Position numbers and translations under genes: made by a program. Positions 1-64,000 of a stretch of DNA of 64,000 bases are shown here, in pieces. Each line of letters begins with the position of its first letter. Within the stretch, counting starts at the first letter, position 1. The notes beneath the pieces were generated by a model, which searched no databases, was not told where the DNA came from, and worked only from the letters and a program-made list of their open reading frames with translations. Origin of the DNA: Plectonema radiosum NIES-515. GTDB taxonomy: Bacteria > Cyanobacteriota > Cyanobacteriia > Cyanobacteriales > Nostocaceae. Location: positions 1-64,000 of the forward strand of contig NZ_JAOWRF010000064.1 in NCBI RefSeq assembly GCF_025753815.1, written 5' to 3'.

Positions 1-482
1 AGCTTCTTCAAAAACGGGTATCTCGCTGTAAAAAAGGTAGTAACCGTCGTAAAAAAGCTGTTAATAAAGTAGCTAGACAACATAAAAAAGTAGCTGATAA
101 ACGGCGTGATTTTCACTTTAAGACTGCTAACAACTTATTGAAAAAATATGATGTTGTAGTAGTTGAAGATTTAAATGTCAAGGGTCTTTCACGTTCCATG
201 TTGGCAAAGTCTGTAACGGACGCTGGATGGTCAAGCTTTCTGTCAATACTTTCAAACAAAGCCGAAAATGCTGGTTTGTTGGTTGTTGCAGTGAATCCAT
301 CAGGCACTAGTCAAGATTGCTCTAGTTGTGGCGTTAAAGTACCAAAAAAACTGCACGCTCGGCAACATGATTGTCCAAGCTGTGGATGTAGTTTGGATCG
401 AGATCATAACGCAGCCATAAATATAAGAAAAAGGGCGGAGGGTCATCCCGTCTTTAAAGCTCAACGCCTCCGCGCACAGTAG
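1..482 (+). CDS. tnpB: TnpB-like protein of an IS200/IS605-family element (3' part; cut by window edge)
   Basis: The frame is open from base 3, so the gene begins outside the window and about 159 C-terminal residues are visible. TnpB proteins are RNA-guided nucleases of IS200/IS605 elements. Visible features are a basic helical stretch rich in KK and RR, the RuvC motif [11 protein letters not shown] with its catalytic Glu, a four-Cys zinc finger (CSSCG, then CPSCG) and the last RuvC motif [11 protein letters not shown] with its Asp. The C-terminal catalytic residues therefore look intact, although the N-terminal RuvC Asp cannot be checked. No TnpA is visible to the right. An internal ATG at 138 is in frame but is not a plausible start because conserved sequence continues upstream. 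Confidence 0.9.
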
Positions 483-499
483 CCGGATTGGTTGAGAAG

Positions 500-541
500 C
501 CCCCACTGTAACGGTACTCCGTTCAGTGGTGGGAGATGTCA
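500..541 (+). ncRNA. Right-end hairpin of the tnpB element, probable 3' end of its omegaRNA
   Basis: Eighteen bases after the tnpB stop there is a strong hairpin. CCACTG (503-508) pairs with CAGTGG (524-529), AACGG (510-514) pairs with CCGTT (519-523), and the loop is TACT. It is followed by GGGAGATGTCAC. In IS200/IS605 elements the subterminal right-end hairpin doubles as the end of the guide-RNA scaffold, and the guide is the flanking DNA. By that analogy the guide would begin near 541. The hairpin is seen directly; its role is inferred from family knowledge and the boundary is approximate. Confidence 0.5.
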
Positions 542-780
542 CCAATGATTGTAAGTAGCCATCATGAACTGCGTACACTAATCAAATATACAGCAAATTT
601 CACTCCTGGTTGAGGTACAGCCGTAAAACCCGCTCACCCGCTCCAAGACTACCAAGTGCTACGTCTCTACGTTTATTTAATCACAACGCAATCTGCTGTA
701 TGTATAGGTTGTAACTATGACCCAAGCCCATTCGCGTCTCTACCCTTGTATTTTGGGCTTAACACCAAGCGTATTGTATT

Positions 781-930
781 ATGTCCGTTTAATTAACAGT
801 AACAAAAACCTACCTACCGTCCTAAAGACGTTCCAGTCGTCAAGACGTTCCAGTCGTCAAGACGTTCCAGTCGTCAAGACGTTCCAGTGGAACGTCTCTA
901 CAGTATGTGTGATAAACCTGTCGTGATATA
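781..930. repeat. MITE-like remnant with a 17-bp tandem repeat
   Basis: Bases 781-822 (ATGTCCGTTTAATTAACAG onward) match the left part of the element at 61881-61973. Inside are three exact 17-bp units (gacgttccagtcgtcaa) at 827-843, 844-860 and 861-877. They run into a palindrome, AGACGTTCCA-G-TGGAACGTCT, at 877-897. The tandem units appear to be an amplified half of the palindrome. No convincing gene is present between 560 and 960. Confidence 0.75.
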
Positions 931-959
931 ACACCAGGAATTTGCCACATTCGGTGCAA

Positions 960-3866
960 CTATTGCCAATTTCCCACCAGAACAAAAGGCGCCCAGTAAT
1001 GGGGATGATTATATTTCGTATCTTTCAAATCTTTTAGCAGACTCAATTGTGAATATTGCAGTACTTGTGCTCTATTTATTTTCTTTTCTTTAGCTTGCTC
1101 TAACTGGTGATACAATTCACCCATGATTTTGGCAGTACTTTTATCTTCTACTGACCAAAGTGTTGCTAGGGTACTCCTAGCACCAGCACGCACTGCTACC
1201 CCAGCCAACCCTAAAGCAGCGCGTTCGTCTCCACTAGCTGTCTCGCAGGCTGAGAGAACCAATAATTCAATTGGTCTACCCTGATTTAGTGTGCTGTTTC
1301 TTAATAAGTTACCAAAGTCGATAACATTAATCCGGCTATCCCAAGCAAGAATAAAAGTGTCTTCAGCTTTAGAACTAAACTGACCATGAGTAGCTAGATG
1401 GACTATAGGAAAACCAGCACCCCCAATCTCTTTTTTGAATTCTTTGGTAGTGAATTGAGCGTTGAGGATCGGCTGAGATGGAATTCCAGAGTTTTTAATT
1501 TGTTTGAGTTCCTCTTCGACGTATATTAATGGCTTAAATTGTCCTGTAAATTCTTTACCAACTTCGCTTAATCCCGCTGTTAATGCTCTTAACTTAATCT
1601 CCGCTAACGGTTTTGGTTCGATTAGTTGCAAACCAGAACTTATAGCAATGGGATACTTTTCGATGAGATAATTCTTGCCATCATAAAGGATAGACATCGG
1701 GATATTCCGTAACTTCCCATTTAGGACAAAAACTAAGTTACTAACTTTACTGGTTGCTAATTCATTTTCTAGTGGTTGAATCAGCCAGTCATATAACTGT
1801 TTGTATTCGGGTAAAAAGCCCTCTATTATACTGTCAGGAGTTTTCAAAGAACCCTGTACATCTTGTACAGTTTGCTCAAAATCTTGTTGAGAAATCTGTT
1901 TTGTATGAACGCTTAAAGGTTGATTAGGTAGGCTGAGAATAACTTCTAAGCGATCGCCCAAAATAATTGGATAAATAACCGCTGCTTTTTTGTCTACTCG
2001 ATCAATCTGTTTTGTATTTGCTTCTACGCAAGCTTCTCGAAAAAAGTTGTTGAGTTCAGCTACTTGCAAAGATTCAATTACATCACGAGCTTGAATTAGC
2101 AAACTTTGCCTTTTTTCGTTTTTTACTTCTTTATTTAAGCTAGCAACATATTGTAAGTCTAAATCAACTAACTCTCGGTAAATTGGTTCGACGCGATCGC
2201 GAAACGAAAACTGTAGTTCTGCATTGTTGCCGACTAAATCACCGCGTAATGACCCAAGAGCATCATAAGCTTTGGTGTAAGCGGCGATCGCATCTTCTAT
2301 ATCTCCTTGACTTTTACGTATTCTTCCCAACTGCCAGAAAAACTGGTAAGCTATGTCTGGTGCTTCAAAATTGGAAACTATACTCAAAGACTGTTGAGTA
2401 AATTTTTCGGCTTGTGTCTGTGGTGTTGCTTCAGTCAGTTCATACAGTCCACCACGATTTCCCAATGCATAAGCTTCAGCTCGTTTGTCTCCCAAACTTC
2501 TAGCTTGTTCTGTAGCTCTAGCTAAGATTTTATCAATGTCGTTAAATGTTGGGAGTTGCGGATTAGCACCCACCAGCGTCAATTTTTTTGTTTGAGCGGA
2601 GTTAATAAAGCTTTGAGCAAAATTAATTTGCTGGTATACTCCGGTACGACTGGGGGATAAGGTAGTCAATTGAGAATTAAGCGATCGCCATAATTCTTCT
2701 GTTGCTGACACTTGCCCAAGTTTCAGCAATAAACTGAGTTGATTGAGTTGTGCTTGCTGTCTTATCATTGGCGATGGAGACAACTTTATCACCTCACCAT
2801 AAGCAGAAGCAGCTTTTTCTTCGTAATTTTCTCTTCGGCTGCGAAATGGTTCTCTTTCAGCGATCTCTCGTGCAGTGTTACCTATACTTAAATAAGTAGC
2901 AGCTATGTCTTGAGGAGAATTCAATTTTTCAGCTAAATTTAAACTTGTTGCTAAAATAATTTCTGACTGCTCTGGTTGACTGACTAATCGTAGCAGTTCC
3001 CCAAGGCTTCTTAATCCCACTGCTACAGTTAGAGAAGGAGATTCGTTTTCAACTTTTTTCAGCTTTTGAGTTAATTTGTCTTTACTTAATTGTCCTAATT
3101 CTTGACAACTTTTCACTCCCTCAATTTGTTTATTCAATACCTCTAATAAAGTTTTGCAAGCGCGGGGATAAAGACCCAAATCTTGCATTGCTTGAGTTTG
3201 ATTTATCTTGCTTTGAGCAACTTTCAAAGGTTGATTGATTTTGCCATAAATATTAGCAGCTTCTTGCCAAGTATTGAGAGCATTTGCCGATTGTCCTATT
3301 TCCCTTTGCAAAGAACCGAAAACGTCTAAAGTTTGAGCTTGGATTTGGAGCTTTTCTTTATTTTCTGGCTGGGTTTTGAGAATTTGTAAACTTTGGGCGA
3401 TCGCAGATGATGCTTGTTCCCATTGTCCTAATTGTTGATAAGTCAAAGAAAGATTACTCAAAGCCATAGCTTGATTTAATCTATCACCTTGAGCCAGAAA
3501 AACATTAGCTGTTAATTTCCATGCCGCTGCCGCTTCGATGAATTTTCCCTCACGATATAATTGAATAGCTTTGCTCGCTTGCTGTTGGGCATTCTGCGGA
3601 CTTTCGACAACAAAATTTGATGCAGGAAGTTTAGCGATGGCAGGTGAGATTGCAGCTGAGAGAATAAATAATAAAGCTACGAGAAAGAGCGATCGCTTTT
3701 TAGAGGATTTTAAAGTCTTACGTAAGACTTTAAAACCCTTGGAACCTAACCTCCCTTTCCCCACTTCCCTGCGAGAGGGGTTTGACGAGTTTCCAAATAT
3801 CCTCTTATATATTTTTTGGATAAAACCCTTCAATTTTCCACTCAATCCAGACTGTTTTTTATACAC
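960..3866 (-). CDS. TPR-CHAT domain protein with an N-terminal hydrophobic export segment
   Basis: 968 residues. The C-terminal CHAT domain (about 690-968) is a caspase-like cysteine peptidase fold. Both catalytic motifs are present: His827 in VHLATHGQF and Cys874 in LVLSACETASGD. TPR-type helical repeats fill about 90-590. A hydrophobic segment after KKRS (about 58-78) ends in AIA and looks like a signal peptide or anchor, so the protein is probably exported or membrane-bound. The start is GTG at 3866, supported by an AGGAGG ribosome site just upstream. The stretch before the signal segment is rich in K and R and is encoded by dispersed-repeat DNA, including a 28-bp palindrome. Only 34 bp separate it from the upstream TpsA gene, so co-transcription is likely. 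Cyanobacterial CHAT-TPR proteins are often found beside haemagglutinin-like exoproteins; the substrate is unknown. Confidence 0.9.
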   Translation of the reverse strand: MYKKQSGLSGKLKGFIQKIYKRIFGNSSNPSRREVGKGRLGSKGFKVLRKTLKSSKKRSLFLVALLFILSAAISPAIAKLPASNFVVESPQNAQQQASKAIQLYREGKFIEAAAAWKLTANVFLAQGDRLNQAMALSNLSLTYQQLGQWEQASSAIAQSLQILKTQPENKEKLQIQAQTLDVFGSLQREIGQSANALNTWQEAANIYGKINQPLKVAQSKINQTQAMQDLGLYPRACKTLLEVLNKQIEGVKSCQELGQLSKDKLTQKLKKVENESPSLTVAVGLRSLGELLRLVSQPEQSEIILATSLNLAEKLNSPQDIAATYLSIGNTAREIAEREPFRSRRENYEEKAASAYGEVIKLSPSPMIRQQAQLNQLSLLLKLGQVSATEELWRSLNSQLTTLSPSRTGVYQQINFAQSFINSAQTKKLTLVGANPQLPTFNDIDKILARATEQARSLGDKRAEAYALGNRGGLYELTEATPQTQAEKFTQQSLSIVSNFEAPDIAYQFFWQLGRIRKSQGDIEDAIAAYTKAYDALGSLRGDLVGNNAELQFSFRDRVEPIYRELVDLDLQYVASLNKEVKNEKRQSLLIQARDVIESLQVAELNNFFREACVEANTKQIDRVDKKAAVIYPIILGDRLEVILSLPNQPLSVHTKQISQQDFEQTVQDVQGSLKTPDSIIEGFLPEYKQLYDWLIQPLENELATSKVSNLVFVLNGKLRNIPMSILYDGKNYLIEKYPIAISSGLQLIEPKPLAEIKLRALTAGLSEVGKEFTGQFKPLIYVEEELKQIKNSGIPSQPILNAQFTTKEFKKEIGGAGFPIVHLATHGQFSSKAEDTFILAWDSRINVIDFGNLLRNSTLNQGRPIELLVLSACETASGDERAALGLAGVAVRAGARSTLATLWSVEDKSTAKIMGELYHQLEQAKEKKINRAQVLQYSQLSLLKDLKDTKYNHPHYWAPFVLVGNWQ
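3708..3735. repeat. Perfect 28-bp palindrome inside the CHAT gene
   Basis: The half-site TTTTAAAGTCTTAC (3708-3721) is followed directly by its exact reverse complement (3722-3735). It lies in the coding region for the positively charged leader before the hydrophobic segment. The adjoining DNA (3736-3785) resembles a CCTAACC/CCTTCCCT-rich repeat also seen at 12565-13031, so the leader seems to have been built from repeat DNA. Confidence 0.85.
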
Positions 3867-3900
3867 GTTTTATTCCTCCTGTCAAGTTATATAGAAAAAA

Positions 3901-6900
3901 TTAACGCGCTGGACAAGCAGCCGTGCTAAAAGGACGTTGAGAGCCAGTATTTGTAGGATCGTATGCGGTGAGAACTACCTGACCTTTATCGTTAAATATC
4001 CATCCTTGGGCAGGTACGCGTTTAGCAGTAACAGTAGTTGCAGGTTTTATAGTTGCACTACGAGAATTGCCGGAACTGGCAACAGGTTGTAGCAAATCAA
4101 CGCGAACATTATCACTGTTGAGAGTTTCATTAGGAGTTGTTGGTAAACCACCCCGTCCGGTGACAACAAATTCATTGCCGAAACCTTGTCTACAAGGACT
4201 TTGAGCAATTTTCTGTGTCGGATTGCTCACAGTCTCTGGTAGTTCAACTAACCCGCGACTGGGGTCAACATCTGGGGAAGTAACTTGTACGTTATCACTA
4301 AAGTTGGAATTTTGCTCTGAAAAGGCAGTGATGTCACTTGTGGGTAGATTTCTCGGATTTAAACCTGGAACACCCAGTCTCTCAAGGTCTGCGCGAGTAC
4401 GAGGAATTATACCAAAGCGAATAGCATTAGTTGTGACTCCTCCACCATTACCACTCACAGAATTAGCGATGATGTCATTATTTCGGGGAAAAGCAACAAT
4501 AAAAGGAGTATTAATTGTGATGTCACCGCCGTTACCACCTTGTTGACCGCCTGCGCTAGTAGAGATCAGGCTTTCATTACGCAATCGGAGAAAGTTTTGT
4601 AGGCTCAGTGTAATATTACCACCATTACCTGAGTTTGTTGAGGCGCTGATAATTCCGCGATCGAGGCTCAAAGTATTTCCCGTAATGGATAGATTACCGC
4701 CCCGTCCTGTACCCCTGCTATTGACAAATATTCCGCTTTCTTGTTGATTGACAGGTTCGTTGGTATATAGGGGAACAAACCCTCGAGCGACTTCATTAAA
4801 TGGGACATTCAAAGTGGGGTCAGCAACCGAAATCGTAATGCGATCGCTACTCACATCAATATTACCTGCATTGTCGCCCCTTTGAGCAGCAGCCACAATT
4901 TTGCCACCATCTCTCAATTCTATGTTTTGAGAGTTTACTGTGATGTTGCCGGCATTCGCCACATTTCGGCTTCCAAAGGTGCTGGCAACCAATTGACTGC
5001 CATTTTTTAGGGAAAGTGAATCAGTTTTGATATTAATATCACCTGCATTGCCTTCCCCCCCACGTCTAATATTGGTGCCCAAAAGTCCACCATTGTCGAT
5101 AGAGAAGGAGGGAGCTGAGATATTAATGTTGCCACCATTACCTCTTGAGGTGGAACCCACTTCACTGAATACCTCACTGTTGTCTACGGAAATCTTATCG
5201 GTAGCCGTAATATTCACATCACCCGCTTGTGCAAATCCTCCATCTAGTCCCCTTCCATTTATGATACTGGCAGCTACAATTGCCTGGTCTTTGATCACAA
5301 CTGAGCGTGCCGTAATGTTAATACTATTGCCGTTGCCTAGTCCTAATCCTCCTTCTTCTGTTCGTGCTACATCAGAGGCAACGGTGGCGTCTCCATTCCC
5401 ATCAAATCCAGCCAAGGTAACGGTATCTCTGGCTTTAATCGTCACACTACCCGCATTTCCTTCTCCACTAGCATTTCTTGCTAACACTTGAGCACCATTA
5501 GTCACAGAAAGTGACCCAACATCAATAGCGATATCGCCAGCATTCCCCCGTCCAGAGGTAATGGAATTGATTTGAGAACCATTAGTTGCAGAAAGTGACC
5601 CAACATTAATCGCGATATCTCCAGCATTCCCCCGTCCAGAGGTGCTGGTTATGAGTACAGCGCGATCGTTTAAAGAAAACGACTCCCCGGAAATTTGCAC
5701 GTCACTGCCATTGCCTAATCCACCAGGGTCTACATTGGCGAAGATTCCAGTATTTAGACCTGTAAAAGAGACAGATTCCCTGGCTCGTATCGAGACAGTA
5801 CCAGGATTTCCTTGAGCATTAGCAAAGAAGCCAGCTTGTAATTGAGATGTATCGGTCAAGGAAACTACTCTAGCATCAAGTAGAATATTTCCAACATTAC
5901 CGTTTGCTGGCACTCCTTGAGAGCTTCCAATATTACTGAAAATCAAGCTAGTCTTAGCAAGGGAGATGGTATCTTTTGCCTGGACGGTGACATTACCAGC
6001 ATTACCCTGTCCAGGATTGCTGGTTTGCAGTCGAGCATTATCTAAAAAAACCGAGTCTGCCTTGATATTGATGTCACCAGATTGACCTTGACCAAAATTT
6101 GAAGCATCCAGTTCGGCTTGATTAGTTAAAACAAATGAACCAGTTGTAATGCCGATATTACCACTATTAGCAATAGTTCCTGAATTTACATTGTTTTCAA
6201 TTCGGCTTTGATCTATTCTGGTTTCTCCCGTTGCATTCAGCGTCATATTTCCGGCTGAATTATTAACCGTTCCTAAACTATCGGCAATGCCAGCACTTAG
6301 TAAGCTTTCTCCAGAGATTCCGATATTTCGAGCATTGATATCAATACTTCCACCACCCAATTGGTTAGCAATGACATTGATTCCTGCTCGATTGGTCAAA
6401 GATACATCACCTCGCTGTACCCCATCCGGAAAACTCAAGGTTTGATTAGCATTAATTCCAACTGTTCCTGGTGCTGTCAAACCTCCTAACTGTACTCGAC
6501 CTCCAGTAGCCTGCAAAACACCACCATCTAAATTTACATTCCCACCTACTAAAGTTAGGTTCTCTCCTACTGGTACTTCTAAAGTGGGGTTATTAAATCT
6601 ACCGGCTGCACCACCTAAACCATTAGTTTGACCAAGACCCTCCACGCGAATTTCTCCGGGGTTATCTCGAAATCCCAAGCCAATGGGAATATTTACAGTT
6701 AATAAAGGAGGTGCGATCGCATTGGTGGCACTAAATTCAAACCCGTTGTCAAATATCAGACTGTTTGCCGAACTTCCCAAAAAGGAACCACCATTATCTA
6801 AACTGGCATTGGGTCCAAAGAAAATTCCGTTAGGATTTATCAAGAAGAGATTGGCGTTACCTAATACACCTAATGTCCCCAAAATATTAGAGCGATTTAC

Positions 6901-7200
6901 CCCAGTAACGCGAGTAAGAATGTTTGCAACCCCGTCTGGATTGGAAAAATAGGCTGCTCTTCCGGCATTGACGTTAAATTCGCCAAAACTGTGGAAAAGG
7001 TTTCCCCCACGCCTCGCACCTCCATTAATCTGATCGATTTGATTGATGGGAATGCCGTTAATCGGTTGATTTGGCTGTGCAACGGTGGAAGTTTCTGCAC
7101 CCAAACTGTTATCTGGAGTGATTTGCGCTTTCGCACTGGTTATCAAACCAAAGGTGCAAAAAAAGGTTAACAGAAAGAGCGTTTTCCAACTCTGTTCCAT
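3901..7200 (-). CDS. TpsA exoprotein 1, filamentous haemagglutinin N-terminal (TPS) domain, beta-helix
   Basis: 1099 residues. A signal peptide (KTLFLLTFFCTFGLITSAKA) is followed by the TPS secretion domain (about 30-160) with the family motifs NLFHSFGEFNV, NILTRVTGV and NLFLINPNGIFFGPNA. The rest is repetitive, rich in G, N, S and D with many NAGDI/NAGNI units, typical of a right-handed beta-helix. The C-terminal segment carries Cys in SPCRQG and a final AACPAR, shared with the neighbouring paralogue. The product should cross the outer membrane through the TpsB partner encoded at 13100-14956. The paralogues are most alike at their N- and C-termini and differ in the length of the central repeat region. 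Confidence 0.93.
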   Translation of the reverse strand: MEQSWKTLFLLTFFCTFGLITSAKAQITPDNSLGAETSTVAQPNQPINGIPINQIDQINGGARRGGNLFHSFGEFNVNAGRAAYFSNPDGVANILTRVTGVNRSNILGTLGVLGNANLFLINPNGIFFGPNASLDNGGSFLGSSANSLIFDNGFEFSATNAIAPPLLTVNIPIGLGFRDNPGEIRVEGLGQTNGLGGAAGRFNNPTLEVPVGENLTLVGGNVNLDGGVLQATGGRVQLGGLTAPGTVGINANQTLSFPDGVQRGDVSLTNRAGINVIANQLGGGSIDINARNIGISGESLLSAGIADSLGTVNNSAGNMTLNATGETRIDQSRIENNVNSGTIANSGNIGITTGSFVLTNQAELDASNFGQGQSGDINIKADSVFLDNARLQTSNPGQGNAGNVTVQAKDTISLAKTSLIFSNIGSSQGVPANGNVGNILLDARVVSLTDTSQLQAGFFANAQGNPGTVSIRARESVSFTGLNTGIFANVDPGGLGNGSDVQISGESFSLNDRAVLITSTSGRGNAGDIAINVGSLSATNGSQINSITSGRGNAGDIAIDVGSLSVTNGAQVLARNASGEGNAGSVTIKARDTVTLAGFDGNGDATVASDVARTEEGGLGLGNGNSINITARSVVIKDQAIVAASIINGRGLDGGFAQAGDVNITATDKISVDNSEVFSEVGSTSRGNGGNINISAPSFSIDNGGLLGTNIRRGGEGNAGDINIKTDSLSLKNGSQLVASTFGSRNVANAGNITVNSQNIELRDGGKIVAAAQRGDNAGNIDVSSDRITISVADPTLNVPFNEVARGFVPLYTNEPVNQQESGIFVNSRGTGRGGNLSITGNTLSLDRGIISASTNSGNGGNITLSLQNFLRLRNESLISTSAGGQQGGNGGDITINTPFIVAFPRNNDIIANSVSGNGGGVTTNAIRFGIIPRTRADLERLGVPGLNPRNLPTSDITAFSEQNSNFSDNVQVTSPDVDPSRGLVELPETVSNPTQKIAQSPCRQGFGNEFVVTGRGGLPTTPNETLNSDNVRVDLLQPVASSGNSRSATIKPATTVTAKRVPAQGWIFNDKGQVVLTAYDPTNTGSQRPFSTAACPAR

Positions 7201-7267
7201 ATAATATTACCTTTTTAGGTCTTGTAACAGATTATCTTTTTATTGTCAATAAAAATGTCAAAAAATA

Positions 7268-7296
7268 TTAACGGGCAGGGCAAGCAGCAGCGGTGC
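7268..7296 (-). pseudogene. 3'-end relic of a tpsA gene
   Basis: On the minus strand these bases read as the last codons of a TpsA protein (TAACPAR-like tail, then TAA). They differ from the corresponding end of the downstream-numbered paralogue (7540-7568) at only two positions. No matching reading frame continues upstream, because a MITE begins six bases away. This looks like the remnant of a third tpsA copy or a footprint of recombination between the two paralogues. Confidence 0.65.
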
Positions 7297-7301
7297 CTCT
7301 T

Positions 7302-7390
7302 TAGACATCTCCAGAAACTAATTATGCGTTGCCCGAACCCCAACAGACGTAGCTAGCTTACGTCTCTACGTATGACTCTGGAGATGTCTA
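7302..7390. mobile_element. 89-bp MITE with 14-bp terminal inverted repeats
   Basis: The ends are TAGACATCTCCAGA (7302-7315) and its exact complement TCTGGAGATGTCTA (7377-7390). The interior holds AATTATGCGTTGCCCGAACC and an ACGTAGC/GCTACGT-type palindromic stretch. A copy of the same length with an inverted interior lies at 17523-17611. There is no coding capacity, so any mobility would need a transposase supplied in trans. Confidence 0.8.
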
Positions 7391-7392
7391 AT

Positions 7393-7463
7393 GTAAAGAC
7401 GTTCCGGCGGAACGTCTCTACGACGGTTAGGATGTTTTTTATTAATGTTAATTAAACGGACAT
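7393..7463. repeat. Palindromic repeat plus arm of the ATGTCCG element
   Basis: A 29-bp palindrome of the GTAGAGAC family with core GTTCCGGCGGAAC lies at 7393-7421. It is followed by the reverse complement of the left arm of the 61881-61973 element, ending ATTAAACGGACAT. It lies in the spacer between the two tpsA genes. Confidence 0.7.
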
Positions 7464-7539
7464 GATATGAGTCGTATAGTAAGCGCAAAGAGCGCTTATT
7501 TTAGGTACGCGCATTGCCTACTACAAATTTAAAAAAATG

Positions 7540-10500
7540 TTAACGTGCAGGGCAAGCAGCAGCAGTGCTAAAAGGACGTTGAGAGCCAGTATTGCTAGGA
7601 TCGTATGCGGTGAGAACTACCTGACCTTTATCGTTGAATATCCATCCTTGGGCAGGTAAGCGTGTCGCAGTCACAGTAGTTGCAGACTTTCTAGTTGCAC
7701 TACGAGAATTGCCCGAAATGGCAACAGGTTGTAGCAAATCAACGCGAACATTATCACTGTTGAGAGTTTGATTAGGAGTTGTTGGTAATCCCCCGCGTCC
7801 GGTGACGAAGAATTCATTACCGATGCCTTGTTGACAGGGATTTTGAGCAATTTTCTGTGTCGGGTCGGTGACAGTTTCTGGTAGTTCAACTAACCCGCGA
7901 CTGGGGTCAACATCTGGGGAAGTTACTAGCACGTTATCACCAAAAAAGGAATTTTGCTCTGAAAAAGCAGTGATATCACTTGTGGGTAGGTTTCTCGGAT
8001 TTAAACCTGGAACACCCAGTCTCTCAAGGTCTGCGCGAGTACGAGGGACTATGCCAAACAAAGTAGCATTAGTTCTGACTCGTCCACCATCACCACCAAC
8101 AGCGTTAGCAATAATGTCATTATTTCGGGGAAAAGCGACAATGAAAGGCGTATTGATTGTGATGTTACCGCCGTTTCCACCTTGTTGACCGCGTGCGTTG
8201 GCAGAAATCAGGCTTTCATTTTGCAACCGCAAAAAGTTGCGTAATCTCAAATTGATGTTACCACCGTCAGATGATTGAGTTGAGGCGTTGATAATTCCGC
8301 GATCGAGAGTTAAGCTATTTCCCGTAATGGAAATTTCACCACCTCGTCCCTGTCCCTGACTATCTACCGTTACCTCACCACCATCAGCGATCGCAATTCT
8401 TGGGAGACTATTCTCATTAGGTTGAATGGTGATACTTCCCCCATTACCTGTAGAGCCAGGAGCAGTGTTAGCAAATATACCGCTTGCGGCTCCCTGATTG
8501 TCAAAAGTTCCTTCAATTCGTTGATTATAGTTAGGGTCGCTACCAGAAATCGTAATGCGATCGCCGATATTTAGGTTGATGTTTCCAGCACTTCCACTGT
8601 TGAAAGTAGTGGTGATTACTTGTCCACCACCATTAGCTGTAAAGGTATTGGCGTTGATGGTGATGTTTCCAGCGTCACCAGAATTAGAAGTCAATGCATC
8701 GACCACCGCCCCATCTGCTATGCGAAAGTTACCAGTGGTAAGATTAATATTTCCCGCTGCTTGAGGACTGGTTGCGGTTGTTCCTCTTTCAGCACTGGCA
8801 AACAATCCACTAGAGAATCCTGTTGTATCAACACCAAAAATATTGACAAAATCTGTGGCATTAATCTCAATATTTCCCGCTCTTCCTTTTCCACCACTTA
8901 AACCATTTCCTTCAGCTATAAGAGCTGTTTGTATCTGACTTCCCCCTGTGAGGGTGAGCGATCGCGCACGAATATCGATATCACCGCCAATTCCTTCACC
9001 TCCTTGTTCCACAACACTTCTGATTAGGCTGGAGTTAACAAGTGCGATCGCATCACCAACTTTTAGTGATATATTGCCTGCATTTCCTATTCCGGAGGTG
9101 CTGGAATTTATTAGAGAACCATCTTTGAGAGTTACAGAATCAGAGACATTTAACTGAATATCACCAGCAGTGAATAATCTACCAGCTTCTGCCTGTCCAG
9201 AAAGAGTTGTTTGAACTCGTCCATTTGTTGCTTCAAAGGTCTTGGCATTTATGGTAATATCGCCTCCGTTATTACCATTATCATTTCTAGCAGTTACAAC
9301 TCCAAAGTTTGTTAAACGAAAAGCACCAGTAGTAATATCTATACTTCCCCCAGGTCCAGTTGAGCCTGTTTCTGCGGGAGTAAATATTCCACTCTGGAGT
9401 CCCGAAACAGGATTGAAACCAGAAATATCGACAAAATCCGAAGCATTAATCTTGATACTTCCTCCCGTGCCGTTACCACCAGGAAGACCACTGTCTTCAC
9501 GAAAAAGACCAGCTTGGATTTGTGAAGCATTTGTGAGGGTAAGCGATCGCCCCCGAATATCGATATCACCACCTATGCCTGAACCTCCTGCCTGTACATT
9601 GGTGATGATAAAACTAGAGTCACTTAATGCGATCGCATCACCAACTTGTAGTGATATATTCCCTGCATTCCCTATTCCGGAGATGCTGGAATTTATTTGC
9701 GCGCTATTAGTTAAAAAGAGGTTTCTCGCGTTGATGAGAATGTTGCCTGCATTACCGGTGGCTCCTGACTCTACATCATTAAAAATGGCGCTAGGATTTC
9801 CTTGATTTCCTAGTTGGTTGCGACGACCATCAATCCTAACAGTACCATCCGGAACATCAATCGTTACATTGCCGCCATTTCCCTGCCCAAGAACACGAGA
9901 TTGAAGTTGTGCACCATTGAGTAAAGAAAATGAGCCAGCTTTGATAGTGATGTTACCTGCCTGACCATTTTGCGCTCCAGTTTCCACATTGCTAAACAAG
10001 GCATTATCCACAAATTCTACTAAGCCAGTAGCCTGTACAGAAATATCGCCAGCCCGACTGGAGCCAGAGGTGTTAGAACTGATTTCTCCTAAGTTCATGA
10101 CCACTCTGCCAGCAGCAATATTGATCGAGCCGGCATCTTGGTTTGGTGCGGTGTTGTTTGCAGTACTTAATCGAGTGTTAGCACCTTCAATCCTCACCAA
10201 CGCGGGTAAAAAGGAGTTTGCATCGCCAATAAAAATCTGTCCAAAATAGCCGTTACTCGAAATTGCACTATCTTTGATGAAGATTTCGTCGCGGGCATTC
10301 AGCGTAATATCTCCAGCAAAATCAGTGTTGCTATTAGTAGTATTTAGCGTCGAATTATCAATATTAATGCGACTGGGCAAGACAGATAAGGCATTTGTTG
10401 TGTCTAATTGACCAATAAAAATGCTTCCCAAATTACCTTCACTCGAAACTGTGCTGTTGTTTGTGATGGAAATTTGATTGCGAGCATTGAGAGTAATATT

Positions 10501-12510
10501 TCCGGCAAATCCAGTAGGATCAGCGTTAGTGGTACTCAGTGTTGAGTTATCAATGTTAATAATGTTTGGTATTAAAGATAACGCATCTGTTCTACCTAAT
10601 TGACTACCAATAAAAATGCGTCCTAAATTGCCATCACTAGAAATTGTACTGTTGTTTGTAATGGAAACTTGGTCACGAGCATTCAGCGTGATATTTCCTG
10701 CAAATCCAGCACTTGCATTTGTCGTTCTTAATACAGCGCGATCGTCTAAAAAGATAGAAGCAGCGTTGATGGTAATGTTGCCCGCATCACCGTTGGCTCC
10801 TAACTCCACTAAGTTGTAAACACCACTACCGAAGCCATTAGTACCAAGCCCAGCAAAAGATACGCGATCGCTGGCATTAATCGTTACGTTGCTTGCATTT
10901 CCATTACCAGAAGTGCTGGCACTTAAAACCGCACCATTTGTCAAAGAAAGAGTTTTTGTCGTGATGTCAATACTACCTGCATTACCTATGGCGTTATCTG
11001 TCACAGCGCTAAAAATTCCAGAAGAAAATCCATTGCTTCCGACCCCATCAAAGGAGATGTCGCTAGCTTGAATTTTGACGATGCCTGCATTTCCCTCGTT
11101 AAAGGTGCTGGAACCAATTTGAGCGCCATTAAACAGAGAAAGTCTTCCTGTAGTGATGTCAATACCACCAGCGTTGCCTACAGCATCCCCTTGCACATTG
11201 CTGAAGATTCCAGAAGAAAATCCATCACTTCCTACTCCATCCGCAGAAAGTGTGTTTTGGACTTTAATAATGGCGCTGCCTGCATTACCTTGTCCAAAGG
11301 TGCTAACCCCCACAACAGAACCAGCCTTTAAAGAAAGCGATCCAGCTTGGATATTAACCTGACCACCATTGCCTTTGCCTGTGCTTTCAAGGTTGCTGAA
11401 AATGCCACTGACGTTTTCTAAAGATACAGCACCACCCGCAGAAATAGTCACGTTGCCTGCATTTCCATTACCAGAAGTACTGGAATTTATTTGAGCGTTG
11501 CTGAGACTCAGGTTGTTAGTGTTGAATTTGATGTTACCCGCGTTACCTGTTGCTTCACTGCCTACGGTATTGGCTATAACACTAGCAAAGTTAGCTGTTC
11601 CCGTAATTGTCACTTGATCAGTGGCATTAATGACAATATCGCCTGCTTGAGCTTCTGACATGCCAAAACCAGGAAATATGCCGGCATCAAGACGACTTCC
11701 CCCGGAAACTTCTACATTGCGTCCATTAACGGCAATACTACCTCCACCGATAAAGCTTACATCTACTGAAGCACCATTGCCAAACGATATATCCCCACGA
11801 ATCACCCCATCGGGAAAGCTCAAACTGCGATCGTTATTAATTCCCACCGTTCCCGGTGCTTTTAATCCTCCTATCTCAACATTTACTCCCAATGCTGTCA
11901 GATTTCCACCATCGAAATTAACGTCACCACCTATCAGTGCGAAGGTTTGTCCTGGTGGCACTTGAGGGCTAAGAGCCGCTTGATTAGTAATATTTCCCGG
12001 ATTATCTCGAAATCGCAAGCCAACGGGAATATTCACAGTTAACAAAGGTGGTGCTTGGGGGTTGGTGGCACTAAATTCAAACCCGTTGTCAAACAATAAA
12101 CTATCAGCGGTGGTGGCAAAAAATGAACCACCAATATCTAAACGAGCATTTGGTCCAAAGAAAATACCAGCCGGATTGAGTAAAAATAAGTTTGCGCTAC
12201 CTTGGCTTTGAATCAAACCATTAATTTGAGATAAAGAACCTCCGGTCACACGGTTGATAATATTTTGCACATCCAAAGGATTTTGGAAAACAGCCGAACC
12301 ACCATTGGGGACAGAAAATTCTCTGAAGCTGTGAAATAAATTTCCTCCAACTCGATTGCCATTATTGATGGTGAAATTTAAGCTATCCGGGCTGGTAACA
12401 GTGGTAGATAATGTTCCATCAGGAGAAACTTGTTGCGCTCTGACGCTGGTCATCAAACCCAGAGTGCAACAAGTAGTCAAGAGAAAAAGCCTTTTCCAAT
12501 TCGGTTTCAT
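7540..12510 (-). CDS. TpsA exoprotein 2, filamentous haemagglutinin N-terminal domain, giant beta-helix
   Basis: 1656 residues. The signal peptide (RLFLLTTCCTLGLMTSVRA) precedes a TPS domain with NLFHSFREFSV, NIINRVTGG and NLFLLNPAGIFFGPNA. A very long repetitive region follows, with recurrent units such as GNAGNI-(I/S)-(I/L)-x-A plus FSSGIF and NGAQ/NGSQ turns. The last 200 residues are nearly the same as those of the 1099-residue paralogue, including the paired C-terminal cysteines (NPCQQG and AACPAR). The protein is a secreted surface adhesin candidate exported by the TpsB encoded about 590 bp upstream on the same strand. The difference in length from its paralogue comes from amplified central repeats. 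Confidence 0.93.
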   Translation of the reverse strand: MKPNWKRLFLLTTCCTLGLMTSVRAQQVSPDGTLSTTVTSPDSLNFTINNGNRVGGNLFHSFREFSVPNGGSAVFQNPLDVQNIINRVTGGSLSQINGLIQSQGSANLFLLNPAGIFFGPNARLDIGGSFFATTADSLLFDNGFEFSATNPQAPPLLTVNIPVGLRFRDNPGNITNQAALSPQVPPGQTFALIGGDVNFDGGNLTALGVNVEIGGLKAPGTVGINNDRSLSFPDGVIRGDISFGNGASVDVSFIGGGSIAVNGRNVEVSGGSRLDAGIFPGFGMSEAQAGDIVINATDQVTITGTANFASVIANTVGSEATGNAGNIKFNTNNLSLSNAQINSSTSGNGNAGNVTISAGGAVSLENVSGIFSNLESTGKGNGGQVNIQAGSLSLKAGSVVGVSTFGQGNAGSAIIKVQNTLSADGVGSDGFSSGIFSNVQGDAVGNAGGIDITTGRLSLFNGAQIGSSTFNEGNAGIVKIQASDISFDGVGSNGFSSGIFSAVTDNAIGNAGSIDITTKTLSLTNGAVLSASTSGNGNASNVTINASDRVSFAGLGTNGFGSGVYNLVELGANGDAGNITINAASIFLDDRAVLRTTNASAGFAGNITLNARDQVSITNNSTISSDGNLGRIFIGSQLGRTDALSLIPNIINIDNSTLSTTNADPTGFAGNITLNARNQISITNNSTVSSEGNLGSIFIGQLDTTNALSVLPSRINIDNSTLNTTNSNTDFAGDITLNARDEIFIKDSAISSNGYFGQIFIGDANSFLPALVRIEGANTRLSTANNTAPNQDAGSINIAAGRVVMNLGEISSNTSGSSRAGDISVQATGLVEFVDNALFSNVETGAQNGQAGNITIKAGSFSLLNGAQLQSRVLGQGNGGNVTIDVPDGTVRIDGRRNQLGNQGNPSAIFNDVESGATGNAGNILINARNLFLTNSAQINSSISGIGNAGNISLQVGDAIALSDSSFIITNVQAGGSGIGGDIDIRGRSLTLTNASQIQAGLFREDSGLPGGNGTGGSIKINASDFVDISGFNPVSGLQSGIFTPAETGSTGPGGSIDITTGAFRLTNFGVVTARNDNGNNGGDITINAKTFEATNGRVQTTLSGQAEAGRLFTAGDIQLNVSDSVTLKDGSLINSSTSGIGNAGNISLKVGDAIALVNSSLIRSVVEQGGEGIGGDIDIRARSLTLTGGSQIQTALIAEGNGLSGGKGRAGNIEINATDFVNIFGVDTTGFSSGLFASAERGTTATSPQAAGNINLTTGNFRIADGAVVDALTSNSGDAGNITINANTFTANGGGQVITTTFNSGSAGNINLNIGDRITISGSDPNYNQRIEGTFDNQGAASGIFANTAPGSTGNGGSITIQPNENSLPRIAIADGGEVTVDSQGQGRGGEISITGNSLTLDRGIINASTQSSDGGNINLRLRNFLRLQNESLISANARGQQGGNGGNITINTPFIVAFPRNNDIIANAVGGDGGRVRTNATLFGIVPRTRADLERLGVPGLNPRNLPTSDITAFSEQNSFFGDNVLVTSPDVDPSRGLVELPETVTDPTQKIAQNPCQQGIGNEFFVTGRGGLPTTPNQTLNSDNVRVDLLQPVAISGNSRSATRKSATTVTATRLPAQGWIFNDKGQVVLTAYDPSNTGSQRPFSTAAACPAR

Positions 12511-12564
12511 AATTTTTTTTTGGTAATAAATTTTAAATGTGTTGTTGATTTGAAGTAACGTACC

Positions 12565-13031
12565 TAGGGAAGGGGTTTTGGGTTAGGTCTGACCCCTCAT
12601 TTGACCGAAAAACCCTCGTAAAGACGTTCCACCGGAACGTCTCTACAATCGTGTGGAATGACGAAAAATCCTTGCTCCCCGGACCTCGTAGGGAAGGTGT
12701 TTTGGGTTAGGTCTGACCCCTCATTTGACCGAAAAACCCTGGTAAAGACGTTCCACCGGAACGTCTCTACAATCGTGTGGAATGACGAAAAATCCTTGCT
12801 CCCCGGACCTCGTAGGGAAGGTGTTTTGGGTTAGGTCTGACCCCTCATTTGACCGAAAAACCCTCGTAAAGACGTTCCACCGGAACGTCTCTACAATCGT
12901 GTGGAATGACGAAAAATCCTTGCTCCCCGGACCTCCTAGGGAAGGGGTTGGGGGTTAGGTTTGACCCCTCATTTGAACAAAAAACCCTCGTAAAGACGTG
13001 ACCATGGAACGTCTCTACAATCGTGTGGAAT
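12565..13031. repeat. 124-bp direct tandem repeat, almost four copies, each with a palindrome
   Basis: Copies begin at 12565, 12689, 12813 and 12937, a constant 124-bp period. Each has TAGGGAAGG..., GGTTAGGTCTGACCCC, a GTAAAGACGTTCC/GGAACGTCTCTAC palindrome and AATCGTGTGGAATGACG. The first three are nearly identical; the fourth is diverged (its palindrome core is GTGACCATGGAAC). The array lies between tpsB and tpsA2 and could act on transcript structure in the operon, but no gene is seen in it. Confidence 0.9.
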
Positions 13032-13099
13032 TGGGATGCTCCGCGTTCCGACGGAACGTCTCTACCCCTAATTCGGATTTTCATATTATTTACCGACGC

Positions 13100-14956
13100 C
13101 TAAAAAGGACTGTAATTAACTGAAAAATACAAACCTTGCTCTTGCAAAGTGCGATCGCCTGAATTAACATCTATTAAGGGAAAACCATAATCAAGACGGG
13201 CATTAAGCTGATTAGCCATTTGAAGAAGCAAACCTACCCCCGTACCCACCAAAGTGTTCGGATCTGGGTTGCGATCGCCTGAACTATTCCAACCAATACC
13301 AAAATCGATAAAGGGCACTATTTGCAAAAGTCCGTTTACCTGATTTACCCGCAGAATTGGTAATCTAAATTCCGCTGAAGCAAAAAAGCCATTATCAACC
13401 AAAAACTGATCCTGACGATAACCCCGGACGCTTTGCAAACCTCCAATGCTAAATTGCTCTAAAGGTACAAGGGATCTCGTTGCAAACTGTGCGTCAGAAC
13501 GAAATACAAACAAGGTGTCCGGTGCTAAAAGTCGCACATACTGTCCTTGTCCCCTCCAAGAGAAATACCGACTATCAGGAGGTTGGCTGTTGACAGTCGC
13601 ATCAAACAACCCTACCCCAAGATTAAATTGAGAACGAAAAGCTAAAACTTGTTGGGGACTGCGTTGTGTATATTCCTGAAAAAACCGCAACACTGATAAG
13701 CGGGTTGCCCCATTATCATCAGCTCCTGCAGAAAGCTGAAAATTTTGTCCTAAAAGTTGGGTCTGGCTTTGCTCTCGAGATAAAGTTAGACCTAGTGCTA
13801 ATTCTTCGGTAGCAGTTTCAATTATCGGCTGGCGGTAACTCAAATCTACATAAAAATAGTCACCTACGATATTAATGCGATCGAAAGGTGGTTCAATGAC
13901 GTTAGTATCTGCAAATCCCCCAGATAAAGTCAGTGTACCATTGCGAGGATTGAGCGGTACTGAGTAACTCAAATCCAAGGTGTTGCTGCCATCGGTATTA
14001 GTATATTGTGCCGTTGCGCGATCGCCAAACCCAAATAAATTGTTTTCGTTGATCCGCACACCCCGGCGAAAACTACCTACACTAGGAACACGACCATTAT
14101 CAACAAAAAATTCTGTTCTAAACGAGTCTGCTTCTACTACCTTGACTTCCAGTAAACTCTGTTCCGGACGCGATCCTACAGACAGTTCAACCGAAATATT
14201 TTTAATCAAGGGGTTAGTTTGCAATACTTGCAGCGCTTTCAACAAGCGAGTTCGATTCAAAGGTTTGGAGACACCAAGTCTAATCCGACTGCGGATGTAT
14301 TCTGAGTTCAACCGTCGATTACCAGTTACCTTAATGTCTTCTATTCCACCTTCAACAATCTCAACTTTGACAACTGCACCCTCTCTTGAAAAAACTTGGT
14401 CAGCTGGAATAAAAGCACCAGAATTGATGTACCCAGCATCAGTGTAAAACTTTGTGATTTCAGCTTCAACTTGTAACAATCTCGCAAAGCTAATCGGTGT
14501 ATTGGTAAAATCTTTTGTAATCTTTCTTAACTTTTCATCATTAAATGCTGTGTTACCTTCAAACTCAAACTTCTTAACTGTGATACTTCCAGGAATCTCT
14601 GGACGTGGTGCAGATGAAGGAGGTTTTGTTGGGGTTTCATCCAGAGGAGTTTCTGGTAATGGCTGGGGAGTCGGGATTGGCTGTGGAGGTGGTGGTATCG
14701 GTCGAACAGGATTGGGATCTGGCTGTGGAGGTGGTGGTATCGCTCGAACAGGATTGGGAACTTGAGATAGAATAATAGGCGATGCTGTAGTGTTATAAGC
14801 AGGAGTAAAAAATTCGTGAAAAGGTATTTCAGCCTGAAGAAGTTCATTACAGCTGCTTTCAGCTAACGCTTTATGAGCAGAGAACGTGATTAACGCCTGC
14901 ACGATTAACAAAGCAGTTAGATTGTTTAAGCCTCTGTTATTATTGCCCATAATCAT
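13100..14956 (-). CDS. TpsB outer-membrane transporter (ShlB/FhaC/HecB family)
   Basis: 618 residues. The N-terminal signal segment ends in KALA, followed by a Pro-rich linker of repeated PNPVR-IPPPPQP units (about 68-115). A POTRA_2 domain starts at SITVKKFEFEGNTAF (about 125-200), with a second POTRA-like stretch IEDIKVTGNRRLNSEYI. The C-terminal 16-strand barrel ends in an aromatic-terminated strand (YFSVNYSPF). The conserved barrel motif VRGYRQDQF is present. TpsB proteins secrete the TpsA exoproteins through recognition of the TPS domain, and the two TpsA genes follow on the same strand. An in-frame ATG two codons downstream is an alternative start. An unusual feature is the long proline-rich linker before POTRA. 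Confidence 0.93.
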   Translation of the reverse strand: MIMGNNNRGLNNLTALLIVQALITFSAHKALAESSCNELLQAEIPFHEFFTPAYNTTASPIILSQVPNPVRAIPPPPQPDPNPVRPIPPPPQPIPTPQPLPETPLDETPTKPPSSAPRPEIPGSITVKKFEFEGNTAFNDEKLRKITKDFTNTPISFARLLQVEAEITKFYTDAGYINSGAFIPADQVFSREGAVVKVEIVEGGIEDIKVTGNRRLNSEYIRSRIRLGVSKPLNRTRLLKALQVLQTNPLIKNISVELSVGSRPEQSLLEVKVVEADSFRTEFFVDNGRVPSVGSFRRGVRINENNLFGFGDRATAQYTNTDGSNTLDLSYSVPLNPRNGTLTLSGGFADTNVIEPPFDRINIVGDYFYVDLSYRQPIIETATEELALGLTLSREQSQTQLLGQNFQLSAGADDNGATRLSVLRFFQEYTQRSPQQVLAFRSQFNLGVGLFDATVNSQPPDSRYFSWRGQGQYVRLLAPDTLFVFRSDAQFATRSLVPLEQFSIGGLQSVRGYRQDQFLVDNGFFASAEFRLPILRVNQVNGLLQIVPFIDFGIGWNSSGDRNPDPNTLVGTGVGLLLQMANQLNARLDYGFPLIDVNSGDRTLQEQGLYFSVNYSPF

Positions 14957-15338
14957 AGTATTATGTACTCCTCAGCAAAAGTTTTGTGATTTTAGGCGCT
15001 GTATAAAAATGAACTGACTATGATTAATTTTAATTAAAGTTTATTTACCACATATTGTTATTTCTAGTCACTATAATCATAATAAAAATTAACTCATCGC
15101 TTAGAGTAAAAACGTAGAAGTGTGTTTGATTATCTGTAAGCTCAAACTAAAAATTAATTGTTAAGCTGAAAATAATATATAGTCGTCACTTAACATAAAT
15201 TTAAATTCGGGTTATATAAATAAATTGATTTCTATGTACTTTAAGCAGATGAAGAGCATAAAAATATACAAGTGATTGCGATGGAAATGCTTAGTTAAAC
15301 AACATCGCTTGAGTATAAAAAACGCGCGTTAACTAAAA
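14957..15338. other. AT-rich intergenic region between divergent tpsB and kinase genes
   Basis: About 380 bp, strongly AT-rich, between two divergently transcribed genes, so it should hold promoters for both. I see no terminator, tRNA, convincing small gene or repeat of the palindromic families here. Confidence 0.6.
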
Positions 15339-17486
15339 ATGGCGAAACAGAAGGAAATATTACTAGTTGGACGCTACAAGATTATAAAAGAATTAGCAAG
15401 AGGGGGCTTTGGTATAACCTCTCTTGCTGAAGATACCATGTCGTCTAACTGTCCTTGTGTAGTTAAACAACTGTACCCGCAAAACTCGGATATTATTGAA
15501 ACAGCAAAACTATTATTTAAAAGAGAAGTTGCTATTTTAAAATATTTGCAACAAAAGCAACAAATACCAAAATATTTTAATTACTTTGAAGACGAACAAA
15601 ATGGACAAACACATTATTACTTAGTTCAAGAATATATCGATGGGGAACCTCTGCAAAATCTAATTTTTCAGCAATGGACACAGCCAAGAGTTATTAATTT
15701 TCTCCGAGAGATTCTCTCTATTTTAAAATATTTGCATCAAATAAATGTTATTCATCGTGATATCAAACCCCCAAATGTGATGAGAAGGGAGCAAGACAAG
15801 AAGTTTGTCTTAATTGACTTTGGTGCTGTCAAACAATTAGATATTAACTACTCATCTCCTCACGAACAGCATACCCAGACAATGATTGGAACTAGTGGAT
15901 ATGCTCCTCCAGAACAAATGGCAGGAAGACCAGGTTTTTACAGTGATATATACGGTTTGGGTATTACGGCAATCCAGCTTTTAACTAAAATACCACCCAA
16001 AAATTTAAAACGGGATGAAAAAGACAACATTATCTGGGCTAATGGGCTTGATATAGATAAATCTTTCTCTGCCATTTTAACAAAAATGGTCTACCATAAT
16101 ACTGAACATCGTTATCAGTCTGTAGAAGATGTTCTCAATGATTTGAGTGACTTGACAGCAATCAACGAAGAGGATTTTATCCGTAGTTTATACCAAGGTT
16201 CTAATGTAAATACAATTAATCCTTTCAAAATACCGGAATTTCCAACTATCAGTCAAAGTGCTAATAATTTCAATACTAAACAACCACCAACATCAACATA
16301 TAATAATAAGACAACACTAACTAGTTTGTCAGAGTCGAAATTGTGGAAAATTACAATTGTACTGACAGCATTAGGCGCGATCGCATTATTGATAGAATTT
16401 ATTCATCCATTTATTAGACCTATATATTATTCTTATCAAGGTAATCGTTTACTTGATATACGTCAACCAGAGAAAGCTCTTGAACAATTTCAAAACCTGA
16501 TAGCAATTAATCCCAACTCTGCCACAGCTTGGAAAGGAAGAGGTGATGCTTATTTAAGTGTAGGTCGCGATTTACAAGCTTTAGAATCTTATAATAAGTC
16601 GCTATTTTTTGAACCTAAGGATCCAAAAACCTTAAATAATAAAGGGAAAGTGCTATATAAGTTACGTAAATATAAAGAAGCTTTAGAAATACATGAAAAG
16701 GTACTTGAAATTAACCCTAATAATCCGGAAGCTTGGAGTGGCAAAGGTTTAGCCTATATTGGCTTGAATAAGTACAAAGAAGCAAACGATTCCCTTGAAA
16801 AACTCAAGCAAATCAATCTTGGTGAACCAAGTGTTTGGCAGCAAATAGGTTTGGTTACAGAACTTTTGCAAGGACCACAAGCTGCAAAGACATCCTATGA
16901 AGAAGCAGTGTTATCTTACGACGATCTTCTCAGAACAAAGCCAAGCGATGTAGTTGCTTTGACAGACAGAGGATCTGTCTTACTAAAATTAAACCGTCTT
17001 CCAGAAGCGCTTGATTCTTTTGAAAAGGCTCTAAAAATTGACAATAATTTTTATGAAGCTTTACTTGGTAAAGGTAATGCGCTGGGTGGTTTAGGAAAAC
17101 CTCAAGAAGCACTTTTCGCTTTTAATCGAGCTAGTGAAATTCGTCCGCTAGATTATCAAGTATGGTTTACGCGAGGAAGTTTGCTGGCACAATATATGAA
17201 AGACTATAACGAAGCTTTAAAATCCTTTGAAAAAGCAATTGAACGCAGATATGACTCATATGATGCTTGGGTGAACAAAGGAACGGTGCTGTTAGAGCTA
17301 AACCGTTACGATGAGGCTTTGGTTGCTTTTGATAAAGCCAAAGACCTTCAACCGAAAGATCGTTATGTCTGGGCTAACCGAGGATATGCCTTACAGAAAT
17401 TGGGAAGAACTCAAGAAGCACGCAATTCTTATAACAAAGCTGTTGAACTTGGACTCCCTCGTGAAGAGTTAAACATGAGCAAATAA
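15339..17486 (+). CDS. Ser/Thr protein kinase with transmembrane segment and TPR repeats
   Basis: 715 residues. The kinase domain (about 11-280) has the Gly-rich loop ARGGFG, Lys43 in VVKQL, the catalytic loop HRDIKPPN (Asp141), the DFG motif LIDFGAVK (Asp160) and GTSGYAPPEQ. This is a bacterial Hanks-type kinase with a PPN variant of the usual PxN. A single membrane segment (ITIVLTALGAIALLIEFI, about 337-355) is followed by at least eight TPR units (about 375-700). The kinase is therefore predicted in the cytoplasm and the TPR region on the other side of the membrane. It diverges from the two-partner secretion locus. A link to control of that locus is only an inference from position. Confidence 0.95.
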   Translation: MAKQKEILLVGRYKIIKELARGGFGITSLAEDTMSSNCPCVVKQLYPQNSDIIETAKLLFKREVAILKYLQQKQQIPKYFNYFEDEQNGQTHYYLVQEYIDGEPLQNLIFQQWTQPRVINFLREILSILKYLHQINVIHRDIKPPNVMRREQDKKFVLIDFGAVKQLDINYSSPHEQHTQTMIGTSGYAPPEQMAGRPGFYSDIYGLGITAIQLLTKIPPKNLKRDEKDNIIWANGLDIDKSFSAILTKMVYHNTEHRYQSVEDVLNDLSDLTAINEEDFIRSLYQGSNVNTINPFKIPEFPTISQSANNFNTKQPPTSTYNNKTTLTSLSESKLWKITIVLTALGAIALLIEFIHPFIRPIYYSYQGNRLLDIRQPEKALEQFQNLIAINPNSATAWKGRGDAYLSVGRDLQALESYNKSLFFEPKDPKTLNNKGKVLYKLRKYKEALEIHEKVLEINPNNPEAWSGKGLAYIGLNKYKEANDSLEKLKQINLGEPSVWQQIGLVTELLQGPQAAKTSYEEAVLSYDDLLRTKPSDVVALTDRGSVLLKLNRLPEALDSFEKALKIDNNFYEALLGKGNALGGLGKPQEALFAFNRASEIRPLDYQVWFTRGSLLAQYMKDYNEALKSFEKAIERRYDSYDAWVNKGTVLLELNRYDEALVAFDKAKDLQPKDRYVWANRGYALQKLGRTQEARNSYNKAVELGLPREELNMSK

Positions 17487-17522
17487 TAAAACATTATATC
17501 ATGTCTGCTTAATTACTTGCAA

Positions 17523-17642
17523 TAGACATCTCCGGAGTCATACGTAGAGACGTAGCAATGCTACGTCTCTTGGGGTTCGGGCAACGCATAATTAATTTAT
17601 GGAGACGTCTAATGTAAAGACGTTCCACTGGAACGTCTCTAC
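17523..17642. mobile_element. 89-bp MITE (17523-17611) with adjoining palindrome
   Basis: The termini are TAGACATCTCC and GGAGACGTCTA. The interior contains a GTAGAGACGTAGC/GCTACGTCTCT palindrome then TTGGGGTTCGGGCAACGCAT. The interior is inverted relative to the copy at 7302-7390, yet both are followed on the right by ATGTAAAGACGTTCC and a palindrome (here 17614-17642). It lies between the convergent kinase and gdhA genes. Confidence 0.8.
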
Positions 17643-17654
17643 AATAGGTTGAAT

Positions 17655-18944
17655 TTAAGGATAAAGTCCCCTGTCACTGAGCGCTTGCGCTACACGACCA
17701 ACCCCCAAGGTGTAAGCTGCTAACCTGAGAGGAATTTGTCGCACCTTGGATTGTTGAATCACTCTTACGTAAGCTTGCACCATCAACTGTTCCATTTCCC
17801 GGTTCACACGTTCCTCATCCCAAAATAGGTAAGAAAGACCTTGTACCCACTCCAAATAACTCACCACAACACCGCCCGCATTCGCTAAAATATCCGGTAA
17901 GACGGTTACTCCCCGCGCTTCTAGCAATCGATCCGCTTCAAGCGTCACAGGACCATTAGCCGCTTCTGCAACAATCTCCGCTTGGATTTGATTGACATTT
18001 TTTTCAGTAATTTGATTTTCCAAAGCCGCTGGGATTAACACCTCACAAGGTAAAGTTAGTAACTCATCATTGCTAATTGGTGATGCTTGGGGGAAACCAA
18101 CAAGACTTTTACCGTTCTTAGCAGCATAAGCTATCATTGCAGGGATATCAAGACCAGTTTGGGAAAAAACTCCTCCTGAACCTGTGGAAACGGCGATAAC
18201 TTTCGCTCCCGCTTCGTGTAGCAATAAAGCTGCTGCACTACCTACGTTACCAAAACCTTGAATTACTATCCGCGCATTGGTTAGGGATTTCGAGCGATCG
18301 CCTAACGCCTCACGTACTACAATCATGACACCGCGTCCGGTTGCCATTTCCCGTCCCAGCGAACCACCAATCGAAAGCGGTTTACCAGTCACAACTCCAG
18401 GCACAGCATGACCAACATTTACAGAGTAGGTATCCATCATCCAAGCCATCTCACGGGCTGAAGTACCCATGTCTGGTGCAGGTATATCTACACTCGGACC
18501 GATATCTTTAATTAACTCGCTCATGTAACGTCGGGTAATTCGTTCTAATTCACCGACGCTGTAGCGTTTTGGATCTATTGCAATACCTCCCTTAGCACCA
18601 CCGTAGGGAATACCTAGCAACGCACATTTCCAGGTCATTAACATTGCCAGTGCTGACACCTCCCGCAATGTTACCGCCGGATGGTAGCGAATGCCACCTT
18701 TATAAGGTCCCAAAATATCGCAGTGCTGCACCCGATGTCCAGCTAAAACTTGCACTTCACCATTATCCCGTTTTACAGGAATGGAAACTGTGACTATCTT
18801 ACGTGGGTGGCTAAGTATTTCCAACAGACCTGGATCTAAATTTAATTCTTTCGCTGCTGCCTCTAAATAACTACAGGCTTGGTCAAATGGGCAAATGTGC
18901 CCAGGTGTTGCACTTGAGTGCGATCTGAGGGGTGTTGAAACCAT
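17655..18944 (-). CDS. gdhA: Glu/Leu/Phe/Val dehydrogenase, probable glutamate dehydrogenase
   Basis: 429 residues, the usual length for the hexameric family. It catalyses reversible reductive amination of 2-oxoglutarate. The substrate-binding region includes GGIRYHP and the catalytic-Lys segment GIPYGGAKGGI. A Rossmann NAD(P) domain follows with VIQGFGNVGSAAALLL, and NAGGVVVSYLEW is the conserved C-terminal segment. The start ATG at 18944 is supported by the ribosome site AGGAGA. An NtcA-type palindrome lies about 90 bp upstream, which would fit nitrogen control. Leucine/phenylalanine dehydrogenase is the main alternative assignment; the length and motifs favour glutamate. Confidence 0.88.
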   Translation of the reverse strand: MVSTPLRSHSSATPGHICPFDQACSYLEAAAKELNLDPGLLEILSHPRKIVTVSIPVKRDNGEVQVLAGHRVQHCDILGPYKGGIRYHPAVTLREVSALAMLMTWKCALLGIPYGGAKGGIAIDPKRYSVGELERITRRYMSELIKDIGPSVDIPAPDMGTSAREMAWMMDTYSVNVGHAVPGVVTGKPLSIGGSLGREMATGRGVMIVVREALGDRSKSLTNARIVIQGFGNVGSAAALLLHEAGAKVIAVSTGSGGVFSQTGLDIPAMIAYAAKNGKSLVGFPQASPISNDELLTLPCEVLIPAALENQITEKNVNQIQAEIVAEAANGPVTLEADRLLEARGVTVLPDILANAGGVVVSYLEWVQGLSYLFWDEERVNREMEQLMVQAYVRVIQQSKVRQIPLRLAAYTLGVGRVAQALSDRGLYP

Positions 18945-19033
18945 AAAATCTTCTCCTAATCGCGGTATCTACGCGAACCGGATATATATGATATGGCTAG
19001 CTTATCCTTTTTTTTCTCAAAAATCTATATTTT

Positions 19034-19047
19034 GTAACTTTAGTTAC
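19034..19047. promoter_or_regulatory. Candidate NtcA-binding site upstream of gdhA
   Basis: GTAACTTTAGTTAC matches the GTA-N8-TAC consensus of the cyanobacterial nitrogen regulator NtcA exactly and is itself nearly a perfect palindrome. It lies 90 bp upstream of the gdhA start. I did not find a TAN3T -10 box at the classical 22-23 bp spacing; TAAGCT lies about 29 bp downstream. The site could be activating or repressing. Confidence 0.5.
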
Positions 19048-19164
19048 AGTTTTTTGAGATAATTTAGAATAGCGCAGTAAATGTAGAAACGTCATATCAT
19101 TTCACGAAAACTTTGATACAAATGAATTTTGTAGAGACGCGATCGAATGAAATTTCTACATGAA

Positions 19165-19260
19165 TAGACACAGAGAAGGAAAACATGTAGAGACCTAGCA
19201 CGGAGCTAGGTCTCTAGGGGTTTCAGATAACGCATAATTAGTTTCCACTTTCTATGTCTA
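19165..19260. mobile_element. MITE-like element overlapping the end of the FBT transporter gene
   Basis: It runs from TAGACACAGAGAAGG to ACTTTCTATGTCTA and contains GTAGAGACCTAGC/GCTAGGTCTCTA with an unusual core, then AACGCATAATTAG as in the other MITE copies. Its right end forms the last codons and the stop of the gene ending at 19238. A half palindrome, GTAGAGACGCGATCG, lies just outside at 19131. Confidence 0.65.
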
Positions 19261-20701
19261 ATGTTTTGACTATTTCGCTTTGGGAGTCAGCAGCCTGCAA
19301 CCAGCTGAGGAATGGCAATGGCAAAAGGTTACTAAGATTAGCAATGACTATTAGCAGCCACATAGCATCGAAGTTTGTCTCGGTAATGCCTAGCTGATGC
19401 ATCAGTATTGCCCCTAATTCGTGGGAAAGCAGTCCGGCTAAGTTTGTGATCGACATCAAGACGGCAAACAATGTCGCTTCCACTCCTGGGGGACACAGCC
19501 TCGCTGCTAGCACCAATACTGGCATATAAGCAATTTGCCCCATCACTTTGATGATGAGATTATCACCGATACTAAACCAGTGGTCATCTATACCCAAAGC
19601 CCGATTTGTGTGAGTTACCAGCAGCAGCATTGTCATTCCCAAAACTGTGGAAATAACGGTACTCCAACCAAAGATGATGCGAAACGGAACGCTTTTCAGG
19701 AAACGCTGAAAAATCCAGATACCAATTAGTGAAGCAATACTTGTCACCAAACGCACTCGTCCTAAAAATTCTGGTTGAAAGTGTAGTTCGTTGGTAGTGA
19801 AAAAGAAAAAGGCTGAATCAGCGTTTGGCATTGCTAGCAAGATGAAGAGAAAAGCTGTTGGTAGCCAAATCGCTTTTTGAGAAACGGCTTTGCGTAATTG
19901 CTTTAATTGATGCTTGATTGTTGGGGAGTTGCTGCTATTGTTATCTTCCTTGGTGAGGCAGTCGTCGTCTTGGACGGCAGCTTTCACCTGGGAGCTTTCC
20001 CCAGAAACCTGCTTTCGCTTTGGGTCGATGGGGAACTGCCTCTCTCCTTGGGTTTTATTTACGGGTGTTTCTGCAATCAACCAAGCTACCCCGGAAACGA
20101 TGAGGGGAAATGAGGCTGTAATCAAAAATATATGGCGGGTAGTGAAATGCTCTAAAAGCATTCCGCTAAAGTAAGCTGTGATCAAGCCGCCTAAGGCTAC
20201 AGTACCCCAGGTAAGGGATTGTAGGGAACCTGCTGCTGCTTGAGATTCTCCTCTAGCGCGTTCGACAACCAGTGAGTCAACTATGACATCACTGACGGCG
20301 CTAGATAAAGAAGTAAGAGCGATCGCTAATGTAGCTGCCCAGGTCGTGTGAACAATTGTTGCGAGGCTGACCCAAGAAATTGTTCCGAGTATCCCCGATA
20401 AAATCAAGTATGGACGCCGTCGATAGCCAAAAATTGGCAACCCATCGGAAATAAAGCCAAATACGGGTTTGATAACCCAAGGTAACATGACAATGCCCAT
20501 TAATGCTGCAACCTGAGCGGGACTCAGGAACAGTTCATCTTTGAGGAAAAAGCTGATGGCTAAACGTGCCAAGCCTAAGATTCCTTCGACTAAGTAAACA
20601 GTAAGAATGGCAAGTAATTCGACAGAGGGTTTGTTGCCAAAGAAAATTTTTTCTGTTACTGAGTCTTTTACCTTGGACAAGCCAGAGGAGGAAATCAGCA
20701 T
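19238..20701 (-). CDS. Folate/biopterin transporter, FBT (BT1) family of the major facilitator superfamily
   Basis: 487 residues with about 12 hydrophobic segments. Family features are the N-terminal FGNKPSVELLAILTVYLVEG, the segment LSPAQVAALMGIVMLPWVIKPVFG (about 57-80), and FGYRRRPYLILSG. A hydrophilic central loop (about 220-270) separates the two halves. Characterised cyanobacterial and plant homologues carry folates. The last residues (LDIESGN) and the stop are encoded by the end of a MITE-like element, so the C-terminus is probably acquired. The start ATG at 20701 is the first in frame. Confidence 0.85.
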   Translation of the reverse strand: MLISSSGLSKVKDSVTEKIFFGNKPSVELLAILTVYLVEGILGLARLAISFFLKDELFLSPAQVAALMGIVMLPWVIKPVFGFISDGLPIFGYRRRPYLILSGILGTISWVSLATIVHTTWAATLAIALTSLSSAVSDVIVDSLVVERARGESQAAAGSLQSLTWGTVALGGLITAYFSGMLLEHFTTRHIFLITASFPLIVSGVAWLIAETPVNKTQGERQFPIDPKRKQVSGESSQVKAAVQDDDCLTKEDNNSSNSPTIKHQLKQLRKAVSQKAIWLPTAFLFILLAMPNADSAFFFFTTNELHFQPEFLGRVRLVTSIASLIGIWIFQRFLKSVPFRIIFGWSTVISTVLGMTMLLLVTHTNRALGIDDHWFSIGDNLIIKVMGQIAYMPVLVLAARLCPPGVEATLFAVLMSITNLAGLLSHELGAILMHQLGITETNFDAMWLLIVIANLSNLLPLPFLSWLQAADSQSEIVKTLDIESGN

Positions 20702-20816
20702 TTGGTAAATAAATTTTAACTTTTATGGACTTTTATTATGATATCGATTTTCCTAAAAGCGCAATCCCTTGTTCTGCTGCTTTTGGGATCAAAAAAGGCT
20801 GTTCGATAAAAATGCA

Positions 20817-22019
20817 TCACCGGAGTATGGCGATCGCCGCATTCTGTCCCCCAAACCCAAAACTCAAACATAACACCCGCCGAATTTCAGCTTCACGCGC
20901 TGTCGTGACGAAATCTAAATCAAACTCAGCCTCTTTCAATCCTACACAAGGCGGTAAAATTTGATTTTTTAATGCCAAAAGTGAAAAAGCCACACCCAAG
21001 GCTCCCGATGCTCCTAAAGTATGACCTGTAGCGCCTTTACTAGAACTAACTGCCACCTTTTGAGGAAATAACCGCTGTATGACCATACCTTCTATCTGGT
21101 CATTCATCTGAGTACCTGTACCGTGAGCATGAATGTAATCAATATCTGAGAAGGTCAAGTGACTGCGTTCTAAACATTGCTTTACACAAGCGATCGCACT
21201 TCTACCTTCAGGCTCAGGTTTATTAGCATGATATGCATCGTTTGTCAAGCCAAAACCGAGAATTTGACCATATATTTTTGCTTGACGCTGTTTTGCTAAC
21301 TCTGTTGATTCCAAGACAAACACAGCGGCACCTTCACCTAAAACTAAGCCTTCACGGTGTTTATCAAACGGATAAGCTCCAGTTTTCGCGCTTGCACCCA
21401 TTTGCTGAAACCCAGTTATTGTTAGTGGTGTAATCGGTGCTTCGACGGAGCCGGCAATTACTCGCTGACATTGCCCACTTTGGATGAGTAAAACTGCTTG
21501 AGCGATCGCCCAAATTCCTGTAGCACAGGCAGCCATCGGCGCTAAAACGATCCCTGTTGCACCGATTTGTCGCGCTGCGGCGATCGCATTCATATGCGGC
21601 AAAGTATCCAACCAAGAAAGAGGAGGGGGGGAGGGGAGGAGGGGGGGATGAGGCAGAAATTTGTCCTCCTTGTCCTCCTTGTCTCCCTTGTCCCCCTTGT
21701 CTGTTTGTCTCCCCCTCTCCCTTGCTATCTCTTCCCACGAAGCTTGATGACTGCGACTTGAGCCGATGACAACCCCACAATCAAACAAAGGTGGAACTAA
21801 AAGAGCATCTTTCAAAGCTGAATCAACAACCATCTTCGTTAGGGTTCTTAACTCGACTGGTTGCTTACCAATCAAACCTAGAGGACGTGGTTCTAAATCT
21901 GGAAATGGTTGATGTAATTTAATTCCAGATTTACCAGCAATTAACTGCTGCCAACTATCCTCTAAGCTTTTACCCAAAGCGGAAACAAGACCAATACCAG
22001 TGACAACAACTTCAACCAA
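20817..22019 (-). CDS. Beta-ketoacyl-ACP synthase (FabF-like) with a repeat-encoded insertion
   Basis: 400 residues, the usual KAS II length. The thiolase fold carries the nucleophile in AACATGIWA, the two catalytic histidines in HAHGTGT and GATGHTLGASG, and Lys in SSKGATGH. The FGFGGQNAA motif closes the C-terminus. The enzyme condenses acyl groups with malonyl-ACP; the exact pathway cannot be set from position. Between about residues 103 and 135 the chain carries a charged tract of KGD/KED units followed by a proline-rich part, encoded by 9-nt tandem repeats, in a loop where homologues have no such segment. The active-site residues are unaffected. A heptanucleotide repeat lies directly upstream of its start. 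Confidence 0.88.
   Translation of the reverse strand: MVEVVVTGIGLVSALGKSLEDSWQQLIAGKSGIKLHQPFPDLEPRPLGLIGKQPVELRTLTKMVVDSALKDALLVPPLFDCGVVIGSSRSHQASWEEIARERGRQTDKGDKGDKEDKEDKFLPHPPLLPSPPPLSWLDTLPHMNAIAAARQIGATGIVLAPMAACATGIWAIAQAVLLIQSGQCQRVIAGSVEAPITPLTITGFQQMGASAKTGAYPFDKHREGLVLGEGAAVFVLESTELAKQRQAKIYGQILGFGLTNDAYHANKPEPEGRSAIACVKQCLERSHLTFSDIDYIHAHGTGTQMNDQIEGMVIQRLFPQKVAVSSSKGATGHTLGASGALGVAFSLLALKNQILPPCVGLKEAEFDLDFVTTAREAEIRRVLCLSFGFGGQNAAIAILR
21613..21722. repeat. In-frame purine/pyrimidine low-complexity repeat inside the KAS gene
   Basis: The stretch consists of GGAGG-rich DNA followed by repeated tccttgtcc/cccttgtcc units of 9 nt. On the coding strand they read as repeats of (K/G)D(K) residues. 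Similar GGGGGACAA units occur between genes at 32895-32940, so this is a dispersed low-complexity repeat that entered a coding sequence without shifting the frame. Confidence 0.7.
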
Positions 22020-22023
22020 TTTT

Positions 22024-22066
22024 GGGGAGTAGGGAGTAGGGAGTAGGGAGTAGGGAGTAGGGAGTG
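22024..22066. repeat. Heptanucleotide short tandem repeat (GGGAGTA)
   Basis: Five to six consecutive GGGAGTA units lie between the cyclophilin and ketoacyl synthase genes. Such heptameric repeats (STRRs) are typical of Nostoc/Calothrix-type genomes. Confidence 0.9.
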
Positions 22067-22125
22067 GTTAGTTGTACTTTTTTATAACGCTCCAATTAAC
22101 CACCAACAACTAACAATCCCAGTCT

Positions 22126-22920
22126 TTACTTCCCGCCATTTTTCAAGTTTTCTGCACCTTGGGTGACTTTGGCTTCTTCAATGCGATCGCCTTGCTGAAT
22201 TTTGTTAACTACATCCATTCCTTGGGTGACATTGCCAAATACGGCGTAGCTACCATCTAGAAAGGCGAGATCGGCAAGTGCAAAATAAAACTGGGAGGAA
22301 GCAGAGTCTGGTTGTTGCGATCGCGCCATTGCGACTGCACCAAGTTTATGTGTCAAAACAGGCGTTTCAGTAATCGTCTTGCTGTATACAGGCTCTTGGG
22401 CACCTTTTGGCTTAATTTCTAAAGGTATAGAGCGCTCAGTTCCAGTTTTTGGGTCAACAAAACCACCTGTTCCCAAAAGTTGTGCTGGTGTCTTCGGGTC
22501 TTTACTTTTAGGATCGCCTCCTTGAGCCACAAACGGTTGCGGTTGGCGCACTACTCTATGGAAAGATAACCCATCATAAACACCCCGTTGCACCAAATCG
22601 ATAAAGTTACCAGCGGTAATTGGGGCGTTTGTGCCGTCTACTTCGATAGTAATCGGCGAACCTTTTACGGTCATCACCACAGTAGCCTTACCTTCGAGTT
22701 TTGGTAAATCTTTCATTCCGGGGATACTCTCACTATTTGTACTTTGAGATACAGAACTTGCCTCTGTAGTCGTCTTGGTGCTTGCTTCTGTAGCTGCTGA
22801 GGTCGCTGTGGAGGATGGGGAAGCGTTATTAGAAGCAGCCTGCTGCCCTGAACATCCCCCCAACATCAATCCACCGACAATCACTAGAGCAAGTAAAAAC
22901 TGTGGAATTTTTAAGCGCAT
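22126..22920 (-). CDS. Cyclophilin-type peptidyl-prolyl cis-trans isomerase, lipoprotein
   Basis: 264 residues. The N-terminus is a lipoprotein signal ([15 protein letters not shown], lipobox LGGC), then a Ser/Thr/Ala-rich linker to about residue 65. The cyclophilin domain follows with [36 protein letters not shown] and [14 protein letters not shown]-like motifs. It would catalyse proline isomerisation in the periplasm or thylakoid lumen. The Arg of FHRV and the SQFY segment are intact. Confidence 0.93.
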
Positions 22921-23060
22921 TGTTACTTACAAAAATTTTCGGATAGTTTTCCATTCCAATTTTTCGGTCATGTGGAATGAAAGACTACACACATACTAAG
23001 CATACCCGTCAAAATGCGATCTTAAACCACCAGTGCAGCGAGGCACATCATATTTCATAA

Positions 23061-23107
23061 GTAGTGAGCGCTTCAGCGCTCAAAATGGCACTCAAAGTGC
23101 CGACTAC
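23061..23107. repeat. GTAGT...ACTAC repeat (relative of 27970-28003)
   Basis: It starts GTAGTGAGCGCTTCAGCGCT and ends AGTGCCGACTAC. The outer arms match the perfect palindrome at 27970-28003, but the centre holds an extra AAAATGGCACTCA stretch. It lies downstream of ycf4 and upstream of the cyclophilin gene. Confidence 0.7.
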
Positions 23108-23144
23108 AAACAAAATACTCAATAAAACTCTGTCAAACACAGCT

Positions 23145-23726
23145 TTAAAGTCCTTCTAGTGGAACTTGCAAAAAGCGGGCTAATTCCGCACCTTTAACTT
23201 CTAACTCTGTTAGCGATAATGGTTGACCTACCCGTGTTAAGGGAATATCTCGGCGACCTTTAGCTCGCAGGTAAAGAGCGCGACGTGGATTTAGACCCTC
23301 TTTGAGATCGACTCGCACAGATTGCACATCTTGTGTTGCAAAGTCAACATGAATGCGACGGTTTTTGCCAGGAAATCCCCAGCGAAAAATTTTAATTTTG
23401 CCAGTTTCCCGATCAAACTCGTTGTATCCGCCTCCTACATCCCATAAAATTACTAACCACAGGTATAAGGCTAAAAGAAAGCCAGCAATGGAATATAACC
23501 CCATCACCAATCCTTGAGGGACAAATACCAGTTGAGTTGGATCGCTAACTATGAGTAAATTGACTTTGAGGTAACTGGATATCGCTGCCAGCAAAAAGCC
23601 TGTGGACCCTAAGGTCACGATAGTTGCCCACAATAAGTTGCTGAAGCGACGAGAACCGAGAACTTTTTGATGCAAAACGTTTGTCGCGGAGCGATCGCCT
23701 TTGTTAATGGTTGTTGATGCCGTCAT
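23145..23726 (-). CDS. ycf4: Photosystem I assembly protein Ycf4
   Basis: 193 residues from the ATG at 23726, matching the usual 184-190. The frame stays open 39 codons further upstream, but that part is not like Ycf4 and the start MTASTTIN fits the family. Two membrane segments (about 32-53 and 72-95) are followed by a soluble domain with YNEFDRETGKIKIFRWGFPGK and the ending GAELARFLQVPLEGL. Ycf4 is a thylakoid scaffold for PSI assembly. It neighbours psbD in divergent orientation, an arrangement of two photosystem genes that share a 413-bp spacer. Confidence 0.95.
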   Translation of the reverse strand: MTASTTINKGDRSATNVLHQKVLGSRRFSNLLWATIVTLGSTGFLLAAISSYLKVNLLIVSDPTQLVFVPQGLVMGLYSIAGFLLALYLWLVILWDVGGGYNEFDRETGKIKIFRWGFPGKNRRIHVDFATQDVQSVRVDLKEGLNPRRALYLRAKGRRDIPLTRVGQPLSLTELEVKGAELARFLQVPLEGL

Positions 23727-24139
23727 TGAACTGCCTACTTCCGGTAATATCTTCCCTAAAAAAAGTCTGCCATCCCAAGAGGATGTATTGCAAGCAAGTT
23801 TTCCGACTCTTTGTTTGAAGATTTCTGAGAAAACCTGTGTCAAATTGTAAAAATTCTGATATTGATATTAATTAAGAGCTTCGTGTTTGATACCTGATTT
23901 ACTAAGGTGGATCGACGCAAACTCGGCAAGATGTGATAAGTTAAGAATCATTAAGTTACCACAAGCTAAATATAGCAGTAAGTGGTGATTATGAAGGCAC
24001 AGCTGAGAAATGGCGGTGATTAATTCGCTAGATTCTCAGAATCTCAGCAGCATGTAAGCTAGTGAGAGTGTCAAAAAAACGTTAATTCCTCAAAACGTCA
24101 AAAACGTCGCAATTTTAGTAAAAAAGAGGATTTCCTGTA

Positions 24140-25195
24140 ATGACCATCGCAGTAGGACGCGCCCCCAGTAGAGGGTGGTTTGACGTACTAGACGACTGGT
24201 TGAAGCGCGATCGCTTTGTATTCGTAGGTTGGTCAGGGATATTATTATTCCCTTGCGCCTTCCTGGCACTAGGCGGTTGGCTAACCGGTACAACATTCGT
24301 CACTTCTTGGTACACCCACGGATTAGCCTCATCATACCTGGAAGGCTGTAACTTCTTGACAGTAGCAGTATCAACCCCAGCAAATAGCTTGGGACACTCG
24401 TTATTGTTACTGTGGGGACCAGAAGCACAAGGCGACTTCACCCGTTGGTTTCAATTGGGTGGATTGTGGGCATTTGTGGCTTTACACGGAGCCTTTGCTT
24501 TGATTGGCTTCATGTTGCGGCAATTTGAAATCGCTCGTTTAGTAGGGATTCGTCCTTACAATGCGATCGCATTTTCTGCCCCGATAGCCGTATTTGTCAG
24601 CGTATTTTTGATGTACCCCTTGGGACAATCAAGTTGGTTTTTTGCTCCTAGCTTCGGCGTAGCGGCAATTTTCCGGTTCATCTTGTTTATCCAAGGCTTC
24701 CACAACTTTACCCTCAACCCCTTCCACATGATGGGTGTAGCAGGTGTATTGGGTGGAGCATTACTTTGCGCGATTCACGGTGCAACAGTGGAAAATACTC
24801 TGTTTGAAGATGGCGACGGTGCAAACACCTTCCGCGCCTTCAACCCAACTCAATCAGAAGAAACCTACTCAATGGTGACAGCAAACCGATTCTGGTCACA
24901 GATATTCGGGATTGCTTTCTCCAACAAGCGTTGGCTGCACTTCTTCATGTTGTTTGTCCCAGTCACAGGCTTGTGGATGGCAGCAATTGGAATTGTCGGT
25001 TTGGCGCTGAACCTCCGGGCTTATGACTTCGTATCGCAAGAATTGCGTGCGGCAGAAGACCCAGAGTTTGAAACATTCTATACCAAAAACATTTTGCTGA
25101 ACGAGGGTATCCGCGCTTGGATGGCTCCTCAAGATCAGCCTCACGAACAATTTGTATTCCCTGAAGAGGTACTACCGCGTGGTAACGCTCTCTAA
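24140..25195 (+). CDS. psbD: Photosystem II D2 protein, stand-alone copy
   Basis: 351 residues, full length. D2 is the reaction-centre core subunit that binds QA. Visible landmarks are the Tyr-D segment [10 protein letters not shown], the chlorophyll-ligand His in [10 protein letters not shown], the iron/QA region [39 protein letters not shown], and the ending [12 protein letters not shown]. At [13 protein letters not shown], most D2 proteins have Trp where Phe stands here, next to the His that hydrogen-bonds Tyr-[17 protein letters not shown] also differs from the common GLW(P/T)F...GLIG. In cyanobacteria psbD normally overlaps psbC, but here a terminator follows and no psbC frame exists, so this is probably the second (psbDII-type) copy. 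The start ATG is preceded by AGAGGA. Confidence 0.95.
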
Positions 25196-25241
25196 GGATC
25201 AATGATGCATTATTAATCTGCATTTAGCATTCATCATTTAT

Positions 25242-25271
25242 CCCCCGCCTTTTTTGGTGGGGGTTTTTTAT
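25242..25271 (+). terminator. Intrinsic terminator of psbD
   Basis: CCCCCGCC pairs with GGTGGGGG (one mismatch) across a T-rich loop, followed by TTTTTTAT. It lies 46 bp after the psbD stop and supports a monocistronic psbD transcript. Confidence 0.85.
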
Positions 25272-25373
25272 TTATCGTCAATGTGTTATATTAATTGAAG
25301 GTGTAAAAACCCAGAGTGAAATGCTCTGCATTTTTGAAAATAAGACCACTTAGGCAACAAGGAGGTGATGCCC

Positions 25374-25445
25374 ATGATAGAAAGTAGTATACGCATGGGT
25401 CATCAGGTTGCAGTTAGCCGGCTGTGTGCCGGGGCTGTTCTCTAA
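25374..25445 (+). CDS. Possible 23-residue peptide
   Basis: A textbook ribosome site (AAGGAGGTG, 25359-25367) precedes two in-frame ATGs at 25368 and 25374. The second has good spacing. The peptide starts MIESSIRMGHQVAV and ends LCAGAVL. The strong ribosome site is the main evidence; length and composition alone prove nothing. It may be a translated leader within the structured RNA. Confidence 0.4.
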   Translation: MIESSIRMGHQVAVSRLCAGAVL

Positions 25446-25546
25446 AAGTTAGCCTTAGCTCTGTTGAGAGACTAAGTTAGCTCAAGTAGCAAGGCTCGCT
25501 CGGAGTTCCTTCCGGCAGTCTGGTTGCAATCTGAAGACCCGCTAGA

Positions 25547-25595
25547 CCGCCCTGAATTAGGTTATCTAATCTAATTCAGGGCGGATAGTTTTTTA
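25547..25595 (+). terminator. Strong intrinsic terminator
   Basis: A perfect 14-bp stem joins CCGCCCTGAATTAG (25547-25560) and CTAATTCAGGGCGG (25571-25584), with a 10-nt loop. ATAGTTTTTTAA follows. It closes the structured RNA locus. Confidence 0.9.
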
Positions 25596-25913
25596 AGGGT
25601 GTTTTTTAAGTTTTTTGAGAAATAATGAGAAATTTCTTATCGCCTGGGATGTGTGACAGTTTATGAGGCGATCGCTCCCACCTTGTCAGATGACTCAGAA
25701 GTTTTATAATACCAAAGTATAAGGGTATGTTTTTGCATTAAGTTAATCACATGAATTTTTATAGAAAATTAATCAGTTATTAGCTTGGCAAAAACTAGAA
25801 TTGTAGTAGTGACAATTAAGCCTCATATAAAAGGTTTAAAAAGGATGTCGCATTTTCCGGAATAAGTGCAACAGACAAGGTTATCTATACAAGGTGTGAG
25901 GAAAAGAGGAAAG

Positions 25914-27902
25914 ATGTCTAATTTATTGTGGAAATCCTTGGTGGTTAGTCCAGCGGTGTTAGGAGCAACGTTGTTAGTTTCAGCAACAGCGATCGCGGCT
26001 CCAAGTACAACCACCCAGAAGGCTATTCAGACAGAAGTATTACAAACTGAAAAACCAGAAATTCTTTCAACAGAAGCATTACAAGCCGACAAACTAGAAG
26101 TTCTACCAACAGTAGATAAACTAGAAGCTTCAAAAAATACTTCTAAAGGTATAGTATTCCCAACTGCCGCTACAGAAGTTGCCCAAAAGGCAGATGTAGC
26201 TCAAGTACAAAAGAGTACAATATTTTCAACATCTACCGCCACTACAGTTGGTAAAAAGCCACAAGTATTGGCTCAAGTACAACAAGTACAACAACAAACT
26301 CAAGTTAACACTTTAGATCAAGTTAACAAGTACAGCAACGAAGGCAAAAACGGTAATTCTCTAGCTCAAGTAACATCGGTTTCTCAGTTTTCCGACGTAC
26401 AACCGACAGACTGGGCATTCCAAGCGTTGCAGTCCTTGGTTGAGCGCTATGGTTGTATCGCAGGTTATCCAAATGGAACCTATCGCGGCAACCGTGCATT
26501 AACCCGTTATGAATTTGCCGCTGGTTTAAATGCTTGTTTGGATCGCGTTAACGAATTGATTGCCACAGCAACAGCTGACTTGGTAACAAAAGAAGATTTG
26601 GCGACCTTACAGCGCTTGCAAGAAGAATTTTCCGCAGAACTGGCAACCCTACGCGGACGTGTAGATGCGTTAGAAGCTCGGTCTGCTGAACTAGAGTCAA
26701 ATCAATTCTCTACTACCACCAAGTTGGTAGGTGAAGCTATCTTCGCCCTCAGTGATGTATTTGGCGATCAAGCTGGCAGCAGAAACAACACTGTATTCCA
26801 AGAGCGTGTCCGCTTAGATTTGCAAACCAGCTTCACAGGTAAAGACGTTTTACATACCCGTTTGGCTACTGGTAATGCCGGAAGATTTAACTTAGGTACT
26901 GGTGGTATAGATACGAATAGAAACGGAAGGATAGATAACCAAGAGCTTAGTGCCGAAGGTTTTCAAACCTTTAACCTCTCAGGGAATGCTGCCAATAATA
27001 ATGGTATCGTCCTCGACTGGTTAGCCTATTATGTCCCTGTGGGACCTGCGAGACTTTACGTCTCAGCTACCGGTGGTATTCATAGCGATTATGCTGCTAC
27101 TGTCAATCCTTACTTTGAGGACTATGACGGGGGTAATGGGGCTTTAACTACATTCGCTTCCGAAAACCCCATCTTCCGGATTGGTGGTGGTGCAGGTGCA
27201 GCGCTTAACTTTAACTTTGGTAAAAGTGGTGGTCTGCTCAAACCAAGTGGATTAACTATAGGTTATTTAGGTTCTGAACCAAATAATCCTAGCAACGGTT
27301 CAGGTATATTCGAGGGCAACTATGCTGCTCTAGGACAGGTTAATTTTAACTTGGGCGAGCGCGTGGCATTAGCTGCAACCTACGTTCACGGCTACCACGG
27401 GGCTGGTAGTGCTTTATTTGATGCAGGTGGATTCCAAGACCAAAGCCTTGGTGTAGTAGGTACTCAACAAGCCAACACTTTAGGTGTTAATCGTGTAACA
27501 GGTCAACAAAGCGCATCTTCTAGTAACTCATACGGTCTGTCAGCAGCCATTAGACCTAGCGACAAACTGTCTATCAGTGGCTTTGTCTCTTACCACGAGG
27601 TTACAGGCTTTGGTCAAAATGATAATTTTGAAGCTTGGAGCTACGGAGCTGGTCTAGCTTTACCTGACTTTGGTAAGAAGGGCAACGTTTTGGGTATCTT
27701 CGGTGGTGCAGAACCTTATGCCTTAGGTCAGAGTGGTCGTAATTCCAGAGATATTCCTTATCACGTTGAAGGTTTCTACAAGTATCGCGTGTCTGATAAT
27801 GTCTCCATCACCCCTGGTGTGATTTGGCTGACCTCTCCTGGTCAAAATAGCAACAATAGTGATGCCTTTATTGGTACGCTCAGAACAACGTTCACTTTCT
27901 AG
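25914..27902 (+). CDS. SLH-domain OprB-type porin
   Basis: 662 residues from the ATG at 25914, which follows AAGAGGAAAG and begins a clear signal peptide (LLWKSLVVSPAVLGATLLVSA). The upstream GTG in the same frame at 25866 is less likely. A low-complexity region to about 140 is followed by one SLH domain (FSDVQPTDWAFQALQSLVER, NGTYRGNRALTRYEFAAGL), a coiled coil (about 225-265) and an outer-membrane beta-barrel ending in TLRTTFTF. This is the common cyanobacterial outer-membrane channel in which the SLH domain binds the cell wall and the barrel passes small or inorganic solutes. A terminator follows. Confidence 0.95.
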   Translation: MSNLLWKSLVVSPAVLGATLLVSATAIAAPSTTTQKAIQTEVLQTEKPEILSTEALQADKLEVLPTVDKLEASKNTSKGIVFPTAATEVAQKADVAQVQKSTIFSTSTATTVGKKPQVLAQVQQVQQQTQVNTLDQVNKYSNEGKNGNSLAQVTSVSQFSDVQPTDWAFQALQSLVERYGCIAGYPNGTYRGNRALTRYEFAAGLNACLDRVNELIATATADLVTKEDLATLQRLQEEFSAELATLRGRVDALEARSAELESNQFSTTTKLVGEAIFALSDVFGDQAGSRNNTVFQERVRLDLQTSFTGKDVLHTRLATGNAGRFNLGTGGIDTNRNGRIDNQELSAEGFQTFNLSGNAANNNGIVLDWLAYYVPVGPARLYVSATGGIHSDYAATVNPYFEDYDGGNGALTTFASENPIFRIGGGAGAALNFNFGKSGGLLKPSGLTIGYLGSEPNNPSNGSGIFEGNYAALGQVNFNLGERVALAATYVHGYHGAGSALFDAGGFQDQSLGVVGTQQANTLGVNRVTGQQSASSSNSYGLSAAIRPSDKLSISGFVSYHEVTGFGQNDNFEAWSYGAGLALPDFGKKGNVLGIFGGAEPYALGQSGRNSRDIPYHVEGFYKYRVSDNVSITPGVIWLTSPGQNSNNSDAFIGTLRTTFTF

Positions 27903-27941
27903 AACATTGACAATCTGACTACAATTTAAAACCCTATTACT

Positions 27942-27966
27942 CCCCGCCCTCAAGCGGGGTTTTTTA
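27942..27966 (+). terminator. Intrinsic terminator of the porin gene
   Basis: CCCCGC (27942-27947) pairs with GCGGGG (27954-27959), followed by TTTTTTATT, 40 bp after the stop. Confidence 0.9.
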
Positions 27967-27969
27967 TTC

Positions 27970-28003
27970 GTAGTCGGCGCTTCAGCGCTGAAGCGCCGAC
28001 TAC
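27970..28003. repeat. Perfect 34-bp palindrome
   Basis: The half-site GTAGTCGGCGCTTCAGC (27970-27986) is followed immediately by its exact complement. It directly follows the porin terminator. A related, interrupted copy is at 23061-23107. Confidence 0.9.
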
Positions 28004-28222
28004 AAAGTATCAAACCCTAGTGGAGAACCGGAGTATACTAGAAAAAGTTGGGAGTTATGAGTTATAAGTTCTGAATTATTAACTTATAACTTCTCAAGGG
28101 AGCAACGGTTTCTAAACAAGCTTTTTCATAGAGATCCTGGGGATCAAGACTTTCGGCAAAACTTTTCGGCTCCTCTTAAACTTCTAACTCCTAATTCCTA
28201 ACTCTTAATTTACTTACAGCCT

Positions 28223-28663
28223 GTGGAACTATCGTGTAAATCAGAATACGGAATTCTTGCCTTATTAGAGTTGGCAACTCATTACCAAAGCGGTGAACCA
28301 CTCCAAATTCGTACCATTGCGGCACAACAAAATATACCCGATCGCTATTTGGAACAACTGTTAGCAACTTTGAGACGTGGAGGTATAGTCAAAAGCCAAC
28401 GCGGATCAAAAGGAGGCTATATCCTGTCGCGAGAACCTTGGAAAATAACACTTTTTGAGGTTATGGGATGTTTGGAAGGGTTAGATGTGAGGACGTGTGA
28501 TCAAGATGTCCAACCCAAAACTACTGTAGACAATGGTGTTATAGAAGATATCTGGCTTGAAGCACGTCAAGCAGCAAATGCAGTTTTACAAAAATACACG
28601 CTTCAGGATCTCCGTGAAAAACGAGATGCGAGGCGGCAGTTAGATATAATGTACTACATTTAG
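28223..28663 (+). CDS. Rrf2-family transcriptional regulator
   Basis: 146 residues from a GTG start at 28223 (MELSCKSEYGILALLELA), the normal Rrf2 beginning. The winged-helix domain includes LQIRTIAAQQNIPDRYLEQLLATLRRGGIVKSQRGSKGGY. Family members are iron-sulfur, redox or cysteine-metabolism sensors. The three-Cys cluster of IscR is absent; only Cys in VRTCDQD lies in the equivalent region, so a CymR-like, non-FeS mode is more likely. The upstream region holds repeats of the TAACTCCTAA type rather than an obvious operator. Confidence 0.9.
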   Translation: MELSCKSEYGILALLELATHYQSGEPLQIRTIAAQQNIPDRYLEQLLATLRRGGIVKSQRGSKGGYILSREPWKITLFEVMGCLEGLDVRTCDQDVQPKTTVDNGVIEDIWLEARQAANAVLQKYTLQDLREKRDARRQLDIMYYI

Positions 28664-28694
28664 TCAATGGTCAATAGTCAATAGGAAAAAACTT

Positions 28695-28931
28695 TTGACT
28701 GTTCACTCTCGACTAAATGCGAAAAAGACAAAGCGCACTAAAACTGACTTAGTGCGAGAATATATTCGTTATATTGAGAAGATAGATGACGTGATTACCG
28801 TAGCCGACGAAGCGATCGCCTACCGTCGCCGTTTGGCAAGATATACAAAAGCTATTATCTGGCATTTCCAGTGGCGCATTATATCTAGCAATTCCTGTCG
28901 CCCCATGATAAAAAAAATCAAGGGCGTTTAA
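28695..28931 (+). CDS. Small basic hypothetical protein
   Basis: 78 residues, TTG start at 28695 or possibly another start within the frame. It is strongly basic (NAKKTKRTKTDLVREYIRYI) and predicted helical. The N-terminal half reads like a conserved protein with a regular helix (VREYIRYIEKIDDVITVADEAIAYRRR). It follows the Rrf2 gene by 31 bp on the same strand. I do not recognise a family. Confidence 0.45.
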   Translation: MTVHSRLNAKKTKRTKTDLVREYIRYIEKIDDVITVADEAIAYRRRLARYTKAIIWHFQWRIISSNSCRPMIKKIKGV

Positions 28932-29029
28932 TTGTGATGATTCAAGTCAGTTTTGGAGAGAGGTATTTGAGTCCGCTGTTGTTCCAAGACTTAAATTCAT
29001 GCATTAACAGCTAACAATAAATTGGAGTA

Positions 29030-29725
29030 ATGGCATCTAATTACTACGAAACTCTTAAAGTAAGTCCGAATGCAAGCCAAGGGGAAATTAAGCAGGCTTA
29101 TCGCCGCTTAGTGAAATTATTTCATCCGGATACTAATCAACAAACAGCAGACCGCGAGCAAATTATACACATTAATGCAGCATATGAAGTTCTAGGCGAC
29201 CCACAAAGTCGCCTAAATTATGACCAAAAACTGCGCGACAAGTCCCAAAAATCTCAGGGCGATCGCCAACAGCGGACAGCTGCTGCTCAACAACGTTACA
29301 AAGCAGCAAGGCGAACCGGACGCGATATTGATGATCAAATTGAGGCATGGCTGCACCTAGTTTATCAACCAGTCAATCGCTTAGTTAGTGGTATTCTCGA
29401 TTCTCTAGAAGACCAAATTGATCAACTAGCCGCCGATCCCTTTGATGATGAACTATTAGAAGAATTCCAAGATTACTTAAACACCTGTCGAAATGACCTC
29501 AAGCAGGCGCAAATTAGTTTTCGTTCTCTACCGAATCCTCCAAGTTTAGCAAGAGCTGCGGCTCACCTTTACTACAGCCTGAATCGCATCGCCGATGGAC
29601 TTGACGAGTTAGAATATTTCCCCCTGAACTATGATGAGCATTATCTGCACACCGGGCACGAAATGTTCCGCATCGCCACAGGATTGTACCGTGAAGCGCA
29701 AGAATCTATAAATGTATATGTTTAG
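29030..29725 (+). CDS. J-domain (DnaJ-like) protein
   Basis: 231 residues. An N-terminal J domain (1-67) has the HPD motif at LFHPDTN and YEVLGDPQSRLNYDQKL. There is no Gly/Phe region or zinc finger, so it is a type III J protein that would stimulate a DnaK partner. The rest is helical, with LVYQPVNRLVSGILDSLEDQIDQLAADPFDDELLEE-type content that I cannot assign. The start at 29030 follows TTGGAGTA. Confidence 0.9.
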   Translation: MASNYYETLKVSPNASQGEIKQAYRRLVKLFHPDTNQQTADREQIIHINAAYEVLGDPQSRLNYDQKLRDKSQKSQGDRQQRTAAAQQRYKAARRTGRDIDDQIEAWLHLVYQPVNRLVSGILDSLEDQIDQLAADPFDDELLEEFQDYLNTCRNDLKQAQISFRSLPNPPSLARAAAHLYYSLNRIADGLDELEYFPLNYDEHYLHTGHEMFRIATGLYREAQESINVYV

Positions 29726-29802
29726 TCATTGGTGACATGTTAGTAGTTATTTGTTAGTGGGAGCGTGGTTATGGGAGTAAAGAATATCATCGGACTGCTT
29801 TA

Positions 29803-29868
29803 CCACTAACAACTAACCATCAACAACTAACAATTAACCACCAACAATTAACAACTAACAATTAACAA
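29803..29868. repeat. Tandem CAACAACTAA/CAATTAAC repeat
   Basis: About eight degenerate 7-14 bp units of the type ACAACTAAC/ACAATTAAC lie between the J-domain gene and the PTPS gene. It is an STRR-like repeat without coding capacity. Confidence 0.8.
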
Positions 29869-29934
29869 AGGAATTAGTTTATCCTGGAAGAGGTGAAAGT
29901 TTAATAAATTTTAAATTCTGTTGACAGGATACTC

Positions 29935-30813
29935 ATGCAATGCATTGTTAATCGCCGCGCTCAGTTTTCGGCAAGTCATCGTTATTGGTTGCCAGAACTA
30001 AGTGAAGCCGAGAATATTGAGAAATTTGGCGCTTGTTCGCGATTTCCCGGACATGGACATAACTATGTTCTATTTGTCTCCCTAGCTGGGGAATTAGATG
30101 AATATGGCATGGTGCTGAATTTGTCTGATGTGAAAGAGGTAATTAAGCAAGAAGTTACAAGCCAACTAGACTTTTCTTATCTCAACGATGTGTGGACAGA
30201 ATTTCAACAAACTCTGCCCACTACAGAAAATATCGCACGAGTTATTTGGCAGCGGCTAGCACCCCGCTTGCCTGTAGTCCGCGTGCAGTTATTTGAACAT
30301 CCTGAACTTTGGGCAGATTATATAGGAAACTCAATGGAAGCTTACCTAACTACCAGCATACACTTTAGCGCCGCTCACAGATTGGCTCACCCGAACCTCA
30401 GCGACAAAGAGAACGCAGAGATTTACGGTAAATGCGCTCGGACTCACGGTCACGGACACAACTATCATTTAGAAGTTACCGTCAAAGGGGAAATTGACCC
30501 GCGCACCGGGATGATTGTAGATTTGGGTGCTTTGAATCAAGCGATAGAAGATTATGTTATTGAGCCATTCGACCACACCTTTTTAAATAAAGATATTGCA
30601 TACTTTGGCGAAGTAGTCCCCACTGCTGAGAATATCGCACTTTACATTAGTAATTTGTTGCGATCGCCTATTCAAGAATTGGGAGCAAAGCTTTACAAAA
30701 TTAAACTCATCGAGAGTCCCAATAACTCCTGCGAAATCTACTGCACCGACGACGAGTCAGAATCAAGCTCAACCAGTGCTGTAGAAAATCAGCGAGCTTT
30801 AATGCCTGTGTAG
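29935..30813 (+). CDS. Double-domain 6-pyruvoyl-tetrahydropterin synthase / QueD-family protein
   Basis: 292 residues made of two PTPS domains in tandem (about 1-135 and 140-275). Each has the zinc-binding His motifs (FSASHRYW and GHGHNY in the first, FSAAHRL and GHGHNY in the second) and the Cys before the second motif (GACSRFPGHGH; GKCARTHGHGH). The family turns dihydroneopterin triphosphate into 6-carboxy- or 6-pyruvoyl-tetrahydropterin for queuosine or pteridine synthesis. The catalytic Asp-His pair is present in domain 2 (EPFDHTFLN) but in domain 1 the His is replaced by Phe (QLDFSYLND), so domain 1 may be structural or altered. The fused arrangement is known in cyanobacteria. Confidence 0.88.
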   Translation: MQCIVNRRAQFSASHRYWLPELSEAENIEKFGACSRFPGHGHNYVLFVSLAGELDEYGMVLNLSDVKEVIKQEVTSQLDFSYLNDVWTEFQQTLPTTENIARVIWQRLAPRLPVVRVQLFEHPELWADYIGNSMEAYLTTSIHFSAAHRLAHPNLSDKENAEIYGKCARTHGHGHNYHLEVTVKGEIDPRTGMIVDLGALNQAIEDYVIEPFDHTFLNKDIAYFGEVVPTAENIALYISNLLRSPIQELGAKLYKIKLIESPNNSCEIYCTDDESESSSTSAVENQRALMPV

Positions 30814-30841
30814 CTCATGTCACATATAAATTGAACAATTA

Positions 30842-30893
30842 GGGTAGACGTAGCAGTGCTACGTCTCTACATTTTTTTCACTTTCTATGTCTA
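30842..30893. repeat. Partial MITE with palindrome between convergent genes
   Basis: GTAGACGTAGCAGTGCTACGTC-type palindrome (30844-30870) followed by TTCACTTTCTATGTCTA, the MITE right end also seen at 19250-19260. The left terminal repeat is missing. It abuts the stop of the PrsW-like gene. Confidence 0.7.
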
Positions 30894-30895
30894 GT

Positions 30896-31864
30896 TTAAA
30901 AATATTGCCGTTGCGCTGAACGTCTTAAATACCGATAAATTAGCCACGCTATCATTGCAAAAATCAGACTTAGCAGGAAGCGGGTAAATATAAACCCCAA
31001 AATATCAGGGTAAAAAAGTTGCGACAAACTTAAGGGACCCAGAATTCTTCCCATCAAAAAAAGCCCAAAAATAGCATTTCCACCTATAATCAGGGCAAAC
31101 AGCACTAAACCCCGTTGCCAGTTACGAAGCTTGGGTGTATACCCAGAAATCAAAGTAATCGGTGGTTTGCTTTGCACTTTTCGCAATAATTGCTCTAATC
31201 GCCAAAACATCCATAATAAAAACGGAAACAAAGCATAGCTGAGGAAGCTTAACGGTGCTGGGTAACGCCAAGCACTAGATAGAAAATTAACTAAAGCATG
31301 ACAAATTACTGAATTTAGCCAAGCGCTGGGAATAACTTTTTTGTATCGAGATAAACGAATGTATGAGCCAATAAATATTCCCAGGGCATAACCCCAAGGA
31401 GCAGAGAACAAAGCGTGGACAAGGGTTGCGATCGCACGCTCAAAAATTGTTGCCGTGCCATTGTCAAGGTAAATCCAGTTTTCTTCAGCGGTGAATCCAA
31501 GGGCAACAGCTATGGTAAAGAGAAAAACGCTACCGGGTCGTAATTGATACCTGCGTTGAAAATAGCAAGTTGGAACAACAACCGCTGCTAACTTGCAGCC
31601 TTCTTCTATTGGACCAATCTCCACAAGTTGCCGCAGGGCAATACCAGGAAGGGATCTATTCATCTGTTGCCAGTCTACAATCGAGTTGGCTACAGTTTCA
31701 AAAAGCCATTCTAGGCTCAAAGCGATGAAACCAAATATTGCCCCGATAATAAAGAACAATAGTAGTCGTAGCAAAGATGGGGCAGTGGAGACACGGTAAT
31801 AGTAGTAGATAAGAAGCAGCAGCGGTGGTATAACCGCATACAGCAGCAGAGATAAATCAGCCAC
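30896..31864 (-). CDS. PrsW-family intramembrane protease
   Basis: 322 residues, about eight or nine hydrophobic segments. The family motifs are visible: EEGCK (about 84-88), GFTAEEN (about 124-130), HALFSAPWG (about 149-157) and CHALVNF (about 188-194). PrsW proteins are membrane-embedded proteases related to the CAAX/CPBP group, first known for cleaving anti-sigma factors. The substrate here is unknown. Its start overlaps the stop of the upstream methyltransferase by 8 bp, so the two form an operon. Confidence 0.85.
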   Translation of the reverse strand: MADLSLLLYAVIPPLLLLIYYYYRVSTAPSLLRLLLFFIIGAIFGFIALSLEWLFETVANSIVDWQQMNRSLPGIALRQLVEIGPIEEGCKLAAVVVPTCYFQRRYQLRPGSVFLFTIAVALGFTAEENWIYLDNGTATIFERAIATLVHALFSAPWGYALGIFIGSYIRLSRYKKVIPSAWLNSVICHALVNFLSSAWRYPAPLSFLSYALFPFLLWMFWRLEQLLRKVQSKPPITLISGYTPKLRNWQRGLVLFALIIGGNAIFGLFLMGRILGPLSLSQLFYPDILGFIFTRFLLSLIFAMIAWLIYRYLRRSAQRQYF

Positions 31865-32780
31865 TCAACTGAGCAATTACGGTACGGTGACGGGGAGTGT
31901 TACGAGTGATGGTAGGTGCATTAAAACCTGCCGAAATCAGAGTTTGTTCAATGTCTAAGGCAAAATATTCGTCTAAATACGGTTCAGTACTTTTGAGCAG
32001 TGTCAAAATGTAAGGTGGCATCTGAGCGTAGATTTCCGATTTAGGATTCATATCCATGATTGCCAAATGTCCACCAGGACGCAGCAGGCGTCGCGCTTCT
32101 GCAAAAATATCTTTGGTTGCTGACTGGGGCAATTCGTGGCACATTAGAAAAATTGAGACTAAATCAAATGATGCATCTGATAGTCCAGTTGATTCGGCAG
32201 GTGCATGAACCCAATTTATTTTACAACAATTGTGTTGCTGTTCTCGGTAGTGGGCAACGGCTAAAAAGTAGGGAGATAAGTCTAAGCCTGTGATTTTGGC
32301 TTGGGGATAAATCTTTTGGAGGGCAAAGGTACTCAAACCCACACTGCAACCCATGTCTAGGATGTCTTGGGGTTCATGGGGAATTTGTGAAGAGAGGATA
32401 TCGTGGTAACTTTGACGCAATTTTGGATCGCCTTGGGCTTCAGCATCCTGCCATATTTTCGAGTGGACAGCGATCGCAGCGGGTTCTACTTCAAAAGCCG
32501 CTTGCCAGCTTAAATTTCCGGTTTCGTAAGCGTGGAATGAGGTGAGGTAGTATTCTGGGTAAGAAAGCTGGGGATTTTGGACTTCAGCTAAATCACTTTC
32601 CCAATTACGCGCTTTTAGTGTCTCTACTTCTTTTAACCAAGATACACCCATTTTTTCAGAGCGTTTGATCATCATTTGTCTGGCTTGGTGTTTGGCTAGG
32701 CTGTATAGCGGCTTAATTCCTAGGATACGATTTACCAAACGGGAGGTTAAGTCAGGAGAAGTTTTTACAGCAGCTGTCAT
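31857..32780 (-). CDS. Class I SAM-dependent methyltransferase
   Basis: 307 residues. The SAM-binding motif I is ILDMGCSVGLSTFAL, followed by the acidic ITGLDLSP and DLVSIFLMCHELP. About 130 helical residues precede the Rossmann domain, as in a cyanobacterial methyltransferase group of unknown substrate. It overlaps the PrsW-like gene by 8 bp, and the start ATG at 32780 is the first in frame. Confidence 0.88.
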   Translation of the reverse strand: MTAAVKTSPDLTSRLVNRILGIKPLYSLAKHQARQMMIKRSEKMGVSWLKEVETLKARNWESDLAEVQNPQLSYPEYYLTSFHAYETGNLSWQAAFEVEPAAIAVHSKIWQDAEAQGDPKLRQSYHDILSSQIPHEPQDILDMGCSVGLSTFALQKIYPQAKITGLDLSPYFLAVAHYREQQHNCCKINWVHAPAESTGLSDASFDLVSIFLMCHELPQSATKDIFAEARRLLRPGGHLAIMDMNPKSEIYAQMPPYILTLLKSTEPYLDEYFALDIEQTLISAGFNAPTITRNTPRHRTVIAQLSG

Positions 32781-32854
32781 AATTTAAATTTGGTTTAACT
32801 ATTTTTCTACTTTAGGCATGATAAAAGTCTATTTACCATAATGACAATCCGTAA

Positions 32855-32977
32855 TGGGAAGGGGGGAGATGGGGAGGAGGGGACTGCGTGATCAAGGGGG
32901 ACAAGGGGGACAAGGGGGACTGCGTGATCAAGGGGGATAAATGCCCAATGCCCAATGCCCAATGCCCTATGCCCAAT
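32855..32977. repeat. Low-complexity and STRR region
   Basis: It contains GGGGGACAA units flanked by two ACTGCGTGATCAAGG copies, then about five ATGCCCA heptamers (32941-32977). It fills the gap between the methyltransferase and DUF3352 genes and holds no gene. Confidence 0.85.
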
Positions 32978-32980
32978 TCG

Positions 32981-34639
32981 CTATTTCCCGGTTTTTGGTT
33001 TAAGTGCTAACAACATTTCTATTTGAGAGGTGGATTTGTCGAGACTGGTAGCAGTTACACCGAGTCCGCGAATGGAACTTAGGATGGCAGCAACTTCTGG
33101 GGGAATGGCTTGACCGAGGATGGCATAACGATTTACAAGAGAAACGGTTTTATCCATATCTACGTAGAGGAAGCCACCGTTAGGTTTTTGTAAAGAACTG
33201 GTGACGGCTTTAAAGTTGTCGCTGTTGTCGAGAGATTGATTTTTGGGGTCGGCGATCGCCTGAGCGATGGGACCACCTAACGCCACAAATATGGTATCTT
33301 GATCTAACCAACCATGTGCTAACAATGCACCTTGTTGGGGAATTTGCCATTCAGTTATATCTTTACCGCCGATATTTCTTTGGGCAACCTTGATTTTTTG
33401 GGTTTTAGCCAAATTATCTAGTTTGCTGAAGCTGGATTCAGCGGTTTTGCGATCGCTTGTGTCAAATACAAATGCTCCACCAACACCAAGTTGCGCTAAT
33501 ATACCTTGATTGGAAGGAATCGCTGCAAAACCAAATTCCCCATTCATCCAGCCAAAAATATCTTTATCTAAGTCAAAATTTACTGCTTTGAGCTGTCCAC
33601 GTGCTTGTTCGACTACTTGCTTAAATTCTGGATAATCTTTTGATTGTTCGACTACTGCTGACCACCAACTGCTGATCCCTTGTCCGTTAATTAGGGCTAA
33701 AGTATCACTGGGAAAGTTTGCTACTATTTTCGCGCTCGTGTTTTGATACTGAAATTTGCTGAGTTGCGGATCTAAATTGGCGATCGCTTTCATCCGCACT
33801 CCCCCATCATCAATCCCAATATCCGCTACCATCGATTTCACCTGCTTCAACTGCTTCAGCGTTTGTGGAGCTATTGTAGTTTGCGAATTTGTCGCTATTA
33901 ATTGCTGTACCATTCCCCCATAGTCTGGTACGTAAATTCGTGCTACAGTATTTTTGACATCTAAATTTGTCGTAAAAACGTTATTTGCGCCTGGTTTACT
34001 GGCAAAAGATGGTTGTCCTTTATACGTATCAATGGAATTTTCTACAGTTTGCTTTTCCGGAGCAAGTACCACATAAGTATTATTTAAAACTGCACTATAA
34101 GAGGGTTTACCCTTACCTGTAGTTTCGGTAATTTTCTCTCCTTTATAGTCAATTTCCTTTGTAGTTACGCCTTTTTCTTGCTTTAATTTTTTCCCAAAAT
34201 TTAAAGCAGCGAGTTTGTCCTTAATTCCCACCACCATCAAAATATTCGGTTCTCGTGTCGCTGGGGGAGTATTTGGAGTTGGGTTAGCTGGAGTTGATGG
34301 TAGCACAGCAATCATCACACCACCAACCCAAGGCTTTAAATCTTTTTCATAAGAAATATTACTTTCTGTGAGCAAATCTTTATTTAAGCTATCCAGACCT
34401 TTTGCGACTATTTTTTGTGCTTCTGGTGTGCCAAATTGTTGTAATTTAGCCCAAGCTTGAGGGTCGGTAGATATATAAGTTGCAATAAATGCCCCAGAAG
34501 GAACTATCTTAGCACTTGCCAAAGCGTCTGAACTATTGCCAGACGGGCCTTTTAGATACATATAAGCCGCTATACTTCCTGTCACAATTACAGCAGCGCT
34601 AATCCCAGGAATTAAAAATTTTGATTTAGTTTCGGGCAT
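32981..34639 (-). CDS. DUF3352 domain protein, membrane-anchored
   Basis: 552 residues. An N-terminal membrane anchor (FLIPGISAAVIVTGSIAAYMYL) is followed by a large soluble domain containing FIATYISTDPQAWAKLQQFG, and repeated VVGIKDKLAALNFGKKL- and VFDTSDRKTAESSFSKLDNL-type modules. This matches the cyanobacterial DUF3352 family, whose function is unknown. The mature domain is predicted outside the cytoplasm. The start at 34639 is first in frame and directly precedes the anchor. Confidence 0.85.
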   Translation of the reverse strand: MPETKSKFLIPGISAAVIVTGSIAAYMYLKGPSGNSSDALASAKIVPSGAFIATYISTDPQAWAKLQQFGTPEAQKIVAKGLDSLNKDLLTESNISYEKDLKPWVGGVMIAVLPSTPANPTPNTPPATREPNILMVVGIKDKLAALNFGKKLKQEKGVTTKEIDYKGEKITETTGKGKPSYSAVLNNTYVVLAPEKQTVENSIDTYKGQPSFASKPGANNVFTTNLDVKNTVARIYVPDYGGMVQQLIATNSQTTIAPQTLKQLKQVKSMVADIGIDDGGVRMKAIANLDPQLSKFQYQNTSAKIVANFPSDTLALINGQGISSWWSAVVEQSKDYPEFKQVVEQARGQLKAVNFDLDKDIFGWMNGEFGFAAIPSNQGILAQLGVGGAFVFDTSDRKTAESSFSKLDNLAKTQKIKVAQRNIGGKDITEWQIPQQGALLAHGWLDQDTIFVALGGPIAQAIADPKNQSLDNSDNFKAVTSSLQKPNGGFLYVDMDKTVSLVNRYAILGQAIPPEVAAILSSIRGLGVTATSLDKSTSQIEMLLALKPKTGK

Positions 34640-35144
34640 TGATGTTATCCTATTTTCCTCAAATTGTTACTGAGGCTTGTACAAGCGTCATGGTGGAGTT
34701 TGCTGATTTCTTGTTCTTTTGCACAAATGTAGCGTTATTTACTAGGGACTTTAGTAATACAAAGAACTCATTGTTTGGAAATTCCTCCAAGAATTACTTC
34801 AATGGGATGAGGAATGAATCCGTAAATGGTATGTTGTTAATTCCCAACTGCAAGCGATCGCGCTCTGGTCAGCTATTCTCAGCTATAGAAACGCTTTTCT
34901 AGTATTGACACTCCAGTCAAGCGATGGAAGCGTCAAGCGCTGTTAATCAAGTGTCAAAGGGGTGCGATCGCGCAAGCAGGTGGATTTATTGAAGACAGAT
35001 ACCAGAGGGAAACCTTCTTGTGGAACTGTCCTCCTTAACTAACGACCTAGCTGTGTTAATTTGGGCAAAAAACACTTCTATCGCTATTTGTCTTACCTAG
35101 ATTCAGTAAAAGTTTTCGTATCCGTTCAAGGTTAGTAAGTATCA
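34640..35144. other. Intergenic region with divergent promoters
   Basis: About 500 bp between the divergent DUF3352 and M1 peptidase genes. An 87-codon frame on the plus strand (34639-34902) shows no protein-like pattern and I do not call it. No repeat of the palindromic families is present. Confidence 0.55.
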
Positions 35145-37826
35145 ATGTCGCAGTTTTCTTTTGAAGCCGAGAATAATCACCACAGATCTTTTGAGTTACC
35201 AGGTGCCAAACCACACTATAACCCCGATCGCCCAGGACAGGTAGAGCATATTTATCTAGACCTCAGCTTGGATATTCCGAACCAAAGTTACCAAGGTACT
35301 TGTACCATTCGCTTATTACCGATTTGCAATGGTGTCGATCGCTTGACTTTGGATGCGGTAAATTTGAACATTAAGTCTGTCGAAGTCAACCAGGTGTCAT
35401 CCAAGTTCGACTGCGATGGAGAACAGCTTTTTATTCAGCTTTCTCAACCGACGCAAGTTGGAGTAAAATTGCTTCTGGCGATCGCCTACTCTGTGGAAAA
35501 ACCCCAACGCGGTATTTACTTTATTCAACCTGACAAACATTACCCTGACAAACCTATTCAAGTCTGGACTCAAGGAGAAGACGAAGATTCACGTTTCTGG
35601 TTTCCCTGCTTTGACTATCCAGGACAACTGTCTTCGAGTGAAATCAAAGTCCGAGTACCCAAAAAGTTTGTAGCTATTTCCAACGGCGAACTGATTGACA
35701 CCACAGAAGACGGCGATGATAAAATATACCACTGGTTACAGCAACAAGTTCATCCTACCTATTTAATGACTTTGGCTGTAGGCAACTTTGCGGCAATTTG
35801 CGATGAGTGGCAAGGCAAACCCGTCACCTACTATGTAGAAAAGGGACGGGAGGAAGATGCTAAACGTAGTATGGGCAAGACTCCGCGCATGATGGAGTTT
35901 TTAAGCGAAAAATATGGTTATACTTATGCTTTCCCCAACTACGATCAAGTATGCGTTGATGATTTTATCTTTGGTGGGATGGAAAACACATCCACCACGC
36001 TGTTAACTGATAGATGTTTGCTGGATGAACGCGCTGCATTAGATAACCGCAATACCGAAAGTTTAGTTGTCCACGAACTCGCACATCAATGGTTTGGCGA
36101 TTTGGTGGTGATAAAACATTGGTCACACGCTTGGGTGAAGGAGGGAATGGCTTCTTATTCTGAGGTGATGTGGACAGAACATGAATATGGGGACCAAGAA
36201 GCTGCATATTATCGGTTACTGGAAGCACGTAGTTATTTAGCTGAAGATGCATCCCGTTACCGGCGTCCGATGGTGACACACGTTTACCGAGAAGCGATCG
36301 AACTTTTTGATCGCCACATATATCAAAAAGGTTCTTGTGTTTATCACATGATTCGCGCAGAATTAGGCGAAGAACTATTTTGGCAAGCAATTGGGACGTT
36401 TGTCCGGGATAATGCCCACAAAACTGTCGAAACAATCGACTTACTAAGGGCGATTGAAAAAGCTACTGGACGCAATCTGACGTTTTTGTTTGACCAGTAT
36501 GTTTATCGCGGTGGTCATCCTGATTTTAAAGTCGCTTACTCTTGGGATCGAGATGCAAAGCTGGCGAAAGTCACAGTTACCCAAAATCAATTTACCACAG
36601 AAAGTAATGGTAATAATTTATTTGATTTGAAAATCCCCATCGGTTTTGGTTATACGTCAGAAGAAGTTAGGAGTGAGGAGTCAGGTAGAGACGTTCCGGC
36701 GGAACGTCTTTACGGAGATTCAACGATAAGTCCTACAGACGCGATTAATCGCGTCTCTACTCCTAACTTGAAAATCTTTACAGTGCGTGTAAATGAACGC
36801 GAACAAAGCTTTTATTTTCCACTTACAGAGAAACCAAACTTTATTAGCTTCGATGTCGGGAACAATTATCTGAAAACTGTGTCTCTAGAGTATCCGGTAT
36901 CGGAGTTAAAAGCACAGATGGAATTTGATCCAAATCCTATCTCCCGTATATATGCAGCCGAAGCTTTGGCGAAAAAAGGAGGTTTAGAAGCGGTAAATGC
37001 TTTGTCTGCTGCGTTACAAAATGACTCCTTTTGGGGTGTACGTGTGGAAGTAGCAAAGAAACTAGCTGAGATTAGGCTAGATCAGGCAATCGTAGCCTTA
37101 GTTGTTGGATTAAAAGATGCAAATTCTTTCGTGCGGCGATCTGTGGCGGAAGCACTTGGTACAATCAAGACGAATGAAAGCTTTAAGGCTTTAAAACAGC
37201 TTTTACAGGATGGCGATCCTAGTTATTATGTAGAGGCAATGGCAGCTTGCTCAATTGGTGCGATCGCTTCTGCTTCCTTGGATGACAAACCCAAGGAAGA
37301 AAAGGTACTAAAGCTGCTAAAATCAGTTTTGACAGAAAAAGCAGGTTGGAATGAAGTTGTTCGCAGTGGTGCTCTAGCTGGTTTAGCTGAACTCAAAACT
37401 TCTGAAGCCGCTTTAAATTTAATTCTCGAATACACCAAAATCGGTATACCGCAACCCTTGCGTTTATCGGCGATTCGTGCATTGGGAAAAATTTCACTCG
37501 CTCAAAGTGCCCCCAACTTAGAAGCGATTTTAAATAGATTGGCAACGCTAGCTAAAGAAAGCTTCTTTTTAACGCAAGTTGCAGTGGTTGTGGCACTGGG
37601 ACAAATGGAAACTCCCAAAGCAATCTCGATTTTGCGATCGCTTGCCGATCAAACAGCTGATGGACGTGTCCGTCGTTATGCTGAAGAAGAAATGACCAAA
37701 GTAGGTCTTCATATTGGCACAGAAGGAACTCTGCGTCAATTACGCTCAGAACTCGACCAAGTAAAACAACAAAATCAAGAACTCAAAAGCCGCTTGGAAA
37801 ATTTAGAAGCCAAATCCAAGCTGTAA
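35145..37826 (+). CDS. M1-family zinc aminopeptidase with C-terminal HEAT repeats and an inserted palindromic element
   Basis: 893 residues. The N-terminal beta-sandwich domain is followed by the catalytic domain with GGMENTSTT (substrate N-terminus recognition) and the zinc motif H310ELAH314QWFGD, with the downstream Glu in KEGMASY. The C-terminal third (about 590-860) consists of HEAT-like repeats (AAEALAKKGGLEAVNALSAAL, RRSVAEALGTI). The protein ends in a short coiled coil. Residues 508-541 are encoded by a 102-bp repeat insertion that keeps the frame. The chain continues normally after it (LKIFTVRVNEREQSFYFPL), so the enzyme is probably functional. The activity is removal of N-terminal residues from peptides; the location is presumably cytoplasmic because no signal peptide is seen. 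Confidence 0.92.
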   Translation: MSQFSFEAENNHHRSFELPGAKPHYNPDRPGQVEHIYLDLSLDIPNQSYQGTCTIRLLPICNGVDRLTLDAVNLNIKSVEVNQVSSKFDCDGEQLFIQLSQPTQVGVKLLLAIAYSVEKPQRGIYFIQPDKHYPDKPIQVWTQGEDEDSRFWFPCFDYPGQLSSSEIKVRVPKKFVAISNGELIDTTEDGDDKIYHWLQQQVHPTYLMTLAVGNFAAICDEWQGKPVTYYVEKGREEDAKRSMGKTPRMMEFLSEKYGYTYAFPNYDQVCVDDFIFGGMENTSTTLLTDRCLLDERAALDNRNTESLVVHELAHQWFGDLVVIKHWSHAWVKEGMASYSEVMWTEHEYGDQEAAYYRLLEARSYLAEDASRYRRPMVTHVYREAIELFDRHIYQKGSCVYHMIRAELGEELFWQAIGTFVRDNAHKTVETIDLLRAIEKATGRNLTFLFDQYVYRGGHPDFKVAYSWDRDAKLAKVTVTQNQFTTESNGNNLFDLKIPIGFGYTSEEVRSEESGRDVPAERLYGDSTISPTDAINRVSTPNLKIFTVRVNEREQSFYFPLTEKPNFISFDVGNNYLKTVSLEYPVSELKAQMEFDPNPISRIYAAEALAKKGGLEAVNALSAALQNDSFWGVRVEVAKKLAEIRLDQAIVALVVGLKDANSFVRRSVAEALGTIKTNESFKALKQLLQDGDPSYYVEAMAACSIGAIASASLDDKPKEEKVLKLLKSVLTEKAGWNEVVRSGALAGLAELKTSEAALNLILEYTKIGIPQPLRLSAIRALGKISLAQSAPNLEAILNRLATLAKESFFLTQVAVVVALGQMETPKAISILRSLADQTADGRVRRYAEEEMTKVGLHIGTEGTLRQLRSELDQVKQQNQELKSRLENLEAKSKL
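36666..36767. mobile_element. 102-bp double-palindrome element inserted in frame in the M1 peptidase gene
   Basis: It is bounded by the 9-bp inverted repeat GTTAGGAGT (36666-36674) and ACTCCTAAC (36759-36767). Inside are two palindromes of the dispersed family: 36685-36713, with core GTTCCGGCGGAAC, and 36734-36760, with core GCGATTAATCGC. The length is exactly 34 codons, and the element begins on a codon boundary. It encodes RDVPAERLY and related residues. Confidence 0.85.
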
Positions 37827-38171
37827 TAGATGCATCATCTGTTGTCATTCAGGTGCGTTAGGTATTATTGCCTAATGCACCAAGACATCCACCCAACAAG
37901 CGGCAAATTTCGGCTTATTACCCTTTTTAATTGGGTGCAATATGTCATTTAGGAATACCGATTCTCATGAGAACAGCGATCGTTTTATTTATAGCTGACT
38001 GCAATTTTTTTCTTCTTCAAAAGTTATTGCTCAAAAGCCGTTCATATTGTCGTTTCCGTTAAATTTATCACTTTGGAACGCGATTTTAGTTAATTAAACT
38101 TTTTGCGAAAGTTAAGTTTTTGTTAATTTACCGACAGAAGCGCACAAAATTTTAACAGACATAACATAGGT

Positions 38172-38300
38172 ATGCATATTTTGAAAGATGATAATTTTCC
38201 TTTGATAGTGTTTGGCTGCATTTTAATATCTTCTATTCTAGTTTTGGGAAGATATGCTGTTAGTTGCTATTCACTTCCTCAGCGGCAAATTATCAGATAA
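38172..38300 (+). CDS. Possible 42-residue single-pass membrane peptide
   Basis: The frame starts MHILKDDNFPL and has one clear hydrophobic stretch (LIVFGCILISSILVLG) followed by a basic-polar tail (GRYAVSCYSLPQRQ). Small one-helix proteins are common in cyanobacteria. There is no strong ribosome site upstream and no recognised family, so this is tentative. Confidence 0.3.
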   Translation: MHILKDDNFPLIVFGCILISSILVLGRYAVSCYSLPQRQIIR

Positions 38301-38453
38301 TATGCATGAGGCTGTTGTAAATTTTCCAGTCTAGATTACCATTCATCCTAGGCTCAATTGCTTATATTCAAAGCCTTACAGCTTTTCGGCACATCATAGT
38401 TAAGCATCTTTTCACCACCTAAAAGCAAGCACTCGCTGGAAGTGCATCTTCAG

Positions 38454-38506
38454 AATTCACCCTCCGCAGATAAAAACTAATTGCAACTTTCGAGGGTGAA
38501 TTTTTC
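38454..38506 (+). terminator. Terminator-like hairpin upstream of the polysaccharide cluster
   Basis: AATTCACCCTC (38454-38464) pairs with GAGGGTGAATT (38492-38502) across a 27-nt loop, followed by TTTTCT. It lies 297 bp before the first glycosyltransferase and might terminate an upstream transcript or act as an attenuator. Confidence 0.45.
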
Positions 38507-38798
38507 TAGAATTTAGAGTTGGGGAACCATGACTAAGTTAAGTCAAGCATTTTGCTATTAATTTATAAAACTTGGCAAATTTTTGTGTTCTTCCATACCA
38601 TTTTCCGAAGTTCAACAAATTAAACAAGGAGATCGAAAAATTACTCTGCTAGCATTTAATTCATTTAGGTAAAAAAATATTACCTCAGAGATACTACGAA
38701 GTGAAGATGAAACCATATATAGTAAAAATTACACGTACTTGAAGATTTTGTGTTAAAACTTATATTAGTGTTTACACAAGTTGTCCAGGGTTGTAGTA

Positions 38799-40016
38799 AT
38801 GCGTAAACCAGTTCTCACAATTTTTTACCAGTTCAATCCTTGGAGCACTACTATCGGAGGCATTCAGACCCTAATAAACATATTTATCAAGTACGCACCT
38901 CCAGAATTTGCGGTACGACTCGTAGGAACAGCAAACGATAAAACCCAGCCTATTCTCAAATGGCAATCAGCCGAATTTGCCGGGAAAGAAATTAGTTTTC
39001 TCCCTCTATTTTCTCTGAAAAATGATAATGTTAGAAGTTTGATCCCGACGACAGTAAAGTATACAGCAGCGCTTTTAGGGCAATGCTTTGAGTCAGATTT
39101 TATGCATTTTCATCGGCTAGAGCCAACCTTAGCAGCCCTGAATTGGCAAGGAGAAAAAACTTTATTCATCCACAATGATATTCACACGCAAATGCAAACT
39201 GTGCGTGATAAAAAGGCAATTCTTTGGCGGAGATTTCCCGCAGCATATTTCGCTGTAGAGAGTTTATTAGTGCCTCAGTTTAGCCAAATTCTTTCATGCA
39301 ATACCGATGCGGTAAAACATTATAAAGAGCGTTACAAGAGTGTTAGCGATCGCGTTGCATACATTAAAAACTCCTATGATAACGAGCTTTTTTATCCCTT
39401 GAACCAGGAAGAGAAAGAAGTAGAAAAACGCGAACTAGCCCAAAAGCTAGGTTTACCGGATGATACACGTTTTGTGCTGTTTGCGGGTCGTCTGCATCCG
39501 CAGAAAGATCCAACATTGTTAGTACGTGCAATTGCAGCCTTAAACGATCCTTGTGTTCACCTACTGATAGCGGGTGATGGAGAGTTAGCAGCTCAAGTTC
39601 GCACAGAAATTGATACCTCAGGTTTAACAGGTCGAGTAACAATGCTTGGGGCTGTACCAATTGCACAACTGGCACAGTTGCATCGGATTTGTAACGTTTT
39701 TGTGCTGAGTAGCGCTTATGAAGGTCTACCTTTGGTCGTGCTAGAAGCGCTAGCTAGCGGAACCCCAGTAGTCACAACAGAATGTGGCGAAACCCCGAAA
39801 TTGCTAACTTCTAACAGTGGAATTGTTTGTAGGCAACGCACAAGCGAGTGTATCGCTGATGCCTTACGCAAGGTACTACAGCATCCAGAAGATTATCCAA
39901 TTGAATCTTGTGTCGAGACTGCACAACCCTATGCAGCCCGCACGGTTGTTCGAGATATCTACAGTGAAATGTTAAATCGTTGGGAACAGCGAGTAACTTT
40001 TGCTGTTAAAGTCTAA
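38799..40016 (+). CDS. Glycosyltransferase family 4
   Basis: 405 residues from the ATG at 38799 (MRKPVLTIFYQF); a TTG six codons upstream is less likely. The GT-B fold has LFAGRLHPQKDPTLLVRAIA, LLIAGDGELAAQVR and the nucleotide-sugar motif SSAYEGLPLVVLEALASGTPVV with the EX7E pattern. It is the first gene of the exopolysaccharide cluster and transfers a sugar to the growing repeat unit; donor and acceptor are unknown. Confidence 0.9.
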   Translation: MRKPVLTIFYQFNPWSTTIGGIQTLINIFIKYAPPEFAVRLVGTANDKTQPILKWQSAEFAGKEISFLPLFSLKNDNVRSLIPTTVKYTAALLGQCFESDFMHFHRLEPTLAALNWQGEKTLFIHNDIHTQMQTVRDKKAILWRRFPAAYFAVESLLVPQFSQILSCNTDAVKHYKERYKSVSDRVAYIKNSYDNELFYPLNQEEKEVEKRELAQKLGLPDDTRFVLFAGRLHPQKDPTLLVRAIAALNDPCVHLLIAGDGELAAQVRTEIDTSGLTGRVTMLGAVPIAQLAQLHRICNVFVLSSAYEGLPLVVLEALASGTPVVTTECGETPKLLTSNSGIVCRQRTSECIADALRKVLQHPEDYPIESCVETAQPYAARTVVRDIYSEMLNRWEQRVTFAVKV

Positions 40017-40208
40017 ACATGAAAAATGGGGTTAACCCAAATACAAGAACCACCGAGCATTCGTTTTAGCAACTCCTTTCAGCAGCCATGCAAAAAGAGT
40101 GAGAGCACAAAAAATAGCGCCTAATCGTGCTTTCCTGGTGTAAGATTTAAGACCAATCAAATTCTGTGTATCAGATTGTACACTACCTCCAGAAAACAAG
40201 TGATAAAT

Positions 40209-41405
40209 ATGAAAATAGCTGTAATTGGTGCAAAAGGTCTTCCTCCGAAACAAGGTGGTATAGAGCATTACTGTGCAGAAGTCTATCCACGCATGGTTGC
40301 ACAGGGACACAGTGTGGATTTATTTGCCCGCTCCTCTTACACTGAGTCTTCCTGGGTTGAGAATTATGAGTACAAAGGCGTGCGAGTTATTTCTCTACCA
40401 GGTGGACACTTAAGAGGAGTAGATGCATTTATTACCTCAGGACTGGGAGCGATCGCTGCCACTGGCAAAAAATATGATATCGTTCATTTTCATGCTTTAG
40501 GTCCATCTTTATTTACTTGCTTACCCAGCATCGCCACCGAAGCAAAAGTAATTGTCACCTGTCAGGGGTTAGATTGGCAACGTGCGAAATGGGGTAATTT
40601 TTCAACTCGGCTGATTCAGCTAGGTGAAAAAGCCGCAGTCCGCTTCGCCGACGGCTTTATAGTTGTATCAGACGCACTGAAAAAGTACTTTTGGCAAACT
40701 TACAATCGCGAAACAATATACATCCCTAACGCTCCTGCCAGCTACGCTGATTCTGACCCGAATTTTCAATACGGCAGTGATTTGGGTTTGGAACGGGGAC
40801 GCTATATTATATTTTTGGGCAGAGTTGTACCCGAAAAATGTCCCGACTTGCTGGTTGAAGCCTTTTCTGCTCTCCAACCGAAAGGGTGGAAATTAGTATT
40901 AGCAGGTGGTGTCAGCGATACCAAAACCTTCACTGCAAATTTATTAGAAAAAGTAGCAAGCGATCGCAATATCATCTTTGCTGGAGAACTCAGAGGTTCT
41001 CGACTCGCAGAAATTGTCCGAGGGGCTGGATTATTTGTTCTGCCTTCTAACTTAGAAGGACTACCTTTAGCAATGCTAGAAGCCATGCGCGAAGGTATTC
41101 CCGTACTAGCAAGCGACATTCCACCGCACCAACAATTAATTAATCACGGACGGGGAATGCTTTTTGAAGCTGGAAACGTGAAATCCTGCATTAAATCTTT
41201 AGATTGGGCAGTTAATCACCCCCAAGAACTCGCAGTCATGGCTAAAAATGCCCAAAAGCACATAGAAAACAACTACAGTTGGGATGGCATTACCTCTGAA
41301 ACATTAAAACTATACACCACACTGTTGAAATCGCCTGCACCAGTAGAAACAGCCGCTATTTCGCCGCAAAAAAGCGGGCTGGCTGAGGCGATCGGCAAAA
41401 AATAA
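40209..41405 (+). CDS. Glycosyltransferase family 4
   Basis: 398 residues from the ATG at 40209 (MKIAVIGAKGLPPKQGGIE), the typical start of this GT4 group; the frame is open 11 codons further upstream from a TTG. The C-terminal domain has IIFLGRVVPEKCPDLLVEAF and LPSNLEGLPLAMLEAMREGIPVLASDI. About 190 bp separate it from the first GT4 gene. Confidence 0.92.
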   Translation: MKIAVIGAKGLPPKQGGIEHYCAEVYPRMVAQGHSVDLFARSSYTESSWVENYEYKGVRVISLPGGHLRGVDAFITSGLGAIAATGKKYDIVHFHALGPSLFTCLPSIATEAKVIVTCQGLDWQRAKWGNFSTRLIQLGEKAAVRFADGFIVVSDALKKYFWQTYNRETIYIPNAPASYADSDPNFQYGSDLGLERGRYIIFLGRVVPEKCPDLLVEAFSALQPKGWKLVLAGGVSDTKTFTANLLEKVASDRNIIFAGELRGSRLAEIVRGAGLFVLPSNLEGLPLAMLEAMREGIPVLASDIPPHQQLINHGRGMLFEAGNVKSCIKSLDWAVNHPQELAVMAKNAQKHIENNYSWDGITSETLKLYTTLLKSPAPVETAAISPQKSGLAEAIGKK

Positions 41406-41480
41406 CATTTGTTTAAGTTGTTAGGTGCTTTACCAATTTGTGAGAAATGATCAATCACCAATGAAACAAGGTTTTGTGCG

Positions 41481-43643
41481 ATGGAGAAGGGTATATCCTC
41501 ATTATTAGCAGTTTTCAAGCGGCGTGCATTGCCCGCATTCGTGACATTCACGGCAGTAATTGGTGGGGCTTTTGCTTACCTCAACGTTACCCCGCGTTTG
41601 TATGAAGCATCAGCGCGACTGATACAGGACGATAGAAGGGTCAGCGTTTCTGAATTGGGTCGCGACTTGACCCAGGTGTCTTCGGGTGCCCCTGGTGGTC
41701 CGAGTCCCCTAGCTAACCAAGCCGAATTAGTCAAATCGCAACGTGTTTTGTCACAAGCGATCGCTCTGGCTTCTCTCAAATCCACAACCAAAATCACATC
41801 CGAAGAACTCAAGAAAAAATTGGGTGTGAAAATCGTTCCCGCTACCAACATTCTGGAACTGAGCTACAAATCGAAAGATCCCGAACTTGCAGCCCAATTG
41901 CTGAATGCCGTATCGATAGCAATGATTGAGGAAAATACGAAAACAATCAGTTCGGAAGCGACCAAAGTACGGGAATTTTTACAAAATAGCGAAATCCCGA
42001 ACGCACGTAAGCGCTTGCGAGCAGCTGAAGATCGTGAAAGCCAGTATAGACATATCAGCGGGATTATCTCTTTTGAAGAGCAAACTAAAAGCGCAGTTGA
42101 GAGTTTAGCCACTTTAGAAGACCAAGAACGCAGTCTGACATCTCAACTGCAAGAAGCAAAAGGACGGGATGCATCTTTGCGGCAAATCACCGACGCTAAA
42201 AGCCTAGATAAAGCTTACGCATCTGTACGCGGTGGACAAGATGAACAATTAAAAACTTTACGCGCTAAGTTAACAGAGTTAAATACAAAGTTAATTGAAG
42301 CGCGTTTGCGTTTAACAGAAAACCACCCAACTGTAATCGCGCTGTTTCAGCAACGAGATCAGGTCAATAAATTGTACACAGAGCAACTTGCTAGCGTGTC
42401 GCCGGCAAATTCATCCGTTGCGACAAACACTGTTGCCGGCGATCAAATTAGTCAAGACTTGACTTCTAAATTTCTTGCCAATGAGACAGAGCGATCGGCA
42501 ATTGAAAATAAGCTTAAGACAGTAAAAGCTCAAAGAACTCAACTGCAAATTAGCCTCACAAAGCTACCGATTCAACAGCAACCCCTCATTGCACTAACCC
42601 GCGAACGGGAAGACGCTACTGCCTCGTTAAAATCGCTACAAAGCAAACTAGAGGAAGCACGCATCACTGAAGCTCAAAAGGTTAGCAATCTCCGCTTGAT
42701 TGAAGCCGCGAAAGCACCGACAATCGCCTCTTCACCCAAACGTTCAGCAGTGCTGGCGCTAGCCACAGTGTTCGGAACTGTTTTAGGTACTGGTGTGATG
42801 TTGCTTCTAGAAGTGATGGATAACACCTTAAAAGATGCCTCCGAAGCCGAGGAACTACTGAACCTACCCTTACTTGGAGTGTTGCCGCGTCTGCCTGCTA
42901 AAACTCTCGTTCTAGAGCCAGCCGATCGCTTTTTAGATGATATCAGCTTAGTTGAGCCTTACCGAACGCTCCTGAAAACCTTGGAGTTTCGCAGTCGCGA
43001 TAAGGTGCAGATTATTGTTGTCAGCAGCGCACTTTCTGGGGAAGGTAAGTCAATAGTCGCATCGCACCTAGCCGCCATTTCCGCCATGTTATCTCGGCGG
43101 ACATTAATTATAGATGCAGATTTGCGTCGCCCGATGCAGCATACACTATTTAACTTAGCGCCGACGCCGGGAATTACAGATGTAATTGAGAAGCGCAGAA
43201 GCCTAAATCAAGCGGTGCAGCCGACAGATGTTGAAAATTTGCATGTGTTAACTGGTGGGGAATTCCACGGACGTCCCTCGCAGTTATTAGAGTCACCGAC
43301 GATGAAGTCTTTGGTCGCAGAAGCAGCGGCGAGTTACGATTTAGTAATTATAGATACAGCACCCATCAGTGCTTGTGCAGATGCCGCTACATTGGCACGA
43401 CAGAGTGATGGAATCATGCTGGTAACACGTCCTAACATCACCATCAAAGAAGTACTGCAAAGAGCGGTATCAGAATTAGAAAATAATCAGATACCAGTAC
43501 TTGGAGTTGTGGTCAATGGAATGACACAGCAGACAGAAAAGTATTTCCGCTATCCAGTTGATGGTTATCGACCGGTAGAAGGGCGATCGCCAAAGCGTTT
43601 AACCGCAGTCAAAGGTGGTCGGAAAAATTATGACAACGGTTAG
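41481..43643 (+). CDS. Wzc-like polysaccharide co-polymerase / tyrosine autokinase
   Basis: 720 residues. A Wzz chain-length domain with a first membrane helix (about 15-33), a long periplasmic coiled coil (about 150-400), the GNVR-type pre-helix region and a second membrane helix (about 420-440) precede a BY-kinase domain. Walker A is SGEGKS, Walker A' LIIDADLRRP and Walker B LVIIDTAP. The tail has several Tyr (KYFRYPVDGY, NYDNG) but no dense Tyr cluster. It controls polymer length and export with Wzy and an outer-membrane channel. The stop is 11 bp from the polymerase gene. Confidence 0.93.
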   Translation: MEKGISSLLAVFKRRALPAFVTFTAVIGGAFAYLNVTPRLYEASARLIQDDRRVSVSELGRDLTQVSSGAPGGPSPLANQAELVKSQRVLSQAIALASLKSTTKITSEELKKKLGVKIVPATNILELSYKSKDPELAAQLLNAVSIAMIEENTKTISSEATKVREFLQNSEIPNARKRLRAAEDRESQYRHISGIISFEEQTKSAVESLATLEDQERSLTSQLQEAKGRDASLRQITDAKSLDKAYASVRGGQDEQLKTLRAKLTELNTKLIEARLRLTENHPTVIALFQQRDQVNKLYTEQLASVSPANSSVATNTVAGDQISQDLTSKFLANETERSAIENKLKTVKAQRTQLQISLTKLPIQQQPLIALTREREDATASLKSLQSKLEEARITEAQKVSNLRLIEAAKAPTIASSPKRSAVLALATVFGTVLGTGVMLLLEVMDNTLKDASEAEELLNLPLLGVLPRLPAKTLVLEPADRFLDDISLVEPYRTLLKTLEFRSRDKVQIIVVSSALSGEGKSIVASHLAAISAMLSRRTLIIDADLRRPMQHTLFNLAPTPGITDVIEKRRSLNQAVQPTDVENLHVLTGGEFHGRPSQLLESPTMKSLVAEAAASYDLVIIDTAPISACADAATLARQSDGIMLVTRPNITIKEVLQRAVSELENNQIPVLGVVVNGMTQQTEKYFRYPVDGYRPVEGRSPKRLTAVKGGRKNYDNG

Positions 43644-43654
43644 AGGTACTAAGA

Positions 43655-45103
43655 ATGCTGAATAATCAAGGTTCAAGACGTGGTTTGCGTCTGATGCTAT
43701 TGATTAGCTTCCTGGGCGCCGCAACTGGTGTAGTTGTGGGCTTCGCAGCAGGTGCTCAACCCTTTTATCTGGGTGTCGCTTTCGGAGGTATCGCAGCAAT
43801 TATCTGCTTTTTTTCCTTCTTTGAGCAAACTGTACTCGGTTTATTAATCTTGCGATCGGCTTTAGATCCGTTTTCTGGTCAACAGCTACCAGCCGCGTTT
43901 GCCATTGGTCTAGATGCCCTGACTATACTTTATGTCACAGTAATGTTACTGAGGGGGCAAACTGTACGCACCAATAAATTTTGGTGGTTATTTGCCGCTT
44001 GGGTAGCACTACAAGGCGTATGGGTGATACTTTTGCCTTTGGGAGGATTGGGGCTAAATGCTGCCTTTTTGCCAGACAGCATTCGCGAATGGGTACGTAT
44101 TTTTTCCTGGCTGATGGTCTACCTGATAGTCATGCAGCTCAAAGACCGACTTCATCCAGAAAAAATTGTTTCTGCTTTACTGCTGGCGCTAATCTTTCCC
44201 CTGACAATAGCATTAATGCAGACAATTTTACCGCCTTCGCTTTTACCGCCAATATTTGTGTTTGGGGGAGGTGATGAAGTTTTATTTGAAAAAGCCTCTC
44301 GCATTAACGGAACCCTAGGTCATCCGAACACCTTCGCAACCTTTTTATTGCTGTTCATTGGTCTTACTTGGTGGAAATTAAGTCACTCCAAACAACGTTG
44401 GCATTGGCTGATATTGCTATTCCTGCTGGCATTTTTTTATGTGAGTACTAAAGCTTTATTTAGTTTGCTCATGCTTGCCGTTTTTGTACTAGTTTTGATT
44501 TCGCCAAAATTAAATATTATCAAGTTACTTGGTGGGATAGTTTTTTTAGCAATTGTCATCGGCTTATTTGCTAGTACCGAATTTGGACAACAACGTCTGG
44601 GTTCAATTGCGAATACACCGCTACTAAATCCAGATATAGATATATCGCGAGCAATTCTCTTATCACAAGGAGATAATAACAGCTTCAATTGGCGAGTTTC
44701 TCAATGGTATATGCTACTAAAAGCTTGGCAAGAATACCCAATCTTAGGTTATGGCTTGGGTTTGAGCAAACAAGTAGCTGGTAATGGATTTCTTCCCCAC
44801 AACGATTATATCCGCACTTTGGTAGAACAAGGAATTGTGGGTATGGTGAGTTTTATTGCCTTTTTCCTAGCTCAAATTGTCCGTTTTATCCGCTTAATTA
44901 AAGATACACCGAGCGGTACGGCTCAACATGATTTTTGTTTAACTCTTTTAGCTGTTTTTTTAGCTATCCCTGTGGGGATGATTACCGAAAACATTTGGAC
45001 TCATACCACTCTGTTCTTCTATTGGTGGACTGTATCAGCAGTTGCTGATTGGGATTGGAATAAACTTCAACCACAGACTCCTTTACTCACCAAACCTTAT
45101 TAA
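43655..45103 (+). CDS. O-antigen ligase / Wzy-type polysaccharide polymerase
   Basis: 482 residues, about 12 hydrophobic segments. The large periplasmic loop contains GTLGHPNTFATFLLLF and WQEYPILGYGLGLSK followed by FLPHNDYIRTLVEQG, which is the conserved Wzy_C pattern. In this context it is probably the polymerase that joins the lipid-linked repeat units. It follows the Wzc-like gene by 11 bp. Confidence 0.9.
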   Translation: MLNNQGSRRGLRLMLLISFLGAATGVVVGFAAGAQPFYLGVAFGGIAAIICFFSFFEQTVLGLLILRSALDPFSGQQLPAAFAIGLDALTILYVTVMLLRGQTVRTNKFWWLFAAWVALQGVWVILLPLGGLGLNAAFLPDSIREWVRIFSWLMVYLIVMQLKDRLHPEKIVSALLLALIFPLTIALMQTILPPSLLPPIFVFGGGDEVLFEKASRINGTLGHPNTFATFLLLFIGLTWWKLSHSKQRWHWLILLFLLAFFYVSTKALFSLLMLAVFVLVLISPKLNIIKLLGGIVFLAIVIGLFASTEFGQQRLGSIANTPLLNPDIDISRAILLSQGDNNSFNWRVSQWYMLLKAWQEYPILGYGLGLSKQVAGNGFLPHNDYIRTLVEQGIVGMVSFIAFFLAQIVRFIRLIKDTPSGTAQHDFCLTLLAVFLAIPVGMITENIWTHTTLFFYWWTVSAVADWDWNKLQPQTPLLTKPY

Positions 45104-45118
45104 AAAAGGAGATATTTC

Positions 45119-46192
45119 ATGCAAAAAGTTATAAAACATCAAAAATTAAATCTCCTCCAGGTGTTTCGAGGACTTGCCGCAATCATGGTAATACTTGCTC
45201 ACTGCGACTTGATATTTAATCAAAATTTGCAAAAAGACTTTTTCGGGAAAATCTTTAATTTTGGTGGCTCAGGTGTTGACTTTTTCTTTGTATTAAGCGG
45301 ATTTATTATTTTATATATTCACCAATCAGATATTGGCAATAGAAGTAAGCTCAAGTCATTTTTTATCAAGAGATTTACCCGAATTTACCCAATTTACTGG
45401 GTAGTTTTGACGCTAAAGTTATCCGCTTCTTTATTCTTTGCTTACGATGCTGACACCGGAAAGAGAAATATTTTAGAAATATTAAAAGCTTTTATCTTAT
45501 TTCCTCAAAGTCGAGAAATTCTCTCAAGCAGCTTTCTCGGTGTTAGCTGGACATTGACATTTGAAATTTTCTTTTATATCATATTTGGTTTATTAATTGG
45601 CTTAAAACCCAAATTATCTTTTTCCATAGTTTCCATCTGGCTATTATTGACATTTACACATTTTATTGGCATCTTCAATTTACCTAAAGACGGCTTGATG
45701 CTTAATTTTATTTTCAACGAACATAATCTAGAGTTTTTTCTGGGTTGCGTAGCAGCTTACATTGTATCTAAACATAAAATTCCTCAAGAAATGACTTTAA
45801 TTTGTCTGGGGGCTTTTTTATATACTTTAGGAGCAATCAATTATTACTATAAAGTTGTAGAAATATCGCCTGTAATTTCCTTTGGTATTCCTTCGATGCT
45901 TTTGGTAGTTGGCTCTACATCTCTAGAAATGAGGAAACATGTACATGTAAATGAGGTTTTGATATATATAGGGAATGCATCATATTCTATTTACTTAATG
46001 CACGGTTTTGCTATAAACAACATCACAAAGTTTATCTTGAAAGTTGCCCCAGGTATTACTCAAAATAGTCTGATATTAAATATACTGGGAATCATGATTG
46101 GCGGAATGGGACTTATATTTGGATGTGCTGTTTACTCCTATATTGAAAAACCGCTGATTTCAACTCTCAAACCAAAATTAGTGACAACTTAG
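45119..46192 (+). CDS. Acyltransferase 3 family protein (sugar O-acylation)
   Basis: 357 residues, about 10 hydrophobic segments. The family features are LLQVFRGLAAIMVILAHC and GGSGVDFFFVLSGFIILY, then KRFTRIYPIYW. Such membrane proteins O-acetylate or O-acylate polysaccharides. The gene is more AT-rich than its neighbours. AAAAGGAGAT precedes the start, and the upstream Wzy-like stop is 15 bp away. Confidence 0.92.
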   Translation: MQKVIKHQKLNLLQVFRGLAAIMVILAHCDLIFNQNLQKDFFGKIFNFGGSGVDFFFVLSGFIILYIHQSDIGNRSKLKSFFIKRFTRIYPIYWVVLTLKLSASLFFAYDADTGKRNILEILKAFILFPQSREILSSSFLGVSWTLTFEIFFYIIFGLLIGLKPKLSFSIVSIWLLLTFTHFIGIFNLPKDGLMLNFIFNEHNLEFFLGCVAAYIVSKHKIPQEMTLICLGAFLYTLGAINYYYKVVEISPVISFGIPSMLLVVGSTSLEMRKHVHVNEVLIYIGNASYSIYLMHGFAINNITKFILKVAPGITQNSLILNILGIMIGGMGLIFGCAVYSYIEKPLISTLKPKLVTT

Positions 46193-46245
46193 TTGGTTGA
46201 TAATATTTACTTTTTTGTTGTTATGTAGCAAGAACACAATAAACA

Positions 46246-47421
46246 ATGACCCAACAACTAATTAATTCCGATAACGCACAACACAAAGGATCGCATGAAC
46301 GACCCTACAGAATTGTTTTGGTGCATCCAAGTGCAGGGGTTAACTCTAGCGGTGGTTCGGAGATTGTTGCCATCGAGCTTGCACGTCGTTTGAGTGCATA
46401 CTTTGAGGTAGAACTTTTAAGTGGTGCCCCTTGTGGTTCCTTCAGTTACCCTGTTAAATGTATTTCCCGCACTTTCAGTAGTCGTGTTGTGCGTCATCCC
46501 TTAGTAGCTCCACTACTACGAGGTATTGGGACGCATCCTGAGATTGTGGTGGAACATCTGACTAGCTTCTTTCCCTGTCTTTTGCGTCTTTTGAGTCAGC
46601 CTGCTGATTTGATATTTCCCCATAATGATTATGGTGGATTGGCTGTAGCTGTTTGTGTGCGATCGCTCATTGGTACTCCAATACTTTTTACCGAACACAA
46701 TAGCTTAAAGGCAAACGGGAAATGTCTCAAGCGGAATCTTGGCTTTCGTCCCGATCGCTTCGTGGTGTTAGATGAAGCGACGGCAACTTATGCTCATAAC
46801 CTAAAACCTACACAACCAATAAGTGTCATTTCCAATGGTGTGAATCTTGAGCGATTTACACCGAACGGAACCAGTATCAATTTTGGCTTGCCAAGACCAA
46901 TGGCACTGTGTGTAGCTAGTTTGAACCGCAAGAATCACAAGCGAGTCGAACTAGCTATTCAAGCAGTGGCTCGCTTACCCCATGTTAGTCTTGTTGTTTG
47001 TGGGGATGGACCCGATCGCTCATACTTTCAAGCATTAGGCGATCGCTTACTCGGTCAGCAACGATTTGCTATTCGTACCTTTGCCTACGAGCAAATGCCT
47101 GAAGTATATCGAAGTGTGGATGTATTTACACTTCCTTCTGTGGATGAACCCTTTGCACTTGCCTATCTCGAAGCAATGGCAAGTGGTTTACCAGTAGTGA
47201 CTACTGATGATGCAATTCGTCGTTACATCGTTGCAAATGGGGGCATAGTATGTGACGTAACGAACCCAGACACTTACGCAGCTGCACTTGCCCAAGCTTT
47301 AACAGGTGATTGGCAAATGCGATCGCGACAAAATGCATTGCGCTTTAATTGGGACACGGTGGCATCAAGCTACCGCGATGTGATTTTAGAAACGATTATG
47401 CAGTCTAAAAAAGTAAATTAG
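46246..47421 (+). CDS. Glycosyltransferase family 4
   Basis: 391 residues. The N-terminal domain begins YRIVLVHPSAGVNSSGGSEIVAIELARRL. The C-terminal GT1/GT4 domain has LVVCGDGPDRSYFQ and LPSVDEPFALAYLEAMASGLPVVTTDD. It has a nucleotide-sugar-dependent retaining transferase fold. It ends 9 bp before the first of two GT2 genes. Confidence 0.9.
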   Translation: MTQQLINSDNAQHKGSHERPYRIVLVHPSAGVNSSGGSEIVAIELARRLSAYFEVELLSGAPCGSFSYPVKCISRTFSSRVVRHPLVAPLLRGIGTHPEIVVEHLTSFFPCLLRLLSQPADLIFPHNDYGGLAVAVCVRSLIGTPILFTEHNSLKANGKCLKRNLGFRPDRFVVLDEATATYAHNLKPTQPISVISNGVNLERFTPNGTSINFGLPRPMALCVASLNRKNHKRVELAIQAVARLPHVSLVVCGDGPDRSYFQALGDRLLGQQRFAIRTFAYEQMPEVYRSVDVFTLPSVDEPFALAYLEAMASGLPVVTTDDAIRRYIVANGGIVCDVTNPDTYAAALAQALTGDWQMRSRQNALRFNWDTVASSYRDVILETIMQSKKVN

Positions 47422-47430
47422 GGGTCTACT

Positions 47431-48441
47431 ATGCCTTATGTTTCCGTAATCATCCCAGCCTACAACGCTATGGCTTACCTCCCAGAGACTTTGGAGAGCG
47501 TTTTTCAGCAGACATTTCCTGATTTTGAAGTCTTAATTATTGATGATGGCAGTTCTGATAGAACTGTAGAATGGGCATCTCAAATTGCAGACTTGCGAGT
47601 TAAATTAATTTGCCAAACAAACCAAGGTTCATCCGTTGCACGCAATACAGGTATTACTGCCGCACAAGGTGAATACATAGCCCTTTTGGATGCAGATGAT
47701 ATTTGGGAGCCAACTAAACTAGAAAAACAAGTACGTTTGTTAGAAGAAAACCCATCAGTAGGTTTAGTAGATACTTGGACAGTTTTAGTTAACCAACAAA
47801 ATAAATCTACGGGGAAAGTAATTGTCTCTCATGCAGAAAAAGACGCATGGAAGCAACTAGTTCAGTTTAAAACAGTCTGCTGTTGTGACAGTACACCTTT
47901 GATTCGTCGCAGTTGTTTTGAAACGGTGGGATTATTTAATCCAGATTTACCTTTTCTGGAAGATTTAGATATGTGGATTCGTCTTGCTTCTCGCTATGAA
48001 TTTGGAGTAGTAAAAGAACCCTTAGTTCGCTATCGACAGCATCCTGGGAGTAAATCTACTAATTGCCAAGGAATGCTAGAAGCTTTTCGGACAATTATCG
48101 AGAAAGCTTTTGAATCTGTTCAAGTCGAATTACTGCCTTTAAGAGATAGAGGATATGGTCGCGTCAATCTCTATTTAGCTTGGAGAGCAATAAACAATAA
48201 AGATTATGAACAAGCAGTGCATTTTAATTATCAAGCCATTGCTCATTATCCACAGCTAATTTTTTCTTGGGACTTTATCCGTCAAAGTATTGCTTTGGGG
48301 CTGTTAAAACGACTTGGTTCGCAAACTTATGATAGAGTGCGATCGCTTGTGCAAACAATGCGTCGCAGCGCAGGGGAATGGAATTCGCGGCTAAACAAAC
48401 AAAGTCCACCTGCACAGACTTCAGAAAAAACAGCAATTTAA
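47431..48441 (+). CDS. Glycosyltransferase family 2 (first of a tandem pair)
   Basis: 336 residues. The GT-A fold has VSVIIPAYNAMAYLPETLESVF, DFEVLIIDDGSSD and the DXD motif LLDADDIW, then the acceptor-side PFLEDLDMW. Close similarity to the next gene along the whole length shows a tandem duplication. It is an inverting transferase of the polysaccharide pathway with unknown donor. Confidence 0.93.
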   Translation: MPYVSVIIPAYNAMAYLPETLESVFQQTFPDFEVLIIDDGSSDRTVEWASQIADLRVKLICQTNQGSSVARNTGITAAQGEYIALLDADDIWEPTKLEKQVRLLEENPSVGLVDTWTVLVNQQNKSTGKVIVSHAEKDAWKQLVQFKTVCCCDSTPLIRRSCFETVGLFNPDLPFLEDLDMWIRLASRYEFGVVKEPLVRYRQHPGSKSTNCQGMLEAFRTIIEKAFESVQVELLPLRDRGYGRVNLYLAWRAINNKDYEQAVHFNYQAIAHYPQLIFSWDFIRQSIALGLLKRLGSQTYDRVRSLVQTMRRSAGEWNSRLNKQSPPAQTSEKTAI

Positions 48442-48490
48442 ACTAGATTTGGTGTTAATTACCAAAGCAGACAATTTGAGAGGTAAAAAG

Positions 48491-49450
48491 ATGCCGAAAG
48501 TTTCCGTTGTTGTTCCCGCATATAATGCAATGAAATACCTCCCAGAAACCGTGGAGAGTGTCTTGCAGCAAACTTTGACTGATTTTGAAGTATTGATTGT
48601 TAATGATGGTAGTTCTGATAAAATCGTGGAATGGGGTTCACAGATAACCGACCCCAGAATTCGAGTGATTACCCAAGAAAATCAAGGTACGGCTGCGGCA
48701 CGAAATAGAGGAATTAGTGAATCTCAAGGCGAATATATTGCTTTTTTAGATGCTGATGATATTTGGGAACCGACTAAGTTAGAAAAACAAGCAAATTGTT
48801 TAGATAATAATTCTTTAGTTGGTCTGGTTGATGCTTGGACAGCTTACATGGATGAAAGTGGTAAGTTAACAGGCATAGTCATGAAGCACAATGACGAGGG
48901 TGATGTATATAAAAAAGTTTTTGAATCATGTGATAGCACAGTCTGTTGTGGAAGTTCACCGATGATTCGCCGTGTTTGTTTTGAAACTCTCGGCTTATTC
49001 GATGAAAATAGCTACATTGAAGATGTGGATATGTGGGTACGTATCGCTTGTCGTTATCACTATGGAGTTGTCAAAGAAGTTATGGTGAGATATCGACAGC
49101 ATCCTCATAATAAATCAAAAGATTGCCAGTCGATGTTAGAAGGTTTTCGGCGATTGATTGAGAAAACATATCAAGCTTTGCCAACAGAAGTATTGTATTT
49201 AAGACCCAAAAGCTATGGAAGATTGTATGTCTTTCTCGCTTGGAGGTCTATAGATAATAAAGATTTCCAACAATCAGCGCATTATCGCAACTTAGCGATC
49301 GCTAACTATCCACAACTACTTTTACAACCGTCGTTGATGCGCTTGAGTGTCGCGATCGCGGCACTAGAATTGCTGGGATTTGAGGGTTATGAAAAAGTGC
49401 GATCGTTTAATCGTGCTTTACGTCGTCGTTTGTTATTTCGCACAATCTAA
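48491..49450 (+). CDS. Glycosyltransferase family 2 (second of a tandem pair)
   Basis: 319 residues from the ATG at 48491 (MPKVSVVVPAYNAMKYLPETVES), which has GAGAGG before it; the frame continues 14 codons upstream from a TTG but that part has no counterpart in the paralogue. Motifs match gene one: DFEVLIVNDGSSD, FLDADDIW, YIEDVDMW and YRQHPHNKSKDCQ. A long purine tract follows the stop. Confidence 0.92.
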   Translation: MPKVSVVVPAYNAMKYLPETVESVLQQTLTDFEVLIVNDGSSDKIVEWGSQITDPRIRVITQENQGTAAARNRGISESQGEYIAFLDADDIWEPTKLEKQANCLDNNSLVGLVDAWTAYMDESGKLTGIVMKHNDEGDVYKKVFESCDSTVCCGSSPMIRRVCFETLGLFDENSYIEDVDMWVRIACRYHYGVVKEVMVRYRQHPHNKSKDCQSMLEGFRRLIEKTYQALPTEVLYLRPKSYGRLYVFLAWRSIDNKDFQQSAHYRNLAIANYPQLLLQPSLMRLSVAIAALELLGFEGYEKVRSFNRALRRRLLFRTI

Positions 49451-49465
49451 TAAACTGAGGGAGTG

Positions 49466-49504
49466 GGGGAGAGGGGGAGAAAATTATTCTTTCCCCCTCT
49501 CCCC
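49466..49504. repeat. Purine/pyrimidine inverted repeat between GT2 and flippase genes
   Basis: GGGGAGAGGGGGA (49466-49478) pairs with TCCCCCTCTCCCC (49492-49504), and more C-rich sequence follows to about 49530. It can form a stable RNA hairpin, without a U-run, and may partly uncouple the flippase gene from the upstream genes. Confidence 0.75.
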
Positions 49505-49560
49505 TTCCCCCCCCTCCCCCCCTCCTCTTCCCTAATACCTAATCGCTTTTTGGAGTAACT

Positions 49561-50946
49561 GTGGGACTGCGTAATCAAGTTATTAAAGGTGGAGCCTTAC
49601 TAGTTGTAAGACAAGCTCTGGGAATATTACTCAGCCTGATAGGAGTAATATTTATTACGAGAGTTATTGGCCCTACCCAGTACGGATTGTATGGAGTAGG
49701 TTCTGGAATTGTCAGCTTTCTCGGTGGTTTGGGTATGTGGGGTTTGGACGTTTATTTACTACGCAAAACCACTAACCCAGAGCAAGAAGATTATGACCAA
49801 GCCTTTACCCTGTTGCTATGTTTTGGCGGAATCTTTGCGCTGAGTTTGGTATTAGGGCAACATATTATCGCCCAAATGCTTAACCTTCCAGAAGCCGCAC
49901 CGTTTTTGGCAGCTTTGGGTTTGACTTTACCAATATCATTGTTAAATATACCTTTAACAATTAAACTCGACCGCGACTTAGATTTTAAGCGTGTGGCATA
50001 CATTGAGTTAATCAGTCAAATTAGCTACTACGCGATCGCGCTGCCATTAGCACATCAAGGAGCTGGTGCTTGGGCGCCGACTGCTGGTTTGTGGCTTCAG
50101 CAAATCAGCATGGTTGCGCTAACTTATTCGAGTACTAAACTTCGTCCGCGCTTGTGCTGGAAGCCAAGTTTAATTCGGGAGATGCTGAAGTATGGCTTAA
50201 GCTATTCTAGTTCGACTTGGTTATGGCAATTGCGATCGCTTGTTAATCCAGTCATTGTCGGACGTTTCGCCGGCGCTGAAGCTGTGGGCTTTGTTTCTCT
50301 TGCCATTCGTTTAGTCGAAATGCTTTCTTTTGCCAAGACAGTAACTTGGCGTTTAGCGATGGCAGCGCTTGCTAAACTCGAAAATGACAAAACGAGGCTG
50401 CGGCACAGTATTGAAGAGGGAATGCGCTTGCAAGCCCTAGCAGTTGGCGTTCCAATTGCAGGTTTTGCCCTGCTCGGTCCTGTAGTATTATTACTGATTT
50501 TTGGCAAAAATTGGACTCCAGTGCTACAAGTCTTTCCATTTATTGCCGTTGGCTATCTTTCCAATTCCATCTTCAATTTACATTGCTCAGTACTTTATCT
50601 GCTAGGTAAAAATTTATCTGTTGCTTGGTTTCATGCAGCTCATGTCGCACTTTTTGCCGGACATGCATTTTTGCTAGTACCGCAGATGGGAATAGTTGGC
50701 TATGGCTATTCCGAAATATGTGCATTAGCTAGTTACCTACTACTTCATATATATATAGTCAAAGAATTGGGCAATTTAAATTACACTAAAGCTCTTATTT
50801 GGTACGGTATCACCGTTGCTGTTTTAGTCTTAAGTACATTACCTGGTTCGGCTCGTTACCTATCTTGCTTGTTGCTACTCCTTCCACTAACATCAACTAA
50901 AGAGAGAAATACCCTTGTCGGGTATTTACAAATATTAAGGTCTTGA
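49561..50946 (+). CDS. Oligosaccharide flippase (Wzx-type, MATE/PST superfamily)
   Basis: 461 residues, GTG start, about 12 hydrophobic segments. The N-terminus is VIKGGALLVVRQALGILLSLIGVIFITRVIGPTQYG-like, the polysaccharide-transporter signature. LKYGLSYSSSTWLWQLRSLVNP and VSLAIRLVEMLSF are also family segments. It would move lipid-linked repeat units across the inner membrane for the Wzy-like polymerase. Confidence 0.9.
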   Translation: MGLRNQVIKGGALLVVRQALGILLSLIGVIFITRVIGPTQYGLYGVGSGIVSFLGGLGMWGLDVYLLRKTTNPEQEDYDQAFTLLLCFGGIFALSLVLGQHIIAQMLNLPEAAPFLAALGLTLPISLLNIPLTIKLDRDLDFKRVAYIELISQISYYAIALPLAHQGAGAWAPTAGLWLQQISMVALTYSSTKLRPRLCWKPSLIREMLKYGLSYSSSTWLWQLRSLVNPVIVGRFAGAEAVGFVSLAIRLVEMLSFAKTVTWRLAMAALAKLENDKTRLRHSIEEGMRLQALAVGVPIAGFALLGPVVLLLIFGKNWTPVLQVFPFIAVGYLSNSIFNLHCSVLYLLGKNLSVAWFHAAHVALFAGHAFLLVPQMGIVGYGYSEICALASYLLLHIYIVKELGNLNYTKALIWYGITVAVLVLSTLPGSARYLSCLLLLLPLTSTKERNTLVGYLQILRS

Positions 50947-51014
50947 CAAAAAAGGCGCTTAGGCTAATCTAAGCATCTCAGCTACAATGTAATTGAACTT
51001 AGCGGTACAAAATT

Positions 51015-51902
51015 ATGAACATTAAACTTCCTTTCAGTTATCAAGAAATTGTTGATGAAGTAGTTAATTTTACCGATTTGCCCAGACAAGAAGTAGAACA
51101 TAAAGTGTGGATGCAGGCTATAGGTGAAGGACCCGTAATTCAAGAAGCAAAGCATTTTGGAGTAACTCCCCATCAATATGACGACAAGATGGAAAAACTC
51201 TACAAAGAAGGATATGGATTAATAATTGAGACTATGGTTTTTTGGGCATCACAAGAAAGACAGCTTTGGATTCAACAAGCGGTGGAAAGGATTCGCTTAT
51301 ACGCCCAAAAAAATGCTCGCGCACTTGATGATTTAACTATTCTCATGTTAGGTGACGGCACCGGCAATGATTCTTTAGAACTTGTCAATAATGGATTTAA
51401 AATTAACTATTTTGACATTCCTGGAAGTAAAACATACGAATTTGCGACAAAGCGGTTTGCCCATTACGATTTGATCGGCGATCGCGTAAATCTTATATCT
51501 GACTATAAATCTTGTCTTACATCTCAATACGATATTGTACTTTCTTTTGAAGTTTTAGAACATCTGACTGACCCCATTGCCGCTATTAGAGATATTAACT
51601 CTATGCTGAAAACTTCCGGCATCGCCATAATTACAGAAGCATTTTCTGCTGTTTATGATATTTTTCCTACTCATTTAAAATCAAATTTAAAATTTGCTAA
51701 TCAGGCACCTTTTATATTTTTACAAAAGAAAATGCTCCTGACTTGGTATAGTCAAAAATCGTTTTTTAAGTTTAAACCAATGGAATTTGTTAAAAAAGAA
51801 AGAATCTCCCTGAAAGATTTTATCTCTCTTTTTAAAGATGCCAAAATCAGGCAACCATACATCAATGCCAAAATCAGAAAATTATTCGCTTTTGGTTCTT
51901 GA
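51015..51902 (+). CDS. SAM-dependent methyltransferase of the polysaccharide cluster
   Basis: 295 residues. The SAM-binding motif is LTILMLGDGTGNDSLEL, followed by INYFDIPGS and YDIVLSFEVLEHLTDPIAAI (a methyltransferase 11/23-type core). The C-terminal part is AT-rich, basic and helical. It may modify a sugar of the exopolysaccharide, judged only from position, 68 bp after the flippase gene. Confidence 0.85.
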   Translation: MNIKLPFSYQEIVDEVVNFTDLPRQEVEHKVWMQAIGEGPVIQEAKHFGVTPHQYDDKMEKLYKEGYGLIIETMVFWASQERQLWIQQAVERIRLYAQKNARALDDLTILMLGDGTGNDSLELVNNGFKINYFDIPGSKTYEFATKRFAHYDLIGDRVNLISDYKSCLTSQYDIVLSFEVLEHLTDPIAAIRDINSMLKTSGIAIITEAFSAVYDIFPTHLKSNLKFANQAPFIFLQKKMLLTWYSQKSFFKFKPMEFVKKERISLKDFISLFKDAKIRQPYINAKIRKLFAFGS

Positions 51903-52501
51903 TCTAACGTCTCTATAGATGTTATTGGTGGTTGGTAAATCATACATATTGTAGAGACGTTCCACCGGAACGTCTCTTTGCCGGAACGTCTCTTTGCCGC
52001 TGCCAAATACCCCCTTGGCAACAGTAATGCTCAAATAGGTGTTTCGTAACTTTTAGGACTTACGCAAGTGAAAAATAATGTAGAGACGTAGCAGTGCTAC
52101 GTCTCTACAAAGGTTTTGGGCAACGCATATTTAATTTTCACTCCTATGTCTATTAGACCTCTCCGGAAAACAATGTAGAGACGCGAAATTTCGCGTCTCT
52201 TGGGGTTTGGATAACGCATATTTAATTTTCGGAGATGTCTATTAGACCTCTTGCAAAAGTCCTTCCTTTCCCTTCTTCTTTGCCACGAGTGCGACGAGTA
52301 CGTGAGACAAAAAATTATTTATGCAAGAGTCTATTGTACAATACCGTTGGTGTTAAACCCCAAATCCTCGTAGAGACGTAGCACATGCAACGTCTCTACA
52401 GGTCTAAAATCAGTACCAAAAATCCTTAACACCAACCGTATTGGTCTATTGTAGAGACGTTCCAACGGAACGTCTCTACGACGGTTGCCCTCGCTTATTC
52501 T
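51903..52501. repeat. Cluster of MITEs and GTAGAGAC-family palindromes
   Basis: The 600-bp gap holds palindromes at 51951-51978 (core GTTCCACCGGAAC), 52080-52108 (core GTAGCAGTGCTAC), 52370-52399 and 52451-52479 (core GTTCCAACGGAAC). A complete 88-bp MITE lies at 52154-52241 (ends TAGACCTCTCCGGA and GGAGATGTCTA; palindrome core GCGAAATTTCGC), and a half MITE ends at 52152. No gene is seen here. Confidence 0.85.
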
Positions 52502-53593
52502 TCAGTTTCCAATCGGTGGAGCAAGAGCAGCACGCGGAGTTCCACCACCACCAATACTGTCTGCTTTATTGTTATCGACGATTTGCAACGCTTGAAATAG
52601 CTTCATCAAGTCGTCGTGTAACTGTCCGCTTGTACCCTGCAAATCATAGCCGAAGGTGTTGTGAAACTCATCTAGAACTCCTCTTTCCACTGCAAGGTAA
52701 TGAGCGTCCCAACCGGCATCATCAACAACATAAGCTCCGTAATCTTGCAATGCATGAAATATTTTTTTAGCAGCAGGTGTTTGCAAGTTAAGACTTTCTT
52801 CGGTTTGGTCGGGAAGAATTGCTAAAAGCGCTCCTTGCATAAGGGCGGGGTTTTGACCATGATACTGGTTGGCGGCATTAGCATCTGCACGATCTGCGGG
52901 CCAGCGATGCCCAGGATTAGACTGAGAGTAATAATAATATTTTTCCCCCCAAAGAAGAACTTTCAATGCATGACGAATAGGCTGATTGCTGGTAAGTTCA
53001 CCTTTGCGAATAGAGCCACCAATGGAAGAAAGACCAGAACCAAAATGCGCTCCCCCTATTCCTTCTCCGTAAATATCAACATCGGGATAATAACGCCAAC
53101 CATAAATTGAACCTCCATGTTCACAACGAGCTAAGGGTTCAAGCTGCACTAAAGTTTTACCATCTGGCATGAGAAACGCACTCGCATTGTTGGGTGTGCT
53201 GTAGGGCTGATTTGTGGCATCTGCAACAATTAAATCGTCTGGAATGGGTAGTGAGATTTCCATAGATTTAGTGCCTGTACAGCGCCCTTCACCCCAGGTT
53301 CCAGGAACATAAACTGGACGGTAGGGATCACCTGCTTCGAGTTTGTAGAAGTACTCTTCATCTGCCGCAGCATAGCCTGCCTTATTGATGCCAGCAGGTA
53401 TGTATTGGGCATTTGAGCCTATGGGCATGTTCCAAGGCGATGTCGATGAAAAGGGTTGAATAAACTTGTCTCGTGTAGGAGTTTGGCTGGGAGTTGGCAT
53501 ACAGCCGAGAACAAGAGTGACAATTACACTCGCTAGGAATATTACTAAACTAGATAGCCGCAAGCGCCGAGTCAAAAAGGGAAAAAAGCTCAT
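52502..53593 (-). CDS. Secreted lipoprotein of unknown function
   Basis: 363 residues from the ATG at 53593. The frame is open 22 codons upstream, but the signal MSFFPFLTRRLRLSS-VIFLASVIVTLVLGC is a clean lipoprotein leader from here. The mature domain has FIQPFSSTSPWNMPIGSNA, PVYVPGTWGEGRCTG, IRHALKVLLWGEKYYY, GHRWPADRADA and IFHALQDYGAYVVDDAG. The last motifs recall secreted proteins of actinobacteria with an ALKRYGMFVADNG-like segment, a resemblance recalled from memory. It follows the polysaccharide cluster in the opposite direction, so a role on extracellular polymers is possible but not shown. Confidence 0.8.
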   Translation of the reverse strand: MSFFPFLTRRLRLSSLVIFLASVIVTLVLGCMPTPSQTPTRDKFIQPFSSTSPWNMPIGSNAQYIPAGINKAGYAAADEEYFYKLEAGDPYRPVYVPGTWGEGRCTGTKSMEISLPIPDDLIVADATNQPYSTPNNASAFLMPDGKTLVQLEPLARCEHGGSIYGWRYYPDVDIYGEGIGGAHFGSGLSSIGGSIRKGELTSNQPIRHALKVLLWGEKYYYYSQSNPGHRWPADRADANAANQYHGQNPALMQGALLAILPDQTEESLNLQTPAAKKIFHALQDYGAYVVDDAGWDAHYLAVERGVLDEFHNTFGYDLQGTSGQLHDDLMKLFQALQIVDNNKADSIGGGGTPRAALAPPIGN

Positions 53594-53659
53594 GAAATAG
53601 TCGATCTTGTGTTTCCAGAGTCCAATGTATTTGGTAGATACACAGAATGTCATGAGCAT

Positions 53660-54139
53660 TATTCCGGATTGCTTATTTACTCACTTATATGTATTTACAC
53701 TAATTCAGTCAGCGCGCCCAGCCATTGTAAGCCTTGCCATGATTGGTTTACTGCTCATTACGAGCTTGGGATACAAAGTTCCTTGGTGACGTTATAGACC
53801 ATTGCGTCAAAGTTAACTATTAGCCCTCTTTTATGACTCTGGAGAGAGAATAATAATTATGAAGCCCTGACGACTGGAAGTCGCGGCTACACAAACGCTC
53901 GTCCGCCTACTTTGGACTAACCTGAAAATAGGGTTTCAAATTTAATCTGGCGAGAGTAATAAAAGAGCGTTAGGTCTGTGGTTGTAATTATTTTGGTAAT
54001 TGGGGATGAATCTGTTAGCGATCGCACACGATAATTTCCGTCCAAATGAATGGGGACTTGGCTCCCGGTCGGCTTCGGTGGGTATCTCGGTCAAATGCTT
54101 CTGTGAAGCAACTAAACGCAGTGGGGAGTGTCAAACTAC
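53660..54139. other. Intergenic region downstream of rsr and upstream of the lipoprotein gene
   Basis: About 480 bp. Short frames on the plus strand look random. GACTGGAAGTCGCGG and CCCGGTCGGCTTCGGTGGG stretches are present, but I see no RNA gene, terminator or repeat of the window's families. Confidence 0.5.
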
Positions 54140-55741
54140 TTACAACTCACCCGTAGCTAACATCTGAATAATCCGAGGTATTCCCGGATCGAATCCACCT
54201 AAATCCCAGGAAAGCGGATCTTTGGGGTCTACCAGCGTAATCTGGTAAGGTGTCAGGGTAACATACACTGCTTTCACATCGGGATTCACCTTTTGCCGAT
54301 ACTTAGCCAGCGCTTGACTGGGATGCTTATAACCAGCCCATGATTCTGAATCTGTCCAAAAGCAAACGACATCTGCTTTAAACTTATTCTTAATCATCCA
54401 GTCATAGGCTACAGATGCATCTGTTCCACCGAAGTTTTGATTGCTGGCTTTGCGAACAGCCGAACCAAAACTATCTTTGGCAGTAATACCCAAGTCGCGG
54501 AAGTCGGTTGCAAAGCCGCGAATCATGTAGTTTTTCTCAGCTTTTGCTGTCACTAAAGCCATTGTTGTGGCAATTTCACAACAAGTCAGTCCCATATCTG
54601 CAACCATACCACCCATTGAACCAGATACGTCAACGGCGTGCATGAAGACTTTATTTGTGGGTTTCACCACATCAAAAGACAATTCAACGGCTTTTTCTAA
54701 GATGTCTACAATCCGAGAAACTGGGTTCCAAGTCTTTTGGCTGCGTCCTAATCTTCCCCCAGATTGATAAGTTTTCAACGCTTTTAAAACATCAATCGGA
54801 TGGATGCGTCCTTTACGCAGATGTTCTCTGTTGTTGAGAACAGCTTCCAAGCGCAGTAAGTTAGCGCTTTCATCGGTTCGCAAAACACCCAGTTGTGTTA
54901 GTGAACCGAGGTTACGCAACATTGCACCAATTGGCATTTCAGAGAAAAGCAGCTGCCAAGCAGCTTTATCCATTTTGCCCACAGGTGCAGCCATTTCGTG
55001 GCTTAGGTGTCCTTGAGTAATGGCTTCATGGGTTTTGGTGGGATTCCGTTTTAACCATTCATACCACCAAATCTGCGCGATCGCCTGGGAAGGAATTTCC
55101 ACAGGCATTTCTTCCCAACCTTTAACCACCCACTCAAATAATTGCCGATGCTCTTCTGTAGGTGGCTTGACATGAAACAACCTTAATGCATCGCGATTGG
55201 TGAAACCTTGACGCTGTTGATATTTCAAAAGTTGATAAGCTAAACCTTTCACATCTTCCCGCGAAAGCCAATTTTTCCCAGCTTCGCGCACCACCTTACC
55301 AAATCCCCGCAGAGATTTGGTGTAACTCAACCATTCGTAAAAATGGCTACCAGTGCGGATAACAGATGTGAAGATTTCCATAAAAGCTTTTTTGGCTTCT
55401 GGTGCTTCACCCATCGACAGCAACACCAATGCAAGGATAGGCGCACTGTTATTGATGGCGCGTCCATCGCTAGCATACAAGATTTCTTCCGCAACCCGGC
55501 GGGGATTTTCGGCAACAGCTTGTTTTAAAACCGCGACAAAATCCTCTGTTAACTCTTGCTTACCGGCATAATAAGTGCTTTGTGCCGTGCCAACCAGCAA
55601 ACAGCGACGCAGCATCTTCCAAATGCCAGCATCAAACATAAAGCCACCACTACGTCCCTGAATCATCTCTGCTTCTCGACCAGGGATAGGTTTATTTTGT
55701 GGTGTACCTTTCTTATTTTTTGTAAAGAATTTATAATTCAT
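54140..55741 (-). CDS. rsr: Ro60-like TROVE domain protein (Rsr)
   Basis: 533 residues, full length for bacterial Ro orthologues. The N-terminal TROVE domain (about 20-350) forms the HEAT-repeat ring that binds Y RNA and 3' ends of misfolded RNA; visible segments are GRSGGFMFDAGIWKMLRR, YASDGRAINNSAPILALVLLS and MPIGAMLRNLGSLTQLGVL. The C-terminal von Willebrand A domain has the MIDAS motif DVSGS near 370, then FGGTDAS and CFWTDSESW. It is preceded on the same strand by five tRNA-like RNAs, the nearest ending 37 bp before the ATG. GGGAGATGAAG is the ribosome site. In Deinococcus and Salmonella, Rsr with Y RNA works with PNPase in RNA decay, which is the likely job here. Confidence 0.95.
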   Translation of the reverse strand: MNYKFFTKNKKGTPQNKPIPGREAEMIQGRSGGFMFDAGIWKMLRRCLLVGTAQSTYYAGKQELTEDFVAVLKQAVAENPRRVAEEILYASDGRAINNSAPILALVLLSMGEAPEAKKAFMEIFTSVIRTGSHFYEWLSYTKSLRGFGKVVREAGKNWLSREDVKGLAYQLLKYQQRQGFTNRDALRLFHVKPPTEEHRQLFEWVVKGWEEMPVEIPSQAIAQIWWYEWLKRNPTKTHEAITQGHLSHEMAAPVGKMDKAAWQLLFSEMPIGAMLRNLGSLTQLGVLRTDESANLLRLEAVLNNREHLRKGRIHPIDVLKALKTYQSGGRLGRSQKTWNPVSRIVDILEKAVELSFDVVKPTNKVFMHAVDVSGSMGGMVADMGLTCCEIATTMALVTAKAEKNYMIRGFATDFRDLGITAKDSFGSAVRKASNQNFGGTDASVAYDWMIKNKFKADVVCFWTDSESWAGYKHPSQALAKYRQKVNPDVKAVYVTLTPYQITLVDPKDPLSWDLGGFDPGIPRIIQMLATGEL

Positions 55742-55755
55742 GACTTCATCTCCCA

Positions 55756-55767
55756 GCCCTTACGGGC
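55756..55767 (-). promoter_or_regulatory. GNRA-tetraloop hairpin between the RNA array and rsr
   Basis: On the minus strand GCCC-GTAA-GGGC forms a compact hairpin between the last tRNA-like RNA and the rsr ribosome site GGGAGATG. It could mark a processing point or shape ribosome access. No U-run follows, so it is not a terminator. Confidence 0.5.
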
Positions 55768-55777
55768 AAAATGAAAG

Positions 55778-55901
55778 GTGGCGGAGCAGGATTTGAACCT
55801 GCGACATCCGGCTTAAAATGCGATAACCCTCATTCTTCGGCTCTTTCAAGCAAGGTGTGAAAAAGGATGTTTTCGGCGCTCTACCACTGAGCTACCCGCC
55901 A
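55778..55901 (-). ncRNA. tRNA-like Y RNA, copy A (nearest to rsr)
   Basis: 124 nt. Acceptor TGGCGGG pairs with TCCGCCA (55779-55785), then TA, D arm GCTC-AGTGGTA-GAGC, and T arm GCAGG-TTCAAAT-CCTGC. There is no anticodon arm. A short CCG/CGG stem, and an ACATCC/GGATGT pairing, lead into an inserted domain with the hairpin GCTT-GAAA-GAGC followed by CCGAAGAATGAGGGTTATCG. That string resembles CCGAAGGUAGUGAGUUAUC of human Y1 RNA, the Ro60-binding part (recalled from memory). G precedes T1 and C is at position 73, so an extra G-1:C73 pair is possible as in tRNA-His. CCA is not encoded. No protein frame is plausible. Confidence 0.85.
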
Positions 55902-55936
55902 CATGAGATTTGAGATTTTGGATTTGAGATTTTGGC

Positions 55937-56062
55937 GTGGGGAGGTGGAACTCGAACCCACCATCTCCCGGCTGGACGATAACCTTCAATTCTCCGTCCC
56001 GTTAGGGCTAAATTGCGAATAAAGGATATTTTTCCGGGTATTCTGCCATTAAACTATCGCCA
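55937..56062 (-). ncRNA. tRNA-like Y RNA, copy B (divergent)
   Basis: 126 nt. Acceptor TGGCGAT / CTCCCCA has two mismatches. D arm is GTTT-AATGGCA-GAAT. A clean five-pair stem, CCCGG/CCGGG, stands where an anticodon stem would be. T arm is GTGGG-TTCGAGT-TCCAC. In place of an anticodon loop is a domain with CCTT/AAGG, CAATT/AATTG and CCC-TAAC-GGG pairings and the element ACGGAGAATTGAAGGTTATCG, a diverged version of the CCGAAG...GTTATCG signature. The helices are kept although the bases differ from the other copies, which supports a structured RNA. The spacer to copy A contains ATTTGAGATTTTGG repeats. Confidence 0.78.
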
Positions 56063-56097
56063 CATGAGATTTTGGATGGATTTTGAATTTATTTGGT

Positions 56098-56220
56098 GTA
56101 GCGGAGCAGGACTCGAACCTGCGACCTCTCGAACTTAAGTCGATAACCCTCATTCGTCGGCTCTTTCAAGCAAGGTGTGAATAAGGATGTTTTAGCGCTC
56201 TACCACTGAGCTACCCGCCA
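56098..56220 (-). ncRNA. tRNA-like Y RNA, copy C
   Basis: 123 nt. Acceptor TGGCGGG / TCCGCTA (two G-U pairs), D arm GCTC-AGTGGTA-GAGC and T arm GCAGG-TTCGAGT-CCTGC. The inserted domain is nearly that of copy A, including the GCTT-GAAA-GAGC hairpin, but reads CCGACGAATGAGGGTTATCG, one base off in the Ro-type motif. G(-1) and C73 are kept. ACACCA follows the acceptor. Confidence 0.82.
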
Positions 56221-56274
56221 CATGATATATTCATGCATGAATGCATTCAAAGAAGGCTTTTTAATTGTTTTGGT

Positions 56275-56399
56275 GTAGTGGGGCGGGATTCGAACCCGCG
56301 AATGCTCGTTTTTTATACGATAACCCTCAATTCTTCGGCTTTTTCAAGCAAGTTGTGAATAAGGATGTTTAGCGCCTTAAACCACTTGGCTACCCACCA
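56275..56399 (-). ncRNA. tRNA-like Y RNA, copy D
   Basis: 125 nt. Acceptor TGGTGGG pairs with CCCACTA, with one G-U. The D arm is longer, GCC-AAGTGGTTTAA-GGC, like class II tRNAs, and the T arm is GCGGG-TTCGAAT-CCCGC. The inserted domain carries GCTT-GAAA-AAGC and CCGAAGAATTGAGGG then TTATCG, with CAA/TTG and CTT/AAG pairs flanking CG and AA bulges. G(-1) and C73 are kept. Changes in both acceptor strands relative to copy A (C4-G69 becomes T4-A69) are compensating. Confidence 0.84.
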
Positions 56400-56438
56400 C
56401 ATGAAAATTCGCACGTTTTGTATTTCTAATTAATTGGT

Positions 56439-56543
56439 GTAGCAAAGCGGGATTTGCACCCGCATTTGGGGCGAATTAAGGGGGACACTTTCGCGATAAC
56501 CCTCACGGATAAAATTGGCGCTCTACTGTTGAGCTACTTGCCA
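56439..56543 (-). ncRNA. tRNA-like RNA, copy E (most distal; lacks the Y hairpin)
   Basis: 105 nt. Acceptor TGGCAAG / TTTGCTA and T arm GCGGG-TGCAAAT-CCCGC are paired. The D stem is GCTC/GAGC but the D loop is AACAGTA without the usual GG, and the T loop has G instead of T at position 55. The segment ATCC-G-TGAGGGTTATCGCG shows that the hairpin and CCGAAG part between ATCC and TGAGGG found in copies A, C and D has been lost. It is either a decayed copy or an RNA with a different role. It is the first RNA after the promoter. Confidence 0.7.
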
Positions 56544-56599
56544 CATGAAATTTGAGATTTCATCTAAATACTCCTTTTTCTACATCAGCTTATATTACA

Positions 56600-56628
56600 A
56601 ATGTAGTTTATGTAGTGCCTATTGTCAA
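56600..56628 (-). promoter_or_regulatory. Sigma70-type promoter of the Y-RNA / rsr transcription unit
   Basis: On the minus strand, TTGACA (56623-56628) and TACATT (56600-56605) are separated by exactly 17 bp. Transcription would start near 56592, about 50 nt before copy E. No other near-consensus promoter was noticed between the RNA copies, so the five RNAs and rsr may share one primary transcript that is then processed. Confidence 0.65.
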
Positions 56629-56678
56629 GGAGTTGGGAAATTAATTTTGGAGTTGGTGAGTCTGGTAAAATTTAGGGG

Positions 56679-57644
56679 TCAGAATTCTGAGTTTTGAGTT
56701 TTGACTTCTGACTCCTGACTTCTTTTATTTTTATCTGCTTCTTTCTGCGCCGCTTCACTATACTCTCGATATAACTTAGTGCGAATTTGAGCTTCTTTAT
56801 ACCGACTATGATTGGATGGGACTTTACTCATTAAATCAGAGGCTCTTTGCCACCTAGCAGCTAGATCTAACCATTGAATTGATGTTTGAGCATTTTTACC
56901 GCTTGCAGAAGCTTGATTGGCAATTCTCACAGATGCTGCAAACAAATCTTCATCTAGGGTAGAATCACTGGATATATCCGCCAGAGGAGGTATTTCTGGT
57001 TCTTGGTTAATCCAAGCTGGCTCGGAAGATTTTACCGCTGGTGATAAAGGTTTAAGCACTTGTTGTGGCATTGAATTCCATTTACCACCTAACCAACCAT
57101 AAGCACTCCAACCAAGGAAAAATAAAAACAGGGATAAACCCACTGTATTTAGCATCTGTCCATTGGGGGATTTTTTGTGTTTATTTTTGTTAATCAGTAC
57201 TAAAGAACTAGAATATTGTGACTTGGGTAAATTTGGCTTTGCTTGTTCGATTTTACGCTCTTGGAAATCTTGAATTACTTGCTGTATTATTGTTGGTTGA
57301 GCTAAAATAATTTCCTCTGACCAAAGTAAATAGTTTTCTCCAGCGCGGCTAATTTCCTCTAACCATAGCAATTGCTGTTCTTGAACAATTCGACTGTTGA
57401 TGTTAACTCTGCGAATGTTACGGGGTCCGATTGATTCGAGAATTTGCTGAATTTGCTTGACTAGAGTTGATTGTTCAAGTTTATCAACTGTACGCGCCTC
57501 ACAAAGAAGTTGTAAGACACCATCAGCAAAAATAGCTCTGGTTCTGACACCAGAATTGGCTAACTTTTGGTTCAATACTTGAATAATCGCAGCAACGCTA
57601 CCCAGGTGAGCTTGCCACGCAATATCATTTATCCGGTCTGTCAT
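56679..57644 (-). CDS. Cyanobacterial hypothetical protein with one membrane segment
   Basis: 321 residues. An N-terminal domain (about 1-120) contains HLGSVAAIIQVLNQKLANSGVRTR and VKQIQQILESIGPRNIRRVNINSRI, a pattern I associate with cyanobacterial proteins of unknown function. A single membrane helix (TVGLSLFLFFLGWSAYGW, about 167-184) is followed by a helical, charged tail with repeat-like ARWQRASDLMSKVP. The final residues are encoded by a GAGTCAGAAGT-type repeat. It lies upstream of the RNA array on the same strand, but the array has its own promoter. Confidence 0.75.
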   Translation of the reverse strand: MTDRINDIAWQAHLGSVAAIIQVLNQKLANSGVRTRAIFADGVLQLLCEARTVDKLEQSTLVKQIQQILESIGPRNIRRVNINSRIVQEQQLLWLEEISRAGENYLLWSEEIILAQPTIIQQVIQDFQERKIEQAKPNLPKSQYSSSLVLINKNKHKKSPNGQMLNTVGLSLFLFFLGWSAYGWLGGKWNSMPQQVLKPLSPAVKSSEPAWINQEPEIPPLADISSDSTLDEDLFAASVRIANQASASGKNAQTSIQWLDLAARWQRASDLMSKVPSNHSRYKEAQIRTKLYREYSEAAQKEADKNKRSQESEVKTQNSEF

Positions 57645-58002
57645 TTGAAGTTTAACGATAGCTTTTTAAAGGGTGAATTGTTAATAAAGTAATAAATTTA
57701 TGATACCGAGGCTGATGTTTTATACATCGATCGCCATTTTCTCGATTGTATGAGTAAAAATATGACCTTGGCAAATGAAATTGTCAAAATTAAGACTCAT
57801 GTTCGACTGGAGTTAGTGTAGTATATTTGGGGACAACTTGTGCATAAACGGGTTTCACAGATGCAAGCCGGAAAAAATACTCAAGTAAATTTTTGCTATA
57901 AGTTGTAGAAGAAGTGCATTCATCAAAGAGAGGGAATTACAGCAATTAGTTTTTGTAAGTGCTGAAAATTCGCGCTTTCCCAAAAGTTGGGCAAATAAAT
58001 CT
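57645..58002. other. Intergenic region between divergent genes
   Basis: About 360 bp, AT-rich. It should hold the promoters of both neighbours. I see no repeat of the palindromic families, terminator or RNA gene. Confidence 0.5.
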
Positions 58003-59649
58003 ATGCAATTTCAGCTTAAGGTAAGAAATCGGCGTAAAATTGCGATCGCACAAAAATTATTGTGTAGTTTGTCCCTAGCTTTGGGTTTGGGTGTGGGGAT
58101 GCCTTCTACATTAGCTGCTCAAAGAATTATTATCCGCTTAGGTCCATTTGAGCAATCGGTAGCGATCGCCGATTTAGAAAAATACGCCAAAACTGGTAAA
58201 CTACCAGAAAAACTGGAAATTTTATCTTCTGTACTCTCACCAGAAGTACAAAAGTTGCTCACAAGACGTTTGCAAGTAGATCCGGCTGTCGCAGACAAGT
58301 TTATCGCTGATTTAGTGCGAACACCAGAAGGTAAACAATTAATTGCATCTTTGGGAGTAGCAATTCCCGGTAGTACAGTCGAAAGCTTGCAAGGAACACT
58401 TAACATCGCACTGCGACAATTCAACGGTTTAAGCGCACTTGGTTTTTTACGAGCTTATCCACAATCCGATGTTACCGTAGATGCAACTCAAGCGATCGCT
58501 CTTGCAGTTGAATTTAGCGCCAATCGTTTGCAAAGTCAAGCTTTGGGAGTCTTGCTAGCACGAGAATTAGCTGTTGACAATAATATACCGTTTCGGGCAA
58601 CTTTCGACCCAGCGGCAAGAGGCAAAGAAACAGTTGAAGTACAAACTTTAAGGTTTACCGACAGACAACGAAATAGAATTATTCCTGTAGATATATATTC
58701 AAGTCGGGTTGAAGCGCAAACACCCTTAGTAGTAATTTCCCACGGTTTTGGGGCAAATCGCAAATTTGCGGAATATTTAGCGCGTCATTTAGCATCTCAC
58801 GGTGTCACGGTTGCAGCAATTGAACATCCTGGTAGCAACCTGACATCAGTTAATAACGCTTCCGCATCTGGTAATTTAGCAGATTTGATGCCAGCATCAG
58901 AATTTGTTGATCGTCCCAAAGATGTCACTTTTTTATTAAATGAACTGGCAAAACTAAATACTCAACCAGGACAACTTCGAGGAAAGCTAAATACCGAGAA
59001 AGTGACTGTGATCGGTCATTCTTTGGGGGGTTATACGGCTTTGGCTTTGGTTGGGGGAGAATTAGACTTAAAGGATTTACGGCAATATTGCAAAGATTCT
59101 CTCAGTTTTGGTGAATCTCCGGGAGATTGGTTGCAATGTACGGCGGCACCTTTGGGAGATAAGATTAGACAATTAAAAGATGAACGGGTAAAAAGTGCGA
59201 TCGCTCTCAATCCTCTCGTCGGTAAACTATTTGGCAAAAACGGTTTAAATAAAATTACCAAGCCAGTTTTAATCTTAAGCGGCACCGAAGATTCCCTGAC
59301 CCCAGCCCTAAACCATCAAATCCAACCTTTTACTCAACTACGAGGAACCAAATATCTGTTAACTGCGATCGGTGGTACTCACTTGAGTATTACCGACCCA
59401 GCATATGTAGGAACAGCAGCCACTGCGATCGTCAAAGAACGGCGTGGTGTAGAAACCGAATCTTTGCGTCAACTAACTCGTGGTGTCAGTTTAGCTTTTA
59501 TTGAACAACTTACACCATCAGCGTTAATTTATCAACCGTTTCTCACACCAGCTTACGCCCAATCTCTTTCTACACCCCAACTGCCATTGCGTCTAGTTTC
59601 CGAGTTACCGGCAAACATTAAACCGTGGCTGGAGTTTGTTGTTAAGTAA
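58003..59649 (+). CDS. DUF1400 / alpha-beta hydrolase, exported
   Basis: 548 residues. A signal peptide (LLCSLSLALGLGVGMPSTLAA) is followed by the cyanobacterial DUF1400 domain (about 40-190), then an alpha/beta-hydrolase domain resembling dienelactone hydrolase/PAF acetylhydrolase. The oxyanion segment is VVISHGFGANRKFAEYLAR, the nucleophile elbow GHSLGGYTAL (Ser), an Asp in LSGTEDSLTPAL and a His in GGTHLSI. An esterase or lipase acting outside the cytoplasm is likely; the substrate is unknown. Confidence 0.9.
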   Translation: MQFQLKVRNRRKIAIAQKLLCSLSLALGLGVGMPSTLAAQRIIIRLGPFEQSVAIADLEKYAKTGKLPEKLEILSSVLSPEVQKLLTRRLQVDPAVADKFIADLVRTPEGKQLIASLGVAIPGSTVESLQGTLNIALRQFNGLSALGFLRAYPQSDVTVDATQAIALAVEFSANRLQSQALGVLLARELAVDNNIPFRATFDPAARGKETVEVQTLRFTDRQRNRIIPVDIYSSRVEAQTPLVVISHGFGANRKFAEYLARHLASHGVTVAAIEHPGSNLTSVNNASASGNLADLMPASEFVDRPKDVTFLLNELAKLNTQPGQLRGKLNTEKVTVIGHSLGGYTALALVGGELDLKDLRQYCKDSLSFGESPGDWLQCTAAPLGDKIRQLKDERVKSAIALNPLVGKLFGKNGLNKITKPVLILSGTEDSLTPALNHQIQPFTQLRGTKYLLTAIGGTHLSITDPAYVGTAATAIVKERRGVETESLRQLTRGVSLAFIEQLTPSALIYQPFLTPAYAQSLSTPQLPLRLVSELPANIKPWLEFVVK

Positions 59650-60022
59650 AGGGTCAAGAGTCAAGAGTCAAGAGTCAACGGTGAACAGTCAATAGACATC
59701 TCCAAAAATTAATTATGCGTTAACCAGAATCCTTGTAGAGACGCGAAATTTCGCGTCTCTACATTCTTTTCCAACAGATGTTTAATAGTCAACAGTTATC
59801 CCCTATCCACTATCCACTATCCACTTTCATAAAAAAATACTTGCCAGCGTGACACTCAAGTGCTTTAATAGCCATTGCCTTGGGTTATCGTGTCTTGCCT
59901 TCCACTGCTGGTTGTGATAATAAGATTACACATTCAAGACATTAGACTTAAAGGTAGGACAAGTTAGTACTATGTCTTTTAGATTAAATTTCAATTCTGC
60001 CAAAAGCTGAATAGGAGCATAT
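59650..60022. repeat. Repeat-rich intergenic region
   Basis: It has a GTCAAGA heptamer run (59652-59678), a MITE relative at 59693-59784 (left end TAGACATCTCC; right end degenerate) that carries a GTAGAGACGCGAAA/TTTCGCGTCTCTAC palindrome at 59735-59762, and a CTATCCA heptamer run (59803-59826). No gene is seen; the promoter of the SPFH gene should lie in 59830-60022. Confidence 0.8.
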
Positions 60023-60865
60023 ATGGAGCCAATTGTTGCTATAGTCTTAGTGCTTATAGGCTATGCGTTAGGGTCTGCAAAACTGATTAATGAAGGTAAT
60101 GAAGCCTTAGTCGAACGTTTAGGACGGTATCATCGCAAACTTAAGCCAGGTCTAAACTTCATCGTTCCCTTGGTCGATAGTATTGTAATGGAAGATACTA
60201 CACGAGAGCAGATTTTAGACATTAAGCCTCAGAAAGTGATTACCAAAGATAACGTTTACCTGGAAGTTGATGGCGTTGTCAACTGGCGAATCATGAGTAT
60301 GGAGAAAAGCTTTTACAAAATCGATGATATTCAAATATCGCTAGCAAACCTGGCAACGGTTGAACTTCGTGCCAACATTGCCGATAGAACTTTAACGGAA
60401 ACCATTTCTTCTAGAAATCAGATGAATCAATCTCTGTTGCAGATTTTGAACCAGGTAAGCGCAGAATGGGGAGTTGAGATTATTCGGGTAGATATTCAAA
60501 GTATTACACCCCCTGAGAGCGTACAGAAGTCAATGGCAGAGCAGCAAGCGGCTGTAATCAGAAAACAAGCAGCTATTACCACAGCTGAAGGAGAGCAGCA
60601 AGCTGCAATTAAGAGAGCAGAAGCAACTAAAGAGTCAATTCGGATACTTTCTGATGCGATAACTTCCAAACCGGAAACTAGAGAAATTCTCAAATATCTC
60701 GTAGCTCAAGAACAAGTAGAAGCTAACCAAAGACTTGGTGCTAGTAACAATGCCAAAATTGTCTTTCTTAATTCAGGACTACCAGAGGGAGCACTTGACC
60801 AGATGCTTGGGGACACTGTAGCTCATGAAGGTAATGGCAATACCTCTGAGAATAGTTCTGTCTAA
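60023..60865 (+). CDS. SPFH / stomatin-like membrane protein (slipin/paraslipin)
   Basis: 280 residues. One N-terminal membrane segment (IVAIVLVLIGYALGSA) precedes the Band 7 domain (about 25-185) with LGRYHRKLKPGLNFIVPLVD, YLEVDGVVNWRI and RANIADRTLTETISSR. A coiled coil rich in A, E and K (QQAAVIRKQAAITTAEGEQQAA) is followed by a C-terminal tail. Such proteins form oligomeric membrane scaffolds that influence membrane proteases. AATAGGAGCAT precedes the ATG. No NfeD partner gene is adjacent. Confidence 0.92.
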   Translation: MEPIVAIVLVLIGYALGSAKLINEGNEALVERLGRYHRKLKPGLNFIVPLVDSIVMEDTTREQILDIKPQKVITKDNVYLEVDGVVNWRIMSMEKSFYKIDDIQISLANLATVELRANIADRTLTETISSRNQMNQSLLQILNQVSAEWGVEIIRVDIQSITPPESVQKSMAEQQAAVIRKQAAITTAEGEQQAAIKRAEATKESIRILSDAITSKPETREILKYLVAQEQVEANQRLGASNNAKIVFLNSGLPEGALDQMLGDTVAHEGNGNTSENSSV

Positions 60866-60895
60866 TCTGAAGTCAAAAGTCTCTCTGAGATTGAT

Positions 60896-61759
60896 TTAAT
60901 CACGATGTGGAGAATGTCGCATAAGTGCATCGGCAACTAGCGATACATCGCGCATTTCTTTGACATCGTGAACTCTCAGGATATCAGCACCATTAAAGAT
61001 AGCTGCACAACATGCTGCTGCGGTTCCCCAAACTCGTGCTTTTGCGTCTGGTTGATTTAAAATGCGACCAATGAAGCTTTTACGGGATGATCCTACTAGG
61101 ATAGGGCAGTTGAGTTTTGTGAGCGATCGCAACCGGCGAAATATTTCTAAGTTTTGCTCGTAGTTCTTGGCAAAGCCAATACCAGGATCGATAATTATTT
61201 TCTCAGGTCTAATACCCGCAGAGTATGCGATCGCAATTTGCCTTTCTAAAAAAGTATAAATCTCCCCCATCAAATCCTGATAATCTGTGAGTTGATTCAT
61301 CGTCTCTGGGTTTCCCCGGATATGCATTAAGATAATTGGCACATTTAATTTAGCAACTGTTGGCAACATTTCTAAGTCAAAGGTGCCCCCAGAGATATCA
61401 TTGACTATATCCGCTCCAGCTTCAATTGATGCTTTTGCTACAACCGCTCTTGTGGTATCTACAGAAATTGGCACGTCCATTTCTTTTCTGAGTACTTGTA
61501 AGACCGACAGCACCCGCTCAAGTTCTTCAGCCACAGAGATTTGCACGGCTCCTGGTCGAGTCGATTGACCACCGATATCAATAATATCAGCACCAGCGGC
61601 TACCAGTGTTTTTGCTTGTATTAAAGCCGCAGCAACGCTGTTAAAATCGCCACCATCACTAAAGCTATCAGGCGTCACATTTAAAACGCCCATAAGATAA
61701 GTCCGCTGTCCCCAATGGAAACAGCGATCGCGAATTATCAAATTACTTTGCATAAACAC
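60896..61759 (-). CDS. folP: Dihydropteroate synthase
   Basis: 287 residues. FolP joins 6-hydroxymethyl-dihydropterin diphosphate to p-aminobenzoate in folate synthesis. Conserved segments are LMGVLNVTPDSFSDGG, GADIIDIGGQSTRPGA, PISVDTTRA, DIVNDISGG, MHIRGNPETM, IIIDPGIGFAKN and GSSRKSFIG. RVHDVKEM near the end holds the conserved His. The start at 61759 allows two codons before the alternative ATG. It is convergent with the SPFH gene, with 30 bp between the stops. Confidence 0.96.
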   Translation of the reverse strand: MFMQSNLIIRDRCFHWGQRTYLMGVLNVTPDSFSDGGDFNSVAAALIQAKTLVAAGADIIDIGGQSTRPGAVQISVAEELERVLSVLQVLRKEMDVPISVDTTRAVVAKASIEAGADIVNDISGGTFDLEMLPTVAKLNVPIILMHIRGNPETMNQLTDYQDLMGEIYTFLERQIAIAYSAGIRPEKIIIDPGIGFAKNYEQNLEIFRRLRSLTKLNCPILVGSSRKSFIGRILNQPDAKARVWGTAAACCAAIFNGADILRVHDVKEMRDVSLVADALMRHSPHRD

Positions 61760-61880
61760 GTAGTAAGCACTCGTGTGTGCTTAAAACATTCATCAAAGTT
61801 GGACAATTGAGGCAGCAGCCCACAGATGTGCATTCCCAGGCAGAACGCGGGAACCAGAAGATGCAACATTCGATTATATC

Positions 61881-61973
61881 ATGTCCGTTTAATTAACAGT
61901 AATAAAAACCTACCTACCGTCGTAGAGACGTTCCGCCGGAACGTCTTTACATTGTAAGTAATTTACCGGACAT
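61881..61973. mobile_element. 93-bp MITE-like element with ATGTCCG/CGGACAT ends
   Basis: Ends ATGTCCGTTTAATTAAC and GTAATTTACCGGACAT are imperfect inverted repeats. The centre is a GTAGAGACGTTCCGCCGGAAC-type palindrome (61922-61950) of the dispersed family. Partial relatives lie at 781-930 and 7393-7463. It stands between folP and tpiA. Confidence 0.75.
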
Positions 61974-61977
61974 CAGA

Positions 61978-62703
61978 TTACTTGTAGTTAACAATTCGGG
62001 CAAAACCGGCAGCTTCTAAACTTGCTCCTCCCACCAAAACGCCATCAATTTCGGGTTGTGCCATAATTTCGTCAATATTATTTGGTTTGACTGAACCGCC
62101 ATATTGAATTGGAACATTGGGATTTGTCAACTGACTGCGAATTAAACCAATTACCCGATTAGCTTCTTTTGTTTCGCAAGTGTCACCAGTGCCGATAGCC
62201 CAAATCGGTTCGTAAGCAATCACCAAGTTAGTTTGATCAACATCCACCAAGTCTTTTTCTAACTGAGTGATAATCAGAAGTTCGGTTTCTCCTGCATCTC
62301 GTTGTTGCTTTGTTTCACCTACACACAAAATTGGGGTAAGACCATACTTTTGAGCAGCTTTGAGACGCAAGTTGACGGTAGTATCTGTTTCCCCAAAGTA
62401 TTGTCGGCGTTCGCTATGACCGACAATTACATAACGCACACCAATTTCTGTCAGCATGGGACCGGAAATTTCACCGGTATATGCTCCGCTTTCTTCCCAG
62501 TGGACATTTTGCGCTCCTAGCTGTACGAGACTTCCATGCAGATTCATGGACAAAGCGCTTAAGTCAGTGAAGGGTACACATAAAACGACTTCTCGCTCTT
62601 CGGGGGTTTCTTGTAAGGTGGGCAGAAATCCTTGTAAAAACTCTTGGGATTCTGCCTGAGTTTTGAACATTTTCCAGTTGCCGGCAATAACTATTTTTCG
62701 CAC
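61978..62703 (-). CDS. tpiA: Triosephosphate isomerase
   Basis: 241 residues from the GTG at 62703 ([15 protein letters not shown]), the normal TIM length; the frame is open 16 codons further upstream but that part is not TIM-like. Catalytic residues are Lys in AGNWKM, His in [14 protein letters not shown] and Glu in [13 protein letters not shown]. The phosphate-binding end has YGGSVKPNN and GVLVGGASL. It interconverts dihydroxyacetone phosphate and glyceraldehyde 3-phosphate in glycolysis and the Calvin cycle. Confidence 0.97.
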
Positions 62704-62844
62704 AGGTAATTTTGTCAAGAAGAATAATGCTACTTTAGATGCATTTTTCAATGTACTACTTTATGGCACAGGTGTTTCAATGGCATCTTTGCTTAGTTTG
62801 GATACGGGGGTGCGATAATTTGATGGAGCGTGTGCTTTTAGGAT

Positions 62845-62903
62845 CAATATAACGAACCGCTAAGACGCCAAGGACGCCAAGGAGGAAGAGGAGGAAGGGA
62901 GTT
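62845..62903. repeat. Dispersed AACGAACCGC...AAGGACGCCAAGG repeat
   Basis: AACGAACCGCTAAGACGCCAAGGACGCCAAGGAGGAAG-type sequence, reverse-complemented in the region near 63830-63920. This kind of gene-flanking repeat is common in Nostocales genomes. It sits downstream of the oxygenase gene. Confidence 0.65.
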
Positions 62904-62918
62904 TTTGGGTGAGTTGTG

Positions 62919-63644
62919 TTAAGGATAGACTCCAGGTGGATTGAGTATTTGCCGTTGTGATGGGGTGAGGTCTGGGTAATGGTCTGGGTTATATAAATAT
63001 TTTGCCCAAGCTGATGGATGGGGTGAATATTTGTAAAAAAGTGTCCGACGCTCGTGTGTTCCTTTCCAAGGAAGTGTACCGTGAGTTAATGCTTCGGTAA
63101 ATATTATGGCGCTTCCTGCTTTGACTGTAACTGCTTGTACGCAGGGATGGGGAATTTTCAAATCAAGCCATTCTTGTGGGAAGGGTAGATTACTTTTATG
63201 GCTACCAGGAACGCATCCCATACCACCGGTTCCGGGATGTACGTCATTTAGTTCGTAAGCAACGGCAGTTAAGCCGTTGTACATTCTGTTATCTTTAAAT
63301 TGGTAATATTGGCAAGGATCGTAGGGAGTTCCACCCCCATGTAAATGAGAGCCAATCGGACCGATACCTTGACGGATGATGTGAAGGTAGTCATGATCTA
63401 GGCGAAATTTCTCTCCTAACAAATTAGATAGGTAGGGAGTGATTCGCGGATGATCGAGCAAATTTCTCAAAGGCTTACCCCAAGATAGTAAACTATCAAA
63501 GCGTAGAAATTTTGCTTGCTCATATTGGAGTGCAATTTGTTGATCTAGCAGTGACTGAACAAGGGCTATTTCGTCACGATTGAGTACGTTCTCAATCACT
63601 AGAAAGCCTTGTAAGTCAAATAGATAGCGTTCAAATTCGGTCAT
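62919..63644 (-). CDS. Phytanoyl-CoA dioxygenase (PhyH) family protein
   Basis: 241 residues. A Fe(II)/2-oxoglutarate oxygenase double-stranded beta-helix is indicated by GSHLHGGGTPYDPCQYYQ, GGMGCVPGSHKSN and TEALTHGTLPW-type segments that supply the metal-binding His and Asp and the second His. FLVIENVLNRDEIALVQSLL at the N-terminus is typical. The substrate is not known. It is an isolated gene, with repeats on both sides. Confidence 0.88.
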   Translation of the reverse strand: MTEFERYLFDLQGFLVIENVLNRDEIALVQSLLDQQIALQYEQAKFLRFDSLLSWGKPLRNLLDHPRITPYLSNLLGEKFRLDHDYLHIIRQGIGPIGSHLHGGGTPYDPCQYYQFKDNRMYNGLTAVAYELNDVHPGTGGMGCVPGSHKSNLPFPQEWLDLKIPHPCVQAVTVKAGSAIIFTEALTHGTLPWKGTHERRTLFYKYSPHPSAWAKYLYNPDHYPDLTPSQRQILNPPGVYP

Positions 63645-64000
63645 AAAATTTATTGCTTGATGTAGATTTTCAACTTTTGACAGGACTTAGGCACGGAACT
63701 TGGTATTTCCGTGATTGCGACATCAGGAAGCAATCTGAAAGTCTTATTTTCTCGCAACTGAGTGCGTAAGTCCTATTTTGATTTATATGACTTCAACCAG
63801 GAATGAGCGCAAAAACTCTCGCAAACCCTCTTTTCTTGGCGCCCTTGGCGTCCTTCTCCCTTGGCGTTAGCCTCTCCCTTTGGGAGAAGGGGAGACGCTA
63901 ACGCGAAGGCGGTTCGTTTTTCCATCATTCTGCGTAAGTCCTATTCAACGTTAAAATGCATCTTAATAAGAAGGATAAAATTTAAATAAATGCAAATAGC
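63645..64000. repeat. Repeat-rich tail of the window
   Basis: An inverted arrangement of GACTTAGGCACGGAA, GAGTGCGTAAGTCCTATTTTG and TGCGTAAGTCCTATTC elements is followed by TTGGCGCCCTTGGCGTCCTTC and a CTCTCCC-TTTG-GGGAGA-type hairpin near 63870-63890. No gene is seen before the window ends. Confidence 0.65.

Follow-up and report, generated by a model that had tools for sequence, protein, structure and literature searches.

The window, the whole 64,000-nucleotide stretch of Plectonema radiosum NIES-515 DNA analyzed here, belongs to contig 399 in a genome of 6.59 Mb and encodes a predicted M1 family aminopeptidase, the one M1 gene of that genome (Table 1). Profile matches in the 893-residue frame were to Peptidase_M1 (PF01433, E 2e-57), PF17900 and HEAT repeats, and the invariant positions of the protein include HELAH; the nearest protein, at 93% identity, is that of Tolypothrix brevis. 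Within the gene lies a stretch composed, in order, of GTTAGGAGTGAGGAGTCAG, GTAGAGACGTTCCGGCGGAACGTCTTTAC, GGAGATTCAACGATAAGTC, CTACAGACGCGATTAATCGCGTCTCTAC and TCCTAAC, 102 nt in total, both ends of which fall on codon boundaries and which translates without a stop as VRSEESGRDVPAERLYGDSTISPTDAINRVSTPN. A first-pass annotation had described a palindrome-bearing, codon-bounded, stop-free sequence of 102 bp in this gene, and it was found where that annotation had placed it. In an AlphaFold model that is weak overall (mean pLDDT 57), the 34 codons form the tip, modeled as disordered, of a beta hairpin with strands at residues 495-503 and 541-549, and pLDDT falls below 50 across residues 505-540.

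Table 1. Features of the M1 aminopeptidase gene (positions in the window) and other genes with palindromes in frame (positions in loci, L, of genomes, G).
Feature	Position	Strand	Remarks
M1 family aminopeptidase gene, predicted	35145..37826	+	Peptidase_M1, N-terminal domain and HEAT repeats; one copy; 893-aa frame unbroken
In-frame stretch made of repeats, residues 508-541 (34 codons)	36666..36767	+	Beta-hairpin loop (low-confidence model)
Heptamer-type stub (GTTAGGA/GTGAGGA), 19 nt	36666..36684	+	Missing from T. brevis (L001)
Palindrome A, GTAGAGACGTTCCGGCGGAACGTCTTTAC, 29 bp	36685..36713	.	100%-identical 29-bp copies at many genome places
Spacer, 19 nt	36714..36732	+	No second copy in genome
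Palindrome B, CTACAGACGCGATTAATCGCGTCTCTAC, 28 bp	36733..36760	.	Intact GTAG end outward on minus strand
TCCTAAC, 7 nt; with preceding AC, ACTCCTAAC	36761..36767	+	Resembles relatives' loop sequence ACTCCTAATTT
SMC	L161:9615-13220 (G000:C16)		Two in-frame palindromes; same length as in 82 other genomes
GAF/PAS adenylate cyclase	L173:3510-6338; congeners L299, L300, L301		In-frame heptamer-palindrome array
Family 2 glycosyltransferase	L163:18926-19825; L291 in G002		Palindrome in loop
MalK-type ABC ATPase	L263:6891-8267; congeners L292, L294, L295		Long heptamer-derived in-frame insert after NIAFGLR

Palindromes A and B form a head-head pair with their terminal GTAG tags outward: A starts with GTAG and B ends with CTAC, and copies elsewhere in the genome have the form GTAGAGAC...GTCTCTAC. 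This outward orientation, as in REP dimers, the inverted repeats formed by the 9-bp ends, and the intact reading frame are all compatible with a discrete palindromic transposable element of 102 bp, RPE- or MITE-like, that was inserted as one unit bounded by GTTAGGAGT/ACTCCTAAC, as the annotation had proposed. That idea is now largely refuted, and we regard it as highly improbable. A genome search with the whole stretch matched its full length only at the stretch itself, neither the unit nor the spacer has a second copy, and partial matches consist of one palindrome with at most ~20 nt of heptamer sequence. The sequence ACTCCTAAT occurs in a relative that has no palindromes. Because T. brevis carries both palindromes without the left 19 nt, another locus (L143) has ACTCCTAATTTAAA inside a short loop with no palindrome, and only the ~29-bp palindromes and the heptamers recur, the 102 nt are a nested composite rather than one unit, and the loop that holds them is filled in other lineages by heptamers. 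The proposed bounds are heptamer and loop sequence; the TCCTAAC end resembles the loop sequence of relatives rather than the end of an element.

The loop, which lies between IPIGFGY and FTVRV, is hypervariable in 79 Nostocales loci (window included), with very varied lengths that are mostly much shorter than in the window. Spirirestis, a close relative, has the short form IPIGFGYTSQSATETALSTFTVRV, the Hassallia loop is built of CCCCACT heptamers, many Nostoc loops carry GTTAGGAGT-type heptamers, and in other Nostocales GTTAGGA/CAGCACT-type heptamers occupy both this loop and the second of two sites in SMC that are described below. Congeners differ from the window across the entire loop, and the palindrome is present in T. 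brevis/G002 and missing from three close congeners (G001, G003 and G004) and Spirirestis (L021). An insertion of precisely 34 residues had been expected from alignment with orthologues; the alignment upheld the presence of extra sequence that most orthologues lack, but not the precision, since the loop is variable throughout and its contents are composite. By comparison with orthologues, the 102 nt are extra sequence in a hypervariable hairpin loop that is probably disordered. The variable loop length would also fit an old native segment of the protein that most orthologues have lost, but that account, like a palindrome that arose by chance, has a negligible probability and was already refuted by the identity of the DNA to dispersed repeats, including exact matches of 29 bp, and by a gain in Nostoc set against many empty alleles.

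In two Nostoc genomes (L010 and L055), GTAGAGACGCGATTAATCGCGTCTGTAC is found within the heptamers of the M1 loop, while L006, L016, L028, L037, L046 and others have the same flanks and no GTAGAGACGCGATTAATCGCGTCTGTAC, a difference of exactly 39 nt, in frame. This is the clearest filled/empty pair, and it shows that the loop was entered in Nostoc independently of the window's lineage. The annotation had also pointed to the target-site pattern; among the candidates tested, clean filled/empty pairs were found only in the Nostoc M1 gene, all inside heptamer repeats, and therefore no target-site duplication is assignable. Since the insertion site in Nostoc is itself repetitive, a target duplication there is indistinguishable from a spare heptamer.

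The palindromes belong to a family that is dispersed across the genome. With up to two mismatches allowed, GTAGAGACGTTN8AACGTCT matched the 6.59-Mb genome 346 times, both strands counted, and its reversed control 0 times; for GTAGAGACGCGATTNATCGCGTCT the corresponding figures were 48 and 0, where in such both-strand counts a palindrome often scores once per strand. About 16 more palindromes were found in the intergenic DNA of the window, in agreement with the annotation. A scan of genes covered 1.42 Mb in stretches, most of them taken from contigs on which palindromes had already been located, a sample that biases palindrome density upward and affects the ratio inside and outside ORFs less. 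It yielded 364 palindromes, 20 of them inside ORFs of at least 200 aa and 344 not; such ORFs cover 70% of the sample, corresponding to a depletion of palindromes in ORFs of ~12-fold. The short stem-loops, high copy number and mostly intergenic location are those of GTAG REPs, with stems of up to 14 bp and loops of 0-2 nt that extend slightly beyond the published GTAG REP stem range of 5-13 bp. Heptamer pairs adjoin 4.1% of the palindromes and 1.7% of random intergenic points, a ~2.5-fold enrichment in what is a minority context.

Tandem repetition was also observed in the window. An intergenic array at 12565-13031 has 3.8 copies of a 124-bp unit, each with a GTAAAGACGTTCC-type palindrome, and short tandem arrays of half-palindromes, AAGACGTTCCAGTCGTC and CCGGAACGTCTCTTTG, are found at 825-888 and 51965-51999; these half-palindrome arrays suggest tandem growth from palindrome arms.

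Presence in frame in unrelated genes, a trait of the Rickettsia palindromic elements (RPEs), was found for this family as well. The annotation had anticipated repeats in further genes, and in the 1.42 Mb scanned at least seven others carry palindromes in frame, encoding SMC, an adenylate cyclase, a CHAT protein, an nSTAND1 protein, GHL10, a family 2 glycosyltransferase (GT2) and an ABC ATPase. Both stop-free frames are in use among the intact in-frame palindromes. Copy number or presence varies between congeners in the cyclase, GHL10, GT2, CHAT and ABC ATPase genes. The cyclase array ranges from one to about nine units across species, with a nested form in L299; one copy of this tandem array satisfies the scan criterion and the remaining copies are diverged. 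This genome and G002 share the GHL10 palindrome, in place of which G001 and G003 have other repeats. The glycosyltransferase palindrome is an insertion common to the genus and two neighboring genera and missing further out, the TPR-CHAT protein has a palindrome in some homologues only, and in a comparison of four congeners the ABC ATPase loop has one in this genome alone, the congeners having heptamer-type repeats. A search of congeners found no clear orthologues of the caspase-nSTAND1 protein (L245). Short ORFs with palindrome arrays (for example L241, L248 and L256) were set aside as probably spurious, and a match at L176, in a gene resembling a phycobilisome linker, was a false positive. 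In the glycosyltransferase of G002, an 8-residue half-unit, VASLQKPD, is repeated five times in tandem directly before the conserved LLTDADI motif.

The main claim of the annotation, that an intact cyanobacterial enzyme gene has acquired dispersed palindromic repeats in frame, analogous to the Rickettsia palindromic elements, holds up. Our reading, to which we assign a probability of roughly 0.78, is that the M1 loop is a permissive site filled by resident repeats, with palindromes copied in and kept if they are in frame and free of stops. A permissive surface loop of M1 would have been filled repeatedly in Nostocales with heptamers and with GTAGAGAC-type palindromes of the resident family, and alleles would persist only where the added length was a multiple of three and contained no stop, as in the frame in which GTAG reads TAG. 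The lineage that includes this genome and T. brevis would have taken up two palindromes in the loop, and these would have supplied most of the 34 extra codons; the resulting 34-residue peptide may be tolerated rather than useful. The palindromes could have arrived by a hairpin-dependent copying process in which resident copies served through template switching or as donors in ectopic conversion; a transposase acting in trans may have contributed.

Transposition driven by a RAYT (Y1/HUH transposase), in which a TnpA_REP mobilizes the palindromes, as GTAG REPs, in trans, is a different route to the same loop. The genome has 14 strong PF01797 matches, and the GTAG tag, short stem-loops, head-head pairs and intragenic units are as given for GTAG REPs in the main text of one survey (PMC3733652), but we consider this route unlikely. 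At the 18 Y1_Tnp loci examined, no GTAGAGAC palindrome lies directly beside the gene, although at three loci one was seen toward the outer end of the ~1.5-kb flank, and no transposase or reverse transcriptase was tied to the repeats; a trans-acting RAYT is made less likely by the fact that no Y1 transposase gene directly adjoins the palindromes. The repeats in SMC, moreover, are present without a change of length, which simple insertion does not give.

The SMC gene adds a second kind of evidence. Across 83 genomes, no gap around either SMC site exceeds 108 nt, and the palindrome therefore occupies coding sequence of constant length; recent insertion of the SMC palindromes was ruled out on this basis. 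Five genera have different perfect 14-bp palindromes at the first site, five types in all, with cores CGATATATCG, TTACATGTAA, TTGCATGCAA, TTCCATGGAA and CGAAATTTCG framed by GTAGAGACG...CGTCTCTAC; the five types come from 83 related sequences and are not a count of independent events. The remaining genera have sequence of equal length that is partly or fully non-palindromic. Pairing at this center averages 7.8 of 14, whereas the background level is 3.3, and 11 rows have at least 12 pairs there, a level reached at no other center. Four other genomes were tested (G113, G125, G110 and G075), and in each the core found in SMC ranks among the commonest of the dispersed cores listed for that genome; most of the copies listed for G113 have TTCCATGGAA, and the CGATATATCG core is found again at about a dozen other places in G000. 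At the second site, the palindrome of some genomes corresponds in many others to CAGCACT or similar heptamers; in G005, G007, G032, G130 and others, heptamers CAGCACTCAGCACTC lie on the palindrome's codons.

Two readings of the SMC sites are possible: resident copies may repeatedly overwrite the site, or an old palindrome may have been kept while both of its arms changed. Because the SMC cores match resident cores, the sequences appear to favor overwriting. We tentatively suggest, with somewhat less than even confidence, that Nostocaceae palindromes in coding sequence undergo concerted evolution with the dispersed ones of their genome, such that fixed codon positions in the SMC coiled coil and the glycosyltransferase loop are repeatedly rewritten to the locally abundant core, in SMC without change of length, and, through ectopic conversion or hairpin-templated copying, a non-coding family edits conserved proteins. 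An SMC stem that is perfect in several genera although its core has changed, each change on one arm being paired on the other, together with a pairing peak exactly at that center, might also be expected if selection kept genic palindromes for the peptide or for a hairpin in RNA or DNA, making them functional parts and not passengers. We think this improbable, as many genomes are stem-free at the same SMC site with length unchanged, most M1 orthologues have no palindromes, and cyclase copy number changes freely between congeners.

Several known repeat systems resemble this one in part. The small dispersed repeats (SDR) of Nostoc are reportedly very small, at 21-27 nt, often embedded in tandem heptamers and mutually nested; the repeats found here are near-perfect stems of 28-30 bp. 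The heptamer STRR sequences of heterocystous cyanobacteria also differ, in that here they lie in coding DNA and are joined or replaced by palindromes. Among Rickettsia palindromic elements, RPE-1, -4 and -6 are described in the main text of PMC3733652 as dispersed palindromic repeats in frame in unrelated genes, RPE-4 and -6 being CGTC repeats. The repeats reported here are likewise palindromic, dispersed and in frame in unrelated protein genes, but they are GTAG-tagged with no CGTC tag, form single ~29-bp stems in place of the long unit of RPEs, are partly nested with heptamers, and have a cyanobacterial host. Their likeness to GTAG REPs, as far as these are characterized in the main text of that survey, extends to the GTAG end, the short stem-loop, head-head pairs and a mostly intergenic location with a minority in frame in genes; the difference is that no RAYT gene adjoins them (18 Y1_Tnp loci). 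In-frame GTAG and CGTC REPs are known there from several bacteria, and the cyanobacterial GTAG families are GTAG-12, -15 and -16 (Di Nocera et al. 2013, PMC3733652). The main text of PMC3733652 names no cyanobacterial intragenic case and no length-neutral occupation of SMC with lineage-specific cores.

In-frame REP-type repeats are thus already known, and the tracking of resident cores in SMC is the newest part of these observations. The SMC site makes it testable whether REP-like palindromes spread by insertion only or also overwrite similar sequence, by conversion or templated repair, and it bears on how great an influence these repeats have on the evolution of proteins. With filled and empty alleles in many relatives, the colonization of protein genes by repeats, best known from Rickettsia, extends to free-living cyanobacteria with large genomes.
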